64,000 nt of DNA from an uncultured Ectothiorhodospiraceae bacterium (GTDB lineage Bacteria > Pseudomonadota > Gammaproteobacteria > Nitrococcales > Nitrococcaceae): assembly GCA_913056385.1 (NCBI GenBank), contig CAJXND010000001.1, positions 1 to 64,000 of the forward strand. Direction: 5' to 3'. A program made the position numbers and the translations under genes. Below the pieces are notes generated by a model, which worked only from the letters and a program-made list of their open reading frames with translations, was not told where the DNA came from and ran no database searches. This document shows positions 1 to 64,000 of the stretch, piece by piece. How positions within the stretch are numbered: position 1 is the stretch's first letter; each line of letters starts with the position of its first letter.

Positions 1-852
1 ATCCGCACCGAGGGCGGGCGCAGTCACAGCATTCCCGAGGGGCTGTGGACCAAGTGCGAGTCCTGCAGCGCCGTGCTCTACCGGCCGGAGCTGGAGCGTA
101 ACCTCGAGGTCTGTCCCAAGTGCGCTGCCCACATGCGGATCGGCGCGCGCCGTCGACTGGATGTGTTCCTCGACGAGCACGGGCGGGAGGAGATCGGGGA
201 GGGCCTGCAGCCCCAGGACGTGCTCCGCTTCAAGGACTCCAAACGCTACAAGGAACGCCTTGCCCAGGCGCAGAAGGCCACGGGCGAAAAGGATGCGCTG
301 ATCGCAATGTCCGGCGCCGTGCACGGGCTTCCGGTGGTGGCCTGTGCCTTCGAGTTCGACTTCATGGGCGGGTCGATGGGTGCCGTGGTCGGCGAGCGTT
401 TCGTGCGTGCCGCGGAGCGGGCGCGAGAGAGCGGTCGGCCATTCATTTGCTTCAGTGCCAGTGGCGGCGCACGCATGCAGGAGGCGCTGTTCTCGCTGAT
501 GCAGATGGCCAAGACCAGTGCCGCCCTGCGACGCCTGTCGGAATCCGGCGTGCCATTCGTCAGCGTCCTCACCGATCCGACCATGGGCGGTGTCTCCGCC
601 AGTCTGGCCATGCTGGGCGACGTCATCGTCGCCGAGCCCGGCGCCCTCATTGGATTCGCCGGCCCGCGGGTGATCGAGCAGACCGTCCGGGAGACCCTGC
701 CCGAGGGTTTTCAGCGCAGCGAGTTCCTGCTGGAGCATGGCGCCATCGATCTGATTATCGACCGGCGTGAGCAGCGTGAACGGCTTGCCGCCCTCCTGGC
801 CATGCTGACCCATGCCGATCCACCTCCGACCGCGGAATTGGCACAGAGCTGA
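1..852 (+). CDS. accD: Acetyl-CoA carboxylase carboxyltransferase subunit beta (5' truncated by window)
   Basis: Beta half of the carboxyltransferase that moves carboxyl from biotin to acetyl-CoA, making malonyl-CoA, the first committed step of fatty acid synthesis in the cytoplasm. The frame is open from base 1, so the first roughly 18 residues lie outside the window and 283 residues are visible. The N-terminal four-cysteine zinc finger is present (CESC near residue 20, CPKC near residue 39), followed by the crotonase-fold core with [11 protein letters not shown] and the [11 protein letters not shown] segment that are near-identical to the E. coli protein. It is followed 8 bases later by folC, the usual gammaproteobacterial order. 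No oddities. Confidence 0.97.
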
Positions 853-860
853 CCGACACG

Positions 861-2153
861 GTGGCGATGGAATCCCTCGACGCATGGCTGGCATGGCTCG
901 AGGGCCTGCACCCCCGCGAAATCGAACTGGGTCTGGGGCGGATTACCGAGGTCGCTGACCGGCTCGGGCTGCGCGAGGCCTCCGCCCCCGTCGTCACCGT
1001 GGCCGGCACCAACGGCAAGGGCAGTACGGTTGCCTGCCTGGAGGCCATTTACCGGGCCGCAGGTTGCCGACCCGGGGCCTACACCTCTCCGCATCTGCTG
1101 CGCTACAACGAGCGCATTCGGATTGACGGCGCGCCGGTCGGGGATGCCGCGATCCTGGATGCATTCCGGGCCATTGATGCCGCCCGTCGCGACATTACAC
1201 TCACCTACTTCGAGTTTGCGACGCTCGCCGCGGCCTGGTGTTTCCGGGAGTCGGGAGCCGGTCCCTGGCTGCTGGAGGTCGGTCTCGGCGGCCGGCTTGA
1301 CGCCACCAACTGTTTCGATGCCGATCTGGCGGTGGTCACGACCATCGATCTGGATCATATGGAATGGCTGGGCGATAACCGCGAGGCGATTGCCGGCGAG
1401 AAGATGGGTATCGCCCGGCCGGAGCGCCCCGTGGTCTGCGCCGATGCCCACCCGCCGCGGCGTATCGCCGAGCGCGCCACCGCCATCGGTGCACCACTCT
1501 GGCAGCTTGGTCGTGACTATCACTACGCCGCCAACCGCCAGGCATGGACGTGGTGGCATGGCGATCGCCGCTATGCGGATCTGCCACGACCCGGCTGGAT
1601 GGGAGATGCTGCGCTGGCCAATGCGGCCGGCGCCGTCATGGCCGTGAGCGGGGCCCATCCCGCGCTTGCCGTCGACCCGTCAGCGATCAGGGCAGGACTG
1701 ACCGCTGCCCGGCTTGCCGGTCGCCAGGCACGGGCGCCGGGCCCCGGTGCGGGCTGGTTGCTGGATGTGGGTCACAACCCGTCGGCCATCGCGTTGCTGG
1801 CCGAGCGACTGGCGGCCCACCGGTCAGACGGCAAGGTGCGGATGGCATTCGGCCTGATGGCACGAAAGCCCATTGCGCCATTGCTGGATCGCCTGGCCCC
1901 GGTGGTCGACGAGTGGTACGTGCTGGATCTGGGCGACCCGCAGAGCCATTCCTGCGCCGATATCACGGCGGCGCTGGAGAGGGATGAGCAGGTCGTCATT
2001 GGTGCCGGTGATGCCGCCGGCGCCCGGCAGCAGATGGAGGCACGCACCACCGGGGACGACCTCATGGTGGCGGCGGGCTCGTTCCGCGTGGTCGAGGCAT
2101 TCATGCGCATCGGTGTCGGTGCTTGCAACGCTTCCGGGTCAGGTCGAAACTGA
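861..2153 (+). CDS. folC: Bifunctional dihydrofolate synthase / folylpolyglutamate synthase
   Basis: Adds glutamate to dihydropteroate and then to reduced folates, an ATP-dependent Mur-ligase-type reaction needed to make and retain folate cofactors. The 430-residue product has the P-loop TVAGTNGKGST near residue 50, the omega-loop region YTSPHLLRYNERI, the EVGLGGRLDATN motif and the C-terminal LLDVGHNPSA motif typical of FolC. GTG at 861 lies 8 bases after the accD stop; an in-frame ATG at 867 is an equally possible start. It sits in the accD-folC-dedD-cvpA-purF-metZ run. Length is normal for the family (about 420-440). Confidence 0.95.
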   Translation: MAMESLDAWLAWLEGLHPREIELGLGRITEVADRLGLREASAPVVTVAGTNGKGSTVACLEAIYRAAGCRPGAYTSPHLLRYNERIRIDGAPVGDAAILDAFRAIDAARRDITLTYFEFATLAAAWCFRESGAGPWLLEVGLGGRLDATNCFDADLAVVTTIDLDHMEWLGDNREAIAGEKMGIARPERPVVCADAHPPRRIAERATAIGAPLWQLGRDYHYAANRQAWTWWHGDRRYADLPRPGWMGDAALANAAGAVMAVSGAHPALAVDPSAIRAGLTAARLAGRQARAPGPGAGWLLDVGHNPSAIALLAERLAAHRSDGKVRMAFGLMARKPIAPLLDRLAPVVDEWYVLDLGDPQSHSCADITAALERDEQVVIGAGDAAGARQQMEARTTGDDLMVAAGSFRVVEAFMRIGVGACNASGSGRN

Positions 2154-2180
2154 AGAAGGCAGGTTGGTCGGAGTCGATCC

Positions 2181-2762
2181 TTGGAACAGCGGTTCAAACA
2201 ACGGTTGATCGGTGCCGTGGTGCTGGTGGCACTGGGGGTCATTTTTCTGCCCATGCTTCTCAGCGGGCCGGTGGAGCGGACCCGTGTCGACATCGAGCTG
2301 GATATGCCCGCGCCCCCGATGGTCGAGGACGGGCCGGCACTGCCCGGCGAGGAGATGCTGGATTCCCCCGAGCCCGGTCGGGCCCTGGCGGATCAACCGG
2401 CGCCCCGCGATCCGGGCGCAGTGCCCGACGCGGCGGAGCCGCCGGGTTCGATCGATATCGAGCCGGAACCCGTTGCCGAGGCTGTTGCGGAGGATGAGGG
2501 CGCGTCGGATGCGGCCACGGTGGCCGATGCCGACGTGCTTTATGTGCAGGTGGGTGCCTTTGCCAGTGCCGACAACGCCGAGAGCCTGGCTTCGCGTCTG
2601 CGTGATGATGGCATCGAGCTGCGGGTCCACGAGGACGAGCGGGAGGGGCGATTGACCTACCGTGTGCAGGTGGGGCCGTTGGGTGACGCCGAGTCCGCCG
2701 AGCGGATCGCCCAGCAGCTGGCGGACAATCACGAACTTCCCGGCTTCGTCGTCGAGCCGTGA
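2181..2762 (+). CDS. dedD: SPOR-domain septal protein, DedD type
   Basis: Probable DedD, an inner-membrane protein whose periplasmic SPOR domain binds denuded peptidoglycan at the division septum. The 193-residue product has a short cytoplasmic N-terminus, one membrane helix at about residues 8-27, a Pro/Glu/Asp-rich linker (about 35-115) and a C-terminal SPOR domain starting at LYVQVGAFASADNAESL and ending near residue 190. The start is TTG at 2181; the protein begins MEQRFKQRLIGA, which matches the typical DedD beginning. The location between folC and cvpA is the conserved one. The very acidic linker fits a halophile. Confidence 0.88.
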   Translation: MEQRFKQRLIGAVVLVALGVIFLPMLLSGPVERTRVDIELDMPAPPMVEDGPALPGEEMLDSPEPGRALADQPAPRDPGAVPDAAEPPGSIDIEPEPVAEAVAEDEGASDAATVADADVLYVQVGAFASADNAESLASRLRDDGIELRVHEDEREGRLTYRVQVGPLGDAESAERIAQQLADNHELPGFVVEP

Positions 2763-2772
2763 AGGGCCCGGC

Positions 2773-2781
2773 TGATATACT
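2773..2781 (+). promoter_or_regulatory. Candidate extended -10 promoter ahead of cvpA-purF
   Basis: The short dedD-cvpA gap contains TGATATACT, an extended -10 element (TGn followed by TATACT) about 18 bases before the cvpA ATG. No convincing -35 hexamer is visible, which extended -10 promoters do not need. It could give the purine part of the operon its own transcription start. Sequence match only. Confidence 0.4.
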
Positions 2782-2798
2782 GATCGCTCGGATTACCC

Positions 2799-3380
2799 AT
2801 GAACTGGCTTGATTTTGCATTTCTCGGCGTCATCGCCGTTTCCGTGCTCATTGGCGTCATCCGCGGGTTTGTCCGCGAGGTGATTTCCGTGGCGGTCTGG
2901 GTGGCGGCCTTCTGGGTTGGCCTGCGCTACGGACCGCAGCTCGGCGAACAGCTGGCGCCTTGGCTGTCATCGCCGATGCTGAGGCTGGTGGCCGGGTTCG
3001 CCGGACTGTTCATCCTCACGCTGCTGATTGGCGCGCTGATCAGTTATGTGGCCCGGGCGCTGGTGGGCCGCACCGGTCTGAGTGGCACCGACCGGATGCT
3101 GGGCATCCTCTTCGGCGCCGCCCGCGGGCTGCTGCTGGTGGGCGTGATCATCCTCGGTGCGGGCCTGACGGCCATTCCGCGGGAGGCCTGGTGGCAGGAA
3201 TCGGTGATCGCCCGGGGCTACCAGCCGTGGGTGTGTCACGAACAGGTGGGCGACTGGCTCAACCAGGCCCGCCGGATGCCCGGTGTCAGTGAGGCGCCGG
3301 TGAATGGCATCGCGGCATACGCCTATTGGCAGGCGTATTGCCAGGCGAATAATCAGCAGAGCACTGAAAGCGGGAGCTGA
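2799..3380 (+). CDS. cvpA: CvpA family inner-membrane protein
   Basis: CvpA family membrane protein; in E. coli the homologue is needed for colicin V production and for envelope stress tolerance, but its biochemical role is unsettled. The 193-residue product has four predicted membrane helices (about residues 5-22, 26-45, 62-85, 103-125) and the family features IGVIRGFVREV near the N-terminus and a Gly-rich RMLGILFGAARGLLL segment. It lies 4 bases upstream of purF, the same cvpA-purF coupling as in E. coli and Pseudomonas. The soluble tail after residue 130 has no recognised motif. Confidence 0.92.
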   Translation: MNWLDFAFLGVIAVSVLIGVIRGFVREVISVAVWVAAFWVGLRYGPQLGEQLAPWLSSPMLRLVAGFAGLFILTLLIGALISYVARALVGRTGLSGTDRMLGILFGAARGLLLVGVIILGAGLTAIPREAWWQESVIARGYQPWVCHEQVGDWLNQARRMPGVSEAPVNGIAAYAYWQAYCQANNQQSTESGS

Positions 3381-3384
3381 ATCT

Positions 3385-4896
3385 ATGTGTGGCGTAATCG
3401 GCATGGTTGCCAAATCCCCTGTCAACCAGGCCCTCTACGACGGGTTGACGGTCCTTCAGCATCGTGGCCAGGACGCTGCCGGCATCATGACTTTCGACCG
3501 CGGGCGGCTGCATCTGCGCAAGGACAACGGCCTGGTTCGCGACGTCTTCAGCACCCAGGACATGATGCAGCTGCAGGGCAACGCCGGTATCGGTCATTGC
3601 CGCTATCCCACCGCCGGCTGCGCCAGTTCGGCGGAGGCCCAGCCCTTCTACGTCAACTCGCCCTACGGCATCAGCATTGCCCACAACGGCAACCTGACCA
3701 ACGCCGAGGCAATCAAGCGGGATCTCTTCCTCGAGGATCTCCGCCATATCAACACCAGCTCCGATTCGGAGATCCTGCTCAATGTGTTCGCCCACAAGCT
3801 GGGCGAGCTCGCCAAGCTGCGCATCAACGAGTCGGATCTCTTCAACGCCGTGGCCGGGATCCATGAACGCTGCCATGGTGGTTATGCGGCCATTGTGATG
3901 ATCAACGGCTACGGGATTCTCGGCTTTCGCGATCCCCACGGAATTCGCCCGCTGTGCTTTGGCAGCCGCGAGACCGAGGCCGGGACCGAATACATGATCG
4001 CCTCGGAGAGTGTCGCCCTGAACGTGCTCGGCTTTACGCTGATCCGTGATGTCGCACCGGGGGAGGCGGTATTCGTCGACCTCGATGGCAATCTGCATAC
4101 CCGGCAGTGCGCCACGGAAACGCGGCTGTCGCCATGCATCTTCGAATACGTCTATCTCGCCCGGCCGGATTCCATGCTTGATGATGTCTCGGTCTACAAA
4201 TCGCGGCTGCGCATGGGCCGGATGCTGGCGCGCAAGATCAACCGGGAGTGGGCGAATCACGATATCGACGTGGTCATCCCCATCCCGGATACCAGCCGGA
4301 CCAGCGCCCTGGACCTCGCCAACGATCTCAACATCACCTACCGCGAGGGTTTCATCAAGAACCGCTACATCGGCCGGACCTTCATCATGCCCGGCCAGGC
4401 GGTGCGCGAGAAGTCGGTGCGCCAGAAGCTCAATCCCATCGAGCTCGAGTTCAAGGGCAAGAATGTCCTGCTGCTGGATGACTCCATCGTGCGCGGGACG
4501 ACGTCCGAGCAGATTATCCAGATGGCCCGTGATACCGGCGCCAACAAGGTGTACTTCGCCTCGGCCGCGCCACCGGTGCGGTACCCCAACGTCTACGGCA
4601 TCGATATGCCGGCCGCCCGTGAGTTGCTGGCCCATGAGCGCTCGGTGGAGGATATCCGTCGCACGATCGGCGCGGATCACATGATCTATCAGGATCTCGA
4701 TGATCTGGTCGAAGCCGTCCGCGAGGGCAATGAGGCCCTGCGCAGTTTTGACTGCTCCTGTTTCGATGGCCGTTATGTCACCGGCGATATCAGCGTCGAT
4801 TACCTGTTGCAGCTCGAGGCCCGGCGCGCCGATGCGGTGCGTTATGGAGCCGGCGAGAGCAACGCCGTCAATGAACTGGGGCTGGTGCGTTCATGA
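3385..4896 (+). CDS. purF: Amidophosphoribosyltransferase
   Basis: Catalyses the first committed step of de novo purine synthesis: PRPP plus glutamine gives phosphoribosylamine. The start at 3385 makes Cys2 the N-terminal nucleophile after Met removal (MCGVIGMV), which decides the start over longer open frames. The N-terminal glutaminase domain shows the LQHRGQDAAGI, GHCRYPTAG and AHNGNLTN motifs; the C-terminal phosphoribosyltransferase domain carries the PRPP loop LLLDDSIVRGTT. The 503-residue length is normal. Its stop overlaps the metZ start by 4 bases (ATGA), so the two are probably translationally coupled. Confidence 0.97.
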   Translation: MCGVIGMVAKSPVNQALYDGLTVLQHRGQDAAGIMTFDRGRLHLRKDNGLVRDVFSTQDMMQLQGNAGIGHCRYPTAGCASSAEAQPFYVNSPYGISIAHNGNLTNAEAIKRDLFLEDLRHINTSSDSEILLNVFAHKLGELAKLRINESDLFNAVAGIHERCHGGYAAIVMINGYGILGFRDPHGIRPLCFGSRETEAGTEYMIASESVALNVLGFTLIRDVAPGEAVFVDLDGNLHTRQCATETRLSPCIFEYVYLARPDSMLDDVSVYKSRLRMGRMLARKINREWANHDIDVVIPIPDTSRTSALDLANDLNITYREGFIKNRYIGRTFIMPGQAVREKSVRQKLNPIELEFKGKNVLLLDDSIVRGTTSEQIIQMARDTGANKVYFASAAPPVRYPNVYGIDMPAARELLAHERSVEDIRRTIGADHMIYQDLDDLVEAVREGNEALRSFDCSCFDGRYVTGDISVDYLLQLEARRADAVRYGAGESNAVNELGLVRS

Positions 4897-6077
4897 GCTG
4901 GGGGCCCGATACCATCGGTCTGCGCGGCGGCTGGGAGCGGACGCCGGAGCAGGAGCATTCCGAGGCCATTTTCCCGACCTCCAGCTTCAGCTTTCGCAGC
5001 GCGGCGGAGGCGGCGGCGCGGTTCAGCGGCGAAGAGGCGGGGAATATCTACTCCCGCTTCACCAATCCCACGGTACGCGCCTTCGAAAACCGCCTGGCGG
5101 CGATGGAAGGGGGTGAGCGGGCCATCGGCATGGCCTCTGGCATGGCGGCGATCCTTGCCATGTGCATGGGGCTTCTGCGTGCCGGCGATCATGTGATCTG
5201 TTCGCTGGGCGTGTTCGGCACCACGGCATCGCTGTTTGCCAACCATCTGACTCGCTTTGGCGTGACAACGGATTTCGTCTCGCCCACCGACGTCGATGCG
5301 TGGGCGGCGTCCGTGCGGCCGGAGACGCGGCTGCTCTTTCTGGAAACGCCCTCCAACCCGCTCACCGAGATTGCCGACATCCGCGCCCTGGCGGAGGTGG
5401 CCCACGCCAATGACGCCCTGCTGGCCGTTGATAACTGCTTCTGTACACCGGCGCTGCAGCGACCACTGGAATGGGGGGCGGACCTGGTCACCCATTCGGC
5501 GACGAAATATCTGGATGGCCAGGGGCGTTGCGTCGGCGGGGCGGTCGTCGGCGACGCCGAGACCCTCGACAAGGCCATTTTCCCGTTCCTGCGCACGGCG
5601 GGCCCCAGCATGAGCCCGTTCAATGCCTGGGTCTTTCTCAAGGGGCTGGAGACGCTCAACCTCCGAATGCGTGCGCACAGCGAGCAGGCCGCTGCGCTGG
5701 CAGCCTGGCTGAAGGATCACCCGGCGGTGGATCGGGTTCACTACAGCGGGCTGCCGGACCATCCGCAGCATGCACTCGCTGCCCGACAGCAGAGCGCCTT
5801 CGGCGGTATCGTCTCCTTCGAGGTGCCGGGTGGCCGAGAGGCTGCATGGCAGGTGATCGATGCCACGCGCATGCTCTCCATTACCGCCAACCTGGGGGAT
5901 GTGCGCTCCACGATCACGCATCCTGCCAGCACCACCCATGGTCGAGTGTCTCCGGAACAGCGTGAGGCCATGGGGATCCGGGAGGGGCTCGTGCGGATAT
6001 CGGTGGGGCTGGAGGATCTCGCCGACATCCAGACGGATCTTGATCGGGGCCTCGGCGGGCTCCGGCCATCGCGTTAA
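4893..6077 (+). CDS. metZ: O-succinylhomoserine sulfhydrylase
   Basis: PLP enzyme of the Cys/Met metabolism family that makes homocysteine directly from O-succinylhomoserine and sulfide, bypassing cystathionine. The 394-residue product has IYSRFTNPTV near the N-terminus, the cofactor-phosphate region GMASGMAAI, AVDNCFCTPALQRPLEWGAD, and the Schiff-base lysine in HSATKYLDGQGR. GCVGG-type placement and the purF-metZ neighbourhood match Pseudomonas metZ rather than metB. It starts inside the purF stop (ATGA) and its own stop shares one base with the next start (TAATG). Direct use of sulfide is of interest beside the sulfide genes further on. Confidence 0.9.
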   Translation: MSWGPDTIGLRGGWERTPEQEHSEAIFPTSSFSFRSAAEAAARFSGEEAGNIYSRFTNPTVRAFENRLAAMEGGERAIGMASGMAAILAMCMGLLRAGDHVICSLGVFGTTASLFANHLTRFGVTTDFVSPTDVDAWAASVRPETRLLFLETPSNPLTEIADIRALAEVAHANDALLAVDNCFCTPALQRPLEWGADLVTHSATKYLDGQGRCVGGAVVGDAETLDKAIFPFLRTAGPSMSPFNAWVFLKGLETLNLRMRAHSEQAAALAAWLKDHPAVDRVHYSGLPDHPQHALAARQQSAFGGIVSFEVPGGREAAWQVIDATRMLSITANLGDVRSTITHPASTTHGRVSPEQREAMGIREGLVRISVGLEDLADIQTDLDRGLGGLRPSR

Positions 6078-7312
6078 TGCCGTTGGCGCCGTCCCGGCAG
6101 GATCTGGAGGCCTTCTACCGGGCCGCCCTTGCGGGAGTGAACGGCCGCCGCGCGGTGGCTGCGGCACTGGAGGCCGCCGCGCCCCGGGTCCCCCCGCCGG
6201 GCGCCTTCCATCTGCTGGCGATTGGCAAGGCGGCATCGGCCATGGCCAATGGTGTCGCCGATGTCCGCGGCGGGGATGTGGCGGGCGGGCTCGTCATCAC
6301 CCGCGACGGCTACGGGGATCCCCGATTGTCGGAGCGAATCCCGGTGCGGCAGTTGCTCGCCGCGCATCCCGTACCGGACGCGCGCAGCCTCGAGGCTGGC
6401 GACGCCCTGGTCGATTATCTTCAGTGTATGCCGGCGGATGCCCGGTTCCTCTTCCTCATCTCCGGTGGCGCCTCCAGCCTGGTGGAAAGGCCGGCCGGCA
6501 GGCAGGACCCGGCTGCCCTGGCGCAACTCAACGAGTGGCTGTTGGCAAGCGGTCTGGACATCGCCCGCATGAACGCGCTGCGCAAGTCCATTTCCAGCAT
6601 CAAGGGCGGGCGGCTTGTCCGCTGGCTGGGCGGGCGCCGCGCGGACGGGTTGCTGATCTCCGATGTTCCGGGTGACGACCCCGCGGTCATCGGTTCCGGT
6701 CTCCTCGCTGCGGACCGCGAATCCGCTCATGAGGGTCAACCGGCGGAGCCGCTCCCGCCCGGGATGACGCCAGGGCCACCGCCCCCGGAGGCCGCCCTGT
6801 TTGACAACGTGCATCTGCAAATCGTCGCGAGCAACACAATCGCCCGGCGGGCCTGCGCTGATGCGGCACGCTCGGAGGGATGGCGCGTTCGGGTGATCGA
6901 TGAGCTGTTGACGGGCGAGGCGGAGGTGCTGGGCCGTCGGGTGGCTCAATCCCTGATCGACGGTCCGCCCGGCATGATGATCATGGGCGGGGAGCCCACC
7001 GTCACGCTGCCGGAACACCCCGGGCGGGGCGGGCGGATGCAGACACTCGCCCTGGCCGCGGCGGAGTCGCTGGCCGATACCGGCTGCCTGTTGCTGGCGG
7101 CCGGGACGGACGGGGCGGACGGGCCGGGGGAGGACGCCGGCGCCATCGTTGACGGCGGAACCGTTCAACGGCTGCGGCGGGTCGGTTTCGATCCGGCGCT
7201 GACCCTGTCGCGGGCCGACGCGGGGAACGCCCTCGCGGCTGCCGGCGATCTTCTGCAGACCGGCCCGACCGGCACCAATGTCATGGATCTGGTGATCGGC
7301 TTCAGGCCCTGA
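6077..7312 (+). CDS. Glycerate 2-kinase, MOFRL/DUF4147 family
   Basis: Probable glycerate kinase (class II, GckA/TtuD-like), which phosphorylates D-glycerate to 2-phosphoglycerate in glycerate or glyoxylate use; older annotation calls this family hydroxypyruvate reductase. The 411-residue product has the N-terminal DUF4147 domain (IGKAASAM near residue 50, AAHPVPDARS near 95, LFLISGGASSL near 130, the RKSISSIKGGRL segment near 175) and the C-terminal MOFRL domain (MGGEPTVTL, then TDGADGPGEDAGA). It is coupled to metZ by a one-base overlap, not a widely conserved pairing. A Pro-rich insertion near residues 225-240 is unusual but in frame. Confidence 0.85.
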   Translation: MPLAPSRQDLEAFYRAALAGVNGRRAVAAALEAAAPRVPPPGAFHLLAIGKAASAMANGVADVRGGDVAGGLVITRDGYGDPRLSERIPVRQLLAAHPVPDARSLEAGDALVDYLQCMPADARFLFLISGGASSLVERPAGRQDPAALAQLNEWLLASGLDIARMNALRKSISSIKGGRLVRWLGGRRADGLLISDVPGDDPAVIGSGLLAADRESAHEGQPAEPLPPGMTPGPPPPEAALFDNVHLQIVASNTIARRACADAARSEGWRVRVIDELLTGEAEVLGRRVAQSLIDGPPGMMIMGGEPTVTLPEHPGRGGRMQTLALAAAESLADTGCLLLAAGTDGADGPGEDAGAIVDGGTVQRLRRVGFDPALTLSRADAGNALAAAGDLLQTGPTGTNVMDLVIGFRP

Positions 7313-7349
7313 GGCATTGCCCGGGTATTTCCTGCAGGTCCGTGTCGGG

Positions 7350-7378
7350 TTGCCTTCGTTCCGTTGCTTCCCTAGGCT
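7350..7378 (+). promoter_or_regulatory. Candidate sigma-70 promoter for proVWX
   Basis: TTGCCT at 7350-7355 and TAGGCT at 7373-7378 are separated by 17 bases, an acceptable sigma-70 layout, and lie about 140 bases before the proV start. Transcription from here would give a long leader that includes the inverted repeats at 7436-7502. Only a pattern match. Confidence 0.35.
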
Positions 7379-7435
7379 GTGCCGCATGTTCAGCAACCTC
7401 CGGTCTGTATGAGACTTCGGTCATCCAGTCCCATG

Positions 7436-7502
7436 CCGGAGCGGGACATTCGTCACTGCTCCGATGGCCCCGCCGATGATGCGGGGCTCGCCACCGCTCC
7501 GG
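7436..7502 (+). promoter_or_regulatory. Structured leader of proV (nested inverted repeats next to the ribosome binding site)
   Basis: CCGGAGCGG (7436-7444) pairs perfectly with CCGCTCCGG (7494-7502), and inside it GCCCCGC (7467-7473) pairs with GCGGGGC (7481-7487) around a 7-base loop. The right outer arm runs into the Shine-Dalgarno sequence GGGAGG (7501-7506), 9 bases before the ATG. Folding would therefore partly hide the ribosome binding site. The repeats are seen directly; a regulatory role is inferred. Confidence 0.5.
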
Positions 7503-7515
7503 GAGGTCGCTTCCG

Positions 7516-8715
7516 ATGAGCGCCAAGATCAGGGTGGAAAATCTCTACAAGGTCTTCGGTCCGGACCCGGACGAGGGCATGCATCTGCTCGAGCAGGGCC
7601 TCGACAAGGAAGCCATTTTCGAGAAGACCGGTAATACGGTCGGCGTCCGTGATGCCTCGTTTGAAATCGAGGAAGGCGAGATTTTCGTCGTCATGGGCCT
7701 GTCGGGATCCGGCAAGTCGACCATCGTGCGCATGCTCAACCGGCTCATTGACGCGACCTCCGGCCGAGTGCTCATCGGTGACCGCGACGTCAACTCGATG
7801 TCGCGCAACGAACTGATCGACCTGCGCCGGCGCGACATGAGCATGGTCTTCCAGTCGTTCGCCCTCATGCCCCACAAGACGGTGCTGCAGAACGCGGCGT
7901 TCGGTCTGGAGGTGGCGGGTGTCGATCAGGCCAGCCGCGAGGAACGCGCCATGAAGGCCCTCGACCAGGTCGGCCTGAAGGCCAATGCCCGCAGCTACCC
8001 CGATGAGCTGTCCGGCGGCATGCAGCAGCGCGTGGGACTGGCCCGAGCCCTGGCGGTGGACCCCTCCATCATGCTGATGGACGAGGCCTTCTCGGCGCTC
8101 GACCCGCTCATTCGAACCGAGATGCAGGATGAGCTGGTCGCCCTGCAGCGGGAGCACCGCCGGACGATCGTGTTCATCTCCCACGATCTGGACGAGGCCA
8201 TGCGCATCGGCGATCGCATCGCGATCATGCAGGGAGGCGCCGTCGTGCAGGTGGGGACACCGGAGGAAATCGTCTCCAATCCCGCCAACGAGTATGTGCG
8301 GTCGTTCTTCTACGGCGTCGACGTGACACGCGTCTACAACGCCGCCGATATCGCCGACCGTCGGCAGGTCACCGTGCTGGAGCGGCCCGGTGTCAGCATG
8401 CGTTCGGCGCTGGAGCGGCTGCATGCCAGCAACCGTGATATCGCCGTGGTGCTCGACCGGGAGCAGAAGTATCTCGGCACGGTCACCGCCGAGTCCCTGG
8501 CGGCCCGGATCGATGGTGACGGTGAGCCTCGCTATGCCGATGCCTTCGTGAGCGACCTCGAGCCGGTGGAGGCGACCACACCACTCGCCGATGTGGTCGC
8601 ACGCTCGGCCGCCAACTGGTACCCGTTGCCGGTGGTGGATGATCAGGGCCAGTACCTGGGCAGCATCACGCGCGCCGCCGTCCTCAGGACGCTCGACCGC
8701 TCGGGAGAGGAATAA
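7516..8715 (+). CDS. proV: Glycine betaine/proline ABC transporter, ATP-binding subunit with CBS domains
   Basis: ATPase of a ProU-type importer for glycine betaine and related osmolytes, acting at the inner face of the membrane. The 399-residue product has Walker A GLSGSGKST (about residues 61-69), the signature LSGGMQQR (about 165-172), Walker B MLMDEAFSALD (about 187-195) and a C-terminal pair of CBS domains (about 275-395), which in this family sense ionic strength. The start is ATG 7516 with SD GGGAGG. The stop shares a base with proW (TAATG), so the operon is proV-proW-proX. Confidence 0.95.
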   Translation: MSAKIRVENLYKVFGPDPDEGMHLLEQGLDKEAIFEKTGNTVGVRDASFEIEEGEIFVVMGLSGSGKSTIVRMLNRLIDATSGRVLIGDRDVNSMSRNELIDLRRRDMSMVFQSFALMPHKTVLQNAAFGLEVAGVDQASREERAMKALDQVGLKANARSYPDELSGGMQQRVGLARALAVDPSIMLMDEAFSALDPLIRTEMQDELVALQREHRRTIVFISHDLDEAMRIGDRIAIMQGGAVVQVGTPEEIVSNPANEYVRSFFYGVDVTRVYNAADIADRRQVTVLERPGVSMRSALERLHASNRDIAVVLDREQKYLGTVTAESLAARIDGDGEPRYADAFVSDLEPVEATTPLADVVARSAANWYPLPVVDDQGQYLGSITRAAVLRTLDRSGEE

Positions 8716-9566
8716 TGGCAACGAATTTCCGTGAACTCATCCAGATTCCCATTGGCGCCTGGGTGGAAAGTGGCGTTGACTGGGTTCAGAACAATCTCGC
8801 CGGTCCGCTGGATGGCTTCGCCGCCGGCGTCGGGTTCCTTGCGGACGCCCTCGAGGGGCTGCTGCTTTTTCTGCCCGACTGGGTCCTGGCACCGCTGATC
8901 ATCGCCTTCGCCTGGTGGCGTGTCGGCTGGCGTTTCGGGGTCTTCGCCACCATCGCCATGATACTCATTGCCGCGATGGGGCTCTGGCGAGAGACCATGC
9001 AGACGCTGGCCCTGGTGATCGGGGCAAGCATCATCGCCCTGGCAGCGGGTCTGCCCCTGGGGATTGCCATGGCCCGTCGCGACGGTGTGGCGACAGTAGT
9101 CCGGCCGGTGCTCGACTTCATGCAGACCATGCCGCCGTTCGTCTATCTCATTCCCGCCGCCATTTTCTTCGGCCTGGGCAAGGTGCCCGGCACCATCGCC
9201 ACGGTGATTTTCGCCATGCCGCCGGCGGTGCGGCTGACCAATCTGGGTATCCGTCAGGTCAGCCAGGAGAATGTCGAGGCCGGGCTGGCGTTCGGGTGCA
9301 CGAGTCGACAGCTCCTGTACAAGGTCCAGATTCCGCTCGCCATGCCGTCGATCATGGCGGGTATCAACCAGACCATCATGCTGGCCCTGTCCATGGTGGT
9401 CATCGCCTCCATGATCGGTGCCGGCGGTCTGGGCAATACCGTGCTCACGGGGATTCAGCGCCTGGATGTGGGCCTCGGTTTCGAGGGCGGCCTCGGTGTC
9501 GTCTTCCTGGCGATTCTGCTGGATCGCATGACCCAGAGCTTCGGGCTGCGGCGGCGTCGCGACTGA
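8715..9566 (+). CDS. proW: Glycine betaine/proline ABC transporter, permease subunit
   Basis: Membrane-spanning subunit of the ProU-type importer. The 283-residue product has an N-terminal extension (about residues 1-50) and then seven or so hydrophobic segments. The EAA-loop-like region GIRQVSQENVEAGLAFGCTSRQLLYKVQIPLAMPSI is split around residue 195 and is the docking site for ProV. It is shorter than E. coli ProW (354) because the N-terminal tail is reduced. It overlaps proV by one base. The proW-proX gap of 72 bases holds a GC-rich palindrome (CCCCGCGCGGGG, around 9597-9609). Confidence 0.94.
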   Translation: MATNFRELIQIPIGAWVESGVDWVQNNLAGPLDGFAAGVGFLADALEGLLLFLPDWVLAPLIIAFAWWRVGWRFGVFATIAMILIAAMGLWRETMQTLALVIGASIIALAAGLPLGIAMARRDGVATVVRPVLDFMQTMPPFVYLIPAAIFFGLGKVPGTIATVIFAMPPAVRLTNLGIRQVSQENVEAGLAFGCTSRQLLYKVQIPLAMPSIMAGINQTIMLALSMVVIASMIGAGGLGNTVLTGIQRLDVGLGFEGGLGVVFLAILLDRMTQSFGLRRRRD

Positions 9567-9638
9567 CGCGCCGCACTCCGCCTTTCACCCCATCCTCCCC
9601 CGCGCGGGGATCTTGTGAAGCAGAAGAGGAGAACCTCG

Positions 9639-10508
9639 ATGTTGAACAGAGCATCGCGCATGTTGCTGACCGGAATGCTCGGCCTTGCCGTCGCCGGTGG
9701 CGCCCATGCACAGGACGACACCATCGAATTCGGCTGGACGGCCTGGTCCGACGCGGAGTTTGTCACCAAGCTGGCGGCCCGACTGATCAATGACAACACC
9801 GATTACACGGCGGAGCTGGTACAGACCGACATCGCGCCGCAGTACCAGGGGCTGGAGACCGGTGACATCGATGCCATGATGATGGCGTGGCTGCCGGCAA
9901 CCCACGAGGATTACTACGAGGAGGTGGCCGCCGACGTCGAGAATCTGGGCGTTATCTACAACGGTGCTCGGCTGGGCTGGGCCGTGCCCACCTACATCCC
10001 CGAGGACGAGCTCTCCAGCCTGGCGGATCTGAGCAATGATGAGGTGCGCGCCGAGCTGGACGGTACCATTACCGGTATCGATCCGGGGGCGGGCCTGACC
10101 GGCTTGTCGGAAGAGGCGCTTGAGACCTATGGCCTCGACGAGTACATGCTGCAGACCTCCAGTGGTGCCGGCATGACCGCTGCGCTGGAGCGTGCCGTCA
10201 ACCGCGATGACTGGATTGTGGTCACGGGCTGGAGCCCGCACTGGAAATTCGGTGCCTACGATCTGCGTTACCTGGAGGATCCGGAGGGTGCGCTGGGCGG
10301 CCCGGAGCGCGTCCATGTGCTGGCGCGGGCCGGCTTTGATGCGTCGTACCCCGGGGTCTCGGCCATGCTGACGCGCATGTATCTGCCCATCGATCAGCTG
10401 CAGAACTACATGTTCCAGGCCCGGGAAACGTCCTATGACGAGGCCATCAGTGCCTACATCGAAGAAAACCCGGATCGCGTCAACTACTGGCTGACGGGCG
10501 AGCTCTGA
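9639..10508 (+). CDS. proX: Glycine betaine/proline ABC transporter, periplasmic binding protein
   Basis: Periplasmic substrate-binding protein that delivers betaine-type osmolytes to ProW. ATG 9639 is chosen over the GTG at 9615 because AGAGGAGAA lies just upstream and the product then begins with a clean signal peptide (MLNRASRMLLTGML...AHAQ, cleaved near residue 24). The OpuAC-type mature domain contains Trp-rich binding segments (FGWTAWSDAEF near the start; VTGWSPHWKFGAYDL near residue 205). Length 289. The protein is acidic, as expected for an exported protein in a halophile. A strong hairpin terminator follows at 10554. Confidence 0.94.
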   Translation: MLNRASRMLLTGMLGLAVAGGAHAQDDTIEFGWTAWSDAEFVTKLAARLINDNTDYTAELVQTDIAPQYQGLETGDIDAMMMAWLPATHEDYYEEVAADVENLGVIYNGARLGWAVPTYIPEDELSSLADLSNDEVRAELDGTITGIDPGAGLTGLSEEALETYGLDEYMLQTSSGAGMTAALERAVNRDDWIVVTGWSPHWKFGAYDLRYLEDPEGALGGPERVHVLARAGFDASYPGVSAMLTRMYLPIDQLQNYMFQARETSYDEAISAYIEENPDRVNYWLTGEL

Positions 10509-10553
10509 TCGCCCGGCCGCTTGCCGGCGCCGGGGTGACCGGTGCCGGGAGAA

Positions 10554-10584
10554 AACGCCCCGCCTCGTGCGGGGCGTTGTGTTC
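10554..10584 (+). terminator. Hairpin terminator after proVWX
   Basis: AACGCCCCGC (10554-10563) and GCGGGGCGTT (10569-10578) form a perfect 10-bp stem with a 5-base loop, followed by the moderately T-rich GTGTTCT. It sits 46 bases after the proX stop and ends the operon. Confidence 0.8.
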
Positions 10585-10596
10585 TAGACTGGGGAC

Positions 10597-11079
10597 ATGT
10601 GGTTCAAGCGTCCCGCCCGACCCGATATTCACGCCCGGGATCCCGCCCGCCGTCAGGCGGCGGTGGATGCCGGGGAAGCCGGCCAGAGTGCGCTGCGCCG
10701 CATGGTCACCCGCGACCCGGATGCCCGGGTGCGCGCCGCGGCCATCCGCCGGTTGAGGGATCTGGTTGTGCTGAGGCAGGTGATCGAGCGCGAAACCGAC
10801 GAGACCGTCCGCGAGACCGCGCGGGTTCGCTATCGTCACTTGCTCTCCGGGGGCGATACGCTGGATATCGGCTACCGCCGTGCCGCCCTGGCTGTCTGTC
10901 CTGATCGGCAGATCATTGCCCACGTTGCGCGAAGCGCACGCGAACCGGCCCTGCGAATGGCGGCGCTGGCCCGCATCAGGGAGCCCGCGCTGCTCGACGA
11001 GGTTCGCTGCCACGATCCGGACGAAAGCGTCCGGGCCAGTGCCGGCGAGCGACTCCGTCAGCTAGCGGCCGAAGGCTAG
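10597..11079 (+). CDS. HEAT-repeat-like protein of unknown function
   Basis: A 160-residue, Arg/Ala/Glu-rich, all-helical protein with repeating helix pairs that look like HEAT units: about residues 12-50 (ARRQAAVDAGEAGQSALRRM then DPDARVRAAAIRRLRDL), 55-90 and 110-155 (LRMAALARIREPALLDEV, then DESVRASAGERLRQLA). No signal peptide or membrane segment. It resembles the N-terminal HEAT part of larger DUF349-containing proteins found in related bacteria, here standing alone, so it may be a shortened relative. It ends 18 bases inside the convergent lpxH. A scaffold or protein-binding role is only a guess. Confidence 0.75.
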   Translation: MWFKRPARPDIHARDPARRQAAVDAGEAGQSALRRMVTRDPDARVRAAAIRRLRDLVVLRQVIERETDETVRETARVRYRHLLSGGDTLDIGYRRAALAVCPDRQIIAHVARSAREPALRMAALARIREPALLDEVRCHDPDESVRASAGERLRQLAAEG

Positions 11080-11817
11080 CGTCTCCAGGGCGTATCGCCC
11101 ATGTTCCACACGCAGGACGCTGCCCTGCTCGAACCAGTCACCCAGGACGATGCGGGTGGCGGGTTGACCATCCAGCTCGAATTCGTGAACCGCCGGGCGA
11201 TGCGTATGGCCATGGATCAGCCGGCGGACCTGCCAGTCGCGCAGGCGCTGCCCCACGGCCCCCGGATTGACGTCCATGATCGCCTCCGTCTTGCCGGCCA
11301 TCTCCTCGCCGCTGCGTGTCCTCGCCGCCTGCGCCTGGCGCAGGCGTTCCGCAATCGGCAAAGCCAGAAAGCCCGCCTGCCATGCGGGATCGCGAACCTG
11401 CGCCCGAAAGGCCTGATAGGCGACATCATCAATGCACAGGGCGTCTCCATGCTCCAGCAGGACCGGCTCGTCGTCGACGTGGATAATGGCCGGCTCCTCG
11501 AGGCGGGTTGCGCCGGCGGCGTCGCGGAAATCGTCCCCCAGCAGGAAGTCGCGGTTGCCGTGCATCAGGAAAACCATGGTACCGCCGGCGGCGAGTGCAC
11601 GCAGCGCCGGCCCCACCGGTTCGTCGGGCGGGCGTGCATCATCGCCGATCCAGGCCTCGAACAGATCGCCGAGAATGAAAAGGGCGGCGGCCCTGCGGGC
11701 CGACCCGTCGGCGAAGGCCAGGAACGCCTCCATGGCATCGGGCCGTGCCGGGTCGAGGTGGAGATCGGCGATGAACAGAACCGGTGCCCGGTTCGTGTTG
11801 AAGCTGAACGTCTGCAT
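11062..11817 (-). CDS. lpxH: UDP-2,3-diacylglucosamine diphosphatase
   Basis: Lipid A pathway enzyme that hydrolyses UDP-2,3-diacylglucosamine to lipid X and UMP at the cytoplasmic side of the inner membrane. It is a calcineurin-like metallophosphoesterase with IADLHLD (about residues 16-22), ILGDLFEAWIGDD (48-60), HGNRDFLLGDD (86-96) and the C-terminal LIHGHTHRP metal ligands. The start at 11817 gives 251 residues; longer upstream frames would run into gltX and are rejected. It is divergent from gltX with 52 bases between and overlaps the HEAT-like gene tail to tail. Confidence 0.95.
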   Translation of the reverse strand: MQTFSFNTNRAPVLFIADLHLDPARPDAMEAFLAFADGSARRAAALFILGDLFEAWIGDDARPPDEPVGPALRALAAGGTMVFLMHGNRDFLLGDDFRDAAGATRLEEPAIIHVDDEPVLLEHGDALCIDDVAYQAFRAQVRDPAWQAGFLALPIAERLRQAQAARTRSGEEMAGKTEAIMDVNPGAVGQRLRDWQVRRLIHGHTHRPAVHEFELDGQPATRIVLGDWFEQGSVLRVEHGRYALETLAFGR

Positions 11818-11869
11818 GCCGGCAAGATGACGCGGCCGGCGGCTGCATGCAAGTCGGGCTTCCATTAAC

Positions 11870-13309
11870 ATGCGCCCCATGGATATCCCGCCTGTGAAGA
11901 CCCGCTTTGCGCCCAGTCCGACTGGCCGCCTGCACGCCGGCAACATGCGTACGGCCCTTTTCAACTGGTTGCTGGCGAGACGTCACGCCGGAGCATTCGT
12001 ACTGCGAATCGAGGACAGCGACACCCGGCGCAACGACCCGTCCGCGCTCGACGCCATTCAGGCTGATCTGCAGTGGCTCGGGCTGGACTGGGACGAGGGG
12101 CCCGGCGCCGGTGCGCCGGCCGACTGGCAACAGTCGTCCCGCGCCTCGGTCTACAGCGATGCGGCAGAACGGCTGATTGCCGCCGATGCGGCCTATCCGT
12201 GTTTCTGTTCCGCCACGCGGCTGGCGGCGTTGCGTGAGCGTCAGCGCCGCTCGGGTCAACCCCCCCGTTATGACGGCCACTGCGCCGGGCTGGATCCCGT
12301 TCAGTCCGCGGCGCGCCGGGCGGCCGGGGAGCCTGCCGTGCTCCGGTTGCGCATGCCGGATGCGGGAACGATCGACTTTCATGACCTGGTTCGAGGGCCG
12401 CAGTCGGTGCGCGCCGGCGAGCTGGGCGATCCGGTGATCCTGCGGGCCGATGGCAGCGCCGCCTTCCTTTTCGCCAACGCCCTGGACGATGCGCTGATGG
12501 GGATCACCCATGTGCTGCGCGGCGAGGATCATCTCTCGAATACGCCCCGGCAGCAGGTCTTGCTGCGTCGGCTTGGCCTGCCGGTTCCGGCCTACGGCCA
12601 TCTGGCGCTGTTGGTCGACACGGAGGGCGCGCCGTTATCCAAGCGTCGGGGGGATGCGTCGATCGCGGGGCTTCGGGATGCCGGTTACCGACCGGAGGCG
12701 TTGCTCAACTACCTCGCACGTCTCGGCAATCCGGTGCCGGACGACCGTCTCAGGGCGGCCGCCGAACTGGCCGCGGACTTCGACCCCGCGGCACTGAGTC
12801 GCAGCCCGGCCCGTTTCGATGATCACCAGCTGGACCATTGGCAGTCGCTGGCGATGGCCGCGGCGCCGATGGAATCATTAAGGCCGGCGCTCGAACCCGG
12901 TCGGGTCCCGATGGGCCGCGAGGCCGACTTCCTGGCGCTGGTGCAGCCCAACCTCCGATTCGCCGCGGAGCTGAACGACTGGGCCCGGCGGTTTTTTGAT
13001 GCCGCCGATGTCGTGCCGGGAGAGTCTGCCGCGCCGCTCCGGGAGGCCGGTCCGGCGTTTTTCGAAACCGTGGCCGGGGTGCTGGAGACCACCGACAGCG
13101 TTGACTGGCAGCAGCTGCGTCCATCGCTGGAGGCCGCCACCGGCCGACGCGGCGGGGCAATGATGAAGCCGCTGAGGCTGGCGCTGACCGGGCTGGGTCA
13201 GGGGCCGGCGCTGGGTGCGATCATCGATCTCATGCCGGCGGAGATCCGCCGGGCACGTCTGCAAAAGGCAGCGGCCGTGGCCGCTTCTGGAGTCGAACCG
13301 GATGCTTGA
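11870..13309 (+). CDS. gltX: Glutamyl-tRNA synthetase
   Basis: Class I synthetase that charges tRNA-Glu. The 479-residue product has the HIGH-type motif LHAGN (about 21-25), a zinc site CFC...Y...C (C111, C113, Y134, C138), the KMSKS-type loop LSKRR (256-260) and a full C-terminal anticodon-binding region, so it is a full synthetase and not the short GluQ tRNA-modifying paralogue. Two possible starts, ATG 11870 and ATG 11879; the first is kept though no strong SD is visible. It overlaps cysS by 8 bases. Whether it also charges tRNA-Gln cannot be read from the sequence by eye. Confidence 0.93.
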
Positions 13310-14693
13310 AATCCACAACAGCCTGAGCGGATCCAAGGAACCGTTCCGGCCCATGGACCCGCCGCGGGTGAGCCTCTATGTCTGCGGCATGACGGTCTAC
13401 GATTATTGCCATCTCGGGCATGCCCGGGCGATGGTGGTTTTCGACATGGTGGTGCGGTACCTGCGGGAGTCGGGCTACCGGGTGCACTATGTCCGCAACA
13501 TCACCGACATCGATGACAAGATCATTCGCCGTGCCTCGGAAATCGGCGAGTCCATCGATTCGCTCACGACCCGCTTCATCGGCGCGATGCATGAGGATGC
13601 CGACGCGCTGGGTTGTCTGCGTCCCGACGAGGAGCCCCGCGCGACCGGCCATATCGACGAGATCGTCGCCATGATCGAGGGCCTTGTCGAACGGGGGTAT
13701 GCCTACGTGGCCGACGGCGATGTCTATTACGCCGTCAGCCGGTTTCCGGATTACGGCGCGCTGTCCGGGAAGCGCCTGGACGAGCTGCGGGCCGGGGCGC
13801 GCATCGAGCCCGGCGAGCACAAGCGCGACCCGGCCGACTTCGTGCTCTGGAAGGGCGCCCGACCGGGCGAGCCAAGCTGGCCCTCGCCCTGGGGCGACGG
13901 ACGACCGGGCTGGCATATCGAATGCTCGGCCATGTCCACCCATTGCCTGGGCAATCACTTCGACATCCACGGGGGTGGCCTGGATCTGAAGTTTCCGCAT
14001 CACGAAAACGAGATCGCCCAGTCGGAGGCCGCCACCGGCGAGCACTTCGTCAACTACTGGATGCACAACGGGCATGTCCGGATTGATGACGAGAAGATGG
14101 CGAAGTCGCTGGGCAACTTCACCACCGTCCGGGACGTGCTCGCCGCCCACGATGCCGAGACGGTCCGGCATTTTCTGCTCTCCAGCCATTACCGCAGCCC
14201 GCTGAATTACACGGCGGATGCCCTCGCCCAGGCGCGAGCGGGAATGGAGCGGCTCTATACGGCGTTGCGCGGCCTGACCGGCGACATCAGGCCGGGTACG
14301 CCCGGGGCGGCTTTCAGTGCGCGGTTCCACGCCGCCATGGATGATGATTTCAACACGCCGCTGGCGCTCGCGGTACTCTTTGATCTGGCCCGCGAACTCA
14401 ACCGCGCCCGGGAGGCCGCCGATATGGAGCGTGCCGACAGCCTTGGCGCGACGCTGCGCAGCCTGGGGGAGATTCTCGGGCTGCTGGGGCAGTCTCCGGA
14501 TACCTATCTGCAGTCGGGTGGCGAAGGCAATGCCGTCGACGCCGAACGGATCGAGGCACTGGTGGCGGAACGGGCCGCTGCCCGTGCGGCGCGGGATTTC
14601 GCCCGCGCCGATGCAATCCGCGATCAGTTGCTGGGTGAAGGCGTGATCCTGGAGGACAAGGCGGACGGCACGATCTGGCGCCGCGAGGGTTAG
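13302..14693 (+). CDS. cysS: Cysteinyl-tRNA synthetase
   Basis: Class I synthetase that charges tRNA-Cys. ATG 13302 ([15 protein letters not shown]) is chosen because the open frame upstream is gltX in another frame. The 463-residue product shows zinc ligands C28, C208, H233 and E237, the HIGH-type HLGH (37-40) and the KMSKS-type KMAKS (265-269), plus the C-terminal DALR-type helical domain. It begins 8 bases inside the gltX end, so coupled translation is likely. The gltX-cysS pair is common in gammaproteobacteria. Confidence 0.96.
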
Positions 14694-14705
14694 GCCGGAT
14701 ATCGC

Positions 14706-15995
14706 CTAGTCGGCGTCGTCGGGCGATTCCTCTCTGGGTCTGACACGGCGCTCCAGGCGCGCCACCTTGACCCGATTCTCCTCGGTCTGCAGGACCGTCA
14801 CCGGATGGCCGTCGATGAGCAGACTGGTGCCGGATTCCGGAATGGTCTCGAGGTGCTCAAGGATCAGGCCATTGAGGGTCTTGGGCCCGTCGCCGGGAAG
14901 GTCCCAATCCAGCAGGCGTTTGAGTTCGCGAGCGCTGGCACTGCCGGCGGCCAGATAGCTGCCGTCGGCCTGCCGGTGGATGTCGCTGACCGCTTCCGCC
15001 GGGTCGGTGGTGAACTCGCCGACGATCTCCTCGAGGATATCCTCCAGCGTCACCAGCCCGAGGAATTCCCCGTACTCGTCCACCACCAGCCCGATGCGCC
15101 GACGTTCGGCCTGGAAATTGAGCATCTGACGATGAAGCGGCGTGCTCTCCGGTACGAAGTAGGGGTCGCGGACATGCTCGAGCAGGCGCTCGCGGGTCAG
15201 CTCACCATCGAGCATGGCGGTGAGGACACGGCGGACATGTAGCACGCCGCGTATGTTGTCGATTCCGCCCTCGAAAACCGGTAACCGGGTGTACTCCGAC
15301 CCGGCGATCTGCTCGGTGATGCGGGACCAGTCATCGCCAAGGTCGATTCCGACCACTTCGTTGCGGGGCACCATGATGTCGTCGACGGTGGCCTTGTCGA
15401 GATCGAGGATGCTGAGCAGCATGCGCTGGTGGCGCTGCGGGATCATGGCGCCGGCCTCATTGACCACGGTGCGCAGCTCCTCGCGGCTGAGTGCCGACTG
15501 TCCGCCCTCGCCGGGGCTGACCCCGAGGCCGCGCAGCAGGCCGTTCGCCAGGAAGTTGGTGAGCCAGACCAGCGGATAGAGGAGGCGCAGGAGCGGGCCG
15601 AGCACAAAGGCCGCCGGAAAGGCGACACGCTCCGGGCGCAGTGCCGCCAGTGTCTTGGGTGCCACCTCGGCAAAGATCAGGATCGTCAGCGTGAGCAGTC
15701 CGGTTGCCGCCGCAAGCGCCCCTTCGCCCCCCAGTCGCAGGGCAATCAGCGTGGCGATCGAGGAGGCGGCGATGTTCACGAAGTTGTTGCCGAGCAGGAT
15801 GATGCCGATCAGCCGGTCCGGGCGCTGCAGCAGTTTTTCCGCCCGCCGGGCGCCGCGATGACCGGCCCGGGCCAGGTGTCGCAGCCGGTAGCGGTTGAGT
15901 GTCATCAGCGCCGTCTCGGAGCTGGAGAACCCGCCCGAGAGCACGATCAGAATGCCGAGGATGCCAAACAGCAGGGGAAGGGGGATGCTGTCCAC
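14706..15995 (-). CDS. CNNM/CorB-type membrane protein with CBS pair
   Basis: Member of the CorB/YfjD (HlyC/CorC) family, implicated in magnesium or cobalt transport. The 429-residue product has an N-terminal DUF21 membrane domain (about residues 1-190, four hydrophobic stretches including GFSSSETALMTL and GNNFVNIAASSIAT), a tandem CBS domain (about 200-325, DIMVPRNEVV then EYGEFLGLVTLEDILEEIVGE split across 305-325) and the CorC_HlyC domain at the C-terminus. GTG start at 15995. It lies 6 bases downstream of ypjD on the same strand, the conserved ypjD-yfjD order beside ffh. Confidence 0.9.
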   Translation of the reverse strand: MDSIPLPLLFGILGILIVLSGGFSSSETALMTLNRYRLRHLARAGHRGARRAEKLLQRPDRLIGIILLGNNFVNIAASSIATLIALRLGGEGALAAATGLLTLTILIFAEVAPKTLAALRPERVAFPAAFVLGPLLRLLYPLVWLTNFLANGLLRGLGVSPGEGGQSALSREELRTVVNEAGAMIPQRHQRMLLSILDLDKATVDDIMVPRNEVVGIDLGDDWSRITEQIAGSEYTRLPVFEGGIDNIRGVLHVRRVLTAMLDGELTRERLLEHVRDPYFVPESTPLHRQMLNFQAERRRIGLVVDEYGEFLGLVTLEDILEEIVGEFTTDPAEAVSDIHRQADGSYLAAGSASARELKRLLDWDLPGDGPKTLNGLILEHLETIPESGTSLLIDGHPVTVLQTEENRVKVARLERRVRPREESPDDAD

Positions 15996-16001
15996 GGGTG
16001 T

Positions 16002-16814
16002 CTATGCGGGGCGGCTGAGAATCAGTTCGAGGACGGTCTTGCTGCCGAAGTAGGCGAGCGCCAGCAGCAGGATTCCCGCCAGGGTCCAGCGAATGGCGGT
16101 CCGTCCCCGCCAGCCGGCCTGATGGCGACCGATGAGCAGGCCGGCGAAAACCAGCCAGGCCACCATGGACAGCACGGTCTTGTGCACCAGGTCCTGTGCG
16201 AAGAGGTTGTCGACAAACAGCCAGCCGGTGACCAGCGAAATGGAGAGTAGAACGAAGCCAATGGCAAGCAGCTGAAAGAGCAGCGCTTCCATGCTCTGTA
16301 GCGGTGGCAGCAGCCCCAGCACCGCGCCGGCCCGCCGGCGGCGGAGCACGTTCTCCTGCCAGGCGAGGACGACCGCCTGGGCACTGGCCAGGCCGAGCAC
16401 CGCATAGGCCGCCACCGAACTGATGACATGCAGGTCCACCGGCTCGCCCAGCGGCACCATGGTGGTCCCCGGGGTGCCGAAGCGATCCGCCAGCAGGAGG
16501 GTGACCGCGGCAAAGGGGAATACAACCACTCCGAGGCTGTGGACCGGCTGGCGTATGGCGGCGACTAGCAGCATGGCGGCCATCAGCCAGCCAAGCAGCG
16601 ACGCGGCGTTGAACAGCGACAGGTTGAGCCCCGCGGTGGTCCAGACGGCCTGCCAGAGCAGGATCGCCTGAATGAGCACGGCGGGCAGGGCGAGGCCGAA
16701 CGCGAGTCGCTCACCACGGCGCATCTCGATACGCCCGCGCAACCCCGACAGCAGGGTGATCAGGGCGGCGCCGTAGAGCGCCACTGCGATGAGCGTGGAG
16801 AGGGTGTGGATCAT
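16002..16814 (-). CDS. ypjD: CcsA/YpjD family inner-membrane protein
   Basis: Eight-helix membrane protein of the CcsA/HemX-like cytochrome c assembly family. The E. coli YpjD homologue has no firmly proven biochemical role. The 270-residue product is hydrophobic throughout, with conserved His residues in DLHVISSVAAYAVLGLAS (about 129) and DLVHKTVLSMVAW (about 210). It is divergent from ffh and co-directional with the CorB-type gene, matching the E. coli neighbourhood. The local position next to ffh rather than cytochrome c genes supports YpjD over a true CcsA. Confidence 0.85.
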   Translation of the reverse strand: MIHTLSTLIAVALYGAALITLLSGLRGRIEMRRGERLAFGLALPAVLIQAILLWQAVWTTAGLNLSLFNAASLLGWLMAAMLLVAAIRQPVHSLGVVVFPFAAVTLLLADRFGTPGTTMVPLGEPVDLHVISSVAAYAVLGLASAQAVVLAWQENVLRRRRAGAVLGLLPPLQSMEALLFQLLAIGFVLLSISLVTGWLFVDNLFAQDLVHKTVLSMVAWLVFAGLLIGRHQAGWRGRTAIRWTLAGILLLALAYFGSKTVLELILSRPA

Positions 16815-16911
16815 CTGCGCGTCGGTTACCGCGAAAGCCTTGTTGCCGGATCATCGCACAGAAAACTGCCCCGTTCGAGCGCCATTCGGGCCTCGTCGAG
16901 GGGCGCTGCCC

Positions 16912-16920
16912 TGATACAAT
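16912..16920 (+). promoter_or_regulatory. Extended -10 promoter for the ffh-rplS operon
   Basis: TGATACAAT is an extended -10 (TGn plus TACAAT) 42 bases before the chosen ffh start, in the ypjD-ffh divergent gap. No good -35 hexamer is seen. Its position and near-consensus hexamer make it a likely start of the SRP/ribosomal operon. Confidence 0.55.
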
Positions 16921-16962
16921 CGGGGTCCGCTTCGACAGATGACCGCGGAGGTCGCCGTCAAC

Positions 16963-18363
16963 ATGTTCGATAATCTGAGTGACCGCCTCGAGGCCATCGG
17001 CAAGCGCCTGCGGGGCAAGGGCCGGCTCACCGAGGAAAACATCCAGGAGACGCTCCGCGAGGTGCGCATGGCGTTGCTGGAGGCGGATGTGGCCCTGCCG
17101 GTGGTCAAGGAGTTCATTGCCGCGGTTCGTGAGCGGGCGCTGGGCGCGGAGGTGACCCGGAGTCTCTCCCCCGGTCAGGCCTTTGTAAAGATCGTCCATG
17201 ATCAGCTTGTCCAGGTGATGGGCGAGCAGAATGACGCCCTCGACCTCAGTACCCGCCCGCCGGCCGTCGTGATGCTGGCCGGATTGCAGGGCTCCGGCAA
17301 GACCACCAGCACCGCAAAGCTCGGCCGCATGCTCCGGGAGCGCGAGAACAAGAAGGTGCTGGCGGTCTCGGTGGATGTCTATCGACCGGCAGCCATCGAT
17401 CAGCTGCAACGCCTGACCGAGGAGGTCGGTATCGACTTCCACCCCACCGACTCCGATGCCGATCCGGTGGCGACGGTCGAGGCGGCCCGGGATCAGGCCC
17501 GGACCGGGTACTACGACGTGCTGTTGGTGGATACCGCCGGGCGGCTCCACGTCGACGACGACATGATGAGCGAGGTGCGGCGGGTGCACGATGCGGTTGA
17601 ACCCGTCGAGACGCTGTTCGTGGTGGACAGCATGACGGGTCAGGATGCGGCGAACACCGCGCATGCCTTCGACGAGGCATTGCCGCTGACCGGCGTTATT
17701 CTGACCAAGGCGGATGGCGACGCACGGGGCGGTGCGGCGCTGTCGATACGGCAGATCACCGGCAAGCCCATCAAGTTTATCGGTATCGGCGAGAAGACCG
17801 ACGCCCTGGAACCCTTTTATCCCGACCGCATGGCCTCGCGCATCCTGGGCATGGGTGATGTGCTCTCGCTGGTGGAGGAAGTCGAGCGCAAGGTCGACCG
17901 GGAGCAGGCCGAGCGCATGGCCGGCAAGCTCAAGAAGGGCAAGGGCTTTGATCTCGAGGACATGCGCTCCCAGCTCCAGCAGGTGACCCAGATGGGCGGT
18001 ATGGGGGGGCTGATGGACAAGCTCCCCGGAATGGGGCAGATGAGCGAGCAGGTCAGCCAGCAGATGAACGACGGTCAGGTCCGTCGTCAGATCGCGATCA
18101 TCAACTCCATGACGCCCGGCGAGCGTCAGCGCCCGGATGTCATTAATGGCTCGCGCAAGCGGCGTATCGCCAACGGCTGCGGTTTGCAGGTCCAGGATGT
18201 CAATCGCCTGCTCAAACAGCACAAGCAGATGCAGAAGATGATGAAGCAGTTCAAGAAGGGTGGCATGAAAAAGATGATGCGCCAGATGGGGGGCGGCGGT
18301 GGTTTCCCGCCGGGTGGCATGCCGCCCGGTGGCGGCCTGCCACCGGGGCTTGGCGGGCGTTGA
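16963..18363 (+). CDS. ffh: Signal recognition particle GTPase Ffh
   Basis: Protein part of the signal recognition particle; with 4.5S RNA it binds signal sequences at the ribosome and targets them to FtsY. ATG 16963 (MFDNLSDRLEAIG) fits the family start. The 466-residue product has the N domain (about 1-90), the G domain with GLQGSGKTT (107-115), DTAGR near residue 192 and TKADGDARGG near 248, and a Met-rich M domain from about residue 330 that ends in a Gly/Pro/Met tail. The opposite strand carries a long open frame here, a composition artefact. Confidence 0.97.
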   Translation: MFDNLSDRLEAIGKRLRGKGRLTEENIQETLREVRMALLEADVALPVVKEFIAAVRERALGAEVTRSLSPGQAFVKIVHDQLVQVMGEQNDALDLSTRPPAVVMLAGLQGSGKTTSTAKLGRMLRERENKKVLAVSVDVYRPAAIDQLQRLTEEVGIDFHPTDSDADPVATVEAARDQARTGYYDVLLVDTAGRLHVDDDMMSEVRRVHDAVEPVETLFVVDSMTGQDAANTAHAFDEALPLTGVILTKADGDARGGAALSIRQITGKPIKFIGIGEKTDALEPFYPDRMASRILGMGDVLSLVEEVERKVDREQAERMAGKLKKGKGFDLEDMRSQLQQVTQMGGMGGLMDKLPGMGQMSEQVSQQMNDGQVRRQIAIINSMTPGERQRPDVINGSRKRRIANGCGLQVQDVNRLLKQHKQMQKMMKQFKKGGMKKMMRQMGGGGGFPPGGMPPGGGLPPGLGGR

Positions 18364-18417
18364 ACACGCGGGTACACTTGTGCGTTTATCAGTCTGCCGG
18401 ACTCATTAGGGATTAAC

Positions 18418-18687
18418 ATGGTTACGATTCGTCTAGCGCGCGCCGGCGCGAAAAAGCGCCCCTTCTACCACCTCGTGGTCACCGACAGCCGCAATGCGCG
18501 TGACGGGCGCTTCATCGAGCGGCTCGGGTTCTTCAATCCGGTGGCCGCGGGCCAGGAAGTGCCCCTGCGCATCGATCTCGAGCGCGCCGAGCACTGGCTC
18601 GCCCAGGGTGCTCAGCCGAGCGAGCGGGCCGACCAGCTCATCCGCCAGGCGCGCCGTGGCGCGGCGGCCGAAACCGAGAGCGCCTGA
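18418..18687 (+). CDS. rpsP: 30S ribosomal protein S16
   Basis: Small-subunit ribosomal protein needed for 30S assembly. The 89-residue product starts [20 protein letters not shown], with the S16 landmarks [19 protein letters not shown] and [20 protein letters not shown] lies at about 18408-18411 before the ATG. It is first of the rpsP-rimM-trmD-rplS set, downstream of ffh. Confidence 0.97.
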
Positions 18688-18694
18688 AACAGCG

Positions 18695-19219
18695 GTGAGC
18701 GGCGCACCGGCGGGTGACGCCGAGGGCCGCATCGTGCTCGGGGAAATTGTGGGCGCCCACGGTGTTCGTGGCGAGGTCAAGCTGCATTCGTGGACGCGCC
18801 CCCGCGAAAACATACTGGACTATCCGGCCTGGGCCCTCGAAAAGGCGGATTCGGTTCGCGAGTACAAAGTTGCCAGCGGGCGGCAGCAGGGCAAGGGTCT
18901 CGTTGCTCGACTGGCTGGAGTGGACGACCGGGACGCCGCCGCCACGCTGCAGGGGAGTCGTATTACCGTGCCGCGGAGCGAGCTCCCGGCCAAAGCGCCC
19001 GGAGAGTATTACTGGGCGGAGCTCCAGGGGTTGGTCGTGGAGACGTTGACCGGCCAGTCGCTGGGGAAGGTCACGGGGCTCATCGAGACCGGGGCGAACG
19101 ATGTGCTGGTCGTGGCAGGGGAGCGGGAGCGACTGATTCCCTACGCGCCGGGTCTCTACATACAATCGGTGGATCTATCCGGCGGACGGATGGTGGTCGA
19201 CTGGGATCCGGAGTTCTGA
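18695..19219 (+). CDS. rimM: 16S rRNA processing protein RimM
   Basis: Assembly factor for the 30S head that binds S19 and aids 16S rRNA maturation. GTG 18695, 7 bases after rpsP, gives 174 residues; the longer open frame upstream is rpsP in another frame and is excluded. The N-terminal RimM domain carries VLGEIVGAHGVRGEVKLHSW-like residues from about 14 to 32, and the C-terminal PRC-barrel domain has EYYWAELQGLVV, TGANDVLVV and LIPYAPGLY. The trmD gene starts 6 bases later. Confidence 0.95.
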   Translation: MSGAPAGDAEGRIVLGEIVGAHGVRGEVKLHSWTRPRENILDYPAWALEKADSVREYKVASGRQQGKGLVARLAGVDDRDAAATLQGSRITVPRSELPAKAPGEYYWAELQGLVVETLTGQSLGKVTGLIETGANDVLVVAGERERLIPYAPGLYIQSVDLSGGRMVVDWDPEF

Positions 19220-19225
19220 GCGGGA

Positions 19226-19963
19226 ATGCGATTCGACGTCGTGACGCTGTTCCCGGAGATGATCCGGTCGGTCATGGGATACGGGGTCATCGGCCGTGCC
19301 ATTGAGCGTGGCCTGGTCGAACTGGTCACCTGGAACCCTCGGGATTACAGCACTGACCGGCATGGCACGGTCGATGATCGTCCCTACGGCGGCGGCCCGG
19401 GCATGGTCATGAAAGTCGAACCGCTGCGTGACGCCATCCAGGCAGCACGGGCGGCATCGGAACCGGCGTCGGTGATCTACCTGTCGCCGGACGGGCCGAC
19501 CCTGGACGGCGGCCGTGTGGGTACGCTGGCAGAGCAGTCGCGGGTTATCCTGCTCTGTGGGCGCTATGAAGGCATCGACGAGCGGCTCATCGAGCTGGAG
19601 GTCGATGCGAGGCTGTCGATCGGCGATTACGTCGTCAGCGGCGGCGAGCTGCCGGCGATGGTGGTGATGGATGCGGTGGCCCGGCTGGTGCCGGGGGTTC
19701 TCGGGCATGCCGAGTCGGCGGCTCAGGACGCATTCGCCGAGGGGCTCCTGGACTGGCCCCATTACACCCGTCCGGAGACCGTGGCGGGACGTGACGTGCC
19801 GGCGGTGCTGACCAGTGGCGACCACCAGGCCGTGGCGCGCTGGCGCTTGCAGCAGGCGCTCGGGCGGACGCAGGCGCGACGTCCGGATCTGCTGGACAAG
19901 CGTGGCCTCGACGAGGAAGAACAGGCGCTGCTCGATGCCTATCGGGTGGAGCACGGAAACTGA
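19226..19963 (+). CDS. trmD: tRNA (guanine-N1)-methyltransferase
   Basis: SPOUT methyltransferase that makes m1G37 next to the anticodon, preventing +1 frameshifts. The 245-residue product starts [13 protein letters not shown] and has the trefoil-knot SAM site [12 protein letters not shown] (about 110-121) and [13 protein letters not shown] (about 131-143). It is in the usual rimM-trmD-rplS order with 6- and 18-base gaps. Confidence 0.97.
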
Positions 19964-19981
19964 AAGACAAGGGATGCTGGC

Positions 19982-20359
19982 ATGAGCAACATCATTGAGG
20001 AACTGGAGCGCGAGCAGGTCGAGCAGACCGGGCGCTCGCTGGACGACATCAACCCGGGCGATACGGTCCTGGTCAATGTCTGGGTGCGCGAGGGCAACCG
20101 TGAGCGTGCCCAGCCTTTCGAGGGTGTGGTCATTGCCAAGCGGAATCGGGGGCTGAATTCCTCGTTCACGCTTCGCAAGGTCTCCCACGGCGAGGGCGTG
20201 GAGCGTGTTTTCCAGCTGCACAGCCCGCTGATCGAGAGCATCAAGGTCAAGCGTCGTGGCGACGTGCGCCGGGCGAAGCTGTACTTCCTGCGCGAGCGCC
20301 GTGGCAAGGCCGCCCGTATCAAGGAGAAGGTGCGCGCCAAGAGCCGCACCGCGTCCTGA
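19982..20359 (+). CDS. rplS: 50S ribosomal protein L19
   Basis: Large-subunit protein at the 30S-50S interface. The 125-residue product has [27 protein letters not shown] and the basic C-terminal [23 protein letters not shown] region, split here, typical of L19. A GGGATG-like SD precedes the start. It is the last gene of the operon and faces serB tail to tail. Confidence 0.97.
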
Positions 20360-20378
20360 GCGCGCGACGCTGGAGGGG

Positions 20379-20401
20379 GAATCCGCGCCTAGTGCGGATT
20401 C
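20379..20401. terminator. Candidate bidirectional hairpin between rplS and serB
   Basis: GAATCCGC (20379-20386) and GCGGATTC (20394-20401) form a perfect 8-bp stem with a 7-base loop that contains the serB stop codon. The two genes converge on it. Neither flank has a clear T tract, so its termination strength is uncertain. Confidence 0.5.
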
Positions 20402-21621
20402 TCTGCGTCGTTCATGCCCATCAGGTAAAGGACGCTATCGAGGCCGATAGTGGATATCGCCTGGCGGGCATTTTTCTGCACCAGGGGTTTGGCGTGAAAG
20501 GCGATGCCAAGACCGGCCATGCGCAGCATGGGCAGATCATTGGCGCCATCGCCGACAGCGATGACCTGGGCCAGATCAACACCCATCTCCTGCGCCAACG
20601 TGCCTAGCAGAAGCGCCTTGCGTTCACCGTCGATGATTTCGCCCTGAACCCGTCCGGTCAGGCGGCCGTCGCGGAGCTCGAGCCGATTGGCGTGCACGGT
20701 ATCCAGATTCAGCCGTGACTTCAGGTGGTGGCCGAAGAACTCGAACCCTCCGGAAATAACGGCGGTACGATAACCGAGAACCTGGAGTGTCTTGAGCAGG
20801 CGCTCCGCGCCCTCGGTCAGCGTGAGGCGGTCCGCGACCCGCTGCAGGACCGATTCCTCCAGGCCCTCCAGTAGCGCCACCCGTTTCATCAGGCTTTCGC
20901 GGAAGTCGATCTCGCCACGCATGGCCGCCTCGGTGACCGCGGAGACGGCTTCGCCGACACCGGCTTCCCGGGCCAGCTCGTCGATCACCTCTTCACGGAT
21001 CAGCGTCGAGTCCATGTCGAAGACCACCAGTCGTCGATTGCGCCGATAGAAGTTGTCCTCCTGGAAGGAGATGTCGACATCCATTTCGCGGGAGATGGAC
21101 AGGAACTCCGCTTTCATCGCGTCGGCATCGTCCGGCTCGCCGCGCAGGCTCAGTTCCAGGCATGCTCGGCTGGCATGGCTGTCATCATGCAACGGGCTGC
21201 GGGCAGACAGTCGCACGATATCTTCGATGTTCAGCCCGTGGGCGGTGGTGACGCCCGCGATTCGGGCGATCTGGGCCGCCGTGACCCGGCGGCCCAGGAG
21301 AGTCAGCACATAGGCTGTCTGGCCCTCGCTCCGCACCCACTGCTGATATTCCGCCGGGGTCACGGGCTGGAAGCGTACGCGCAGTTCGAGCTTGTGGGCC
21401 TCGAAAAGCAGGTCCTTGAGCACCGGCGCCGAGGCGGTGGAGGCCGGCAGCTTGATGAGGATGGCGAGGGCAAGATTCTGATGCACCATGGCCTGACTGA
21501 TATCGAGGACACGGACCCCGTATTCCGCGAGGATACCCATGAGCGCGGCCGTCACACCGGGGCGGTCACTGCCGGAGATGTTGATGAGGATGATTTCGTT
21601 GTCCGGGTCGTTGTGGCTCAT
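20389..21621 (-). CDS. serB: Phosphoserine phosphatase with N-terminal ACT domains
   Basis: Last step of serine synthesis, hydrolysing phosphoserine. ATG 21621 ([17 protein letters not shown]) is chosen; a longer frame reaches towards msrB but has no family match. The 410-residue product has two ACT-like regions (about 8-85 and 100-185) and a HAD phosphatase domain with FDMDSTLI (D202 nucleophile, D204), the motif-II serine in VISGGFEFF, and [10 protein letters not shown] near residue 350. The two-ACT form is the Pseudomonas/Mycobacterium type rather than the short E. coli type. Divergent from msrB. Confidence 0.95.
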
Positions 21622-21683
21622 GGGCTCGCTCGCTGCGGATTGGCCGCGGTATTGTAGGGCAAATTCCATGTGAGCCGAGTGTT

Positions 21684-22091
21684 ATGAGCGATCACGGTAA
21701 TCCCGATGTAACCGACTGGCGGCAGCGTCTTACCCTCGAGCAGTACCGGGTGACGCGACAGAAGGGCACCGAGCCTCCCTTTACCGGTGAGTACAACGAC
21801 TTCAAGGGGGATGGCCGGTTCCATTGCATCTGCTGCGGTGCGCCGCTGTTCGACAGTCAACAGAAATTCGACTCCGGCTCCGGCTGGCCAAGCTTCTGGG
21901 CACCGGCGGAAGCGGCCCCCATTGATACCGAATCGGACAACAGTCTGGGCATGCGCCGGACCGAGGTCCTCTGCGGCCGGTGCGATGCCCATCTGGGGCA
22001 CGTGTTTCCGGACGGACCCGAGCCCACCGGCCTGCGTTACTGCATCAATTCCGTCGCGCTGCAGTTCGAGCCGCGCCATGAGGGGGATTGA
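21684..22091 (+). CDS. msrB: Peptide-methionine (R)-S-oxide reductase
   Basis: Repairs oxidised methionine (R-sulfoxide) in proteins. The 135-residue product has the zinc cysteines C48, C51, C97 and C100 and the catalytic Cys120 in [19 protein letters not shown] is the substrate-site signature. It is a stand-alone cytoplasmic MsrB without a fused MsrA. It lies between the divergent serB and the acetolactate synthase gene, 62 bases ahead of the latter. Confidence 0.95.
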
Positions 22092-22094
22092 TGG

Positions 22095-22124
22095 TTGTCG
22101 CAGTGCACGATGGCTGGGTATGAT
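22095..22124 (+). promoter_or_regulatory. Candidate promoter of the acetolactate synthase gene
   Basis: TTGTCG at 22095-22100 and TATGAT at 22119-22124 are separated by 18 bases and lie 30 bases before the next start, just after the msrB stop. I see no leader-peptide attenuator with Leu/Val/Ile codon runs in this short region. Confidence 0.45.
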
Positions 22125-22153
22125 CAAACCGTACGAAAGTCACTGATTTCAGG

Positions 22154-24052
22154 ATGATGACCATGCAGGAAGCCGCACCTTCCGTTGAGGCCGCACAGGC
22201 CGGCACGCCAGGCCCCGCAACCACTCGCCACGCTCGCGCCGGCGAGCAGATGAGCGGGGCCGAGATGGTAATCGAGGTTCTGGCGCAGGAGGGTGTCGAC
22301 ACCGTATTCGGCTACAGCGGTGGGGCGATCCTGCCGACCTACGACGCCATTTTCCGCTACAACGAGCGCGAGCGCGGGTCCGATGAGGCCGACCCCGTGC
22401 GTCTGGTGGTCCCTGCCAACGAGCAGGGTGCCGGGTTCATGGCTGCCGGTTATGCGCGCAGCAGCGGCAAGGTCGGTGTCTTCCTCGTCACTTCCGGTCC
22501 GGGCGCCACCAATACAGTGACGCCGATCCGTGACTGCATGGCGGATTCCGTGCCGGTGGTGCTGATCACCGGCCAGGTGGCCCGTGGCGCCATGGGAACC
22601 GATGCCTTCCAGGAGGCACCCATCGTGAACATCATGGGCAACTGCGCCAAGCATGTTTTCCTGGTGACCCGTCCCGAGCAGCTCGAGGACACCATTCGCA
22701 CGGCCTTTGAAGTGGCCCGCTCGGGCCGTCCCGGCCCGGTGGTGGTGGATCTGCCCAAGGACGTCCAGAACTGGGTGGGCGAATTCCGGGGCAGCGGTCT
22801 GCTGGGCATCCGCGGCTATCGTCAGCGCATGGAGTCTCTGCGTCAGACGCAGGTCTCCGAGCGCAAGGCGCGGCAGTTCTTCGAGATGCTGGGGCAATCC
22901 AGCCGTCCATTGCTCTACGTCGGCGGTGGCGCCATTCACGGTGAGGGCGGCGAGGCCGTGACCGCATTCGCCCGTGAATACGGCATCCCCAGTGTGAGTA
23001 CCGTCATGGGGCTGGGTGCAGTGGATACCACGGACGACCTGCACCTGCACATGCTGGGGATGCATGGCACGGCCTATGCGAACTATGCGGTGGAGGACTG
23101 TGACTTCATCATTGCCGTCGGCTCCCGATTCGACGATCGGGTGGCCGCCAAGGCCGAGCTGTTTGCGCCGCTGGCTGAACACGTGGCGCATATCGACATC
23201 GACGCGGCGGAAATCGGCAAGGTCAAGCGAGTGGACTGGTCGCACGTCGGCGAGGCCGGGAGCGCCATGCGGCAGTTGCTGGAATACGGCCGGAGCATCG
23301 ATTTCGGCGCCGATTACCAGCGCTGGTCGACGCATTGCCGCAACCTGCGAGAGCGCCATCCGATGAATTACAAGCAGGATGGTGCGTTCATCCAGCCGCA
23401 GGCGGTCATGCGCGCGCTCAACGAACTCACCGGTGGCGACGCCATCATCAGTACCGGTGTGGGTCAGCACCAGATGTGGGCGGCCCAGTACCTGGATTTC
23501 CGTCGGCCACGGCTGTGGATGACCTCCGGCTCCATGGGAACCATGGGGTTCGGTCTGCCGGCCGCCATTGGCGCCCAGTTCGCCAACCCGGACGAGCTGG
23601 TCATCGATATCGACGGTGACGGCAGCCTGCGCATGAATCTGGGCGAGATGGAGACCGTCACCACCTATGGTCTGCCGGTCAAGATCCTGTTGTTGAACAA
23701 CAATGGCGACGGCATGGTGCGCCAGTGGCAGAAGCTGTATTTCGATGACCGCTTCTCGGGCAGCGACAAGTCGCTGCATCGCAAGGATTTCATCAAGGCC
23801 GCCGAGGCCGACGGCTTCGAGTTCGCCCGGCGTGTCGCCAGTCGTGAAGAAATGCCGGCGGTGCTCGAGGCGTTTGTCAGGTTCGACGGCCCGGCGTTCC
23901 TTGAGGTGATGATCGATCCCGATGCCGGCGTCTATCCCATGGTGGGCCCCGGCATGGGCTACAAGCAGATGGTGACCGGCGACTATATTCCGGGCCGCGA
24001 CATCCCGGAGATTGGTCGTGGCGGCCGCGTTGACCCAAGCGAGGCGTTCTGA
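22154..24052 (+). CDS. Acetolactate synthase, large subunit (biosynthetic type, orphan)
   Basis: ThDP enzyme that condenses pyruvate with pyruvate or 2-ketobutyrate in branched-chain amino acid synthesis. The 632-residue product has a non-conserved tail of about 35 residues, the catalytic Glu in PANEQGAGFMAAGYARSSGK, SGPGATN, AVGSRFDDRV, and the ThDP/Mg site GDGSLRMN...NNNGDGMVRQW. The usual GYPGG is GYSGG here. No small regulatory subunit (ilvH/ilvN) is adjacent; htpG follows. Either the partner is elsewhere or this is a self-sufficient form. Start ATG 22154; ATG 22163 is also possible. The symbol is left blank because ilvB, ilvI and ilvG cannot be separated. Confidence 0.88.
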   Translation: MMTMQEAAPSVEAAQAGTPGPATTRHARAGEQMSGAEMVIEVLAQEGVDTVFGYSGGAILPTYDAIFRYNERERGSDEADPVRLVVPANEQGAGFMAAGYARSSGKVGVFLVTSGPGATNTVTPIRDCMADSVPVVLITGQVARGAMGTDAFQEAPIVNIMGNCAKHVFLVTRPEQLEDTIRTAFEVARSGRPGPVVVDLPKDVQNWVGEFRGSGLLGIRGYRQRMESLRQTQVSERKARQFFEMLGQSSRPLLYVGGGAIHGEGGEAVTAFAREYGIPSVSTVMGLGAVDTTDDLHLHMLGMHGTAYANYAVEDCDFIIAVGSRFDDRVAAKAELFAPLAEHVAHIDIDAAEIGKVKRVDWSHVGEAGSAMRQLLEYGRSIDFGADYQRWSTHCRNLRERHPMNYKQDGAFIQPQAVMRALNELTGGDAIISTGVGQHQMWAAQYLDFRRPRLWMTSGSMGTMGFGLPAAIGAQFANPDELVIDIDGDGSLRMNLGEMETVTTYGLPVKILLLNNNGDGMVRQWQKLYFDDRFSGSDKSLHRKDFIKAAEADGFEFARRVASREEMPAVLEAFVRFDGPAFLEVMIDPDAGVYPMVGPGMGYKQMVTGDYIPGRDIPEIGRGGRVDPSEAF

Positions 24053-24057
24053 ACGAT

Positions 24058-24095
24058 CTTGAATTGCGCGGCACCCGACCCCACACCGGGGTCGG
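24058..24095 (+). promoter_or_regulatory. Sigma-32-like promoter and hairpin ahead of htpG
   Basis: CTTGAAT (24058-24064) resembles the heat-shock -35 CTTGAAA, and CCCCACA (24079-24085), 14 bases on, resembles the -10 CCCATNT. Overlapping it is a perfect 8-bp hairpin, CCGACCCC (24075-24082) with GGGGTCGG (24088-24095), which could end the preceding gene or lie at the start of the htpG message. Pattern match only. Confidence 0.45.
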
Positions 24096-24119
24096 ACACG
24101 GGATGACAACGGATACACA

Positions 24120-25985
24120 ATGAGCGAGCCACAGACCCCCGAGACTCACGAGTTTCAGGCGGAGGTCCGGCAGTTGCTGGACCTCATGATCCATTCCCTC
24201 TACAGCAACCGCGAGATCTTCCTGCGCGAGCTGGTCTCCAACGCGGCGGATGCCGCCGACCGGCTGCGGTTCGAGGCCCTGCAGGATCCCGCGTTGTTCG
24301 AGGACGACCCCGAGCCGGTTGTCCGCCTGTCGGTGGACGAACAGGCGCGGAGCATCACGATCAGTGACAACGGCATCGGCATGAACCGCACCGATGTGAT
24401 CGACAACCTGGGCACCATCGCCCGATCGGGCACACGGCGTTTCCTGGATGCGCTCACCGGTGACCAGAAGCAGGATGCCCAGCTGATCGGTCAGTTCGGC
24501 GTCGGCTTCTACTCCGCCTTTATCGTCGCCGACGAGGTCAGTGTGCATACCCGGCGGGCCGGCGAACCGGCGGAGAATGGCGTGCTGTGGCGCTCCGACG
24601 GCAAAGGTGCCTTCACTCTGGAGCACAGCCCGCGGGCGCAGCGGGGAACCGCGGTGACGCTGTATCTGGCCGAAGGCCAGGATGAGTTCCTCGACCGCTC
24701 GCGTCTGCGCCAGATCGTGCGCAGGTACTCCGACCATATCGCCCTGCCCATTGAACTGGCGGACGGCGAGGGCGAGTGGGAGACCGTCAATCAGGCCTCG
24801 GCGCTCTGGATGCGTCCCAAGTCCGGGATCACGGACGAGGAATACCGCCAGTTCTACCAGCAGCTGAGTTTTGACACCGAGCCGCCGCTGGAGTGGATGC
24901 ACAACAAGGTGGAGGGCAACCAGTCCTACACTTCGCTGCTCTTCATCCCCGCCCAGCGCCCGTTCGACCTCTTCGAACCGGAGTCGGGGCACGGTCTGCG
25001 GCTTTATGTCCGCCGCGTGTTCATCATGGAGGACCGCGAGCATCGACTCCTGCCGCGTTACCTCCGTTTCGTGCGTGGCGTGGTGGACTCGGACGATCTG
25101 CCGCTGAACGTCTCGCGCGAGCTGCTGCAGCATAACCGTCTGATCGACCGGATTCGTGGCGCCTCGGTCAAGCGTGTGCTCGATGCGCTCGAGCGCATGG
25201 CGCGGGACGACGCGGATCGATATGCGCGCTTCTGGGATGCCTTCGGCACGGTCCTCAAGGAAGGTCCGGTGGAGGATCCGGGCAACGCCCAGAAGGTGGC
25301 CGGATTGCTGCGCTTCCACTCCACCCATAATGACGGCGGTGAGACGGTTTCGTTGGACGACTACCTGCAGCGCATGCGTGAGGGGCAGAAATCCATTTAC
25401 TACCTCACCGGCGAGAGTCTGGCCGCGGTCCGCAACAGTCCCCACCTTGAGGTCTTCCGCAAGCGCGACGTGGAGGTGCTGCTGCTCGCCGAGCCGGTGG
25501 ATGAGTGGCTGGTGGCCCATCTCGACGAGTTCGATGGCAAGCCGCTGCAGGCGGTGGCCAAGGGCCAGCTCGAGCTTGATGAGCTCGGCGATTCCGAAAC
25601 CACGGACATCGAAGAGAAGCCGGAGGCCAGCGATTCGGTGAAGGCGCTCATCAGTCGTATCGGCGAGGCGCTCGGCGATCGTGTCAGCGAAGTGCGGACG
25701 AGCGCCCGTCTCACCGAATCACCGGCCTGCATCGTGGTCGGTGAGCATGAATTCGGCATGAACATGCAGCGCATGCTCAAGGCGGCCGGACATGAGTTGC
25801 CGCAGCAACAGCCCGTTCTGGAGATCAACCCGGATCATCCGATTATCCAGCGTCTCGCGGAGGACGATCAGGCGCCCGTCGATGAGTGGTCTGCACTGCT
25901 GCTCGAACAGTCGATCCTGATGGATGGCGGGCGCCTTGAGGATCCCGCCGGCTTTGTCCGCCGCATGAACCGGCTGCTGGACTGA
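24120..25985 (+). CDS. htpG: Hsp90-type chaperone HtpG
   Basis: Cytoplasmic ATP-dependent chaperone of the Hsp90 family. The 621-residue product starts MSEPQTPETHEFQAEV and shows NREIFLRELVSNAADAADRLR, the ATP-lid motifs SDNGIGM and IGQFGVGFYSAF, the middle-domain LPLNVSRELLQ and a C-terminal dimerisation domain. Length is normal. Its stop shares bases with the minC start (TGATG). Placement of htpG before minCDE is not universal and may mean readthrough from a heat-shock promoter into division-site genes. Confidence 0.96.
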   Translation: MSEPQTPETHEFQAEVRQLLDLMIHSLYSNREIFLRELVSNAADAADRLRFEALQDPALFEDDPEPVVRLSVDEQARSITISDNGIGMNRTDVIDNLGTIARSGTRRFLDALTGDQKQDAQLIGQFGVGFYSAFIVADEVSVHTRRAGEPAENGVLWRSDGKGAFTLEHSPRAQRGTAVTLYLAEGQDEFLDRSRLRQIVRRYSDHIALPIELADGEGEWETVNQASALWMRPKSGITDEEYRQFYQQLSFDTEPPLEWMHNKVEGNQSYTSLLFIPAQRPFDLFEPESGHGLRLYVRRVFIMEDREHRLLPRYLRFVRGVVDSDDLPLNVSRELLQHNRLIDRIRGASVKRVLDALERMARDDADRYARFWDAFGTVLKEGPVEDPGNAQKVAGLLRFHSTHNDGGETVSLDDYLQRMREGQKSIYYLTGESLAAVRNSPHLEVFRKRDVEVLLLAEPVDEWLVAHLDEFDGKPLQAVAKGQLELDELGDSETTDIEEKPEASDSVKALISRIGEALGDRVSEVRTSARLTESPACIVVGEHEFGMNMQRMLKAAGHELPQQQPVLEINPDHPIIQRLAEDDQAPVDEWSALLLEQSILMDGGRLEDPAGFVRRMNRLLD

Positions 25986-26707
25986 TGGCAGTCAATCAGG
26001 CGTCCGGCGCGGCCTTCGAACTCAAGGGCCGCATGGCGACCCTCACGGTCCTGCGTCTGCTGACCGCCGATCCGGGGCACCTGTTCATCCAGCTGGATGC
26101 CAGGCTGGCCCAGGCGCCGGGGTTCTTCGACGGCATGCCTCTGGTCCTCGCCCCGGGGCAGGACGTCAGCCTGGACGCCGCGATGCTGGAGACCCTGGTG
26201 GCCGGACTCCGTGACCGCGGTCTGCTGCCGGTGGCCGCCGCCGATGTGTCCGAGGATATCGCGTCGGCCGCCGGGCTCGGTGTTCTCCGCAATCTCGGCG
26301 GCCCGCGCTCCGACGCATCCGGTCAGACCGGGCGCAGCGGCTCCGGGAAGCCCGTGGCGGAGGCCAGGGCACCGGAAAACGGAGCGGCGCGTCTGGTGAC
26401 GCAGCCGGTGCGCTCCGGTCAGCAGGTTTATGCGCGCGGTGGTGACCTGGTGGTTTCGGCGCCGGTGAGTGCCGGGGCCGAGTTGATGGCGGACGGGCAC
26501 ATCCATGTCTACGGCACCCTGCGTGGGCGGGCGCTGGCCGGCGTGCAGGGCGACGTCAATGCGCGTATCTTCTGCCAATCGCTGGAAGCGGAACTGGTCG
26601 CGGTGGCCGGTCATTATCGGCTGAGCGAGCAGATTGATGCCGGGCTCCGCGGCGCCCCGGCGATGATCCGGCTGCGTGGCGACGAGCTGGGAATTGACGC
26701 GCTCTGA
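25985..26707 (+). CDS. minC: Septum site-determining protein MinC
   Basis: FtsZ inhibitor that, with MinD, blocks division at the poles. The 240-residue product has an N-terminal FtsZ-binding domain (about 8-105), a Gly/Ser/Ala linker (about 105-135) and the C-terminal beta-helix domain that binds MinD (QPVRSGQQVYARGGDLVV...DGHIHVYGTLRGRALAG). It overlaps htpG by one base and precedes minD by 16 bases. Confidence 0.94.
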   Translation: MAVNQASGAAFELKGRMATLTVLRLLTADPGHLFIQLDARLAQAPGFFDGMPLVLAPGQDVSLDAAMLETLVAGLRDRGLLPVAAADVSEDIASAAGLGVLRNLGGPRSDASGQTGRSGSGKPVAEARAPENGAARLVTQPVRSGQQVYARGGDLVVSAPVSAGAELMADGHIHVYGTLRGRALAGVQGDVNARIFCQSLEAELVAVAGHYRLSEQIDAGLRGAPAMIRLRGDELGIDAL

Positions 26708-26723
26708 AATTCTGGAGGTGAAC

Positions 26724-27530
26724 GTGGCGCGAATCGTGGTTGTGACATCCGGCAAAGGGGGCGTGGGCAAGACCACCACCAGCGCCGCATTCGGCGCGGG
26801 CCTGGCCCGTGCCGGTTATCGTACCGTGGTCGTGGATTTCGACGTCGGTCTGCGGAATCTCGATCTGATCATGGGTTGCGAGCGCCGGGTGGTCTACGAT
26901 TTCGTCAACGTGATCAATGGTGAGGCCAATCTCAACCAGGCACTGATCCGTGACAAGCGCGTCGAGGGCCTCGAAATCCTCCCCGCATCCCAGACCCGGG
27001 ACAAGGACGCCCTGACCTTCGAGGGCGTCGAGTCGGTACTCAACGCCCTCGCCGAGACCCATGACTACGTGGTCTGCGATTCGCCGGCCGGTATCGAGCG
27101 GGGCGCCCATCTGGCGATGTACTTCGCCGATGATGCCCTGGTGGTGACCAACCCCGAGGTCTCCTCGGTCCGCGACTCGGATCGCGTTCTGGGGCTGCTC
27201 TCCAGCAAGACGCGTCGCGCGGAGCAGGGCGAGGAACCCGTGAAGGAGCATCTGGTGGTTACCCGCTATGCCGCCTCCCGCGTGGGCAAGGGCGAGATGC
27301 TCAGCATGGAGGATATCTGCGAGATCCTGTCCATCGATCTCCTTGGCGTGGTGCCGGAATCGACGGCCGTGCTGAATGCCTCCAACGCCGGTGTACCGGT
27401 GATCATGGAGGAGAAGACGGATGCCGGCCAGGCTTATGACGATCTGGTGGCACGGTATCTGGGAGAGGAGCGGGAGCACCGTTTCCTGACCGAGAAAAAG
27501 GGTCTGTTCGGCCGGCTGTTCAAGGGCTAG
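26724..27530 (+). CDS. minD: Septum site-determining ATPase MinD
   Basis: Membrane-cycling ATPase that positions MinC. GTG 26724 (ARIVVVTSGKGGVGKTT follows) is chosen: GGAGG at 26714-26718 sits 5 bases ahead, and an upstream open frame overlaps minC without family match. The 268-residue product carries the deviant Walker A KGGVGKTT, VDFDVGLRNLDL, and the C-terminal amphipathic membrane-targeting helix KKGLFGRLFKG. Followed by minE after 4 bases. Confidence 0.97.
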   Translation: MARIVVVTSGKGGVGKTTTSAAFGAGLARAGYRTVVVDFDVGLRNLDLIMGCERRVVYDFVNVINGEANLNQALIRDKRVEGLEILPASQTRDKDALTFEGVESVLNALAETHDYVVCDSPAGIERGAHLAMYFADDALVVTNPEVSSVRDSDRVLGLLSSKTRRAEQGEEPVKEHLVVTRYAASRVGKGEMLSMEDICEILSIDLLGVVPESTAVLNASNAGVPVIMEEKTDAGQAYDDLVARYLGEEREHRFLTEKKGLFGRLFKG

Positions 27531-27534
27531 CGCA

Positions 27535-27789
27535 ATGGGTTTTCTGGATTACTTCCGCTCGGAGAAAAAACGCAGCGCCTCGCTGGCCAAGGAAAGGCTT
27601 CAGGTGATAGTGGCCCGGGAGCGCACGAACCGCGGTGGGGCGGATTACCTGCCGGCACTGCAGCAGGATATCCTCGAGGTCATTCGCCGCTATATCGCCG
27701 TTGATGACGACGCGGTTCGCATCCAGGTGGAGCGAGAGGGAGACTGCGAGGTCCTTGAGCTCAACGTGACACTGCCCGAGACGGAGTGA
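27535..27789 (+). CDS. minE: Cell division topological specificity factor MinE
   Basis: Stimulates MinD ATPase and drives Min oscillation. The 84-residue product starts MGFLDYFRSEKK, with the anti-MinCD helix ERLQVIVARERTNRG (about 22-36) and a C-terminal dimerisation domain ending LNVTLPETE. Length is normal. It ends the htpG-minCDE run and converges with mltD. Confidence 0.96.
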   Translation: MGFLDYFRSEKKRSASLAKERLQVIVARERTNRGGADYLPALQQDILEVIRRYIAVDDDAVRIQVEREGDCEVLELNVTLPETE

Positions 27790-27815
27790 AACGGGCTCAG
27801 GCGGGGAGAAGGCGC

Positions 27816-29438
27816 TCAGAGATTGCTCTGGGCGGTGACATCCACCTGCATGCGAAGCGCCTGCCCGGGTTGCAGGTAGACACCCTCGCGCAGGCCATTC
27901 CAGCGCCGCAGGTCGGACACGCTGACATTGAAGCGGCGGGCGATCCGGTGGAGTGAATCGCCCTGGCGCACCGAATAGGTCACCGATTGTAGCCGATCAC
28001 CCGGTGTGCCGCCGGCGGTCGCGACTCCGGCGCGGTCGTCGGACCAGATCGTAAGCTGTTCACCGATGGCCAGCGTTTTCTCCGCCGCCATGCCGTTCCA
28101 GCGGGCCAGCTCCCGCATGCCGACCCCGAAGCGCTGCGCGATGGACCAGAAGCTGTCCCCGGCGCGGACCACGTAGTTCTGCCGGTTGCGTCCTTCCCGC
28201 GACCGGTTGCCCGAGGCCGCGCGGCCCGAATCCGCGGTCAACGTGGACTGTCCCGACGGCCGGCCCGCCATCGGCACAAGCAGATGATCGCCGGCGCGGA
28301 TCATGTGGCCCTGGACATCGTTGGCCTCCTGAAGGGCGGCCACGGTGACGTGATAGCGGTTGGCGATTTCACCGAGGGTCTCGCCGCGTGCAATGCGATG
28401 CCGCTGCCAGCGCATCCACGCCTGGCGCGGGGTCGCCGCCAGCCCCTGGCGGAATGCCGCGACCCGGTCGCGGGGCAGAAGCAGGCGATGTGGGCCGGAC
28501 GGCCCCGTCGCCCAGCGGTTATACCCGGGGTTGAGCCGGTAGAGTGTCTCCATGTCGATGCCAGCCAGCTCGGCAGCCAGCGCGAGGTCCACCTGTTCAC
28601 CCAGCTCGACCACTTCGACGGTCGGCTCATTGGGAATACGGGCCAGTTCCACCCCGTGCGCCCCGGGGTTTGCCACCAGTTCGCTGATGGCCAGCAGGCG
28701 CGGGACATAGTTCATGGTCTCGCGGGGTAGATCCAGCGACCAGTAATCGGTGGGTTTCCCGGCCTGGCGGTTACGTTCCATGGCCCGCGACACGGTGCCC
28801 TGACCGGCGTTGTAGGCGGCGAGCGCCAGCAGCCAGTCGCCCTCGAACAGCTCGTTGAGATGCTGCAGGTAGTCCAGTGCCGCATCGGTGGCGGCGATGA
28901 CATCGCGCCGGCCGTCGTACCACCAGTTCTGCTCCAGGCCGTAGTGGCGACCGGTGGCGGGGATGAACTGCCAGATGCCGGCGGCCCGGCCATGCGAGTA
29001 GGCGAAGGGTCGATAGGCGCTCTCCACCATCGGCAGGAGGGCCAGCTCCTGCGGCATGTCCCGCGCGTCCAGCTGCTCGACGATATGATGAAGGTACGGG
29101 CGGGCCCGGGTGGAGACCGTCATCCAGTAGTCACCATAGCCCGCATACGCCCGGAACTGCTCCTCCACCCGTTCGTTGTCGTGACCGGGGATCGCATAGC
29201 CGTCGCGCACACGCTCCCACAGATCGGTCACTTCGGCGGCATCCGATTCCCTCGCCTGGTCGGTCCCGGCATTAGCGGTCAGGCCATGATCGCGGGATGG
29301 GGTGTCCACGGTCACCGATGGCCTTTGCGCATCATCGGTGATGCGGTCGGGCCCGCTCGCGGTCTCCTGCTCCGGCAGGCCGGCGCAGCCGGCAAGAACC
29401 AGGGCGGCCGCCAGTGGCCAGTATCGGGCGTTGCTCAC
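27816..29438 (-). CDS. mltD: Membrane-bound lytic murein transglycosylase D with three LysM repeats
   Basis: Outer-membrane lipoprotein that cleaves peptidoglycan glycan strands. GTG 29438, preceded by AAGGAG at 8 bases. The 540-residue product has a lipobox LAGC (C18), an SLT domain with the catalytic Glu in LLPMVESAYRPFAYSHG (about residue 150) and GIWQFIPATG, and three LysM modules at about 350-392, 425-470 and 488-532, which bind GlcNAc chains. E. coli MltD has fewer LysM repeats. The order mltD-gloB divergent from a YafS-like methyltransferase-rnhA-dnaQ is as in E. coli. Confidence 0.93.
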   Translation of the reverse strand: MSNARYWPLAAALVLAGCAGLPEQETASGPDRITDDAQRPSVTVDTPSRDHGLTANAGTDQARESDAAEVTDLWERVRDGYAIPGHDNERVEEQFRAYAGYGDYWMTVSTRARPYLHHIVEQLDARDMPQELALLPMVESAYRPFAYSHGRAAGIWQFIPATGRHYGLEQNWWYDGRRDVIAATDAALDYLQHLNELFEGDWLLALAAYNAGQGTVSRAMERNRQAGKPTDYWSLDLPRETMNYVPRLLAISELVANPGAHGVELARIPNEPTVEVVELGEQVDLALAAELAGIDMETLYRLNPGYNRWATGPSGPHRLLLPRDRVAAFRQGLAATPRQAWMRWQRHRIARGETLGEIANRYHVTVAALQEANDVQGHMIRAGDHLLVPMAGRPSGQSTLTADSGRAASGNRSREGRNRQNYVVRAGDSFWSIAQRFGVGMRELARWNGMAAEKTLAIGEQLTIWSDDRAGVATAGGTPGDRLQSVTYSVRQGDSLHRIARRFNVSVSDLRRWNGLREGVYLQPGQALRMQVDVTAQSNL

Positions 29439-29450
29439 TCCAGGTGCTCC

Positions 29451-30218
29451 TTAGAAGCGGTCCTTCCACTGACGAAGGACGGCGAAGACCTCCGCCGGGC
29501 TGTTCAGTGGGTGTCCTGCGCGTTCCATCGCCCGTTCGCCAACGGCGCCATTATCCCAGCGCAGGAACGGATTGGTGGCCCGCTCCTCGCCGATGGTGGA
29601 GGGCAGTGTCACGGCGCCACGGCTGCGCTGTTCCCGTACCCGGGCGAGTCGATCCCGGACCGCCTCGTTCCCGGGCTCCACGGCCGCCGCGAATTCCAGG
29701 TTCGCCAGGGTATATTCGTGCCCGCAGTACAGGCGGGTCTCGGGCGGCAGCGCCCGCAGGGTGGCCAGGTAGGCCTGCATCTGCTCCGGGTTGCCTTCGA
29801 ACATGCGACCACAACCGCCGGCGAACAGCGCGTCCCCGGCGAACAGCATTCCTTCGCCGTAGTAGGCGATATGATCCAGGGTATGGCCGGGGACGGCCAG
29901 TACGTCGAAGCCCATGTTCAGCCCCGCGGGCGTGACCCGCTCGCCGGCCCGAAGCGGATGGCTCAGGTGCGGGATACGGCTGTCATCCGGACCATAGACC
30001 GGAACGCCGTTCTCCATCAGGCCGTCCACCCCCGCCACGTGGTCGCCGTGGTGATGGGTGATCAGGATGGCGCTCAAGTGAAGCTGGAAGCCATCAAGCG
30101 CGCGGATCACGGGTGCTGCTTCGCCGGGATCGACAACCACGGCGGTCTGCGACTGCGGGCTGCGCAACAGCCAAGTATAATTGTCGCTGAGGACGGGAAT
30201 CGGGGTTACTTGCAGCAT
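29451..30218 (-). CDS. gloB: Hydroxyacylglutathione hydrolase (glyoxalase II)
   Basis: Hydrolyses S-lactoylglutathione in methylglyoxal detoxification. The 255-residue metallo-beta-lactamase-fold protein has the dinuclear metal motif THHHGDHVAG (about 54-63), a metal His in VPGHTLDH (about 110), AGDALFAGGCGRM (about 130) and the C-terminal HAGH-type domain with glutathione-binding basic residues (GEERATNPFLRW). It precedes mltD by 12 bases. Glutathione use matches the presence of a glutaredoxin-fold gene later in the window. Confidence 0.94.
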   Translation of the reverse strand: MLQVTPIPVLSDNYTWLLRSPQSQTAVVVDPGEAAPVIRALDGFQLHLSAILITHHHGDHVAGVDGLMENGVPVYGPDDSRIPHLSHPLRAGERVTPAGLNMGFDVLAVPGHTLDHIAYYGEGMLFAGDALFAGGCGRMFEGNPEQMQAYLATLRALPPETRLYCGHEYTLANLEFAAAVEPGNEAVRDRLARVREQRSRGAVTLPSTIGEERATNPFLRWDNGAVGERAMERAGHPLNSPAEVFAVLRQWKDRF

Positions 30219-30290
30219 GGGCGCATGCTACCCCGAGCGCTGAACCGCCTCAAATGCTGATGGGACAGGCAAGGATGAGGAGAGCGCCAT

Positions 30291-31049
30291 ATGCAGGGGC
30301 TGCGTGATTGGTTTGCCACCACGGCCGGACAGGATCTGGCCGAGCGCGAGGCGCGGCTGCTCTCGCGCCGTCTGGCGGGGCTCTATGCCAGGCGAGTCCT
30401 GCAGATCGGCGCCTACGGCGGCGGCCGTTGTCCCACGGTCTATGGTGAGGCTCGCCAGTGGGTGATGGATGACTGGCCGAATGGTCCGATCGACCTGCGC
30501 GCCAACAGCGAAGTGATTCCGCTGGCCTCGGGGGGAGTCGATGTGGTGGTTCTCATCCATCAGCTGGAGTTCGCCGAGCGCCCCCACCAGGTGATTCGCG
30601 AGGCCGCGCGTGTACTGGCCCCGGAGGGGCATTTGCTGGTGCTGGGTTTCAATCCCCTCAGCCTTTGGGGCCTGCGCCGCATTCTGCCGGTGAATCGACA
30701 GACGCCGCCGTGGTCCGGACGCTATCTTGGCGCGCGCCGGATCGCCGACTGGATGTTGCTGCTCGGTCTGACGCCCCGGCCGTACGAGAGTCTGGCGGTG
30801 CTTCCGCCGCCCCTGCAGCGCTGGTGGCTGCAGCGCCACCCGTCGCGGGTTGCCGATAGCCAGAGTCTGGGCCCCGGGTTGCGTTGGTGCGGTGGCGTCA
30901 ATCTGGTCATGGGGCAGAAGCGGGTCAACGGCGCGGTCAGTCCGCCCCTGCCCTGGCGTCGGCGCCTTGAGATCATTCCCGGCGGGCTGGCCGAGGCCGG
31001 TGCCGGGGCCCGTCGGACAAGAAGGGAGACCTGGCATGACGCCGGTTGA
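30291..31049 (+). CDS. Class I SAM-dependent methyltransferase, YafS-like
   Basis: Probable methyltransferase of unknown substrate. The 252-residue product has a SAM-binding motif I variant [10 protein letters not shown] (about 36-45), a motif resembling [12 protein letters not shown] (about 84-95) and [14 protein letters not shown] (about 107-120), the methyltransferase_11 layout. SD GAGGAGAG precedes ATG 30291. E. coli has a similar gene (yafS) at the same place before rnhA. Its last 14 bases overlap rnhA. The C-terminal 45 residues are basic and poorly conserved in appearance. Confidence 0.8.
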
Positions 31050-31482
31050 GATTTATACGGATGGGGCCTGCCGCGGCAATCCGGGCCCCGGTGGCTGGGG
31101 CGTGCTCATGCGCTGGGGCGACGCGGAGAAGACGCTCCATGGCGGCGAGCACAACACCACCAACAACCGCATGGAGTTGATGGCGGCCATTCAGGCCCTC
31201 GAGGCGATCAATCGGCCCTGCCGGGTCGACCTCACCACCGACTCGCAGTACCTGCGAAAGGGCATTACGGAGTGGATGGCCGACTGGAAGCGGCGCGGAT
31301 GGAAGACGGCCGCCCGCAAGCCCGTCAAGAACCGCGACCTCTGGGAGCGGCTCGATGCGCTTGCCCAGCGTCATGAGATACGCTGGCACTGGGTGCGTGG
31401 CCATGCCGGCCATGATGAGAATGAACGCGTCGATGAGCTCGCCAATCGGGGCATCGACGAACTCGAGAAGGTAAGGCACTGA
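31036..31482 (+). CDS. rnhA: Ribonuclease HI
   Basis: Cleaves the RNA strand of RNA-DNA hybrids. ATG 31036 ([20 protein letters not shown]) gives 148 residues with catalytic Asp in YTDGAC, Glu in NNRMELMA, Asp in TTDSQYL and Asp in ENERVDELA, plus the basic substrate-handle helix around [11 protein letters not shown]. It overlaps the methyltransferase by 14 bases and shares TGATG with dnaQ, the usual rnhA-dnaQ pairing. Confidence 0.97.
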
Positions 31483-32210
31483 TGCGCCAGATCATTCTGG
31501 ACACCGAGACGACCGGGCTGGAGCCCGAGGCCGGCCATCGCGTCATCGAGATCGGCTGCTACGAAATCGAGCAGCGGCGGGCCACGGGGCGGACGTTCCA
31601 CGAATACCTCAATCCCGGTCGACCGGTTGATCCGGAGGCCATGGAGGTGCACGGCATTAGCGACCAGTTCCTGGCGGACAAGCCGCGCTTTCCCGATGTT
31701 GCGCAGGGATTCATCGACTTCATCGGCGGAGCGGAACTCATTATTCACAACGCGCCTTTCGACGTCGGCTTTCTCGATAGCGAGCTCGGCCGGCTCGGAT
31801 CCGCCTGGGGGCGTCTGGAAAATCACTGCCGGGTCACCGACAGCCTGACCCTGGCGCGCCGGCGCCATCCAGGGCAGCGCAACAGTCTGGATGCACTCTG
31901 TCGCCGCTACGGCATCGACAACAGCGGGCGCACGCTGCATGGCGCGCTGCTCGATGCGGAGATCCTGGCCGAGGTCTATCTGGCCATGACCGGTGGTCAG
32001 GTCACCCTGCATCTGGGTGCCGAGGAGGCCAGCGGGCCGGCGCGGGGCGCCGAGGCCATCCGGCCAGTCAGTGATGACCGACCGCGGCTGCGGGTGATTG
32101 CCCCCAGTGAGTCGGAGCGGGCCGCCCATACCGCCTGGCTGGACCGGCTCGATGACGCCAGCAGCGGGCGGTGTGTCTGGCGGTCCATCGGCGAGGAGGG
32201 GTCCGCTTGA
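31482..32210 (+). CDS. dnaQ: DNA polymerase III epsilon subunit (proofreading exonuclease)
   Basis: 3'-5' exonuclease of the replicative polymerase. The 242-residue product has ExoI ILDTETTGLEPE (about 4-15), ExoII around HNAPFDVGFLD (about 88-98) and ExoIIIe HGALLDAE (about 149-156), then a linker with a polymerase alpha-binding tail. Length is close to E. coli (243). Here dnaQ is co-directional with rnhA rather than divergent as in E. coli. Confidence 0.95.
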   Translation: MRQIILDTETTGLEPEAGHRVIEIGCYEIEQRRATGRTFHEYLNPGRPVDPEAMEVHGISDQFLADKPRFPDVAQGFIDFIGGAELIIHNAPFDVGFLDSELGRLGSAWGRLENHCRVTDSLTLARRRHPGQRNSLDALCRRYGIDNSGRTLHGALLDAEILAEVYLAMTGGQVTLHLGAEEASGPARGAEAIRPVSDDRPRLRVIAPSESERAAHTAWLDRLDDASSGRCVWRSIGEEGSA

Positions 32211-32944
32211 GCACTCAACCCCTGCGGCCGCCGGTGAAGGCGGTTACCTTCGACCTCGATTTCACGTTATGGGACCTCACCGGCGTGCTGCATCATGCCG
32301 AGACGGTCTTGCAGGGCCTGCTTGAGCAGCGGTACCCGGCGGTTGCCGCGCGTTTCGACCGCGACGGGCTGCGGGCCTTGAGGAACACGGTCGCCGAGGA
32401 GACACCGGCCATCGCGCATGATGTCACCGCGCTACGGCGGGCGGGGCTGCGCCGGGCAGGCGAGCTGGCCGGTTATCAGGGGGGCGAGCTCGACCAGCTC
32501 GTCGAGGAGGCGTTCGAGGTTTTCCTCGAAGCCCGTCATGCCGTGACGCTCTACGACGACAGTCTGCCGATTCTCCGCGCCCTGCGGGGACATGTTCGGG
32601 TGGGCGCGCTGACCAATGGTAATGCGGAAGTGGCCCGGCTCGGTATGGACGGGTACTTCGATTTCGCACTCTCGGCGGTGGAGCTGGGGGCGGCCAAGCC
32701 TTCGCATCTCGTCTTCGAGACGGCTGCCAACCGGGCCGGCGTACCGGCGAGCCAGATCGTCCACGTGGGAGATGATGTCCACAGTGATGTCTACGGGGCG
32801 GCAAGGTTCGGCATGCAGGCGGTCTGGTTGAACCGCGACGGGGCAAGCTGGCCGGGCGAGGTTCCCCGGGTTTCCCATCACGAGGTCACCAGCCTCGCCG
32901 AGCTCGAGGGCATGCTGCTCGGCCTCATCCGGGAGTCCGCATGA
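32207..32944 (+). CDS. HAD-superfamily phosphatase, YjjG/YigB-like
   Basis: Probable small-molecule phosphatase of unknown substrate. TTG 32207 overlaps the dnaQ stop (TTGA) and has a strong SD (GAGGAGGGG, 32192-32200); GTG 32234 is an alternative. The 245-residue product has HAD motif I FDLDFTLWD (about 13-21), a helical cap (about 25-110), motif II ALTNGN (about 147), the motif III Lys in GAAKPSH and motif IV HVGDDVHSDVYGA. Members of this branch often act on nucleotides or flavin and PLP precursors. It is coupled to the following MoCF-type gene by ATGA. Confidence 0.82.
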   Translation: MSTQPLRPPVKAVTFDLDFTLWDLTGVLHHAETVLQGLLEQRYPAVAARFDRDGLRALRNTVAEETPAIAHDVTALRRAGLRRAGELAGYQGGELDQLVEEAFEVFLEARHAVTLYDDSLPILRALRGHVRVGALTNGNAEVARLGMDGYFDFALSAVELGAAKPSHLVFETAANRAGVPASQIVHVGDDVHSDVYGAARFGMQAVWLNRDGASWPGEVPRVSHHEVTSLAELEGMLLGLIRESA

Positions 32945-33726
32945 CTGGATCGCCGGTTCGTGGGTTCGGGCTGATCGTCATCGGTGACGAGCTGCTGTCG
33001 GGAAAACGCCAGGACAAGCATTTCCCGCATCTGCTCGGGCTGCTCGCGGAACGCGGCCTGGAGCTTCGCTGGGTGCGATTCATCAGTGATGAGGCACCGC
33101 TGATCACCTCGACACTGCGGGAGACCCTGGCCGGTGGTGATGTCGTGTTCAGCTGCGGCGGGATCGGGGCGACACCCGATGACCGCACAAGACAGTGCGC
33201 TGCCGAGGCGCTGGGCCGTCCACTCGTCTTCCATCCGGAGGCCGTGGCGATGCTCGAGGCCCGCTTCGGCCGGCCCGTGGAGCCGCCGCACCGGCTCAAC
33301 CTGGTGGCGTTCCCCGAGGGGGCCGGGTTGATCCCGAACCCCGTCAACCAGGTGCCGGGCTTCAGCATCGAGCATCATTACTTCATGCCGGGTTTCCCGA
33401 GTATGGCCTGGCCCATGATGGCCTGGGTGCTCGACCGGCACTACGCCAGCTGGCAGAACCCGGATCGTCTGGCCGAGCAGGCCATCGCGGTGGACGGCGC
33501 CCGCGAAAGCGATGTCATCCCCCTGCTGGAGCGTTTCGAACGCGATCATCCCGGGCTGCGCCTGTCCTGTCTGCCGACCGTGCGCGACGAGGGGTTCTCG
33601 CTGGAACTCGGCCTGCGTGGCGCGCCGGCGGAGGTCGGGCCGGCCATGTCCGTTCTCCGGGCAGCAGTGGAGGAGCTGGGATTTTGCGGGCGCGAGGTCG
33701 GGTTGAGTGACCGGCGCCCGGAGTGA
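32941..33726 (+). CDS. MoCF_biosynthesis-domain (CinA N-terminal-like) protein
   Basis: A 261-residue cytoplasmic protein with a molybdopterin-binding fold: GLIVIGDELLSGKRQDKH (about 11-28), VVFSCGGIGATPDDRTRQ (about 68-85) and PGFSIEH...MPGFPSM (about 138-158). This domain is shared by CinA, MoeA and MogA. The C-terminal nicotinamide-nucleotide amidase of CinA is absent, so it is the stand-alone type whose role (ADP-ribose pyrophosphatase-like or other) is not settled. Coupled to the HAD gene (ATGA). Confidence 0.82.
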   Translation: MTGSPVRGFGLIVIGDELLSGKRQDKHFPHLLGLLAERGLELRWVRFISDEAPLITSTLRETLAGGDVVFSCGGIGATPDDRTRQCAAEALGRPLVFHPEAVAMLEARFGRPVEPPHRLNLVAFPEGAGLIPNPVNQVPGFSIEHHYFMPGFPSMAWPMMAWVLDRHYASWQNPDRLAEQAIAVDGARESDVIPLLERFERDHPGLRLSCLPTVRDEGFSLELGLRGAPAEVGPAMSVLRAAVEELGFCGREVGLSDRRPE

Positions 33727-34858
33727 GCACTCGGCGGGCGATGTCCGCCGACATGCCTTGCAGACCACGGCGATCGTGTTGCTCATCGTCGTGGCACCGC
33801 TGGTCGGAGCCGGGGTTGCCGGGATTGACGCGGGTGCGTTCCTGCGTTTTCCACCCCGGCCGCTGGCGCCGGCGCCCGGCAGCTTCACGCCCTGGGCTTT
33901 CGCGCTCTACGGCCTGTTGATCGCCGGCGTGCTGGCGCCCTTCGTGCTGCGCATCATGACAAGCAGTGCGGTTGCGGCATCGCATGCGGCGCGGGCAATG
34001 TCGGACGCCCGGCCGTTCCCGGCATGGGGCTGGGCGGCGATTGGCGTGCTCGCGCTTGCCTGGCTGGTTGCCTGGGTGCCGATACCGGGACTCGAGGAGG
34101 CGCGCCGGCTCAGCTTCACCCCTTTGTGGGTGGCCTACACGATCGGCGTCAGCGCCTGGATTCAGCGACGCGGAGGACGCGTGCTGATGCTGGAGCAGCC
34201 CCGGCGGTTCCTGGCCCTCTTTCCGGCGAGCGCACTGTTCTGGTATTTGTTCGAATACATCAATCAGTTCACCGGCAACTGGATTTACGCCGGAACCGGG
34301 GTTGCGGATCACGAGGCACTCAACTGGTTTCTGCGCTCGGCGCTGCCCTTCAGTACCGTGCTGCCGGCGGTCGTCGTCACCCGGGATCTTTTCGCGACCT
34401 GGCCTGCCCTGTCCCGTGGCCTCGACGATTTCCTGCCAATCCGGCCACGGAGGCCGGCCGCCATGGCGGCCTGGCTGCTCCTTGCGGGCGTGGCCGGCCT
34501 GGTCGCGGTGGCCATCTGGCCGGATGCCCTCTATGCCCTGGTCTGGGTCGGACCCCCGTTGATCATCGTCGCCGTCCAGGCAGTGTCCGGAGAACGGCAA
34601 CTGTTCTCGCCGGTATTCCGGGGCGACTGGCGCGATGCCTGGCTCGCCGTGCTCGCCGCGCTTTTTTGCGGTCTTTGCTGGGAGCTGTGGAACATCTTCA
34701 GCCTGGCGCGCTGGACTTACCACATACCCCATGCCCAGGTGCTGCACGTGTTCGAGATGCCATTGCTGGGTTATGCTGGGTATTTACCATTTGGTATCAC
34801 TTGCATCGTGGCCGCCCAGCTTCTCACCGGGCTCGATCCGCGCGCTCGGTATCGTTGA
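33707..34858 (+). CDS. Uncharacterised polytopic membrane protein
   Basis: I do not recognise a family with known function. The 383-residue product has about ten hydrophobic segments (starting about 20-40, 62-82, 107-125, 132-148, 165-180, 205-225, 250-270, 275-292, 310-330, 355-375) and no signal peptide. A conserved-looking tail has WELWNIFSLARW, HVFEMPLLGYAGYLPFG and aromatic-rich YLFEYINQFTGNWIYAG, suggesting polar residues inside the membrane. GTG 33707 overlaps the previous gene by 20 bases. It precedes a two-gene sodium:solute symporter, so a role with that transporter is possible but unproven. Confidence 0.75.
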   Translation: MTGARSEHSAGDVRRHALQTTAIVLLIVVAPLVGAGVAGIDAGAFLRFPPRPLAPAPGSFTPWAFALYGLLIAGVLAPFVLRIMTSSAVAASHAARAMSDARPFPAWGWAAIGVLALAWLVAWVPIPGLEEARRLSFTPLWVAYTIGVSAWIQRRGGRVLMLEQPRRFLALFPASALFWYLFEYINQFTGNWIYAGTGVADHEALNWFLRSALPFSTVLPAVVVTRDLFATWPALSRGLDDFLPIRPRRPAAMAAWLLLAGVAGLVAVAIWPDALYALVWVGPPLIIVAVQAVSGERQLFSPVFRGDWRDAWLAVLAALFCGLCWELWNIFSLARWTYHIPHAQVLHVFEMPLLGYAGYLPFGITCIVAAQLLTGLDPRARYR

Positions 34859-34890
34859 AGGGGTCGGGGGCCAGACAGAGGACGCCTTTC

Positions 34891-35082
34891 ATGAGTGACT
34901 ATCGTCGGCGGGCCAACCGGACGCTCGGCCTGCTCGCCATTGCCATCCTCCTGGCCTACATCGTGCCATACGGACTGATGCGCGACTACGCGGCCTGGCA
35001 GGGTGCGTTCCTGTTCTGGACGCTGTTCGGTGTGGTCTCGATCGGGCTCATCTTCCGGCTGGTGGCGGGGTGGCGTTCATGA
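34891..35082 (+). CDS. Small two-helix membrane protein, probable symporter partner
   Basis: A 63-residue protein (ATG 34891) with a basic N-terminus (MSDYRRRANRT) and two membrane helices (about 10-28 and 38-58). Its stop overlaps the start of the sodium:solute symporter (ATGA), so they are probably made together. Small two-helix proteins of this kind (YhdT/DUF997 before panF; DUF485 before actP) are known partners of SSS transporters. The exact family is not certain by eye. Confidence 0.75.
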   Translation: MSDYRRRANRTLGLLAIAILLAYIVPYGLMRDYAAWQGAFLFWTLFGVVSIGLIFRLVAGWRS

Positions 35083-36545
35083 CCGGTGGGATCGTCACCG
35101 CGCTGGCTCTGTATGCACTGCTCGGCATCCTCGTCGCCCTCGCCGCCCGTCGTGGTCTGGGGGAGGGCGCAAGCGAATACTATCTGGCCGGCCGCCGTGC
35201 CGGCGGTGTCATTTCCGCATTGAGCTACGGCGCGACCACCTACAGCGCCTTCATGATGGTCGGTCTGGCCGGGTTGACCTATGCCGGTGGCGTGGGTGCG
35301 CTCGGTTTTGAGCTGATCTATCTCGCTGGTCTCGGTCTCGTTGCGATCTTCGGCCCCCGATTCTGGCTGGCCGGGCAGCGCTTCGGGTTCATCACGCCCG
35401 CGGAGATGCTCAGCTATCGCTACGACAGTCGTCTGGTCGGCGGTGTCATGGCCGTGGCCGCCTGTATATTCCTCATTCCCTACAGCGCCGTTCAGCTGAT
35501 GGGCATCGGTTATCTCCTCTCCGGCGTCACGGACGGCACCATCGGCTTCGAGGCCGGCATTTTCATCGGTGCGGCGCTGGCACTGATCTGGACACTGGCG
35601 GCGGGGTTGCGCTCGGTGCTCTGGACCGATGCCCTGCAGGTGATCGTCATGCTGGTCACCAGCCTGTTGGCGGTGGGCTTCGTCGTGGCCGCTCTGGGCG
35701 GGCCGGCGACTTTCCTCCAGTCCACCATGGAGAGCCGCGGGGCGTGGCTCAGCGTGCCCGGGCCCGGGTTGTTCAGCCTGACCACGTTCATCGGCCTGAC
35801 GCTGCCCTGGTTCTTTTTCTCCATCAGCAATCCGCAGGTCAGTCAGCGCCTGTTCACCACCGAGTCGCTGGGGGCGCTGCGGGTCATGCTGCTCGGGTTC
35901 CTGGTGCTGGGTTTCGTCTACACGCTGGTCTCGGTGCTCTGGGGATTTTCCGCGCTCCAGTTGCTCCCCGAGCTCGAGCGCGCCGATCTGGCCACGCCCC
36001 GGCTGCTTGCCAGTGGTGCGATCCCGGCGGCGGTTGCCATCGTGCTGGTGGTCGGTATCGTCGCCGCGGCCGTCTCCACGGTCGACTCGATACTGCTCAG
36101 TCTCTCGGCACTGGCCGCTCGTGACCTCTACCGGCCGCTATCGCCCCGGGGTAGCCGGGAGATGCTCGCCGGGCAGCTGGTGATGCTGCTGGTGACCGGA
36201 CTGGCCATTCTGTTTGCCCGCCTGCAGCTGGATCTCATCACCATCCTCTCGGTGGCGTCGTCGTCCGGGCTGCTGGTGACGGTGCCGGCCATCGTCGGAT
36301 GCTTCTTCTGGCGGCGCGGGACCGCCGCCGGTGCGCTGGCCAGCATGGTGATCGCCGGCGTCGCCGTCACCTGGCTGCAGCTGACCGGGGCCAACCCGCT
36401 GGGTATTCCGGCCTCGGTCTGGGGGGGTGGTCTGGCGCTGGGGCTGTTCGTTACCGTCAGTCTGGCCACCAACCCGTCCCCGGGCCGGGCCGAGCATTTC
36501 CTGCAGCCGGTGGAAGAGGGGCTGGCGCGGCACCGGATCCGCTAG
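35079..36545 (+). CDS. Sodium:solute symporter (SSS family)
   Basis: Secondary transporter of the SSS family, taking up an unidentified solute with sodium. ATG 35079 is chosen for the ATGA overlap; a GTG at 35070 is also in frame. The 488-residue product has about 13 membrane helices, SEYYLAGRRAGG near the N-terminus, the family core ATTYSAFMMVGLAGLTYAGG, and the sodium-site region AAVSTVDSILLSLSALAARDLY (about 325-346). Overall it resembles the PanF/PutP branch. Substrate cannot be assigned; sodium coupling suits a saline habitat. Confidence 0.88.
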   Translation: MTGGIVTALALYALLGILVALAARRGLGEGASEYYLAGRRAGGVISALSYGATTYSAFMMVGLAGLTYAGGVGALGFELIYLAGLGLVAIFGPRFWLAGQRFGFITPAEMLSYRYDSRLVGGVMAVAACIFLIPYSAVQLMGIGYLLSGVTDGTIGFEAGIFIGAALALIWTLAAGLRSVLWTDALQVIVMLVTSLLAVGFVVAALGGPATFLQSTMESRGAWLSVPGPGLFSLTTFIGLTLPWFFFSISNPQVSQRLFTTESLGALRVMLLGFLVLGFVYTLVSVLWGFSALQLLPELERADLATPRLLASGAIPAAVAIVLVVGIVAAAVSTVDSILLSLSALAARDLYRPLSPRGSREMLAGQLVMLLVTGLAILFARLQLDLITILSVASSSGLLVTVPAIVGCFFWRRGTAAGALASMVIAGVAVTWLQLTGANPLGIPASVWGGGLALGLFVTVSLATNPSPGRAEHFLQPVEEGLARHRIR

Positions 36546-36556
36546 CGGCCGGTGCC

Positions 36557-37147
36557 TCAGTCGGTACCGGCGAGCAGGTCGCGCCGCAGGTTCTTCGACA
36601 GCGGGTCATCGGCGTCCAGCCAGATCCCGAAATACGCCGCGGCGAAATCGGCGCCTGTCACCGTACCGACAGGCTTGCCGTTGAACAGGAGCTGCGTGCC
36701 CGTGCCCGGCACGTAATCCATGCGATATCGGTCGCCATCGCTGACCGCCTGATACATCGAATGGAACTGCTTGATCTTCGGCTCCAGCCTGTCGAGTTCG
36801 CTGCTGCTCAGTTGTTCCTCGAGCTTGGTTGTCGCCGCCTTGATGATGTCGTCGGCACTGATGTCGTGGAAGTACTCGATGGCCAGGATGCGGGGCGTAT
36901 CCCCCGACAGCACCTGGTCGGCCGTCGTGTCGGCGGGCAGGTAGAGGCCGGCCGCATAGACGGTGATCACGATGCGGTACTTGGCAACGCCGGTGCCACT
37001 GAGGTCGAGCGTCTCGCCGTCAAGCGGCATCTGCTTGCTGAAGCGGGCGCCGTTCTGCTCGACGTCGGTACCGAGTGCCAGCGCCGGCACGAGCAGGAGG
37101 AGCGCGCCGGCAATGACCCGCCGACGGAGGCTTGATCGTATGGTCAT
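36557..37147 (-). CDS. Exported chalcone-isomerase-like protein
   Basis: A 196-residue periplasmic protein with a signal peptide (MTIRSSLRRRVIAGALLLLVPALALG, cut near 26), followed by a chalcone isomerase-like domain: FSKQMPLDGETLDLSGTGVAKYRIV, VYAAGLYLP, ILAIEYFHDISADDI, and NGKPVGTVTGADFAAAYFGIWLDADDPL in pieces. Members of this bacterial family are not known to act on chalcones; a fatty-acid or lipid-binding role has been suggested for the fold. It overlaps the DUF3833-like lipoprotein gene by 4 bases (ATGA). Confidence 0.82.
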   Translation of the reverse strand: MTIRSSLRRRVIAGALLLLVPALALGTDVEQNGARFSKQMPLDGETLDLSGTGVAKYRIVITVYAAGLYLPADTTADQVLSGDTPRILAIEYFHDISADDIIKAATTKLEEQLSSSELDRLEPKIKQFHSMYQAVSDGDRYRMDYVPGTGTQLLFNGKPVGTVTGADFAAAYFGIWLDADDPLSKNLRRDLLAGTD

Positions 37148-37704
37148 GAAGAAGGGCTCCCGGCATCCGCACGGCGGAAGAAAAGCGTCACCGTGCCGAC
37201 GCGGAATCCGAATTTGGTGACCTCGGCCTTGTTGATGAGGGTGTTCTCATCGGTCAGGTACATCCAGTCGTCGAACTGGAGGTTCCAGGTCCGGTCGCCG
37301 ACGTCCAGGGCCAGCGTGTAGGTCCAGTTGAGGGCATTGCCATAGCGTTTCCCGGTGGCCACGCCGACCACGTCACCGGCACGGCCCTCATAGGTGTGCT
37401 CGTCGATGCGCTCGATCTCCCAGACTCGCCGGTCGGTCTCGCCGTCGGCGTAGGTAAACTGCTCGTCGAGGGTGATCCGGTCGCCCTCCACCGTGCCGTC
37501 GATATCCACGGTGAAACGGCGGCGGACTTCGCCATTCCGGGCCTGGAACATGCCCCAGGCATGAACTTTGCCGTCGAAGTATTCCTCGATGCGGAATTCG
37601 GGCGTCTCGCCCGCATAATCCCTGGGTGCGACCCCTGCGCAGCCAGCCAGTATCAGGGCCACGGCGGCGATCAGGCCGTATTTGAAGATGGACGCGCGCG
37701 ACAT
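37144..37704 (-). CDS. DUF3833-like lipoprotein
   Basis: A 186-residue predicted lipoprotein. ATG 37704 (MSRASIFKYGLIAAVALILAGCAG) gives a signal peptide with lipobox LAGC, and GGAGG lies upstream, so it is chosen over an ATG 39 bases earlier. The rest is a beta-rich domain (FRIEEYFDGKVHAWGMFQAR, TVDIDGTVEGDRITLDEQF, WNLQFDDWMYLTDENTLINKAEVTKFG in segments) typical of DUF3833. No function known. Paired with the chalcone-isomerase-like gene; such pairs recur in marine gammaproteobacteria as far as I recall. Confidence 0.8.
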   Translation of the reverse strand: MSRASIFKYGLIAAVALILAGCAGVAPRDYAGETPEFRIEEYFDGKVHAWGMFQARNGEVRRRFTVDIDGTVEGDRITLDEQFTYADGETDRRVWEIERIDEHTYEGRAGDVVGVATGKRYGNALNWTYTLALDVGDRTWNLQFDDWMYLTDENTLINKAEVTKFGFRVGTVTLFFRRADAGSPSS

Positions 37705-37796
37705 TGCAGCCTCCGCTTGCCGGTCTTTCGGGTCATTGGGCATGAATGCCTGTTGACTCTATCATGAGCGCTGAATTCACCGTCATGAGGAATGCG

Positions 37797-38501
37797 ATGT
37801 CATCCGGGCACGATATCCAGGAGCTGGCGAAAAGCGCCGAAGTGGTCGTGTTTCACTCGCCGGTGACCGATCTGGCAGGGCTGGATGAGTTGCTGGAGGG
37901 CTCCGGTCGCGAGTGGCGGGCCATCGAGATGGGCATGGGCTCGGCGGAGAGTCGCGATCAATTCGCCCGGCTCAAGTCGCTGACCGGTTCGACAACACTG
38001 CCGCAGGTGTTCATCAACGGCCGTTTCGTGGGTGGTCTGCGTGATGCCGAGGCACGGATCGCGCTGGCGGACCGTCACCAGACCGCGGCGGCCTGGATGG
38101 GCTACCTGGGTCTATTGCCGTTCTTCGCCGGGGCGGCCGGCCCGTGGTTCGGGTTGGACTGGCTGGCCGGCTGGCTGCTCGCCTACGGTGCGGTCATCCT
38201 GTCCTTTGTCGGCGCGATTCACTGGGGTGTCGCCATGGGCCGGCGCAATCCGTCCCCGGAGTGGTTCTATGCCTCGGTCACGCCTGCCCTGGCCGGCTGG
38301 GTTGCCCTGCTTTTGCCCAGGCTCATCGGCCTGCCGCTGCTTGCGGCCGCCTTCGTCGGCTGGCGTCTCTGGGAGTACCGTGGTTCCGCGCCGGGATTAC
38401 CGCGGTGGTTTCGCCGGCTGCGAACGGCGCTGACCATCGGTGCCGTGCTGAGTCTCACGGCCGGCTGGCTGGCCCTGTTGCCGTTCACAGGTACGGCGTA
38501 A
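37797..38501 (+). CDS. Glutaredoxin-fold / DUF3429 membrane fusion lacking cysteines
   Basis: A 234-residue fusion. Residues about 1-85 have a glutaredoxin-like fold with the cis-Pro and glutathione-contact segment TLPQVFINGRFVGG, but the place of the CPYC site reads FHSPVTDL, and the whole protein has no cysteine. Residues about 95-230 are a DUF3429 membrane domain with four to five helices (YLGLLPFFAG, LSFVGAIHWGVAM). ATG 37797 is chosen for GAGGAA at 37787-37792; in-frame ATGs at 37746, 37764 and 37785 exist. Redox catalysis is unlikely; a glutathione-sensing role is speculative. Confidence 0.8.
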   Translation: MSSGHDIQELAKSAEVVVFHSPVTDLAGLDELLEGSGREWRAIEMGMGSAESRDQFARLKSLTGSTTLPQVFINGRFVGGLRDAEARIALADRHQTAAAWMGYLGLLPFFAGAAGPWFGLDWLAGWLLAYGAVILSFVGAIHWGVAMGRRNPSPEWFYASVTPALAGWVALLLPRLIGLPLLAAAFVGWRLWEYRGSAPGLPRWFRRLRTALTIGAVLSLTAGWLALLPFTGTA

Positions 38502-39900
38502 AAAGCCAGGCCGCCGCGTCGCGCACCCTTGCGGGAAACGGACGGGCATCAAGTTCCTCCAGCGTGACCCGACGGGCATCCTGGCGGGCCGACTCCACGT
38601 GCTTGGCCATGCGGGCCCCGAAGCGGGTGTCATAGACCTCCACCATGACCTCGAAATTCAGGCGAAGGCTGCGCGCGTCGAGATTGGCCGAGCCGATCTG
38701 GGTGTAGTGATGATCCACCACCAGCAGTTTCGTGTGGTCGAAGGGGCCGGGCTGGTAATAGACCCGCACCCCCCATTTCACCAGCTCCCAGAGCATGTTG
38801 CGGGTTGCCCAGTGCATGAACGGCACGTTGTTGGTGCCGGGCAGCACGATATCCACCTGCGTGCCGCGCACCGCTGCAGCCTGCAGGGCGGCGATCAGCT
38901 CCCGGGGGGGAAGGAAGTAGGGCGTCATGATCGCAACATGCTCGCGTGCGGCGGCCACGGCGCCCACCAGTACCATGGTGAGTCGCTGCAGATCCTCATT
39001 GGGGCCGTCAATCAGCGTGCGGCCAAGCGCGGTTCCGTCACCGGCGGGGTGGGTCCGGTTGGCGGGTTCATCGCGCCGGCCGGTGGCGAACTCCCAGTCG
39101 TCGAGGAAGATGTCCTCGAGCTGGCGGGTCAGCGGCCCCTGGATATGGTAGTGGATATCCTTGATGCCCTCGCGGGGTCCCGGGCGGTTGATGAGATGGC
39201 GATCGCCGATATTCATGCCGCCGGCAAAGGCGGTGATGCCGTCGGCGATCAGTAGCTTGCGATGATTGCGGAGGTTGATGACCGGGTTGGGCGGGATCAG
39301 CCGGGGTGGCAGAAAACGGGCGACACTCACCCCCGCGCGCCGCAACTGGTGGCGGATGCGCGGCCAGCTGTACCACTCGCCGGCACCATCCAGCAGGACG
39401 CGCACATCGACGCCACGGTCATGGGCGCCCGCCAGCGCCCTGGCAAACTGATGGCCGCTGTCATTGGACTCGAAGATATAGGTCGAGAGATAGACCCGCT
39501 GGCTGGCCTGTTCGATGGCCGCGAGCATTTCCGGGTAGGCGGCCTCGCCGCCGAAAAGGCGCTCGACGCTGTTGCCGCGGGTCAGGGGCAGTTGCGTCAC
39601 GGCACTGGAGATCTGGGCCTGGGTACGGAAAGCCGAGGGAATCCGGTCCGGGATATCCTCATCGGGCGCCGGTTCCGCCGGGGCCGCCGTTGTTCGTCCG
39701 CGTAGCCGCCGGGCCCGGGTCCGCACGCGGTTGATGCCGAACAGGTAGTAGAAGATGGATCCCACCAGCGGGAACAGCAGGCAGAAGGCGATCCAGCCGA
39801 ATGCCGCCGTGGATTCACGCTTATGGAGCAGGGCGTGCAGGGCGCTTGCCGTCGAGATGACCGCCAGTGCGGCAACAACGGTCCAGTGCAGTGGGTGCAT
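38485..39900 (-). CDS. cls: Cardiolipin synthase
   Basis: Phospholipase D-superfamily enzyme that joins two phosphatidylglycerols into cardiolipin at the inner membrane; cardiolipin content usually rises with salt. The 471-residue product has two N-terminal membrane helices (about 5-22 and 34-53) and two HKD motifs, HRKLLIADGITAFAGGMN (about 245-262) and HTKLLVVDHHYTQIGSANLD (about 400-419). It converges with the glutaredoxin-like gene (17-base overlap) and is divergent from a lytic transglycosylase. Which of ClsA/B/C it equals is unclear; layout is ClsA-like. Confidence 0.92.
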   Translation of the reverse strand: MHPLHWTVVAALAVISTASALHALLHKRESTAAFGWIAFCLLFPLVGSIFYYLFGINRVRTRARRLRGRTTAAPAEPAPDEDIPDRIPSAFRTQAQISSAVTQLPLTRGNSVERLFGGEAAYPEMLAAIEQASQRVYLSTYIFESNDSGHQFARALAGAHDRGVDVRVLLDGAGEWYSWPRIRHQLRRAGVSVARFLPPRLIPPNPVINLRNHRKLLIADGITAFAGGMNIGDRHLINRPGPREGIKDIHYHIQGPLTRQLEDIFLDDWEFATGRRDEPANRTHPAGDGTALGRTLIDGPNEDLQRLTMVLVGAVAAAREHVAIMTPYFLPPRELIAALQAAAVRGTQVDIVLPGTNNVPFMHWATRNMLWELVKWGVRVYYQPGPFDHTKLLVVDHHYTQIGSANLDARSLRLNFEVMVEVYDTRFGARMAKHVESARQDARRVTLEELDARPFPARVRDAAAWLFTPYL

Positions 39901-39937
39901 TGTCTCCGGATGCCTCCCGGGGCTAGTATCCAGTCAT

Positions 39938-39952
39938 GGCACATCCTGTGCC
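39938..39952 (+). promoter_or_regulatory. Hairpin directly before the ribosome binding site of the second transglycosylase
   Basis: GGCACA (39938-39943) and TGTGCC (39947-39952) form a perfect 6-bp, 3-base-loop hairpin that abuts the Shine-Dalgarno GAGGAGG (39953-39959) and lies 11 bases before ATG 39964. It may be an operator or a translation-modulating structure; nothing further can be said. Confidence 0.35.
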
Positions 39953-39963
39953 GAGGAGGCTGC

Positions 39964-41481
39964 ATGATAACCCTCCAGCGACGATTCATGCTCGCTGCCC
40001 TGGTTGCCATCGTTTTTTCCGGGTCCGCACTCGCCGAGCGGTTGCCAAGGCCGGCCGGGCTGGAGCCGGCAATCCAGTTCTGGCAGCGCATCTATACCGA
40101 GCTGTCGGTGTCCGAGGGCGTGATTCACGACTCGGGTCACGCCATGACAGTGGTCGGTCGCGTCGACATCGAGCCGCCGCCCAACTGGCAGGCGCGACGC
40201 GAAACCGTGCGCGATGCGCTGGAACGCTACCGTGGTGGACTCAATGCACTGGCTGACCAGGGCATGCAGCCGGCCAATGATTTCCAGGCGCGTCTTCTGG
40301 CCAGGCTGCCGGCCGCGACCGACGCGGCGGCCGCCCGGCGTCTCGCCGAACGGCTGCGGTTTCAGGGCGGCTTACGGGAGCGATTCAAAGCGGGGTTGGT
40401 GCGCTCCGGGCGCTGGCGCGACCATATCCGCAGCGTGCTGGAGGAATACGGGGCTCCGCCGGCTCTGGTTGCGCTGCCCCATGTCGAGTCATCCTTTAAC
40501 CCGCGCGCCCGCTCCCACGCCGGGGCGGCTGGCCTCTGGCAGTTCACCTCGGGCACCGGGCGGCGGTTTCTGCGCATTGATCCGGTGCTGGACGAGCGGC
40601 TCGACCCCTGGGCCAGCACCCGGGCAGCGGCCGCCCTGCTGGTTCACAACCACGCCGAGATCAACAGCTGGCCGCTGGCCATCACCGCCTACAACCATGG
40701 CCTCAACGGCATGCGACGGGCGGTGCGAGAGGTGGGTACGCGTGATTACCTGACGATTCAGCGGGAGTACACGGGGCGCTACTTCGGGTTCGCGTCACGC
40801 AATTTCTACCCTGCACTACTCGCGGCGGCGGAGGTGGATGCAAACGCCCGCCATTATTTCGGTGATCTGGAACAGGATCCGCCATTGGAGCCGTTTCGAG
40901 TGGTGCTGCCGCACTACACGCCACTGGAGACGTTGCTGGACGGCATCGATGTCGATGAGGCGATGCTTCAGCGGTTGAACCCGGCGCTGGGCCCGGCCGT
41001 CTGGGACGGCCGCAAGTTCATTCCCGGTGGTTATGCACTGGCCCTGCCGGGGGATGCCGGCGTCGACTGGTCCGGGCAGGTGGCCGCCTTGCCCGGCACC
41101 CGTCTCTATCGCGATCAACGCCCGGATGTGGCCCATCGGGTGGTCTCCGGCGACACCCTTTCGCAGATCGCCATGCGTTACGACGTGGATCTGCAGGCGC
41201 TGATGGCGCATAACAACATCCGCGATCCGAGGCGCCTGCGCGCCGGTCAGCGCCTCCAGCTGCCGATGGCCGGTGGCATGCCGGAAGCCGTGGGCGGACG
41301 CCATTACGAGGTGCGCCCGGGTGATACGCTGGGGGCTATCGCCATGCAGCATGGGGTTGAGACGCGAGCGCTCGTGCAACTCAACGATCTCGACAACCCC
41401 GACCGACTGCGGGTCGGGCAGCGGCTCGTTATCGGCGAGGGACCGCAGGTCGCGGTGGTCGACACGGCCATCGAGCCCTGA
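39964..41481 (+). CDS. Second lytic transglycosylase, MltD-like with two LysM repeats
   Basis: Peptidoglycan-cleaving exported enzyme. ATG 39964 follows a strong SD. The 505-residue product has a cleavable signal peptide (to about 25, ending GSALAE) rather than the lipobox seen in mltD at 27816. It has a long helical N-terminal region (about 30-165), an SLT domain with the catalytic Glu in ALPHVESSFNPRARS and AGLWQFTSGTG, ITAYNHGLNGM, and two LysM modules (about 390-433 and 448-490). A soluble periplasmic MltD paralogue; overlapping function with mltD is likely. Confidence 0.88.
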   Translation: MITLQRRFMLAALVAIVFSGSALAERLPRPAGLEPAIQFWQRIYTELSVSEGVIHDSGHAMTVVGRVDIEPPPNWQARRETVRDALERYRGGLNALADQGMQPANDFQARLLARLPAATDAAAARRLAERLRFQGGLRERFKAGLVRSGRWRDHIRSVLEEYGAPPALVALPHVESSFNPRARSHAGAAGLWQFTSGTGRRFLRIDPVLDERLDPWASTRAAAALLVHNHAEINSWPLAITAYNHGLNGMRRAVREVGTRDYLTIQREYTGRYFGFASRNFYPALLAAAEVDANARHYFGDLEQDPPLEPFRVVLPHYTPLETLLDGIDVDEAMLQRLNPALGPAVWDGRKFIPGGYALALPGDAGVDWSGQVAALPGTRLYRDQRPDVAHRVVSGDTLSQIAMRYDVDLQALMAHNNIRDPRRLRAGQRLQLPMAGGMPEAVGGRHYEVRPGDTLGAIAMQHGVETRALVQLNDLDNPDRLRVGQRLVIGEGPQVAVVDTAIEP

Positions 41482-41522
41482 TAGTTAGTACGTTATCCAG
41501 GCAACGGGAACGGGCTTGGCAG

Positions 41523-42020
41523 ATGATCGAGGCCATCAGAAGATTCTACGAAGAGCGCATGAACCCGGGTGGCGACGGCGGGGAGGATCCCCCGGCGCAC
41601 CGGCTGCAGCTGGCGACGGCGGCGCTGCTCATCGAGATGGCGCAGGCCGATAACCAGCGCCACAGCATGGAGTTTCAGGCGATCCACGACGGCATCACCG
41701 AGGTCTTTGATCTCTCGCCGGAGGAAACCGCCGAGGTCATTGAGCTGGCCGATCAGGAAGCCCATGAGGCGACCGACCACTTCGAGTTTACGCATCTGAT
41801 CAACGAGCAGTTCGATTACGCGCGCAAATGCCAGGTGGTGGAGCTGCTCTGGCGGGTGTGTCTGGCCGATTCGGAGATGGACCGGTACGAGGAGCAGCTG
41901 GTGCGCAAGATTGCCGAACTGCTCCATGTCGAGCATGGCGAGTTCATCGCCGCCAAGCTCCGTGTCCAGCGCGAATACAGCGCCAACAGCCATTTCAGCG
42001 ACTACGAAGACTACGAATAG
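41523..42020 (+). CDS. TerB-family protein
   Basis: A 165-residue acidic helical cytoplasmic protein of the TerB/DjlA-N family. Typical features are LQLATAALLIEMAQADN (about 28-44), LSPEETAEVIELADQE, and RKCQVVELLWRVCLADSEMDRYEEQLVRKIAELLHV in segments (about 100-135), with acidic metal-binding positions. TerB is linked to tellurite resistance and metal sensing, but single copies outside ter operons, as here, have no defined role. Its stop overlaps the next gene's GTG (TAGTG). Confidence 0.85.
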   Translation: MIEAIRRFYEERMNPGGDGGEDPPAHRLQLATAALLIEMAQADNQRHSMEFQAIHDGITEVFDLSPEETAEVIELADQEAHEATDHFEFTHLINEQFDYARKCQVVELLWRVCLADSEMDRYEEQLVRKIAELLHVEHGEFIAAKLRVQREYSANSHFSDYEDYE

Positions 42021-42502
42021 TGGCGGCTTTCCGCGCGCGTCAGGTGGCCCGGATCCGGGACGCCGTGGCCGCCGGGCGGCAGGCGGTCCGGGAGGCGGGC
42101 CAGGCCGATCCGGTGGTATTCGCCCGCGCCTTCGTGGCGGCCGGTGGGGCACAGATACCGGGCGATCGACAGGGCGAGGCCGGCCAGGCCCTCGGCGTGC
42201 GGCTGCTCGAGGCCGTTGCCAGGGGGCGAGGCGCGGCGCCTGAAGACCCCGATCTGGACCGCGAACTGCGCCGGGCATCCACGGAGGCCCGGTGGGCCAT
42301 GGCGCTGGAGGATGACCGGATCGTTGGCTTCCTGATCGACCTCCCCGAATCGGCCCTGGAGACCCCCACCGTGGAGGCCCTCGCCCATCAAAGCCAGGGG
42401 CTGGGACCGGGTGTTTTCCGCAAGGCCGAGATCCTGGTGCTCCAGCCCGAGTGCGATGGCGCATGCTTCATTCCGGTGACCGAACACGATATCGAGTGCT
42501 GA
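42020..42502 (+). CDS. Hypothetical protein coupled to TerB-like gene
   Basis: A 160-residue protein starting at GTG 42020, one base inside the TerB-like stop. I recognise no domain. The N-terminal half is Ala/Arg/Gly-rich and helical (about 1-95); the C-terminal half has FLIDLPESALETPTVEALAHQS and GVFRKAEILVLQPECDGACFIPVTEHDIEC in pieces, with three cysteines clustered in the last 20 residues. No signal peptide or membrane segment. Composition matches neighbours, so it is probably a real, lineage-specific gene. Confidence 0.65.
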   Translation: MAAFRARQVARIRDAVAAGRQAVREAGQADPVVFARAFVAAGGAQIPGDRQGEAGQALGVRLLEAVARGRGAAPEDPDLDRELRRASTEARWAMALEDDRIVGFLIDLPESALETPTVEALAHQSQGLGPGVFRKAEILVLQPECDGACFIPVTEHDIEC

Positions 42503-42515
42503 ATTTTCCCGGCGG

Positions 42516-42543
42516 TTGACTTGGGTTCTGCTTGGGGTACGCT
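42516..42543 (+). promoter_or_regulatory. nrdJ promoter
   Basis: TTGACT (42516-42521) and TACGCT (42538-42543) are 16 bases apart, a plausible sigma-70 promoter about 120 bases before nrdJ. Transcription would begin near 42550, just before the first NrdR box. Confidence 0.55.
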
Positions 42544-42553
42544 AGACGCTGTT

Positions 42554-42569
42554 ACACAATATGTAGTGG
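42554..42569 (+). promoter_or_regulatory. NrdR box 1
   Basis: ACACAATATGTAGTGG matches the NrdR consensus acaCwAtATaTwGtgt at 14 of 16 positions. It lies just downstream of the predicted transcription start of the ribonucleotide reductase operon and 31 bases from box 2 (start to start), the standard spacing of NrdR box pairs. Confidence 0.8.
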
Positions 42570-42584
42570 CCCGGGGGTCCAAGG

Positions 42585-42600
42585 CCGATACATATTGTGG
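42585..42600 (+). promoter_or_regulatory. NrdR box 2
   Basis: CCGATACATATTGTGG matches the NrdR consensus at 11 of 16 positions, with the core ATATTGTG intact. Its start is 31 bases after that of box 1, three helical turns, so both boxes face the same side. The end overlaps a DnaA box. Confidence 0.7.
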
Positions 42601-42604
42601 ATAA
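42596..42604 (-). promoter_or_regulatory. Perfect DnaA box in the nrdJ leader
   Basis: TGTGGATAA on the plus strand is the exact complement of the DnaA box TTATCCACA. It overlaps the last five bases of NrdR box 2. In E. coli the nrdAB promoter is also bound by DnaA and NrdR, so replication-coupled control of this class II enzyme is plausible. Confidence 0.6.
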
Positions 42605-42666
42605 CCGCCAGCAACACCCTGCTGTCGCGGTTTCGGCCATGAACCGATCAGCGCAAGGAGAACCCG

Positions 42667-44823
42667 ATGACGACCGCAACGAAACTGCGTGCGCTACCCA
42701 AGACCGTTACCGAGATCCCGATCCAGCCCGCCTCGGAGGATATCTGGGACAAGAAGTACCGGCTCAAGTCCAAGGAAGGGGAGGTGATTGACGAGACCGT
42801 CGACGATACCTACAAGCGGGTCGCCCGTGCCCTGGCCGAGGTGGAGCCCGAGTCGCGCCAGGAATACTGGTACGAGCAGTTTCTCTGGGCCCTGCGCCGC
42901 GGGGCCATACCCGCCGGCCGCATCACCTCCAACGCCGGTGCCTGGGAGCACAAGCCCGCCACCTCCACGATCAACTGCACGGTCTCGTCCACCATTGGCG
43001 ATTCCATGGACGACATCCTGGACAAGGTCCATGAGGCGGGCCTGACGCTCAAGGCCGGCTGCGGCATTGGTTACGAGTTCTCGACCCTGCGTCCCAAGGG
43101 TGCCTATGTCTCCGGTGCCGGTGCCTACACCTCGGGGCCGCTGTCGTTCATGGATATCTACGACAAGATGTGCTTTACGGTGTCCTCGGCCGGCGGCCGG
43201 CGCGGTGCGCAGATGGCCACCTTTGATGTCGGCCATCCGGACGTCATGGACTTCATCCGTGCCAAACGCGAGGACGGCCGGCTGCGTCAGTTCAACCTCT
43301 CGCTGCTGATCACCGATGGCTTCATGCAGGCCGTGGAGCAGGGCAAGGACTGGCCGCTGGCCTTCCCCATGAAGGCCGACGAGGCCGAGAGCGAAGGCGT
43401 CGATGTCAACGATCCGGAGCAGGTCCTCTGGCGTGAGTGGCCGAACCGAAAAAGCGGCTACCTGACCCGCGAGGATGGCCTGGTCGCCTGCCGGATCTAC
43501 CGCTGGGTGAAGGCCCAGCGGATCTGGGACATGATCATGACCTCCACGTACGACTATGCGGAGCCGGGGTTCGTGCTCATTGACCGGGTCAACGAGATGA
43601 ACAACAACTGGTTCTGCGAGGAGATCCGCGCCACGAACCCCTGCGGCGAGCAGCCCTTGCCACCCTACGGCGCCTGCCTGCTGGGATCGGTCAACCTGAC
43701 CAAGTTCGTGCGGGAGCCGTTCACCGACCGGGCGCACTTCGACTGGGAGGAATACCGTCGTGTCGTGGCCCTGTTCACCCGCATGCTCGACAACGTGGTC
43801 GAGATCAACGGCCTGCCGTTGGATCGTCAGCGCGAGGAAATCCAGCGCAAGCGCCGCCATGGCATGGGCTTCCTCGGCCTCGGGTCCACCGTGACCATGC
43901 TGCGCATGAAGTATGGCGACGCGGAGTCGCTGGCCTTTACCGAGCAGGTGGCCCGGGAGATGGCCGTCGAGGGCTGGCGTGAGGCTCTTCGGCTCGCCGA
44001 CGAGAAGGGGCCGGCTCCGATCATGGAGGAGGATTTCGCGTTGACCGAGCGTATGCTGGCCTGGCGGCCGGCGCTGCGCGAGGACGGCTACAAGGTCGGC
44101 GACAAGGTCAAGGGCCGGGTGCTCTGGGGGCGCTACAGCCGCTACATGCAGCGCGTTGCCGAGGTCGAGCCTGAACTGGTGGACCAGCTGGTCGAGAAGG
44201 GGGCGCGGTTCACCCATCACACCTCCATTGCGCCCACCGGGACCATCAGCCTGTCACTGGCCAACAATGCCTCCAACGGGATCGAGCCTAGCTTTGCGCA
44301 TCACTATTTCCGTAACGTGATCCGCGAGGGGAAGAAGTCGAAAGAGAAGGTGGACGTCTTCAGCTTCGAGCTGCTGGCCTATCGGACGCTCATCGATGAT
44401 GGCGCGCTGCCCAGCACCGATCCGGAAACCCGCAATCTGCCGGACTACTTCATCGCTGCCGATGACGTCACGCCCAAGCAGCACGTCGATATCCAGTCGG
44501 CGGCGCAGAAGTGGGTCGACTCCAGCATTTCCAAGACGGCCAATGTGCCGACGGAATACCCCTACGATGAATTCAAGGACATCTATCGCTATGCCTACCA
44601 GAACGGGCTGAAGGGTTGCACGACCTTCCGGTTCAACCCGGAGGCCTTCCAGGGCGTGCTGGTCAAGGAGTCCGACCTGGAAAACACCACTTACCGGTTC
44701 AAGCTCGAGGATGGCCGCACCGTCGAGGTGAAAGGCGGCGACGACGTCGAGTACGACGGTGAAGTGCATACCGCCGCCAATCTCTATGACGCCCTCAAGG
44801 AAGGGTATTACGGGAAGTTCTGA
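42667..44823 (+). CDS. nrdJ: Adenosylcobalamin-dependent ribonucleotide reductase, catalytic subunit (class II)
   Basis: Makes deoxyribonucleotides using a B12-generated thiyl radical, in air or without it. The 718-residue product has STINCTVSSTI (redox Cys), the GRRGAQMATFDVGHPDVMDF region, NPCGEQPLPPYGACLLGSVNL (NPCGE holds the thiyl-radical Cys) and SIAPTGTISL. SD AAGGAG precedes ATG 42667. The C-terminal cysteine tail of single-chain NrdJ is missing here and is supplied by the next gene, as in the split NrdJa/NrdJb of Pseudomonas aeruginosa. Two NrdR boxes lie upstream. No cobalamin riboswitch is seen in the 164-base leader. Confidence 0.93.
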   Translation: MTTATKLRALPKTVTEIPIQPASEDIWDKKYRLKSKEGEVIDETVDDTYKRVARALAEVEPESRQEYWYEQFLWALRRGAIPAGRITSNAGAWEHKPATSTINCTVSSTIGDSMDDILDKVHEAGLTLKAGCGIGYEFSTLRPKGAYVSGAGAYTSGPLSFMDIYDKMCFTVSSAGGRRGAQMATFDVGHPDVMDFIRAKREDGRLRQFNLSLLITDGFMQAVEQGKDWPLAFPMKADEAESEGVDVNDPEQVLWREWPNRKSGYLTREDGLVACRIYRWVKAQRIWDMIMTSTYDYAEPGFVLIDRVNEMNNNWFCEEIRATNPCGEQPLPPYGACLLGSVNLTKFVREPFTDRAHFDWEEYRRVVALFTRMLDNVVEINGLPLDRQREEIQRKRRHGMGFLGLGSTVTMLRMKYGDAESLAFTEQVAREMAVEGWREALRLADEKGPAPIMEEDFALTERMLAWRPALREDGYKVGDKVKGRVLWGRYSRYMQRVAEVEPELVDQLVEKGARFTHHTSIAPTGTISLSLANNASNGIEPSFAHHYFRNVIREGKKSKEKVDVFSFELLAYRTLIDDGALPSTDPETRNLPDYFIAADDVTPKQHVDIQSAAQKWVDSSISKTANVPTEYPYDEFKDIYRYAYQNGLKGCTTFRFNPEAFQGVLVKESDLENTTYRFKLEDGRTVEVKGGDDVEYDGEVHTAANLYDALKEGYYGKF

Positions 44824-44834
44824 GGACAGTCGCC

Positions 44835-45560
44835 ATGGCCGTGAAAATCGACAGCAAGATCATTGACTATGAGGTCGCCCGGGCCGAGGCGGAGGCGAAG
44901 GCGGGGGAGTCCGCCGAGGGTACCTCCGAGGCCGCAACCGAGAGTGCCGCCATCGAGCACATGCACGAGGAGCTCCAGCGCCCGGAGCGCCTCGAGGGTC
45001 AGACGTACAAGATCAAGACGCCGCTCTCCGAGCATGCCCTCTATGTCACCGTCAATGACGTGATCCTCAACGAGGGGACGGAGCATGAAATCCGGCGTCC
45101 GTTCGAGGTGTTCATCAACTCCAAGAACATGGATCACTTCCAGTGGATTGTCGCCCTGACGCGGATCGTCTCGGCGGTTTTCCGCAAGGGCGGCGACTGC
45201 ACGTTCCTTGTCGAGGAGTTGCGCAGCGTCTTCGATCCGCGTGGCGGGTACTTCAAGAAGGGCGGCAGGTTCATGCCCTCCCTGGTGGCCGAGATCGGCG
45301 ATGTGCTGGAGCAGCATCTCCGCTCCATCGGCATGATGGAGGCCGAGGGACTCGATGAGCATCAGCGACGGTTCATTGAGCAGAAGAAGGCCGAGGCGGA
45401 GGGGCATGCCGCGCAGGAGCCCATTGAGGCCGACTGCGATGACAGCACCGGGGATTATCCGCCGGGCGCAGAGCTCTGCGGGAAGTGCCATACCAAGGCC
45501 ATGATCATCATGGACGGTTGTCTGACCTGTCTGAACTGCGGCGAGAGCAAATGCGGCTGA
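44835..45560 (+). CDS. Class II ribonucleotide reductase accessory subunit (NrdJb-like, TSCPD domain)
   Basis: Second chain of the split class II reductase. The 241-residue product has an acidic N-terminal tail (about 1-40), a TSCPD-type domain (YVTVNDVILNEGTEHEIRRPFEVFINSKN in segments, then WIVALTRIVSAVFRKGGD) and a C-terminal zinc/redox tail with CGKCHTKAM and CLTCLNCGESKCG (C-terminal seven-cysteine cluster), which would reduce the active-site disulfide. It lies 11 bases after nrdJ with SD GAGGA. Matches P. aeruginosa NrdJb in layout. Confidence 0.88.
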   Translation: MAVKIDSKIIDYEVARAEAEAKAGESAEGTSEAATESAAIEHMHEELQRPERLEGQTYKIKTPLSEHALYVTVNDVILNEGTEHEIRRPFEVFINSKNMDHFQWIVALTRIVSAVFRKGGDCTFLVEELRSVFDPRGGYFKKGGRFMPSLVAEIGDVLEQHLRSIGMMEAEGLDEHQRRFIEQKKAEAEGHAAQEPIEADCDDSTGDYPPGAELCGKCHTKAMIIMDGCLTCLNCGESKCG

Positions 45561-45641
45561 CCCGCATCGCCTGACGGACGGCGTTGGGCGGCTGACCATC
45601 GGTCGCCCGGCGTATCGGTTCCGCCTGCTAGCGTGGCGCCC

Positions 45642-46034
45642 ATGCGCCATCGTCAACCCTCTCCATTTTGCGACGGACAGGCCGGCAGCTCCCTTGTGGA
45701 GGTGCTGGTCGCCGCTCTCGTACTCGGTATCGGATTGCTCGGGCTGGCCATGAGCCAGGCGCACTCGCTTGATGGTCTTAGCCAGCGCGGGGTCATGCTG
45801 CAGGCGCGGCTACTGGCGACAGAACTCGTCGAAAACTGGCGGGCGGCCAGCCCCCACCATCCTCCGGCCGCATCTGTGACGGCCTGGCGCGAGCGCGTGC
45901 AGACGCGCCTGCCCGCCGGGAGCGCTCGGATTGAATGGCCAACCTCGGGCGTGACCGCCGGCCGCGTCGCCATCACATGGTCCGATCGCTCCCCCGATAG
46001 AGAGGCCCGGCTCGAGCTGGAGTTTGGCCCTTGA
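45642..46034 (+). CDS. pilV: Type IV pilus minor pilin PilV-like
   Basis: Minor pilin that primes type IV pilus assembly. ATG 45642 (GTG 45633 also possible) gives 130 residues with a prepilin leader ending in Gly just before SSLVEVLVAALVLGIGLLGLA (split), including the Glu5 equivalent. The globular part is short. It overlaps pilW by TTGA. The usual upstream fimT and downstream pilY1-pilE genes are absent. Confidence 0.78.
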   Translation: MRHRQPSPFCDGQAGSSLVEVLVAALVLGIGLLGLAMSQAHSLDGLSQRGVMLQARLLATELVENWRAASPHHPPAASVTAWRERVQTRLPAGSARIEWPTSGVTAGRVAITWSDRSPDREARLELEFGP

Positions 46035-46984
46035 AAGGACGACGTCGCACCGGGCAACGCGGTTTCACGCTGCTCGAGCTGCTGATTGCCTCGGCGCTGG
46101 GGCTGGTGGTGATCATGGTTGCCACGGAGTTACTGGTCGGTGCCCGTCAGGCCGAGCGCCTGGAGCGGGCGCATACGCGCCTCCTCGACAGCGCCCGGTT
46201 CGCGACGGCGTTGATCGGGCGGGCCCTGCGGGAGTCCGGATATCCCGGCTGCCATCCGGCTTTCCGCCGCAATGTGACCGCCGATGGGCTGCAGCCGGCC
46301 TCGCCGCCGGTGGATGGCATCGGCGGTGTGTCCGCTTCTTCGGCCGGCGATCGGCTGGTCATCCGTCGGCTGCGTTCTCTGGGCCGGGCCGGGATCCTGT
46401 CCATATCCGCCGATGGCGAACGCCTGCGACTGGACCGTGAACATGGGTTGCAGCGTGGTCAGGTGCTGGTGGCCACCGGCACGGGCACGGCCGACTGCAT
46501 CCTGTTCCGCCAGGCTGGTCATACGGCCGATGTTCTCCATCGCGGACCCGGTCCGGACGGCCTCAATCGCCGGCCGCCGGGCGGTTACCGTCCGCTGGCG
46601 GACGAGATCGAGCTGCTGGTGCCAGAGCGGACGGTTTTCTATGTGGATGATGCAGTGGGGCAACCCGGTGTGCGCAGCCTCTACCGCCGCCAGGATTCCC
46701 GGGGCGGCCGGCGCGAGGAGCTCGTCGTCGGTGTCGAGCGTCTGCAGCTGCGCCTCGGGCTGGACCATGGGGGAGACGGAAGGGTCGACCGTTATGTGCC
46801 CGCGGCGGAGCGCCCCGCGGAGGGGGACGTGGTCGCCGTTAGGGTGGACCTGCTCGTCGCGAGTCATCGCAGGCCCGGCGTTCTCGACGCGCCCATGCGG
46901 CTGGAGTCGGGGAAGACGGCAACCGACCGCCGTCTCTACGAGCCGGTGACGCTCACCATCGCACTGCGCAACCAGCGGCCGTGA
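46031..46984 (+). CDS. pilW: Type IV pilus minor pilin PilW-like
   Basis: Minor pilin of the pilus-priming complex. TTG 46031 overlaps the pilV stop. The 317-residue product starts MKGRRRTGQRG and then FTLLELLIASALGLVVIMV, a textbook prepilin peptidase site (G followed by FTLLE). The later part has RESGYPGCHPAFRRN and a beta-rich C-terminal domain, as in PilW. It overlaps pilX by GTGA, so pilV-pilW-pilX are tightly coupled. Confidence 0.82.
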   Translation: MKGRRRTGQRGFTLLELLIASALGLVVIMVATELLVGARQAERLERAHTRLLDSARFATALIGRALRESGYPGCHPAFRRNVTADGLQPASPPVDGIGGVSASSAGDRLVIRRLRSLGRAGILSISADGERLRLDREHGLQRGQVLVATGTGTADCILFRQAGHTADVLHRGPGPDGLNRRPPGGYRPLADEIELLVPERTVFYVDDAVGQPGVRSLYRRQDSRGGRREELVVGVERLQLRLGLDHGGDGRVDRYVPAAERPAEGDVVAVRVDLLVASHRRPGVLDAPMRLESGKTATDRRLYEPVTLTIALRNQRP

Positions 46985-47469
46985 GAGAGCGGCAGCGGGG
47001 CGTTGCGCTGGTCGGCGTGCTGGCCATCATTCCCATCGTCGCGCTGATGACGTTGATGGGTCTGGAGCGCACTCTGGTCCAGACGCGGACGGCCGGCACC
47101 GCAATGGACCGGACCATCGCCCTCGAGGTGGCCGAGACGGCGCTGCGCCGTGCGGCGGCGTCGGCGGCGCAATGGGCAGGACCGCCGCTGACGCCGGCAC
47201 CGGAGGCCGCCGCGGCACCATGGCGGGCGATGCTCGACGAGCATGGCCGGACACTCCCAGCGCTGACCACCGAGGTGGTACTGCATCACCCACCGAGCGT
47301 ACTGGTTGAGCGGCTCGTCCCGACCGGCGCGGCGGACTGTGGCAGCACGGCGGCCTGTGGCTATCGACTCACCGTTGCGGCGACGGGGCGAGCAGCGGAA
47401 CCTGGCGTGGTGCTGCAGGCGGTCATTGCGGAGCGATCATCCGTCCGCACATGGCGAGAGCTGCGGTAA
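46981..47469 (+). CDS. pilX: Type IV pilus minor pilin PilX-like
   Basis: A 162-residue probable PilX, with a positively charged leader and the sequence RQRGVALVGVLAIIPIVALMTLMGLERT (in pieces): a Gly before the hydrophobic helix but no Glu at position 5, as is common for PilX. The soluble part contains the pair of cysteines CGSTAACGYRL. GTG 46981. Ends the pilus set; the next gene is unrelated. Confidence 0.72.
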   Translation: MRERQRGVALVGVLAIIPIVALMTLMGLERTLVQTRTAGTAMDRTIALEVAETALRRAAASAAQWAGPPLTPAPEAAAAPWRAMLDEHGRTLPALTTEVVLHHPPSVLVERLVPTGAADCGSTAACGYRLTVAATGRAAEPGVVLQAVIAERSSVRTWRELR

Positions 47470-47506
47470 CATGCCGTAAAACCCGCAAGCCGGTGAGGAG
47501 TTGCCC

Positions 47507-48364
47507 GTGTCGCGAATTGTCCATGTCAATGGCAGCTTCCTGCCGGAAGAATCCGCCAGCCTGTCCATCTTCGATCGCGGTCTGCTGTTCGCCGATGCGG
47601 TCTATGAGGTCACCGCCGTTATCGACGGCGGACTGGTGGATTTCGATGCGCACCAGCGGCGCCTGCGCCGGAGCCTTGGTGAGCTCGGTATCGCCTTCGA
47701 CCCCGAGGCCGGGGATCTGCTCGGTATCCATCGCGAGCTCGTGCGGCGCAATGATCTGCGGGAGGGGCTGGTCTATCTGCAGATCAGCCGTGGCGTGGCG
47801 GACCGGGACTTCGCCCAGCCCACCGGGGCAGACCCATCCGTGATTCTCTTTACCCAGTCGCTGCCATTGCTGGAGGCGCCGGCAGCCGCCCGTGGACTAA
47901 GGGTCATCACGCGGCCCGACCTACGCTGGCATCGCCGGGACATCAAGACCACTCAGCTACTCTATCCCTCCATGATGAAATCGGCCGCGGTGGAGATGGG
48001 TGTGGACGATGTCTGGATGGTGGAAAACGGCGATATCACCGAGGGCAGTTCCAGCAATGCCCATCTCATCACCGTCGATGGCCAGCTCGTCACGCGGCCG
48101 CTTTCCCACGACATTCTGCATGGCATCACGCGTGCAGCGGTGCTGGACTATGCGGCCGAGGCGGATATCGAGGTGGTGGAACGGCCCTTCAGCGTGGCCG
48201 AGGCCAGATCGGCGCGGGAGGCCTTCGCCACCAGTGCCACGGCGTTCGTGACTCCGGTGGTGGAGATCGATGGCGAGCCGGTGGGGGAGGGTGTTCCCGG
48301 ACCCGGGACGAACCGGATCCGGGAACTCTATATCGAACGCAGCCGCGAGCGGCTGCAGTACTGA
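47507..48364 (+). CDS. dat: D-amino acid aminotransferase (class IV PLP)
   Basis: Transfers amino groups between D-alanine and 2-keto acids, supplying D-glutamate or D-alanine. GTG 47507 is chosen because GTGAGGAG ends at 47500, which leaves no spacing for TTG 47501. The 285-residue product shows VHVNGSFLPEESASLSIFDRGLLFADAVYEV in segments, the PLP Lys in WHRRDIKTTQLL (about residue 147), MVENGDITEGSSSNAHLI and GITRAAVLDYA. Branched-chain or aminodeoxychorismate-type activity cannot be excluded. Stop codons of this gene and dsbG are adjacent, tail to tail. Confidence 0.88.
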   Translation: MSRIVHVNGSFLPEESASLSIFDRGLLFADAVYEVTAVIDGGLVDFDAHQRRLRRSLGELGIAFDPEAGDLLGIHRELVRRNDLREGLVYLQISRGVADRDFAQPTGADPSVILFTQSLPLLEAPAAARGLRVITRPDLRWHRRDIKTTQLLYPSMMKSAAVEMGVDDVWMVENGDITEGSSSNAHLITVDGQLVTRPLSHDILHGITRAAVLDYAAEADIEVVERPFSVAEARSAREAFATSATAFVTPVVEIDGEPVGEGVPGPGTNRIRELYIERSRERLQY

Positions 48365-49138
48365 TTAATCCGGCCGCGGGCCGCCCATGACCTCATCGAG
48401 GCGCTCGCCCCTCGGCAGGCCCCGCGCCAGGCGAATGGCGCCGTCCGCATCGCGGTAGAACACCGATGGCGTACCGCGGATGCCGAGCTCGCTCATCAAC
48501 TGGTTATTCGACTGAACGGTCTGCTGGGCCTCGGCCGGGAGTCGATCGGCGGGCATGATGCCACCGTTGTCGAAGTTCGCCTCGTGCTCGTCAAGTGCCG
48601 CCGGCGGGTCCTCCGCCGCCAGCAGGGTGGCCGCCTTGGGTAGGCTGTCCTGACGGAGTACGCCCACCATGACATGGCGGATCTGTACGTCGCCGGCCTC
48701 TACCCAGTCGCGGGTCTGCTCGTGGAATCGATGGCAGAACGGGCAATTGGGGTCGGTAAAGGCATAGACGACACGGTCGGCATCATCACTGCCGTCGGCG
48801 ATCCAGCCCGCCTCGGAGACCGCCTGCCACTCGCTCTCCGGTCGGGCGTCATTCGCCGCGGCGGAGAGCACCGGCTGGGAGAGGTTGGTGCCGTCGCCAT
48901 CGAGAAGGGTGCCGACCACCACATGGTCACCGTCGGCGGTAAGATAGGCCGCCAGGGTCTGTCCCTGGAAACTGACGGTATAGCCCGTCAACCCGGAGGG
49001 CGCATCGAAGGACTCGCCGATGGTCGCCCCCCGATCCTCGAGGGCGGCGATGGGGGCTGGAAGGCCTTCGGTCTCATCCTGCGCGGTGGCGGTGCCGCCG
49101 ACCAGCAGGGATAGGGCGATGAGGATCAGTCGGGTCAT
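48365..49138 (-). CDS. dsbG: Thiol:disulfide interchange protein DsbG-like
   Basis: Periplasmic DsbC/DsbG-family protein that protects or isomerises cysteines. The 257-residue product has a signal peptide (MTRLILIALSLLVGGTATAQ), a short dimerisation domain (about 22-100), then a thioredoxin fold with FTDPNCPFCHRFH (CPFC active site, about residue 133) and the cis-Pro loop IRGTPSVFY. Single-substrate protection from sulfenylation is DsbG's known job. dsbB is encoded in the same window at 57528. Confidence 0.87.
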   Translation of the reverse strand: MTRLILIALSLLVGGTATAQDETEGLPAPIAALEDRGATIGESFDAPSGLTGYTVSFQGQTLAAYLTADGDHVVVGTLLDGDGTNLSQPVLSAAANDARPESEWQAVSEAGWIADGSDDADRVVYAFTDPNCPFCHRFHEQTRDWVEAGDVQIRHVMVGVLRQDSLPKAATLLAAEDPPAALDEHEANFDNGGIMPADRLPAEAQQTVQSNNQLMSELGIRGTPSVFYRDADGAIRLARGLPRGERLDEVMGGPRPD

Positions 49139-49248
49139 GCCTGCATTGCCTCTGTTCGTGTAAGTGGTTCCTGCACGACGGTATCAGCCGTCGAGATCCG
49201 TTGGAGCCGGAACGAGCCGGTAAGTTCGCTGTAGCAACCACTGTGGAT

Positions 49249-49287
49249 AAAAAAAGCCCCCGGTCCGCATGAGCGGAATCGGGGGCC
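49249..49287 (-). terminator. Strong Rho-independent terminator of the HiPIP gene
   Basis: Read on the minus strand, GCCCCCG (49280-49286) pairs with CGGGGGC (49256-49262) and an inner TCCGC/GCGGA stem extends it; a run of six to seven T follows. It lies 22 bases past the HiPIP stop. Confidence 0.88.
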
Positions 49288-49308
49288 TTGCCGAGCGCCT
49301 GCCAGTGA

Positions 49309-49644
49309 TCAGCTGGTGGCGACCCAGGCGCTGCACCAGCCGTCGACGTTGACCAGTTTGCCCGGGAAGGCGGTGCATCCGCCCCATTCCGCATCGGAAT
49401 CGCCAAGGTAGAGGCGACAGTTACCGCAGATGGCACCCGGCTCGCGCATGTCGTCCTTTTCCGCCGCGTCGTGGACGTAGTTCAGGGCGATGGCCGTGGG
49501 ATCGTCCTCCGAGAGCTTCGGCATGTCCTGGGCGAGCGCATTCGAGCCCCGGACGCTCATGTAGGCAAGCGGCGCGGCGGCCACGCCCATGAGGGCGCCC
49601 CGGAGGAGGCGACGACGGTCGTTGCTGAAATTATTGTCGGTCAT
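49309..49644 (-). CDS. hip: High-potential iron-sulfur protein (HiPIP), Tat-exported
   Basis: Small periplasmic electron carrier with a [4Fe-4S](3+/2+) cluster, typical of phototrophic and halophilic Chromatiales. ATG 49644 gives 111 residues: a Tat signal (NDRRRLLRGALMG, cut near ALAQ39) and a mature domain with four cluster cysteines C73, C76, C90 and C104 (spacing x2, x13, x13) and aromatic residues near the C-terminus. It is monocistronic, with its own terminator. An FNR-like box lies at 49753-49766, 109 bases upstream. Acidic mature protein. Confidence 0.95.
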   Translation of the reverse strand: MTDNNFSNDRRRLLRGALMGVAAAPLAYMSVRGSNALAQDMPKLSEDDPTAIALNYVHDAAEKDDMREPGAICGNCRLYLGDSDAEWGGCTAFPGKLVNVDGWCSAWVATS

Positions 49645-49752
49645 GGTCTTCCCCTTGGATTGTGGAAAGGAAAATCTGTTTGCAACTGTTCTAATCTCTG
49701 AACGCAGGGTACCGGTCGTCGGGCAATGGGAAAAGGCGATCTCCCTGAGAAC

Positions 49753-49766
49753 TTGATCTGACGCAA
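49753..49766 (-). promoter_or_regulatory. FNR-like box upstream of HiPIP
   Basis: On the plus strand TTGAT-CTGA-CGCAA: one half-site is perfect for the FNR consensus TTGAT-N4-ATCAA and the other matches at three of five positions. It is in the 139-base gap upstream of the HiPIP gene, at a distance (109 bases to the start codon) close to that of the FNR-like box before the SQR gene (114 bases). Confidence 0.45.
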
Positions 49767-49783
49767 TTCCCTGCCGGCCTTGT

Positions 49784-50743
49784 TCAGCCCTCGGCGACGC
49801 AGATCTGTCCGCGGCCCGCGGCACGACCGGTGAGCACGATCAGCCAGGCGATGAGCGCCGTGGTGGCGGCCGTCAGGATGCCTCCCAGCCAGAGCGTCCA
49901 GGGCGTACCCGTGAGCTCGTGATAGATCATCATGGCGACCGTCATGGCGGCCAGCGGGAATGAATAGGCCCAGAATGACAGGGCGAAGTCGAGGGCGGCG
50001 AAGCGCCGGGCCTGGGTGACCAGCAGGACCGTCAGGAACAGCGCGATGTTGACCAGGATCCTGCCGAAGGTATCGAGCTCGCCGACCAGTGCCATGTAGG
50101 CGATGAATCCCGCGGCCGGGGGCGCGATCAGAATGAAAAGCGTTGGCAGCAGCCGTCCCGGCAGCGGGTCATGGAAGATGACCCGGTAGAAGACGATGGT
50201 GAGCAGGATCACCCAGAAGACGACACCGATACTGAAAAAGAACCAGGAGATCGACGGATACCCGTGTGCCATACCGGCGATGGGCACGAGGATGTTGCCC
50301 ACCGCCGGGATGAACCAGGCGGGATTCATGTGTACGACTTGAAAGTGGCCGTCATGCATCCAGCGATTGATGATGAAGATGGTCAGCACCAGCTGCAGTG
50401 CGGTGCCCAGTGCCCATAGCCAGAGCGACAGCACGGGCATGAGATGCCGCAGGGCGGTGCCGATCAGTATCAGGCTGATACTGATGGTCGGAAAGAAGCT
50501 GAGCTTGACCGGATGGTCCAGCTCGGCCCTGACCGCGGCCGGGTGGCGCACCGCCTTGACGAGATAGGCGATCAGCAGCACGCCGAACACGGCGCTCACC
50601 AGGAACACCAGGCTCTGGCCGATCACCGCCGGCGTTCCGAGGACCTCGCCGGCCTTCTGCCAGACCAGCGTCAACCCCGACAAGCCCATCACCATGGCGA
50701 AAAAGGCGATGGGCATGTTCTGCAGCCGTGTTGGGTCGCTCAT
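49784..50743 (-). CDS. SLAC1/TDT-family anion transporter
   Basis: A 319-residue membrane protein with about ten helices of the tellurite-resistance/dicarboxylate transporter (TehA, Ssu1, SLAC1) family. Features include MPIAFFAMVMGLSGLTLVWQKAG at the N-terminus, LWLWALGTALQLVLT, NPAWFIPAVGNILVP and LIAPPAAGFIAY, matching the family's pore-lining pattern with Phe/Pro residues. Fungal Ssu1 exports sulfite and SLAC1 passes anions. It is 7 bases after the small membrane protein and in line with SQR, so transport of a sulfur oxyanion is a reasonable but unproven guess. Confidence 0.83.
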   Translation of the reverse strand: MSDPTRLQNMPIAFFAMVMGLSGLTLVWQKAGEVLGTPAVIGQSLVFLVSAVFGVLLIAYLVKAVRHPAAVRAELDHPVKLSFFPTISISLILIGTALRHLMPVLSLWLWALGTALQLVLTIFIINRWMHDGHFQVVHMNPAWFIPAVGNILVPIAGMAHGYPSISWFFFSIGVVFWVILLTIVFYRVIFHDPLPGRLLPTLFILIAPPAAGFIAYMALVGELDTFGRILVNIALFLTVLLVTQARRFAALDFALSFWAYSFPLAAMTVAMMIYHELTGTPWTLWLGGILTAATTALIAWLIVLTGRAAGRGQICVAEG

Positions 50744-50750
50744 GACCTCC

Positions 50751-51098
50751 TCAGGCGGTTTTTCTCATCAGTAGCTGGAGCGGTGGGTAGAGGATCATTC
50801 CGGATGCGATGCCGATGCCGATGCCGGCGGCGATCACCCCGAGGTAGTCGATACCACTCTGCAATTGCGAGAGGCTGGCCCCCGTCCAGATCGGGAAGTA
50901 GAGCGCCGCCGCAATGCCCAGCAGCACACCCAGACCCACCGCGGTGATGATGCCACCGGAGATGTTGAGTGACCGATGCCGTCCGATGACGAGCGCCAGC
51001 AGGCCAAGATCGACCACAATGACCAGCGCCAGTGGCAGGAGGATGGGGCGAATGAGTTCGAGGACGACGGCAAGAATACCGAAAATCGAGAATTCCAT
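50751..51098 (-). CDS. Small three-to-four-helix membrane protein (DUF5368-like?)
   Basis: A 115-residue inner-membrane protein (ATG 51098; SD GGAAAG-like upstream) with helices at about 8-35, 46-66 and 80-105 and Gly-rich turns (IGRHRSLNISGGIITAVGLGVLLG). No cysteine or histidine cluster, so no cofactor is evident. It is 11 bases after the SQR gene and 7 before the SLAC1-like gene. It resembles small membrane proteins annotated DUF5368 that I recall near sulfur-oxidation genes; this match is from memory and not checked. Possibly a membrane anchor or partner of SQR. Confidence 0.7.
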   Translation of the reverse strand: MEFSIFGILAVVLELIRPILLPLALVIVVDLGLLALVIGRHRSLNISGGIITAVGLGVLLGIAAALYFPIWTGASLSQLQSGIDYLGVIAAGIGIGIASGMILYPPLQLLMRKTA

Positions 51099-51109
51099 GA
51101 TCGCTTTCC

Positions 51110-52444
51110 TTATACCCGGCCACGCAGCATGGCGTTGTAGGCGGCATGCAGCATGCGTTCCTTGAGAAACCACGGCGCCCACTGGGGCTCGAACGGGTCG
51201 AGGAAGTCGAATGACGGCGTCATCTCGAGGTTGAAGTCGAACTCCACCAGCATGGCCTGGCCCCGTTCGGTGATGAGCGGGCAGGAGGTGTAGCCGTTCC
51301 ACTCGGCCGGGAACTCCCCGCCCTGGATGGCGGCGACCAGGTTGTCCGCGACAACGGGCGCCTGGGCCTTGACGCTGGCGGCCGTCTTGCCGATCGGCGT
51401 ACCCACTACGTCACCGGCACCGAACACGTTCGGGTAGCGGCGGTGCTGCATAGTGTACTGATCGACCTCGAGCCAGCCCTGGAAAGGGCCATCCGGCCAG
51501 CCGAGATCGCCGTAGCGGATCATGTCCGGTGCGGACATCGGCGGCACGACATGGATGAAGTCGTAGTCCAGCACCCGCGCACCCTCTGGCGTCGCGAAGG
51601 TGGCCTGACGCTTTTCCGGATCGATGCCCGAGAGCGGATGATGCCACTCAATGGCGATATCGCGCTCCTCCGGGAAATAGCGCTCGAGAAATGCATGAAT
51701 GTCCGGCTGCGAGAAAAGCCCGTCAGCCGGTGGGAGGTAGTGGAGCTCGGCACGGTTGCGCATGCCGTTGTCCTGCAGTGCATCCTCGATGAGCATGGTG
51801 ACCTTGAGCGGTGCACCGGCGCACTTGATGGGCCCGGGCGGGCGCGTGAAAAGGCCGACGCCGCCCGATTCGACGAATCGACGCGCGGCCTCCCATGTTC
51901 GCGTGGCGTTCTGCGGATCGGCATAGACACAGCCAACGCCGTTGCTGCCGATCAGTTCCGGCTCCATGCCCTCGATCTGATCGAAATTGAGCTGAAGGCC
52001 GGTGGTCACGACCAGGTAGTCATAATCGACCCGATCGCCGCCGGCGGTCTCCACCTGATTGTTATCGGGGTGGAAGGCGACGATATCGTCCTGAATCCAC
52101 TCGTCCACCTGGGGGATGAACCGCCGGTTGGGGTCCTCCACCTGGGCTGCGTCCCAGACACCCGTCGCCACCAGCGTCAGTCCGGGCTGGTAGATGTGCG
52201 TTCTGCGACTGTCGATCAGCGTGATCCGCGCGCCGTCCAGCTGTCGCGTGAGGCGGGTTGCAATCGAGATCCCGGCCGCACCGGCGCCGGCGATGACGAT
52301 ATGGGCGTTGGTCGAGACGGCCTTTGCCGGCGTGCTGGCCAGCAATGATCCGGTGCCGAGACCACCGGCAGCGGCGCCGGCGGCCAGAGCCGATCCGGCC
52401 AGGAATCGCCGGCGCGATGTATTCGTTGATTCTGAATTACTCAT
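51110..52444 (-). CDS. Sulfide:quinone oxidoreductase, Tat-exported form
   Basis: Flavoprotein that oxidises sulfide and passes electrons to quinone. ATG 52444 follows GGAGGAGGAA. The 444-residue product starts with a Tat signal (SRRRFLAG, Ala/Gly-rich core to about residue 43), then FAD-binding VIAGAGAAGIS (51-60), VVTTGLQLNFD and the C-terminal FAD segment VFGAGDVVGTPIGKTAA. All three SQR cysteines are present: C172 in GVGCVYAD, C208 in PIKCAGAP and C388 in TSCPLIT. An exported location is unusual, as many SQRs lack a signal. First gene of SQR-small membrane protein-SLAC1. Confidence 0.87.
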   Translation of the reverse strand: MSNSESTNTSRRRFLAGSALAAGAAAGGLGTGSLLASTPAKAVSTNAHIVIAGAGAAGISIATRLTRQLDGARITLIDSRRTHIYQPGLTLVATGVWDAAQVEDPNRRFIPQVDEWIQDDIVAFHPDNNQVETAGGDRVDYDYLVVTTGLQLNFDQIEGMEPELIGSNGVGCVYADPQNATRTWEAARRFVESGGVGLFTRPPGPIKCAGAPLKVTMLIEDALQDNGMRNRAELHYLPPADGLFSQPDIHAFLERYFPEERDIAIEWHHPLSGIDPEKRQATFATPEGARVLDYDFIHVVPPMSAPDMIRYGDLGWPDGPFQGWLEVDQYTMQHRRYPNVFGAGDVVGTPIGKTAASVKAQAPVVADNLVAAIQGGEFPAEWNGYTSCPLITERGQAMLVEFDFNLEMTPSFDFLDPFEPQWAPWFLKERMLHAAYNAMLRGRV

Positions 52445-52514
52445 TATTCCTCCTCCCCGAGGCGTGGCGTTGACCCGCCGATTGCAGGGTCTCTCGAGCC
52501 CTGGGGCTCCAACA

Positions 52515-52527
52515 GTGACAAAGTCAC
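52515..52527. promoter_or_regulatory. 13-base palindrome in the SQR leader
   Basis: GTGAC-AAA-GTCAC is a perfect inverted repeat 71 bases upstream of the SQR start, between it and the FNR-like box. It could be a second operator or a weak hairpin. No known regulator is assigned. Confidence 0.35.
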
Positions 52528-52557
52528 CGAGCTCATGCCCGGGAACTGCCAACCTTT

Positions 52558-52571
52558 TTGACCTGGATCAT
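52558..52571. promoter_or_regulatory. FNR-like box between SQR and its divergent regulator
   Basis: TTGAC-CTGG-ATCAT matches the FNR consensus TTGAT-N4-ATCAA at 8 of 10 positions. It is 17 bases before the regulator's ATG, where binding would repress the regulator, and 114 bases before the SQR start, where binding could activate. The regulator's DNA-reading helix keeps the FNR residues Glu, Ser and Arg. Confidence 0.6.
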
Positions 52572-52587
52572 AAAAGCGTGGATACCG

Positions 52588-53328
52588 ATGCAAGACCAGT
52601 CCGAAGTTTCTCCATGCCTGGCGCTTGATGCGGCGACACCCGAGGTGCTGGGCGATGACGTGATCGAGCGCCTGCGTGCCATTGCGGTTCAGCACGGAGC
52701 CGTCGCGGCCGGTACACGGATATTCCGCGCCGGCGAGCCTTTTCGGGCCATTTACGGCGTGCGTATCGGCGCAATCAAGGCGATCCGCTACGATGGGACC
52801 GGCGAAGAGCAGGTGGTCGCCTTTCATCTGCCCGGCGAGTTTTTCGGTCTCACCGGAATCCATTCCGACCACTACGTGAACACGACGGTTGCGCTCGAGC
52901 GCACGGCGGTCTGCGGTCTGCCGTACCAGCGACTGTTTCACGTGGCCAACGAACATCCACGCCTGCGCCGGCAGCTGATGCGTCTGATGAGTGGCGTCAT
53001 TCTGACCGAACAGGATCAGTACGCCGCCATGGCCGGTCATACGGCGGATGCGCGACTGGCCTTCCTGCTCCTCGACCTGCGCGAGCGGATGTCCCGGGGT
53101 GGTGCACCCCAGGACCGCCTGCGTCTGCCGATGACGAGGGCAGAGCTGGGCAGCTCCGCAGGCCTCGCCCCGGAGACCACCAGTCGCGTGTTTCAGCAGT
53201 TCCGGCGGCGTGAACTCATCGAGGCGAGCGGCCGCAACATCCGGTTCCTGGACCTTGCCGGATTGCGGCGCCTCGCCGTTCCGCTGACTCATCCCGGTCA
53301 CGGCACCGGTCGGACGACTGCCGCCTGA
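52588..53328 (+). CDS. FNR/CRP-family regulator with two of the four FNR cysteines
   Basis: DNA-binding regulator close to FNR/ANR in sequence. ATG 52588 gives 246 residues: an effector beta-barrel (about 35-135), a dimer helix (about 138-165) and a helix-turn-helix with LGSSAGLAPETTSRVFQQF (E196, S199, R200, equal to FNR E209/S212/R213). C10 aligns with FNR Cys29 and C109 with Cys122, but the residues matching Cys20 and Cys23 are absent because the N-terminus is short, so a normal [4Fe-4S] cluster is unlikely. Divergent from the SQR operon; probably its regulator. Confidence 0.85.
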   Translation: MQDQSEVSPCLALDAATPEVLGDDVIERLRAIAVQHGAVAAGTRIFRAGEPFRAIYGVRIGAIKAIRYDGTGEEQVVAFHLPGEFFGLTGIHSDHYVNTTVALERTAVCGLPYQRLFHVANEHPRLRRQLMRLMSGVILTEQDQYAAMAGHTADARLAFLLLDLRERMSRGGAPQDRLRLPMTRAELGSSAGLAPETTSRVFQQFRRRELIEASGRNIRFLDLAGLRRLAVPLTHPGHGTGRTTAA

Positions 53329-53373
53329 CGCGGCGCATGAGCCCGACAGCCGGCGTCGTTCAGACCCCGTCGG

Positions 53374-53769
53374 TCAGCCCTGGCTGCCCGTGCTCTTCCT
53401 GCGCGGGGTCGCGGGGCCTGGCGGTGCGGCCTCGCGCATGGACCGCATCTGCTCGAACCAGGCCTGCCAGAGCTGGCTGCGCATGCGCAGTGCGCCGAGG
53501 GAAAACTCCGACATGACGTCGACCATGCCGTTCATGCCGGGCATGTCGCCGGCGCCGCGTTGCAGTTCATTAACAGCCCGCTCCTCGAGCGCCAGCGTTT
53601 TCTCCACGGCCTTCTGCGTGGTGTCGAGCTCGCGGCGGTAGACGCTCTCGAAACCGCCGGTTTCACCGTCGGTCGGCGTCAGTGCCTGCATGCTGCCCAT
53701 CATGTATTCGCGCTGGATGTCCATCAATTCGCGGGCGAGATCCATCATTTCGCTCTGCTGTCCGGCCAT
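53374..53769 (-). CDS. Phasin-like helical protein
   Basis: A 131-residue helical, Met/Gln/Glu-rich protein with coiled-coil character (QSEMMDLARELMDIQREYM, then ELDTTQKAVEKTLALEERAVNEL in segments) and the tail pattern SQLWQAWFEQMRSM. This looks like PHA-granule-associated phasins, but no PHA genes are in the window. ATG 53769 has AAAGGAGG about 10 bases upstream. It ends in a basic Pro/Ser-rich tail. Function as a granule coat or a membrane-bound adaptor is inferred. Confidence 0.6.
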   Translation of the reverse strand: MAGQQSEMMDLARELMDIQREYMMGSMQALTPTDGETGGFESVYRRELDTTQKAVEKTLALEERAVNELQRGAGDMPGMNGMVDVMSEFSLGALRMRSQLWQAWFEQMRSMREAAPPGPATPRRKSTGSQG

Positions 53770-53916
53770 GGCGGCTTGCCTCCTTTCAATGGCAGTTTTC
53801 AAACTCGTTCTCCTAGTGGGCAATTAAAACCATTCGCTCGTTCCTTGGGGAATCGGAAATTCCACCCGACATCGCGGTGACTGGCCCCGACGGCCCGTGA
53901 TGGTTAACCTGCTGAC

Positions 53917-54867
53917 ATGACCAGCGCATCCCTCCGCCTGTTCGCCCCCGCCGGTCAGACCGATCTGGCGGGTACCGTTGCCGCTCACCTCGACATCGAG
54001 CTTGAGGCGCTGGAGGAGCGTGATTTCGAGGATGGTGAGCACAAGACCCGCCTGCTTGAGCCGGTCGCCGACAGCGACTGCCATGTCCTGCAGTCGCTTT
54101 ATGGTCATGACGGCTACTCCGTCAATGACCGCCTGATCCGGACGCTCTTTCTGCTCGCCGAACTGCGTGATCACCGCGCCGCCCGGGTGACGGCGGTCCT
54201 GCCGTACCTGGCCTATGCGCGCAAGGATCGACGTACAAAGCCGCTGGATCCGGTGGCAACCCGCTATGTTGCCCAATTGCTGGAGGCCGCCGGTGTCGAC
54301 CGGGTCGATACCCTCGATGTGCATAATCCGGCGGCCTTCGAGAATGCGTTTCGCGTGCCGGTCCGCAACCTCGAGGCAGGTCCTTGGCTGGCCGACGCAG
54401 TCCTCGAGAGCGACTGCCCGGCGGCGGTCACCGTGGTCTCGCCCGACGCCGGGGGATACAAGCGCGCCGAGCGCTTTCGAGAGATCCTCGCCGGACGCAT
54501 CGGCACCCGGCCGGGGCTGGCGTTCATGGAGAAAAAACGAAGCGCCGGCGAGGTCAGCGGCGATACCCTCGTGGGCGGGGTGGCCGGGACGACGGCCGTC
54601 CTGGTCGACGACATGATCAGCAGCGGTGGCACACTGGCCCGGGCGGCCAATGCATGTCGGCAGGCCGGTGCCGATCGGGTGCTGGCCGTGGCAACCCATG
54701 GGCTTTTCACCGGGGATGCCATGGCAACCCTTGAGGCCGCACCGATGGATCGGATCTACGTGACCGATACGGTTGCCGCGGCGAGCACAGCCGGTGATGC
54801 GCTGGGCGACCGCCTCGCCGTAGTCGCCGCCGGTCCTATTCTGGCCGAGGCGATTGCCGACGGCTGA
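53917..54867 (+). CDS. Divergent ribose-phosphate pyrophosphokinase-like protein
   Basis: Member of the Prs family, which makes PRPP from ribose 5-phosphate and ATP. The 316-residue product has ERDFEDGEHKTRL (aligning with the FSDGE region), LPYLAYARKDRRTKPLDPVATRYVAQLL split around residue 95-122, VVSPDAGGYKRA and the PRPP loop VLVDDMISSGGT (about 227-238). It is clearly off the main Prs line, so it is likely a second copy for a side pathway. It is divergent from the phasin-like gene. Substrate preference unknown. Confidence 0.82.
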   Translation: MTSASLRLFAPAGQTDLAGTVAAHLDIELEALEERDFEDGEHKTRLLEPVADSDCHVLQSLYGHDGYSVNDRLIRTLFLLAELRDHRAARVTAVLPYLAYARKDRRTKPLDPVATRYVAQLLEAAGVDRVDTLDVHNPAAFENAFRVPVRNLEAGPWLADAVLESDCPAAVTVVSPDAGGYKRAERFREILAGRIGTRPGLAFMEKKRSAGEVSGDTLVGGVAGTTAVLVDDMISSGGTLARAANACRQAGADRVLAVATHGLFTGDAMATLEAAPMDRIYVTDTVAAASTAGDALGDRLAVVAAGPILAEAIADG

Positions 54868-55905
54868 TCAGCGATCGTTCCGTTCAGCCGCCAGGCGGTT
54901 CAGATGGTCCTCGGCCAGGGCGAGGTAGCGGCCGGCCCGGTCATACCAGTCGTTCTCGCCATGGGCATCCGAGTGATGGCGGTGACGGATGGCGAGCACG
55001 GCCCAGAGGAGCGCTCGACGGGCGGCGTAGAAATGCCAGAGCCCGGCCGGTGGGCCTTCATCGTACGTCTGCACGAACCGGGTCCGGAGCCGGCGCGCCG
55101 CCTCCGCGGCCCCCATGCGCTCGCATTCCATGGCCAGGAAGGCGATTTCCTCGAGCGGATCCTGGAGGCGCAACGGCCGCGAGAATTCCAGGCAGTCGAT
55201 GACCACCGGCTCGCCTGCGAAGTAGACATGTTCCGGGCGCAGATCGCCATGGACCTCCCGGATGTGGCCGGTTCGGACCCGTTCCTCGATGAGTTGCTGC
55301 AGTTCTCCGCCCAGACGCTGCAGCGCCGACCCCAGATTGGCGAGGTCGAGGCCCCGGGGTTGGACGGAATGCCGCGCCAGTTCCTCGATCTGCTCGCCGA
55401 TCTGGCGCCGCATGCGCTGCCAGTGTTCCCCCGGCGAGAGCCATTCCGGGGGCGAGCGCCGGTAGAAGGCGGCCAGGACATCAGCCAGGGCATCCAGATC
55501 GGCGGGATCGAGGCGACCATGCCGAATCTGCCACTGCAGGTTGCGGCGCTCGTCCAGGCGCACCATCTGGACCAGATATTCATCCGCCTCCACCGTCTCA
55601 TCCTGGCGCCGATGGCATCCTCCGTCGGCATCGCCGCAGAGCCCGATCACACCAATGTAGATGTTGGCGGCCAGTCGCCGGTTGAGATGCACCTCGCTCT
55701 GGCAGGCCAACCGGCGGTCACGCGGTGTTTCATGGTGCAGCAGTGGCTCGTCCAGCGCCTTCTTGAGCTTGAAAGCGTAACGCCAGGTGAGGATGACCCA
55801 GGAGAAATGCGTCTCAATGCAACTCGCCGGCCCGTCGTCCAGCGCCGACGGATCGGCGAGCAGTGACTCGACCATGCGCCTCTGCCGTGCCAGGGGCGTT
55901 CGCAT
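54868..55905 (-). CDS. Aminoglycoside-phosphotransferase-fold protein without its usual kinase partner
   Basis: A 345-residue cytoplasmic protein with an APH-like kinase fold: ETHFSWVILTWRYAFKLKKALD (ATP Lys region, about 32-52), the catalytic loop EVHGDLRPEHVYF (about 218-230) and VVIDCLEFSRPLR (metal Asp, about 235-247). In many proteobacteria this domain is fused to an AAA-type P-loop kinase; the fusion partner is missing here and no such gene is adjacent. No role in drug resistance is implied. It lies 3 bases after selO on the same strand. Confidence 0.8.
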   Translation of the reverse strand: MRTPLARQRRMVESLLADPSALDDGPASCIETHFSWVILTWRYAFKLKKALDEPLLHHETPRDRRLACQSEVHLNRRLAANIYIGVIGLCGDADGGCHRRQDETVEADEYLVQMVRLDERRNLQWQIRHGRLDPADLDALADVLAAFYRRSPPEWLSPGEHWQRMRRQIGEQIEELARHSVQPRGLDLANLGSALQRLGGELQQLIEERVRTGHIREVHGDLRPEHVYFAGEPVVIDCLEFSRPLRLQDPLEEIAFLAMECERMGAAEAARRLRTRFVQTYDEGPPAGLWHFYAARRALLWAVLAIRHRHHSDAHGENDWYDRAGRYLALAEDHLNRLAAERNDR

Positions 55906-55908
55906 GCC

Positions 55909-57417
55909 TCAGGTCCCGCAGAAGGTGGCCGGAACGATCTCCCGCGGTTCGGGGGGCAGCGTCAGTTCCGGGAAGCCCGCCGGCGATCGGTAGGGCGTCC
56001 GCAGGGCGTCGATCAGCCGCCGGATCGGCGCCAGGTCGCCCCCCCGGGCGGCCTCCAGGGCCATTTCAACGCGGTGATTGCGCGGGATGATGGCCGGGTT
56101 CGCGGCCGTCATGTGGCGCACGCGGGCCGCTTCATCAATCCCCAGCGCACGCACACGGCCCGCGTACTCGGCCATCCAGGCGTCCAGGTCGTCGTCCTGG
56201 TCGAACCATTCGCGCACACGCAGGATCTGTTGGCAGTCATCCGGCGGGGCTTTCATGAGCAATTGCCAGGTATTGGTGAAATCCGCCTCATGCCGCGCCA
56301 TGAATGCCAGCAGGCGCTCCCCGAGGTCGGACTCCGCTTCGCCGGAGCACCCGGGGTCGTCCTCCGCGTCGGCCAGTCCGAGCTTGCGGGCCAGCATGTG
56401 GTTGTGGCCGATGGCGAACCGATGCGCATACTCGCCCAGAACGGCCTCGGCGGCGTCGACGGCAGCGTTGTCATCCTCGTCAAGCAATGGCAGCAGGCAT
56501 TCGGCGAGGCGTGCGAGGTTCCAGTGCGCCATCCGTGGCTGCTGGTTCCAGGCATACCGTCCGGCCCGGTCCACGGCGCTGTAGACGCGATCGGGCCGGA
56601 AATGATCCATGAAGGCGCAGGGGCCGTAGTCCAGGGTTTCCCCGCTAAGGGTCATGTTGTCGGTGTTCATCACGCCATGGATAAAGCCGACCCGCAGCCA
56701 CTCGTTGACCAGTGCTGCCGTGCGCTCCATGACCGCGCGCAGCAACGCCAGATAGCGCATCGGTGCGGGCTGCGACCGCAATGCCGGGTAGTGCCAGTCG
56801 ATGGCGGTATCCGCCAGGCATCGGAGGCCCGCGGTATCGCCGCGGTGGGCGAAGTACTCGAAGCTGCCGAAGCGCAGATGGCTCGATGCTACCCGGGTGA
56901 GCACGGCGCCCGGCTCCGGGCCGAACTGCCGGTCGATCGTCTCGCCGGTGGTCGCCGCGGCCAGTGCCCGGGTGGTGGGGATGCCCAGGGCATGCATGGC
57001 CTCGCTGACCACGAATTCGCGCAGGACCGGGCCGAGTGCCGCCCGGCCATCCCCACCCCGCGAAAAGGGCGTCGGGCCCGACCCCTTGAGCTGGAGATCA
57101 TGGCGCTGGCCGGCACGGTCGGCCAGCTGCCCGAGAACAACCGCGCGCCCGTCACCCAGTCGGGGCACCGGCTGGCCGAACTGATGCCCGGCATAGGCGA
57201 GTGCGATCGGAACGCTGCCCTCAAGCAGCGCCGTGCCGGTCCACAGGCGACCGGCGCCGGGATGATCAGGCCGTTCGGCGCCAATGCCCAGTTCCGCGGC
57301 CAGATCGCCATTCCACAGCAACAGTGCCGGATCGGTGGCGGGCACAGGCCGGCACCTCCGGAAGCCGTCAGCCGGCAGACGGGCCGGGTAGCGGTTTTCA
57401 AGCGTCGGGATGTCCAT
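55909..57417 (-). CDS. selO: Protein adenylyltransferase SelO (YdiU family)
   Basis: Pseudokinase that transfers AMP to proteins (AMPylation), linked to oxidative stress. ATG 57417 (MDIPTLENRYPARLP) gives 502 residues; a longer frame extends into the dsbB gap without homology. Visible landmarks: LAYAGHQFGQPVPRLGDGRA, LQLKGSGPTPFSRGGDGRA, GVMNTDNMTLSGETLDYGP and HMTAANPAIIPRNHRVE (each in part). The C-terminus ends ATFCGT with one cysteine; related proteins end with two or a Sec. Normal length. Divergent from dsbB. Confidence 0.93.
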   Translation of the reverse strand: MDIPTLENRYPARLPADGFRRCRPVPATDPALLLWNGDLAAELGIGAERPDHPGAGRLWTGTALLEGSVPIALAYAGHQFGQPVPRLGDGRAVVLGQLADRAGQRHDLQLKGSGPTPFSRGGDGRAALGPVLREFVVSEAMHALGIPTTRALAAATTGETIDRQFGPEPGAVLTRVASSHLRFGSFEYFAHRGDTAGLRCLADTAIDWHYPALRSQPAPMRYLALLRAVMERTAALVNEWLRVGFIHGVMNTDNMTLSGETLDYGPCAFMDHFRPDRVYSAVDRAGRYAWNQQPRMAHWNLARLAECLLPLLDEDDNAAVDAAEAVLGEYAHRFAIGHNHMLARKLGLADAEDDPGCSGEAESDLGERLLAFMARHEADFTNTWQLLMKAPPDDCQQILRVREWFDQDDDLDAWMAEYAGRVRALGIDEAARVRHMTAANPAIIPRNHRVEMALEAARGGDLAPIRRLIDALRTPYRSPAGFPELTLPPEPREIVPATFCGT

Positions 57418-57527
57418 GTCCCTACAGTAACGTCCGTCGGGGCGGGCTGGCGAGGCGACGTCGTAACCGGCAAACTGCCCGTCATGCAGGTGATTCGATC
57501 CAACGCTCGCCGGGAGGCCATCGCGAC

Positions 57528-58034
57528 GTGTCCATGATGCACGGGCTTGCCCGACACCCACGGCGCCTGAACCTGCTGCTGTCGCTGGTCTGTTTCGCGC
57601 TCGTGGCCATCGCCGTGGCGCTGGAGGCGATCGGCGGCATGGAACCCTGCCCACTCTGCGTCTTCCAGCGCATGGCCTTCCTGACCATGGGGGCGGCATT
57701 GCTGCTCGGCGTTTTCATCCCGGGTCGGCTGGCTGCCGGTCTGACCGCTCTGGCGGGGCTTGCCGGCATCGGGCTTGCCTGGCGACATCTCTGGCTGCAG
57801 TCCCTGCCGCCGGATCAGGTGCCTGCCTGCGGGCCGGGCCTGGACTACCTTCTGGAGGCGTTTCCGCTGACCGAGGTGGTCAACATGGTGCTGTCGGGGT
57901 CCGGCGAATGTGCCGAGGTCGACGATGTCCTCGGTCTGAGCATCCCGGTCTGGACGCTGGTTGCCTACATCGGTATTGCCGGCCTGGCCATCATCATCAA
58001 CGAGGCCGCCCGGCGGCGTCCGGCCGCCGGATGA
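57528..58034 (+). CDS. dsbB: Disulfide bond formation protein B
   Basis: Inner-membrane oxidase that re-oxidises DsbA and passes electrons to quinone. GTG 57528 (GGAGG at 57513-57517) is chosen; ATG 57534 is possible. The 168-residue product has four helices (about 14-35, 45-65, 70-90, 142-162), the CPLC pair (about 41-44) and the second periplasmic pair in QVPACGPGL and GECAEVDD. It overlaps yoaA by ATGA. With DsbG at 48365 it gives part of the disulfide system; dsbA is not in the window. Confidence 0.93.
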   Translation: MSMMHGLARHPRRLNLLLSLVCFALVAIAVALEAIGGMEPCPLCVFQRMAFLTMGAALLLGVFIPGRLAAGLTALAGLAGIGLAWRHLWLQSLPPDQVPACGPGLDYLLEAFPLTEVVNMVLSGSGECAEVDDVLGLSIPVWTLVAYIGIAGLAIIINEAARRRPAAG

Positions 58035-59959
58035 CCGGATCCGCGGCGCTGGAAGGGGCGCTTGCCGCCGACGGACCGCTGGCCGCGGTTCTGCCGGGCT
58101 ATGCGCCGCGCCCCGAGCAACTCACCATGGCCCGCGCCGTTGCCGATGCCATCGAGCAGGAGAAGGCCCTTGTGGTGGAGGCCGGTACCGGCACCGGCAA
58201 GACGCTCGCCTATCTGATTCCGGCCCTGCAATCGGGCCGGCGGGTGATCATCTCGACGGGTACCCGTACGCTCCAGGATCAGCTCTTTCATCGCGATCTC
58301 CCCGTGGCCTGTGCCGCGCTGGACCGGCCGGTACGCACGGCGCTGCTGAAGGGCCGGGGCAATTACCTCTGTCTGTATCGCATGGAGCGCACCCTGGAGG
58401 CCGGACGCCTGGAGAGCCGTGAGATGGCCGACCAGTTGCAGCGCCTCAGGGCCTGGGCGGGAAACACGCGCCGGGGCGATCTGGCCGAAGCGCCGCTGGG
58501 GGCCATCGACGGGCGCCTGCTGCCCCGGGTGACCTCGACGGCGGATAACTGCCTGGGTCAGAACTGCCCGCTGTATGCCGACTGCTTTCTCATGGAGGCA
58601 CGGCGCGAGGCCCAGGAGGCCGATGTGGTGGTCATCAACCATCATCTGCTGATGGCGGACTGGGCCCTGCGCGAAGGCGGTTTCGGTGAGGTCCTGCCGG
58701 CGGCCGACGTAACGATCCTCGACGAGGCCCATCAGCTGCCGGAAACCGCCGCGCGCTTTTTCGGCGTGACGGTATCCAGCCGCCAGCTCCAGGATCTTGT
58801 CCGCGATACACGCCTCGAACAGCAGAGAGAGGCTGGCGATTCCGCGGCCCTCTCGGAGCAGGCCGGCGTGGTTGAACGCTGCACGGCCGAGTTGCGGCTT
58901 GCGCTCGGCGATTCGCTGCGAGTCGCCTGGGTCGAGGTCGAGCCGCGGGCTGCGCAGGCCGCGCGAGAACTGGCCGAGGCATTGCACGATCTGGTCGAGG
59001 CGCTGGCCCCCCAGGCAGTGCGTGGCCGTGGCCTGGAGAACTGTCATCGACGAAGCGATGAGTTGCACACGGCATTGCGGACATTCCTGTCCGACGATGC
59101 CGACAGTGGTCGGGTCGGCTGGGTGGAGACACGCGGCCAGGGATTTGCGCTGCGCCTGACCCCGCTTGACGTCGCCGAGCACTTCGAGGCCAGCCGTAAC
59201 CGCCATGGCCGGGCATGGATCATGACCTCGGCGACGCTCGCGGTGGACGGACGATTCGACCACTTCCAGAGGCGGCTCGGACTCGATTCGGCCGAGACGC
59301 TGCGACTCGACAGTCCCTTCGACTATGCCTCGAACACGCTGCTCTATGTCCCCGACTCGTTGCCCGAGCCCCGGGATGCGCGGTTCAACGAGGCCTATCT
59401 GAATGCCGTGGAACCGGTGCTGGAGGCGAGCGGTGGCCGCGCTTTTCTGCTCTTTACCAGTCACCGTGCCCTCCGGCAGGCGGCGGACTGGCTGCGGGCG
59501 CGGGGGTGGTCGGGTCTTCTGGTGCAGGGCGAGGCGGCCCCGAAGCAGCTGCTGGAGCGCTTCCGGGAGACGCCGGGCGCCGTCCTGCTGGGCACTCAGT
59601 CTTTCTGGGAGGGAGTGGACGTCCGTGGCCCGGCGCTTTCGTGCGTGATGATCGACCGCTTGCCCTTCGCCTCGCCCGGAGATCCGGTATTGCAGGCCCG
59701 AGTGGCCTGGTTGCGGGAGCAGGGCCGGAATCCTTTTGGCGAGTACCAGGTGCCCGAGGCCGTTATCGGCCTCCGTCAGGGCGTCGGGCGCCTGATCCGC
59801 GATGTCAGTGACCGGGGCGTGCTCGTCCTCGGCGATACCCGGATTCTGGGCAAGTCGTACGGCAGGCTCTTTCGCAAAAGCCTGCCGCCCATGCCCCTGG
59901 TCCGCGATCTCGAACCCGTCGAGGCGTTTTTCGCGGATCAGTCCTCGACGAGCTCGTAG
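58031..59959 (+). CDS. yoaA: ATP-dependent DNA helicase YoaA/DinG-like (XPD family, Fe-S)
   Basis: Helicase of the XPD/DinG class, involved in repair of damaged or blocked DNA. ATG 58031 overlaps the dsbB stop. The 642-residue product has Walker [15 protein letters not shown] (about 47-60), the iron-sulfur cysteines (NYLCLY, then [15 protein letters not shown], about 115-190), the DEAH box [10 protein letters not shown] (about 232) and C-terminal motifs [13 protein letters not shown] and RQGVGRLIR. This matches YoaA better than DinG. It ends 22 bases inside convergent ectC. No LexA box was found nearby. Confidence 0.9.
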
Positions 59960-60327
59960 GCGCCGTCTGCGTCGTGGGTTTCGCGACCCGTGACCGGCGG
60001 GTTGAAGGCGCAGATCAGCCGCATGTCCTCGGTTCCGCCCCGCAGCGTGTGCCGGTCATGCTTATCGAGGGCATAGAGGACGCCGTCGCGGATCTCATGT
60101 ACCTCGCCGGTGGCCAGATCTTCGACGCTGCCGTTGCCGGAGACGCAGTAGACCGCCTCCAGGTGATTCTTGTACCAGAGGGTCATTTCCGCGCCGGCCG
60201 GGATGACGGTCTCATGGAAGGAAAAGCCCATGCCGTCCTTCTTCAGCAGCAGTCGGCGGCTGGTCCAGCCGGGACCGGTGACTTCGCGATCCGAGCCCTT
60301 GATGTCGTTAACGTCAACGATCTTCAT
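59938..60327 (-). CDS. ectC: L-ectoine synthase
   Basis: Closes N-acetyl-diaminobutyrate to ectoine, a compatible solute. The 129-residue cupin has [16 protein letters not shown] at the start, [49 protein letters not shown] (pieces; metal-binding E, Y, H) and [15 protein letters not shown], all hallmark EctC residues. It follows ectA by 11 bases. The usual order is ectA-ectB-ectC; ectB is missing here. Confidence 0.96.
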
Positions 60328-60338
60328 TGCAGTTTTCC

Positions 60339-60872
60339 TTATGGTGCGAGTCGGTTGAGTGCCGATGGCCGGTAGGGACCAATGGTGAACAGTTCCTCCG
60401 CCGAGTGACCCGACTCGGGGAAGTCCTCGGCCGCAAAGCAGGGGCTGATCCGGCATTCGGTATCAAGCTCCCGTGCCATCGACTGGAACAGGGCCCGGGA
60501 GGCGTCATTCTCCGGCGCGATCGTGGTCTGCAGGAGGCTCGCGCGATCGGCGCCCGGCTGGCGCAGGAAGGCAGCGATCAGACGCTTGCCGAGCCCCTTG
60601 CCCTGCAGGCCCGGGCGGATCCCCACCTGCCAGAGGAAGACGACTTCGGGGTGGCGCGGGCGCCGGTAACCGCTGGCAAAGCCCACGATCTCGCCGTCGT
60701 GTTCGGCGACGACGCAGGTGTCCGCGAAATCCCTCGCCAGCAGCATGTACAGGTAGCTCGAGTTGAGGTCGAGCGTGCCCGTGTCACGGGCGACGGCCCA
60801 CAGGGCGCCCCCCTCGTCAGCGCGCGGTGAGCGCAACCGGATGCCCTGGTCGGGGATTTCCTCGTCGGTCAA
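60339..60872 (-). CDS. ectA: L-2,4-diaminobutyric acid acetyltransferase
   Basis: Acetylates diaminobutyrate in ectoine synthesis. TTG 60872 with AGGAGG upstream. The 177-residue GNAT protein has [55 protein letters not shown] (acetyl-CoA loop) and [15 protein letters not shown], typical EctA. Its start shares bases with the stop of a 31-codon ORF (TTGA). The enzyme making its substrate, EctB, is not encoded next to it, so diaminobutyrate must come from an unlinked gene. Confidence 0.95.
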
Positions 60873-60964
60873 TCGTGCCTCCTGATGATCTGCCTGAACG
60901 ACCGCAGCGATATTAGCAATGCCAGCGCGAAAACCGCCAACAAAAACGTAGTCAAGGCCGGCAT
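60869..60964 (-). CDS. 31-residue single-helix membrane peptide upstream of ectA
   Basis: An ORF too short for usual gene finding. ATG 60964 is preceded by GAGAGGA at 9 bases. The peptide begins MPALTTFLLAVFALALLISL, a membrane helix, and ends with a basic tail ([11 protein letters not shown]), as in small inner-membrane regulators. Its TGA overlaps the ectA TTG (TTGA), so ectA translation may depend on it. A TTG at 60955 is an alternative start. Evidence is composition, SD and overlap; no homologue is recalled. Confidence 0.6.
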   Translation of the reverse strand: MPALTTFLLAVFALALLISLRSFRQIIRRHD

Positions 60965-61024
60965 CGTGGACTATCCTCTCGCCGTTGGCGGAGTGTTCGC
61001 TCGCGCTCGTTTCCGGTACGCCTC

Positions 61025-62314
61025 ATGCATCACACGCTGTCGCCCTTCATCGCGTTGTTTGCCTCATTTGGCCTGTTGCTCACCGGCGGCGGTCTGTTGA
61101 CCACGCTGGTGGGTGTGCGCATGTCCGAGGAGGCATTCGCCACGGATATTATCGGCGTGGTCACGGCCTGCTACTCGGTGGGTTTTGTCATGGCCACCCG
61201 GGTCTGTGCGGGCATCATTTCGCGCGTCGGGCACATCCGCAGCTTTGCGGCCTTCGCGGCCATGGCGGCCATCAGTACCCTGGTCTATCCCCTGCTGATC
61301 GAGCCGTGGCTCTGGGCCGCCATGCGCCTGGTTTACGGGTTCAGTCTCGCGGGCCTTTACATGGTCACCGAGAGCTGGCTCAACGACCGGACGCCCAGTG
61401 AGCGGCGCGGACAGGTCCTCGGTGTCTACAGCATCGTCAGCTACGTCGGCCTCGGTGGTGGTCAGTTCCTGTTGCTGACCGGCCGCGCCGGGAGCTTTGA
61501 GCTGTTCAGTCTGGCAGCGATGCTGATTGCCGCGGCGGTGGTGCCGGTCACCATTACCCGCATCACGTCCCCGGCGCTCCCGGTCGTCGAGCGGGTGGGG
61601 CTGCGGCGCCTCTTCGACGCTTCCCCCCTGGGCGTGGTCGGCTCGGCGCTGGCGGGCACGATCAACGGGGCTTTCCTCGGGCTGGCGCCGGTCTATGCCC
61701 GCAGCACCGGATTCAGCGATGCCGGGATCGCCTTGCTGATGGGGCTCAGCATCCTGGGGGGGTTCCTGCTGCAGTGGCCGATCGGTCACCTCTCCGACCG
61801 CTTCAACCGCCGCGATGTGCTCATGGGGGTGAGCTTCTCGATGATGGCCTGCAGCCTCGCCATCGTCTATTCCACCGGTCGCAGCGAAGTGGCCATCATT
61901 GCCCTCGGGGTGCTCTGGGGCGGCCTCGCCTTCACCCTGTATCCGATTTCCCTGTCCCTTGCCAACGACTTCCTTGAGCCGCGCCAGATGCTCGGCGCCA
62001 GCGCGAGCCTGTTACTGGTGCATGGTGTGGGCATGATCGCCGGCCCGCTGATCGCGTCGCAGTTGATGGCGATCATCGGCGCCCCCGGCCTCTTCTGGAC
62101 CGTTGCCGGGGCCGGCCTGTTGCTGGGCGGTTTTGCCTGGCTACGCCAGCAGGTTGGCCCACCCATTCCGGTGGGCGAGCCGGCGACCTACCGCATCGTC
62201 CCGCGGGAAGGGGTGTATGCCGGTGGGCTGGATCCGCGCTATGAGGAGGTCCAGCTCGAATTCGACTTTGAGGCGGAGACGCCGGACGCCCCCGAACCCG
62301 AGGCTGAACCATGA
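61025..62314 (+). CDS. MFS transporter, YcaD-like
   Basis: A 429-residue twelve-helix major facilitator of the YcaD/YfkF type. Features: GGGLLTTLVGVRMSEEAF after helix 1, RLVYGFSLAGLYMVTESWLNDRTPSERRGQVLG split (about 110-142), and WPIGHLSDRFNRRDVLM (the helix 8-9 loop). A long acidic C-terminal tail (about 385-429) follows the last helix. Substrate unknown; these relatives lack proven substrates. Divergent from the ectoine genes, and its stop overlaps the tsaB start (ATGA). Confidence 0.85.
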   Translation: MHHTLSPFIALFASFGLLLTGGGLLTTLVGVRMSEEAFATDIIGVVTACYSVGFVMATRVCAGIISRVGHIRSFAAFAAMAAISTLVYPLLIEPWLWAAMRLVYGFSLAGLYMVTESWLNDRTPSERRGQVLGVYSIVSYVGLGGGQFLLLTGRAGSFELFSLAAMLIAAAVVPVTITRITSPALPVVERVGLRRLFDASPLGVVGSALAGTINGAFLGLAPVYARSTGFSDAGIALLMGLSILGGFLLQWPIGHLSDRFNRRDVLMGVSFSMMACSLAIVYSTGRSEVAIIALGVLWGGLAFTLYPISLSLANDFLEPRQMLGASASLLLVHGVGMIAGPLIASQLMAIIGAPGLFWTVAGAGLLLGGFAWLRQQVGPPIPVGEPATYRIVPREGVYAGGLDPRYEEVQLEFDFEAETPDAPEPEAEP

Positions 62315-63003
62315 CATCTTCCCCTGTACTGCTGGGTCTCGACGCCAGCACCGGCACCTGCTCCGTGTCCCTTGCCGTCGGCGATGCGGTGGAGACCCGT
62401 CTGCGTCGGCAGCGCAAGGGCCATGCAGCGCTGCTGCTCGCCCTGGCCGACGCATTGCTCGCCGAGGCAGGTTTGGCCCGGACGGCGGTGGACGCGATCG
62501 CCTGCACCCGCGGCCCCGGCGGATTCACCGGTGTTCGCATCGGTGTGGGTGTTGCCCAGGGCCTGGCGCTGGGGCTGGATCGGCCGGTCGTGCCGCTGTC
62601 GACCCTGCAGGTCCTCGCGGAGACGGCCATCCGGCAGGAGCGCCGGGGGGGTGGCGTCCTGGCGCTGCTCGATGCGCGCATGGGTGAAGTCTACGGCGGC
62701 CTTTACGGCCATCAGGCGGGTACGCCCGGGACGACCGTGCCGGTGGATGCGGAATGGCTGGGCCCGCCGGTCCCGGTCAGCCTCCCGGCCGGCGAGTGGT
62801 TCGGCGCGGGCAGCGGCTTTGAGGCCTACCCCGATCTGGCCTCCATGACCGGCCTCTATTCGGTCGGCGCCGACTTCGTGCCCGACATGGGGGCGGCCAT
62901 GCCCCTGGCGTGCCGCCGGCTCGCCGAGGGCGAGGGTATGCCGGGTCATCACCTCGACCCGGTCTATCTCAGAAATCGGGTGGCCGATCCGCCGGCATCT
63001 TGA
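62311..63003 (+). CDS. tsaB: tRNA threonylcarbamoyladenosine biosynthesis protein TsaB
   Basis: Partner of TsaD and TsaE in making t6A37 in ANN-decoding tRNAs. The 230-residue ASKHA-fold product has LLGLDASTGTCSVSLAVGD near the start, ACTRGPGGFTGVRIGVGVAQGLALGL (in part, about 67-92) and ALLDARMGEVYGGLY. The C-terminal half is shorter than TsaD. Coupled to the MFS gene by ATGA. Confidence 0.94.
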   Translation: MTSSPVLLGLDASTGTCSVSLAVGDAVETRLRRQRKGHAALLLALADALLAEAGLARTAVDAIACTRGPGGFTGVRIGVGVAQGLALGLDRPVVPLSTLQVLAETAIRQERRGGGVLALLDARMGEVYGGLYGHQAGTPGTTVPVDAEWLGPPVPVSLPAGEWFGAGSGFEAYPDLASMTGLYSVGADFVPDMGAAMPLACRRLAEGEGMPGHHLDPVYLRNRVADPPAS

Positions 63004-63085
63004 AAAGGGGGGTGGGTATCCACAGATCGTGATTGAGGGAGGGATGAATAGGACATTCAAACCACTGACCCCAAGAGGTAATGAC

Positions 63086-63532
63086 ATGGATCTCAAACCC
63101 TATCGTCCCATGGGAGGCCTTTTTGACCTCCATCGCGAACTGAACCGTTTCTTCGAATCGCCCTGGGCCACGACGACGCCGGACGGCTCCACGGTGGAGA
63201 CCAGCCAGTGGGTGCCGGCGGTGGATATCCGGGAGGCCGCCGACCACTACGAGGTCGAGGCTGACATCCCGGGCGTCAAGCCCAGTGATATCGAGGTCAC
63301 CATGGAGCACGGCATGCTGAGCATCCAGGGTGAGCGGCATGACGAGTCGAGCAGGGAAGAACATGGCGCGCGTCGACTGGAGCGCTCCCATGGGGTGTTC
63401 TACCGGCGTTTCGCGCTGCCGGATGATGCCGATCCCGATGCCATCGAGGCGAAGGGTGACAACGGCGTGCTGACCGTGACCATCGGCAAGCAGAAGGAAG
63501 CCCACAGCCGGCGCATTCCGGTCAGGCACTGA
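63086..63532 (+). CDS. Small heat-shock protein, Hsp20 family
   Basis: ATP-independent holdase chaperone. ATG 63086 (AAGAGG upstream at about 63073-63078) gives 148 residues: N-terminal arm with LFDLHRELNRFFESPW, alpha-crystallin domain from WVPAVDIREAADHYEVEADIPGV to about residue 138 (GERHDESS, GVFYRRFALPDDADPDAIEA, NGVLTVTIGK), and a short tail with IPV, the I-x-V oligomerisation motif. Typical length (about 140-160). Confidence 0.93.
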   Translation: MDLKPYRPMGGLFDLHRELNRFFESPWATTTPDGSTVETSQWVPAVDIREAADHYEVEADIPGVKPSDIEVTMEHGMLSIQGERHDESSREEHGARRLERSHGVFYRRFALPDDADPDAIEAKGDNGVLTVTIGKQKEAHSRRIPVRH

Positions 63533-63600
63533 GACCGGGTCGGGGTTTCACGCATCGGCCGATGGGCTTAGTCTTGTCGAGGCGAGCAGGAGCCGTGCCG

Positions 63601-64000
63601 ATGCGTGACCCACTTGATAACGATTGCGCCGACCAGACGGTGGTCAGCCCCTTCCCGGGCGAGGGGCATGATCATCAGCAGTGCATTGACCAGGCGCTTG
63701 CCGAGGCGGAGCGGCTCTGCGCCGCTCGGGGCCGTCGACTGACGCCGCTTCGCCGACGCGTCCTTGAGCTGATCTGGGACAGTCATCAGCCGGTGAAGGC
63801 CTATGATCTGCTGGCGCGGCTGCAGGCCGATTCGGCATCCGCTGCGCCGCCAACCGTGTATCGGGCGCTCGACTTCCTCATGGCCGAACGCCTGGTCCAT
63901 CGGCTGGCCTCGATGAATGCCTATGTGGGCTGCGGTCACCCCGGGCATCGACATACCGGGCAGTTTCTCATCTGCCGGGGCTGCCGTGCCGTGGCCGAAA
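63601..64000 (+). CDS. zur: Fur-family zinc uptake regulator Zur (3' truncated by window)
   Basis: Zinc-dependent repressor of zinc uptake genes. ATG 63601; 133 residues are visible before the window ends. A His/Cys-containing N-terminal extension (GEGHDHQQC, about 20-28) precedes the winged helix (RRLTPLRRRVLELIWDSHQPVKAYDLL; PPTVYRALDFLM) and the first zinc-binding pair CRGCRAVAE, which favours Zur over Fur. The extended N-terminus is longer than usual. The ending lies beyond base 64000. Confidence 0.87.
   Translation, partial: MRDPLDNDCADQTVVSPFPGEGHDHQQCIDQALAEAERLCAARGRRLTPLRRRVLELIWDSHQPVKAYDLLARLQADSASAAPPTVYRALDFLMAERLVHRLASMNAYVGCGHPGHRHTGQFLICRGCRAVAE

Follow-up and report, generated by a model that had tools for sequence, protein, structure and literature searches.

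The leader of nrdJ, which encodes an adenosylcobalamin-dependent class II ribonucleotide reductase, is probably a dual control region for NrdR and DnaA, with DnaA lowering nrdJ transcription. This reading is drawn from the pattern of predicted sites. The gene lies in the window, the whole stretch of 64,000 nucleotides that was analysed. The class II promoter has a predicted DnaA site across five families of one order, and nine class I nrdA regions of that order are without it. In this bacterium as well, the pattern suggests, DNA-precursor supply may be linked to replication initiation; in E. coli, DnaA is known to control a reductase, the class I nrdAB.

The genome of the window (G000) comprises 1.95 Mb in 86 contigs and is 98.8% complete. 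The nrdJ gene (42667-44823, plus strand) encodes an NrdJa protein of 718 aa, which matches TIGR02504 with 570.2 bits (cut-off 399.95); the B12-dependent class II enzyme named by the sequence-only reading is confirmed. In a Pfam search PF02867 and PF00317 were the sole matches of this protein, and no ATP-cone was matched. The following frame (44835-45560, plus strand, 241 aa) encodes an NrdJb-like C-terminal half with a TSCPD domain (PF12637). It corresponds to the C-terminal part of NF006417 and scores under the cut-off of this model. NrdJ is the only reductase detected in G000, because it is the sole large-subunit match and neither a class I small subunit (PF00268) nor a class III enzyme (NRDD) was found in the genome. 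The nrdR gene is located at C3:18368-18805 (TIGR00244, 202.4 bits, cut-off 124.65). The DnaA protein of G000 carries GGRDHTTVLHACRK, which we take to be the canonical DNA-binding signature of DnaA, and an IHF-alpha gene is present. The window NrdJ matches in one piece, unlike the proteins of six relatives (G014, G019, G015, G026, G029, G032). These match in two to three pieces, all within a single long open frame (1110-1545 aa), a pattern expected for inteins.

The putative promoter comprises a -35 element TTGACT (42516-42521, plus strand) and, after a 16-bp spacer, a -10 element TACGCT (42538-42543, plus strand), both read directly. By eye, 11/13 same-genus leaders have TTGACT ahead of the NrdR box, and TATGAT occupies the -10 place in some relatives. 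The assignment leans on these similar words, as a sigma-70 consensus scan called no promoter here at its threshold. NrdR box 1, ACACAATATGTAGTGG (42554-42569, plus strand), lies directly downstream of the putative -10 element and agrees in 14/16 positions with ACACWATATMTWGTGT, which we took as the NrdR consensus for scoring. A 15-bp linker (42570-42584) separates it from box 2, CCGATACATATTGTGG (42585-42600, plus strand), which starts 31 bp after box 1 and scores 11/16. An NrdR pair 31 bases apart, with the textbook spacing, had been placed at 42554-42604 by the sequence-only reading; coordinates and spacing are right. Its statement that both boxes match the consensus holds for box 1 and not for box 2, where it is generous because only the right half is good and the left half is weak. 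The occurrence of box 2 at spacings of 30-33 has a p of ~0.003 (Markov control, 400 draws). The pair is the only one of its kind in the 64-kb window (one box at least 13, the other at least 10, spacing 30-32 bp). With two boxes about three helical turns apart (15-bp linker) at a reductase promoter, and nrdR in the genome, nrdJ has the features of an NrdR regulon member.

The exact DnaA box TTATCCACA (42596-42604, minus strand) overlaps NrdR box 2 by 5 bp (42596-42600), in agreement with the perfect, overlapping box described before. It ends 62 bp upstream of the nrdJ start codon. AAGGAG (42655-42660, plus strand, read directly) is the likely ribosome-binding site of nrdJ. If transcription starts near 42550, the NrdR and DnaA sites would extend from about +5 to about +55. 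Neither a riboswitch nor another known RNA reached the gathering score in the window. A further NrdR-like word of 13/16 at 42484, 70 bp from box 1, falls within the last part of the upstream reading frame and was taken as coding. An inverted repeat, AACCGC ... GCGGTT (42603-42632), shares its first two bases with the end of the DnaA box. The repeat is also present in the G009, G001, G012 and G013 leaders (by eye) and is a possible leader hairpin.

The 9-mer by itself is weak evidence, since TTATCCACA has 7 copies in the 1.95 Mb of the genome against 4 of the reversed control; conservation decides. The DnaA word is commoner than its control in 14/14 genomes of the genus. A search of 54 order genomes gave an nrdJ match in 50. 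The leader was defined as the last 200 nt before nrdJ, and the expectation for the exact box was obtained from first-order Markov copies. The resulting set of 47 rows represents 46 genomes, with two loci of G037; G033, G044, G047 and G051 are outside it, and L072 was too short. The exact DnaA box is present in 22/47 leaders from 12/17 genera and five families (0.0565 expected), these counts coming from leaders related by descent and not being independent events. Allowing up to one mismatch, 28/47 leaders (15/17 genera) have a box at the homologous place. The exact boxes of the order lie 45-76 bp before the start codon. When one leader per genus is aligned on the box, the remaining flanks carry little information (mean 0.17 bits, near random). 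The information of the box columns (1.76 bits) was dropped as evidence, the rows having been picked for that box. No box occupies the homologous place in the genera g2 (4 leaders) and g12 (8 leaders, plus G044). Outside the 47-row set, G033 has an exact box. G044 shows no word within one mismatch in the 801 bases fetched, and G047, whose match is a distant homologue, shows none in 701 bases. The match of G051 begins at a contig edge. The DnaA box of the nrdJ leaders is not chance; the conservation in relatives proposed as a check by the sequence-only reading has thus been observed, and a chance match is disfavoured.

Outside the order, the exact box was found in 0/22 sampled nrdJ leaders (within 200 nt). 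Among 80 titled loci, 16 have the box in the same orientation within 200 nt and one (L158) has it reversed; an exact box at 200-300 nt occurs in L091, L154 and L156. Twelve of the 16 are order genomes. The remaining four, L083 (titled Halothiobacillus), L090 and L145 (Alcanivorax) and L138 (Thiohalobacter, 184 nt upstream), are not traced to the order, so that the box is not strictly confined to it. None of 25 loci titled Pseudomonas, Halopseudomonas or Atopomonas has an exact box within 300 nt, and NrdR-like boxes are seen in these Pseudomonas-type leaders too. A tie between the DnaA box and nrdJ as sole reductase was considered and not seen, exact boxes occurring both with and without class I.

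The DnaA box (INDEPENDENCE from NrdR) is no by-product of box 2. The place of box 2 scores 5-6/16 in G016, G024, G025 and G045, and TGTGGATAA is intact there; the NrdR partner in these leaders is an upstream box 0 (10 or 11/16). The usual distance of the DnaA box to box 1 is 42-44 bp. It is 54-55 bp in six f2 leaders (G049, G023, G041, G035, G026, G037), in which the DnaA box sits ~12 bp past the TTGTGG of box 2 (TAGTGG in G037), and 54 and 52 bp in G024 and G025, respectively. The shifted distances of 52-55 bp amount to about a helical turn more. In G029, another f2 leader, the distance is 43 bp and the box has one mismatch. The TTGTGG half site overlaps the DnaA box likewise in g3, g5, g6, g13 and g14. 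The overlap cannot be the conserved purpose, because the DnaA box is kept where box 2 has decayed or where the box has moved. The earlier statement that the two proteins would compete through the overlap may apply to the window, where the overlap exists. It does not extend to the overlap as a conserved feature, as the DnaA box stays both where box 2 is lost and at 52-55 bp from box 1; moreover, 6/13 same-genus leaders are without the box and the window has a single one.

In most genera, weaker DnaA-like boxes form a tandem array that terminates in the exact box, a feature absent from the sequence-only reading. Counted with one leader per genus, weak words of the same orientation (at least 6/9) pile up at -11 (8/15), -12 (3) and -23 (8), and the other 58 of 61 scanned offsets have counts of at most 2. 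A second box at -11/-12 was detected in 11/15 genus representatives (0.50 expected) and a third box at -22/-23 in 10/15 (0.48 expected). Both together, with the third at -22 to -24, are present in 8/15 (0.03 expected). The -22/-23 word lies between the two NrdR boxes where the DnaA box is 42-43 bp from box 1. The -11 word overlies the left half of box 2. It has ATA in common with the NrdR consensus, so the -11 signal is partly non-independent and the shuffle expectation somewhat low. The array spacers equal the 2-3 bp given as preferred by E. coli DnaA in passages of one study (PMC11317965).

A second feature missed before is a downstream core, YAANNNNTTGA, which begins at +15 from the DnaA box. 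The term IHF-like is used here as a label for this core, not as a result; what we take to be the IHF consensus fits it except for the outer one or two bases (leaders compared by eye). The counts of array and core come from the very leaders that first drew attention to them. The composite of DnaA box and core (at most one mismatch) has 19 matches in the 54 order genomes and 0 for the reversed control. Sixteen of the 19, from 12 genera, are at nrdJ, which holds by construction because these leaders supplied the pattern; what tests it is how rarely the composite occurs elsewhere. Across 369 genomes of the class, the exact composite has 3 matches, one of them at nrdJ (G024), and the reversed control has 1. 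The three order composites away from nrdJ are G001:C1:1559-1584, G037:C2:578664-578689 and G050:C48:11995-12020. An exact DnaA box at 1442, near the first of these, may lie in the dnaA-dnaN region. L090, the MAG titled Alcanivorax, has a one-mismatch IHF-like core at the spacing of the order beside its exact DnaA box. This MAG may be misnamed, or the promoter may have been transferred.

The window shows a reduced form. The neighbours of its DnaA box at -12, -11, +11 and +12 reach at most 3/9, so that no double box of the E. coli type is seen. Its best DnaA-like 9-mer at -22 to -24, in the linker of the NrdR boxes, reaches 4/9. The IHF-like core beside the box has 0 matches in G000 at up to one mismatch. 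The composite is absent from the nrdJ leaders of the genus, whose one match is the G001:C1:1559 composite elsewhere. Array words at 6/9 are present in some same-genus leaders, namely G006 at -11, G002 at -22 and G009 at -24. The genus comprises 14 genomes and yields 13 leaders, as the gene start of G004 was not found. The exact box is present in 7/13 of them, including G006 with its diverged flanks, and absent from 6/13; the box is therefore dispensable. From the missing core, the missing array and the 7/13 retention it follows that the window has a reduced form, either functional or decaying. The DnaA box appears somewhat likelier to be functional in the genome of the window than to be idle. 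In E. coli, according to passages of PMC11317965, 13/32 exact DnaA boxes lie in DnaA-bound regions in vivo, and single boxes are often unbound.

An NrdJ tree of 22 rows, including 11 of the 13 same-genus leaders, requires 5 changes of the box label, and shuffles average 4.6 (the one-mismatch box of G031 was scored as absent). The leaders without the box are not clustered on this tree, which gives no clear sign for or against a single loss within the genus. Box 2 scores in the genus are 11, 9, 10, 10, 10, 9 and 11 with the exact box and 10, 12, 10, 11, 13 and 10 without it. This is a hint of a trade-off between the two sites, too small to use. Loss of IHF as the cause of the core loss in the genus is not supported, IHF-alpha, the subunit searched for, being present in G000.

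The comparison with class I covers nine order genomes that have it (G014, G015, G016, G020, G023, G025, G027, G030, G031), recognized by an NrdA-like match beside an NrdB match. Each stretch spans ~2 kb, from upstream of the nrdA match into it. All nine nrdA upstream regions lack the relaxed DnaA word TTWTNCACA, and NrdR-like pairs 31-32 bp apart are present in 7/9. Among the nrdJ leaders of the same nine genomes, 5 have an exact box, 2 a one-mismatch box at the homologous place and 2 none. Four order stretches around nrdB (L206-L209), which possibly are without a promoter, contain no DnaA-like word. Outside the order, only G062 of L200-L202 has TTATCCACA upstream of nrdA. In this locus (L201), TTATCCACA and TTTTACACA lie at 587 and 608, upstream of an NrdR-like pair of the class I nrdA. 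The nrdJ leader of G062 has no exact box within 200 nt.

The DnaA box of E. coli nrdAB lies upstream of the promoter. The window DnaA box differs in lying downstream of NrdR box 1 and in overlapping box 2. Unlike the class Ia nrdAB, the gene here is a class II nrdJ, and its relatives have the IHF-like core. The elements oriC, DARS2 and datA are DnaA-IHF elements with head-to-tail sites. In the relatives, the nrdJ leaders appear similar to these elements, with an IHF-like core and, next to it, DnaA-like sites arranged head-to-tail at spacings of 2-3 bp. They differ in their position in an nrdJ leader, in being short and in having one strong box, and the window has neither array nor core. Passages of PMC12176259 describe for E. 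coli nrdAB, like here, an NrdR pair with a 15-bp linker in the downstream promoter region, and a weak outer box 0, which also occurs in some nrdJ leaders of the order. The exact DnaA box of E. coli nrdAB has a partner 3 bp away, gTTATCCACAaagTTATGCACTt, in the portion of PMC11317965 that covers it; the window has a single box. Pseudomonas aeruginosa nrdJ is likewise class II with two NrdR boxes, and its box 1 overlaps the -10 element, as stated in passages of PMC4409342. The main text of PMC4409342 has 0 occurrences of DnaA. A DnaA site at a class II reductase gene was not reported among the openly licensed matches listed, as judged from titles and abstract starts; one may be mentioned in subscription journals or in the NrdR survey by Rodionov and Gelfand (2005), which PMC4409342 cites.

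In the preferred reading, NrdR, the dATP sensor, would bind boxes 1 and 2 directly downstream of the promoter and repress nrdJ at high dATP. DnaA, bound to the exact box where the NrdR site ends downstream, would act as repressor or roadblock for nrdJ. Where the sites overlap, as in the window, DnaA would also keep NrdR off box 2. In most genera the exact box would anchor a short head-to-tail DnaA array, with weak boxes 11-12 and 22-23 bp upstream, beside the IHF-like site; the window would have retained the anchor box alone. The sign of the DnaA effect is the lowering one in passages of the review PMC11853086, in which high DnaA-ATP represses nrdAB in E. coli. DnaA is given as activator of nrdA in parts of PMC4009431 and PMC11317965.

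DnaA could also act as an anti-repressor: at high levels of active DnaA it would drive NrdR off box 2 and thereby raise nrdJ transcription around initiation. This fits the window, where the DnaA box overlaps the weaker NrdR box by 5 bp, and the same overlap of the TTGTGG half site in five further genera, and NrdR requires two boxes in the right phase (passages of PMC12051234). This is nevertheless unlikely, as the box is kept without overlap in the six f2 leaders with the ~12-bp shift and where the NrdR pair consists of box 0 and box 1. Within the genus of the window, the box might be the decaying and now idle remnant of an ancestral DnaA-IHF element, with NrdR alone controlling nrdJ. The nrdJ leaders of the genus are without the IHF-like core and have a weak or lost array, the leaders without the exact box (6/13) are unclustered on the NrdJ tree with 11 of the 13, and the frequent lack of binding at single exact boxes in E. 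coli (passages of PMC11317965) points the same way. The exact 9-mer is kept in seven leaders, G006 with its diverged flanks among them, and decay to an idle relic is doubtful.

Two readings would leave little or no DnaA control of nrdJ. The conserved element may be a DnaA titration or nucleotide-exchange site of the datA/DARS type, which lies incidentally in the nrdJ leader and has little effect on the gene. Its tandem DnaA-like boxes beside an IHF-like core recall datA and DARS2, which use DnaA and IHF (abstract of PMC13036160). An incidental position agrees poorly with the 16 of 19 order composites at nrdJ and with exact boxes 45-76 bp before the start codon, which makes this reading very improbable. 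The 9-mer as a chance match or by-product of the TTGTGG of NrdR box 2, and no DnaA site, is the least credible and already close to refuted. Five bases are indeed common with box 2, and genome-wide the 7 matches face 4 of the control. The box is, however, kept without box 2 and moved away from it, it occurs in 22/47 leaders against 0.06 expected, and it is absent from all 25 Pseudomonas-type leaders although NrdR-like boxes are seen there.

A wider form of the preferred dual control can be advanced tentatively for the order of Spiribacter, Aquisalimonas and Alkalilimnicola. The NrdR operator of its nrdJ leaders might be overlaid by a DnaA array that is head-to-tail as in oriC and accompanied by an IHF site, and the DnaA oligomer and the dATP-loaded NrdR tetramer would be mutually exclusive. 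The result would be one switch for the class II enzyme in which dNTP level and initiation state are weighed against each other. It would not depend on class I nrdAB, also in genomes with both enzymes, and the window would show its reduced single-box form. Passages of PMC11853086 raise the question of dNTP supply and replication initiation for Hda-deficient species. The site pattern at the class II gene makes this question, beyond enteric bacteria, testable in cultured members. The leaders offer a natural series from the array with IHF-like core to the single box and to no box.

The window contains a second exact DnaA box at 49242-49250, directly adjoining a GC-rich inverted repeat. No box was found in G009 at a distance from nrdJ matching this one. 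The second box lies between a HiPIP gene (49309-49824, minus strand) and a DsbC-like thioredoxin gene (48365-49138, minus strand).
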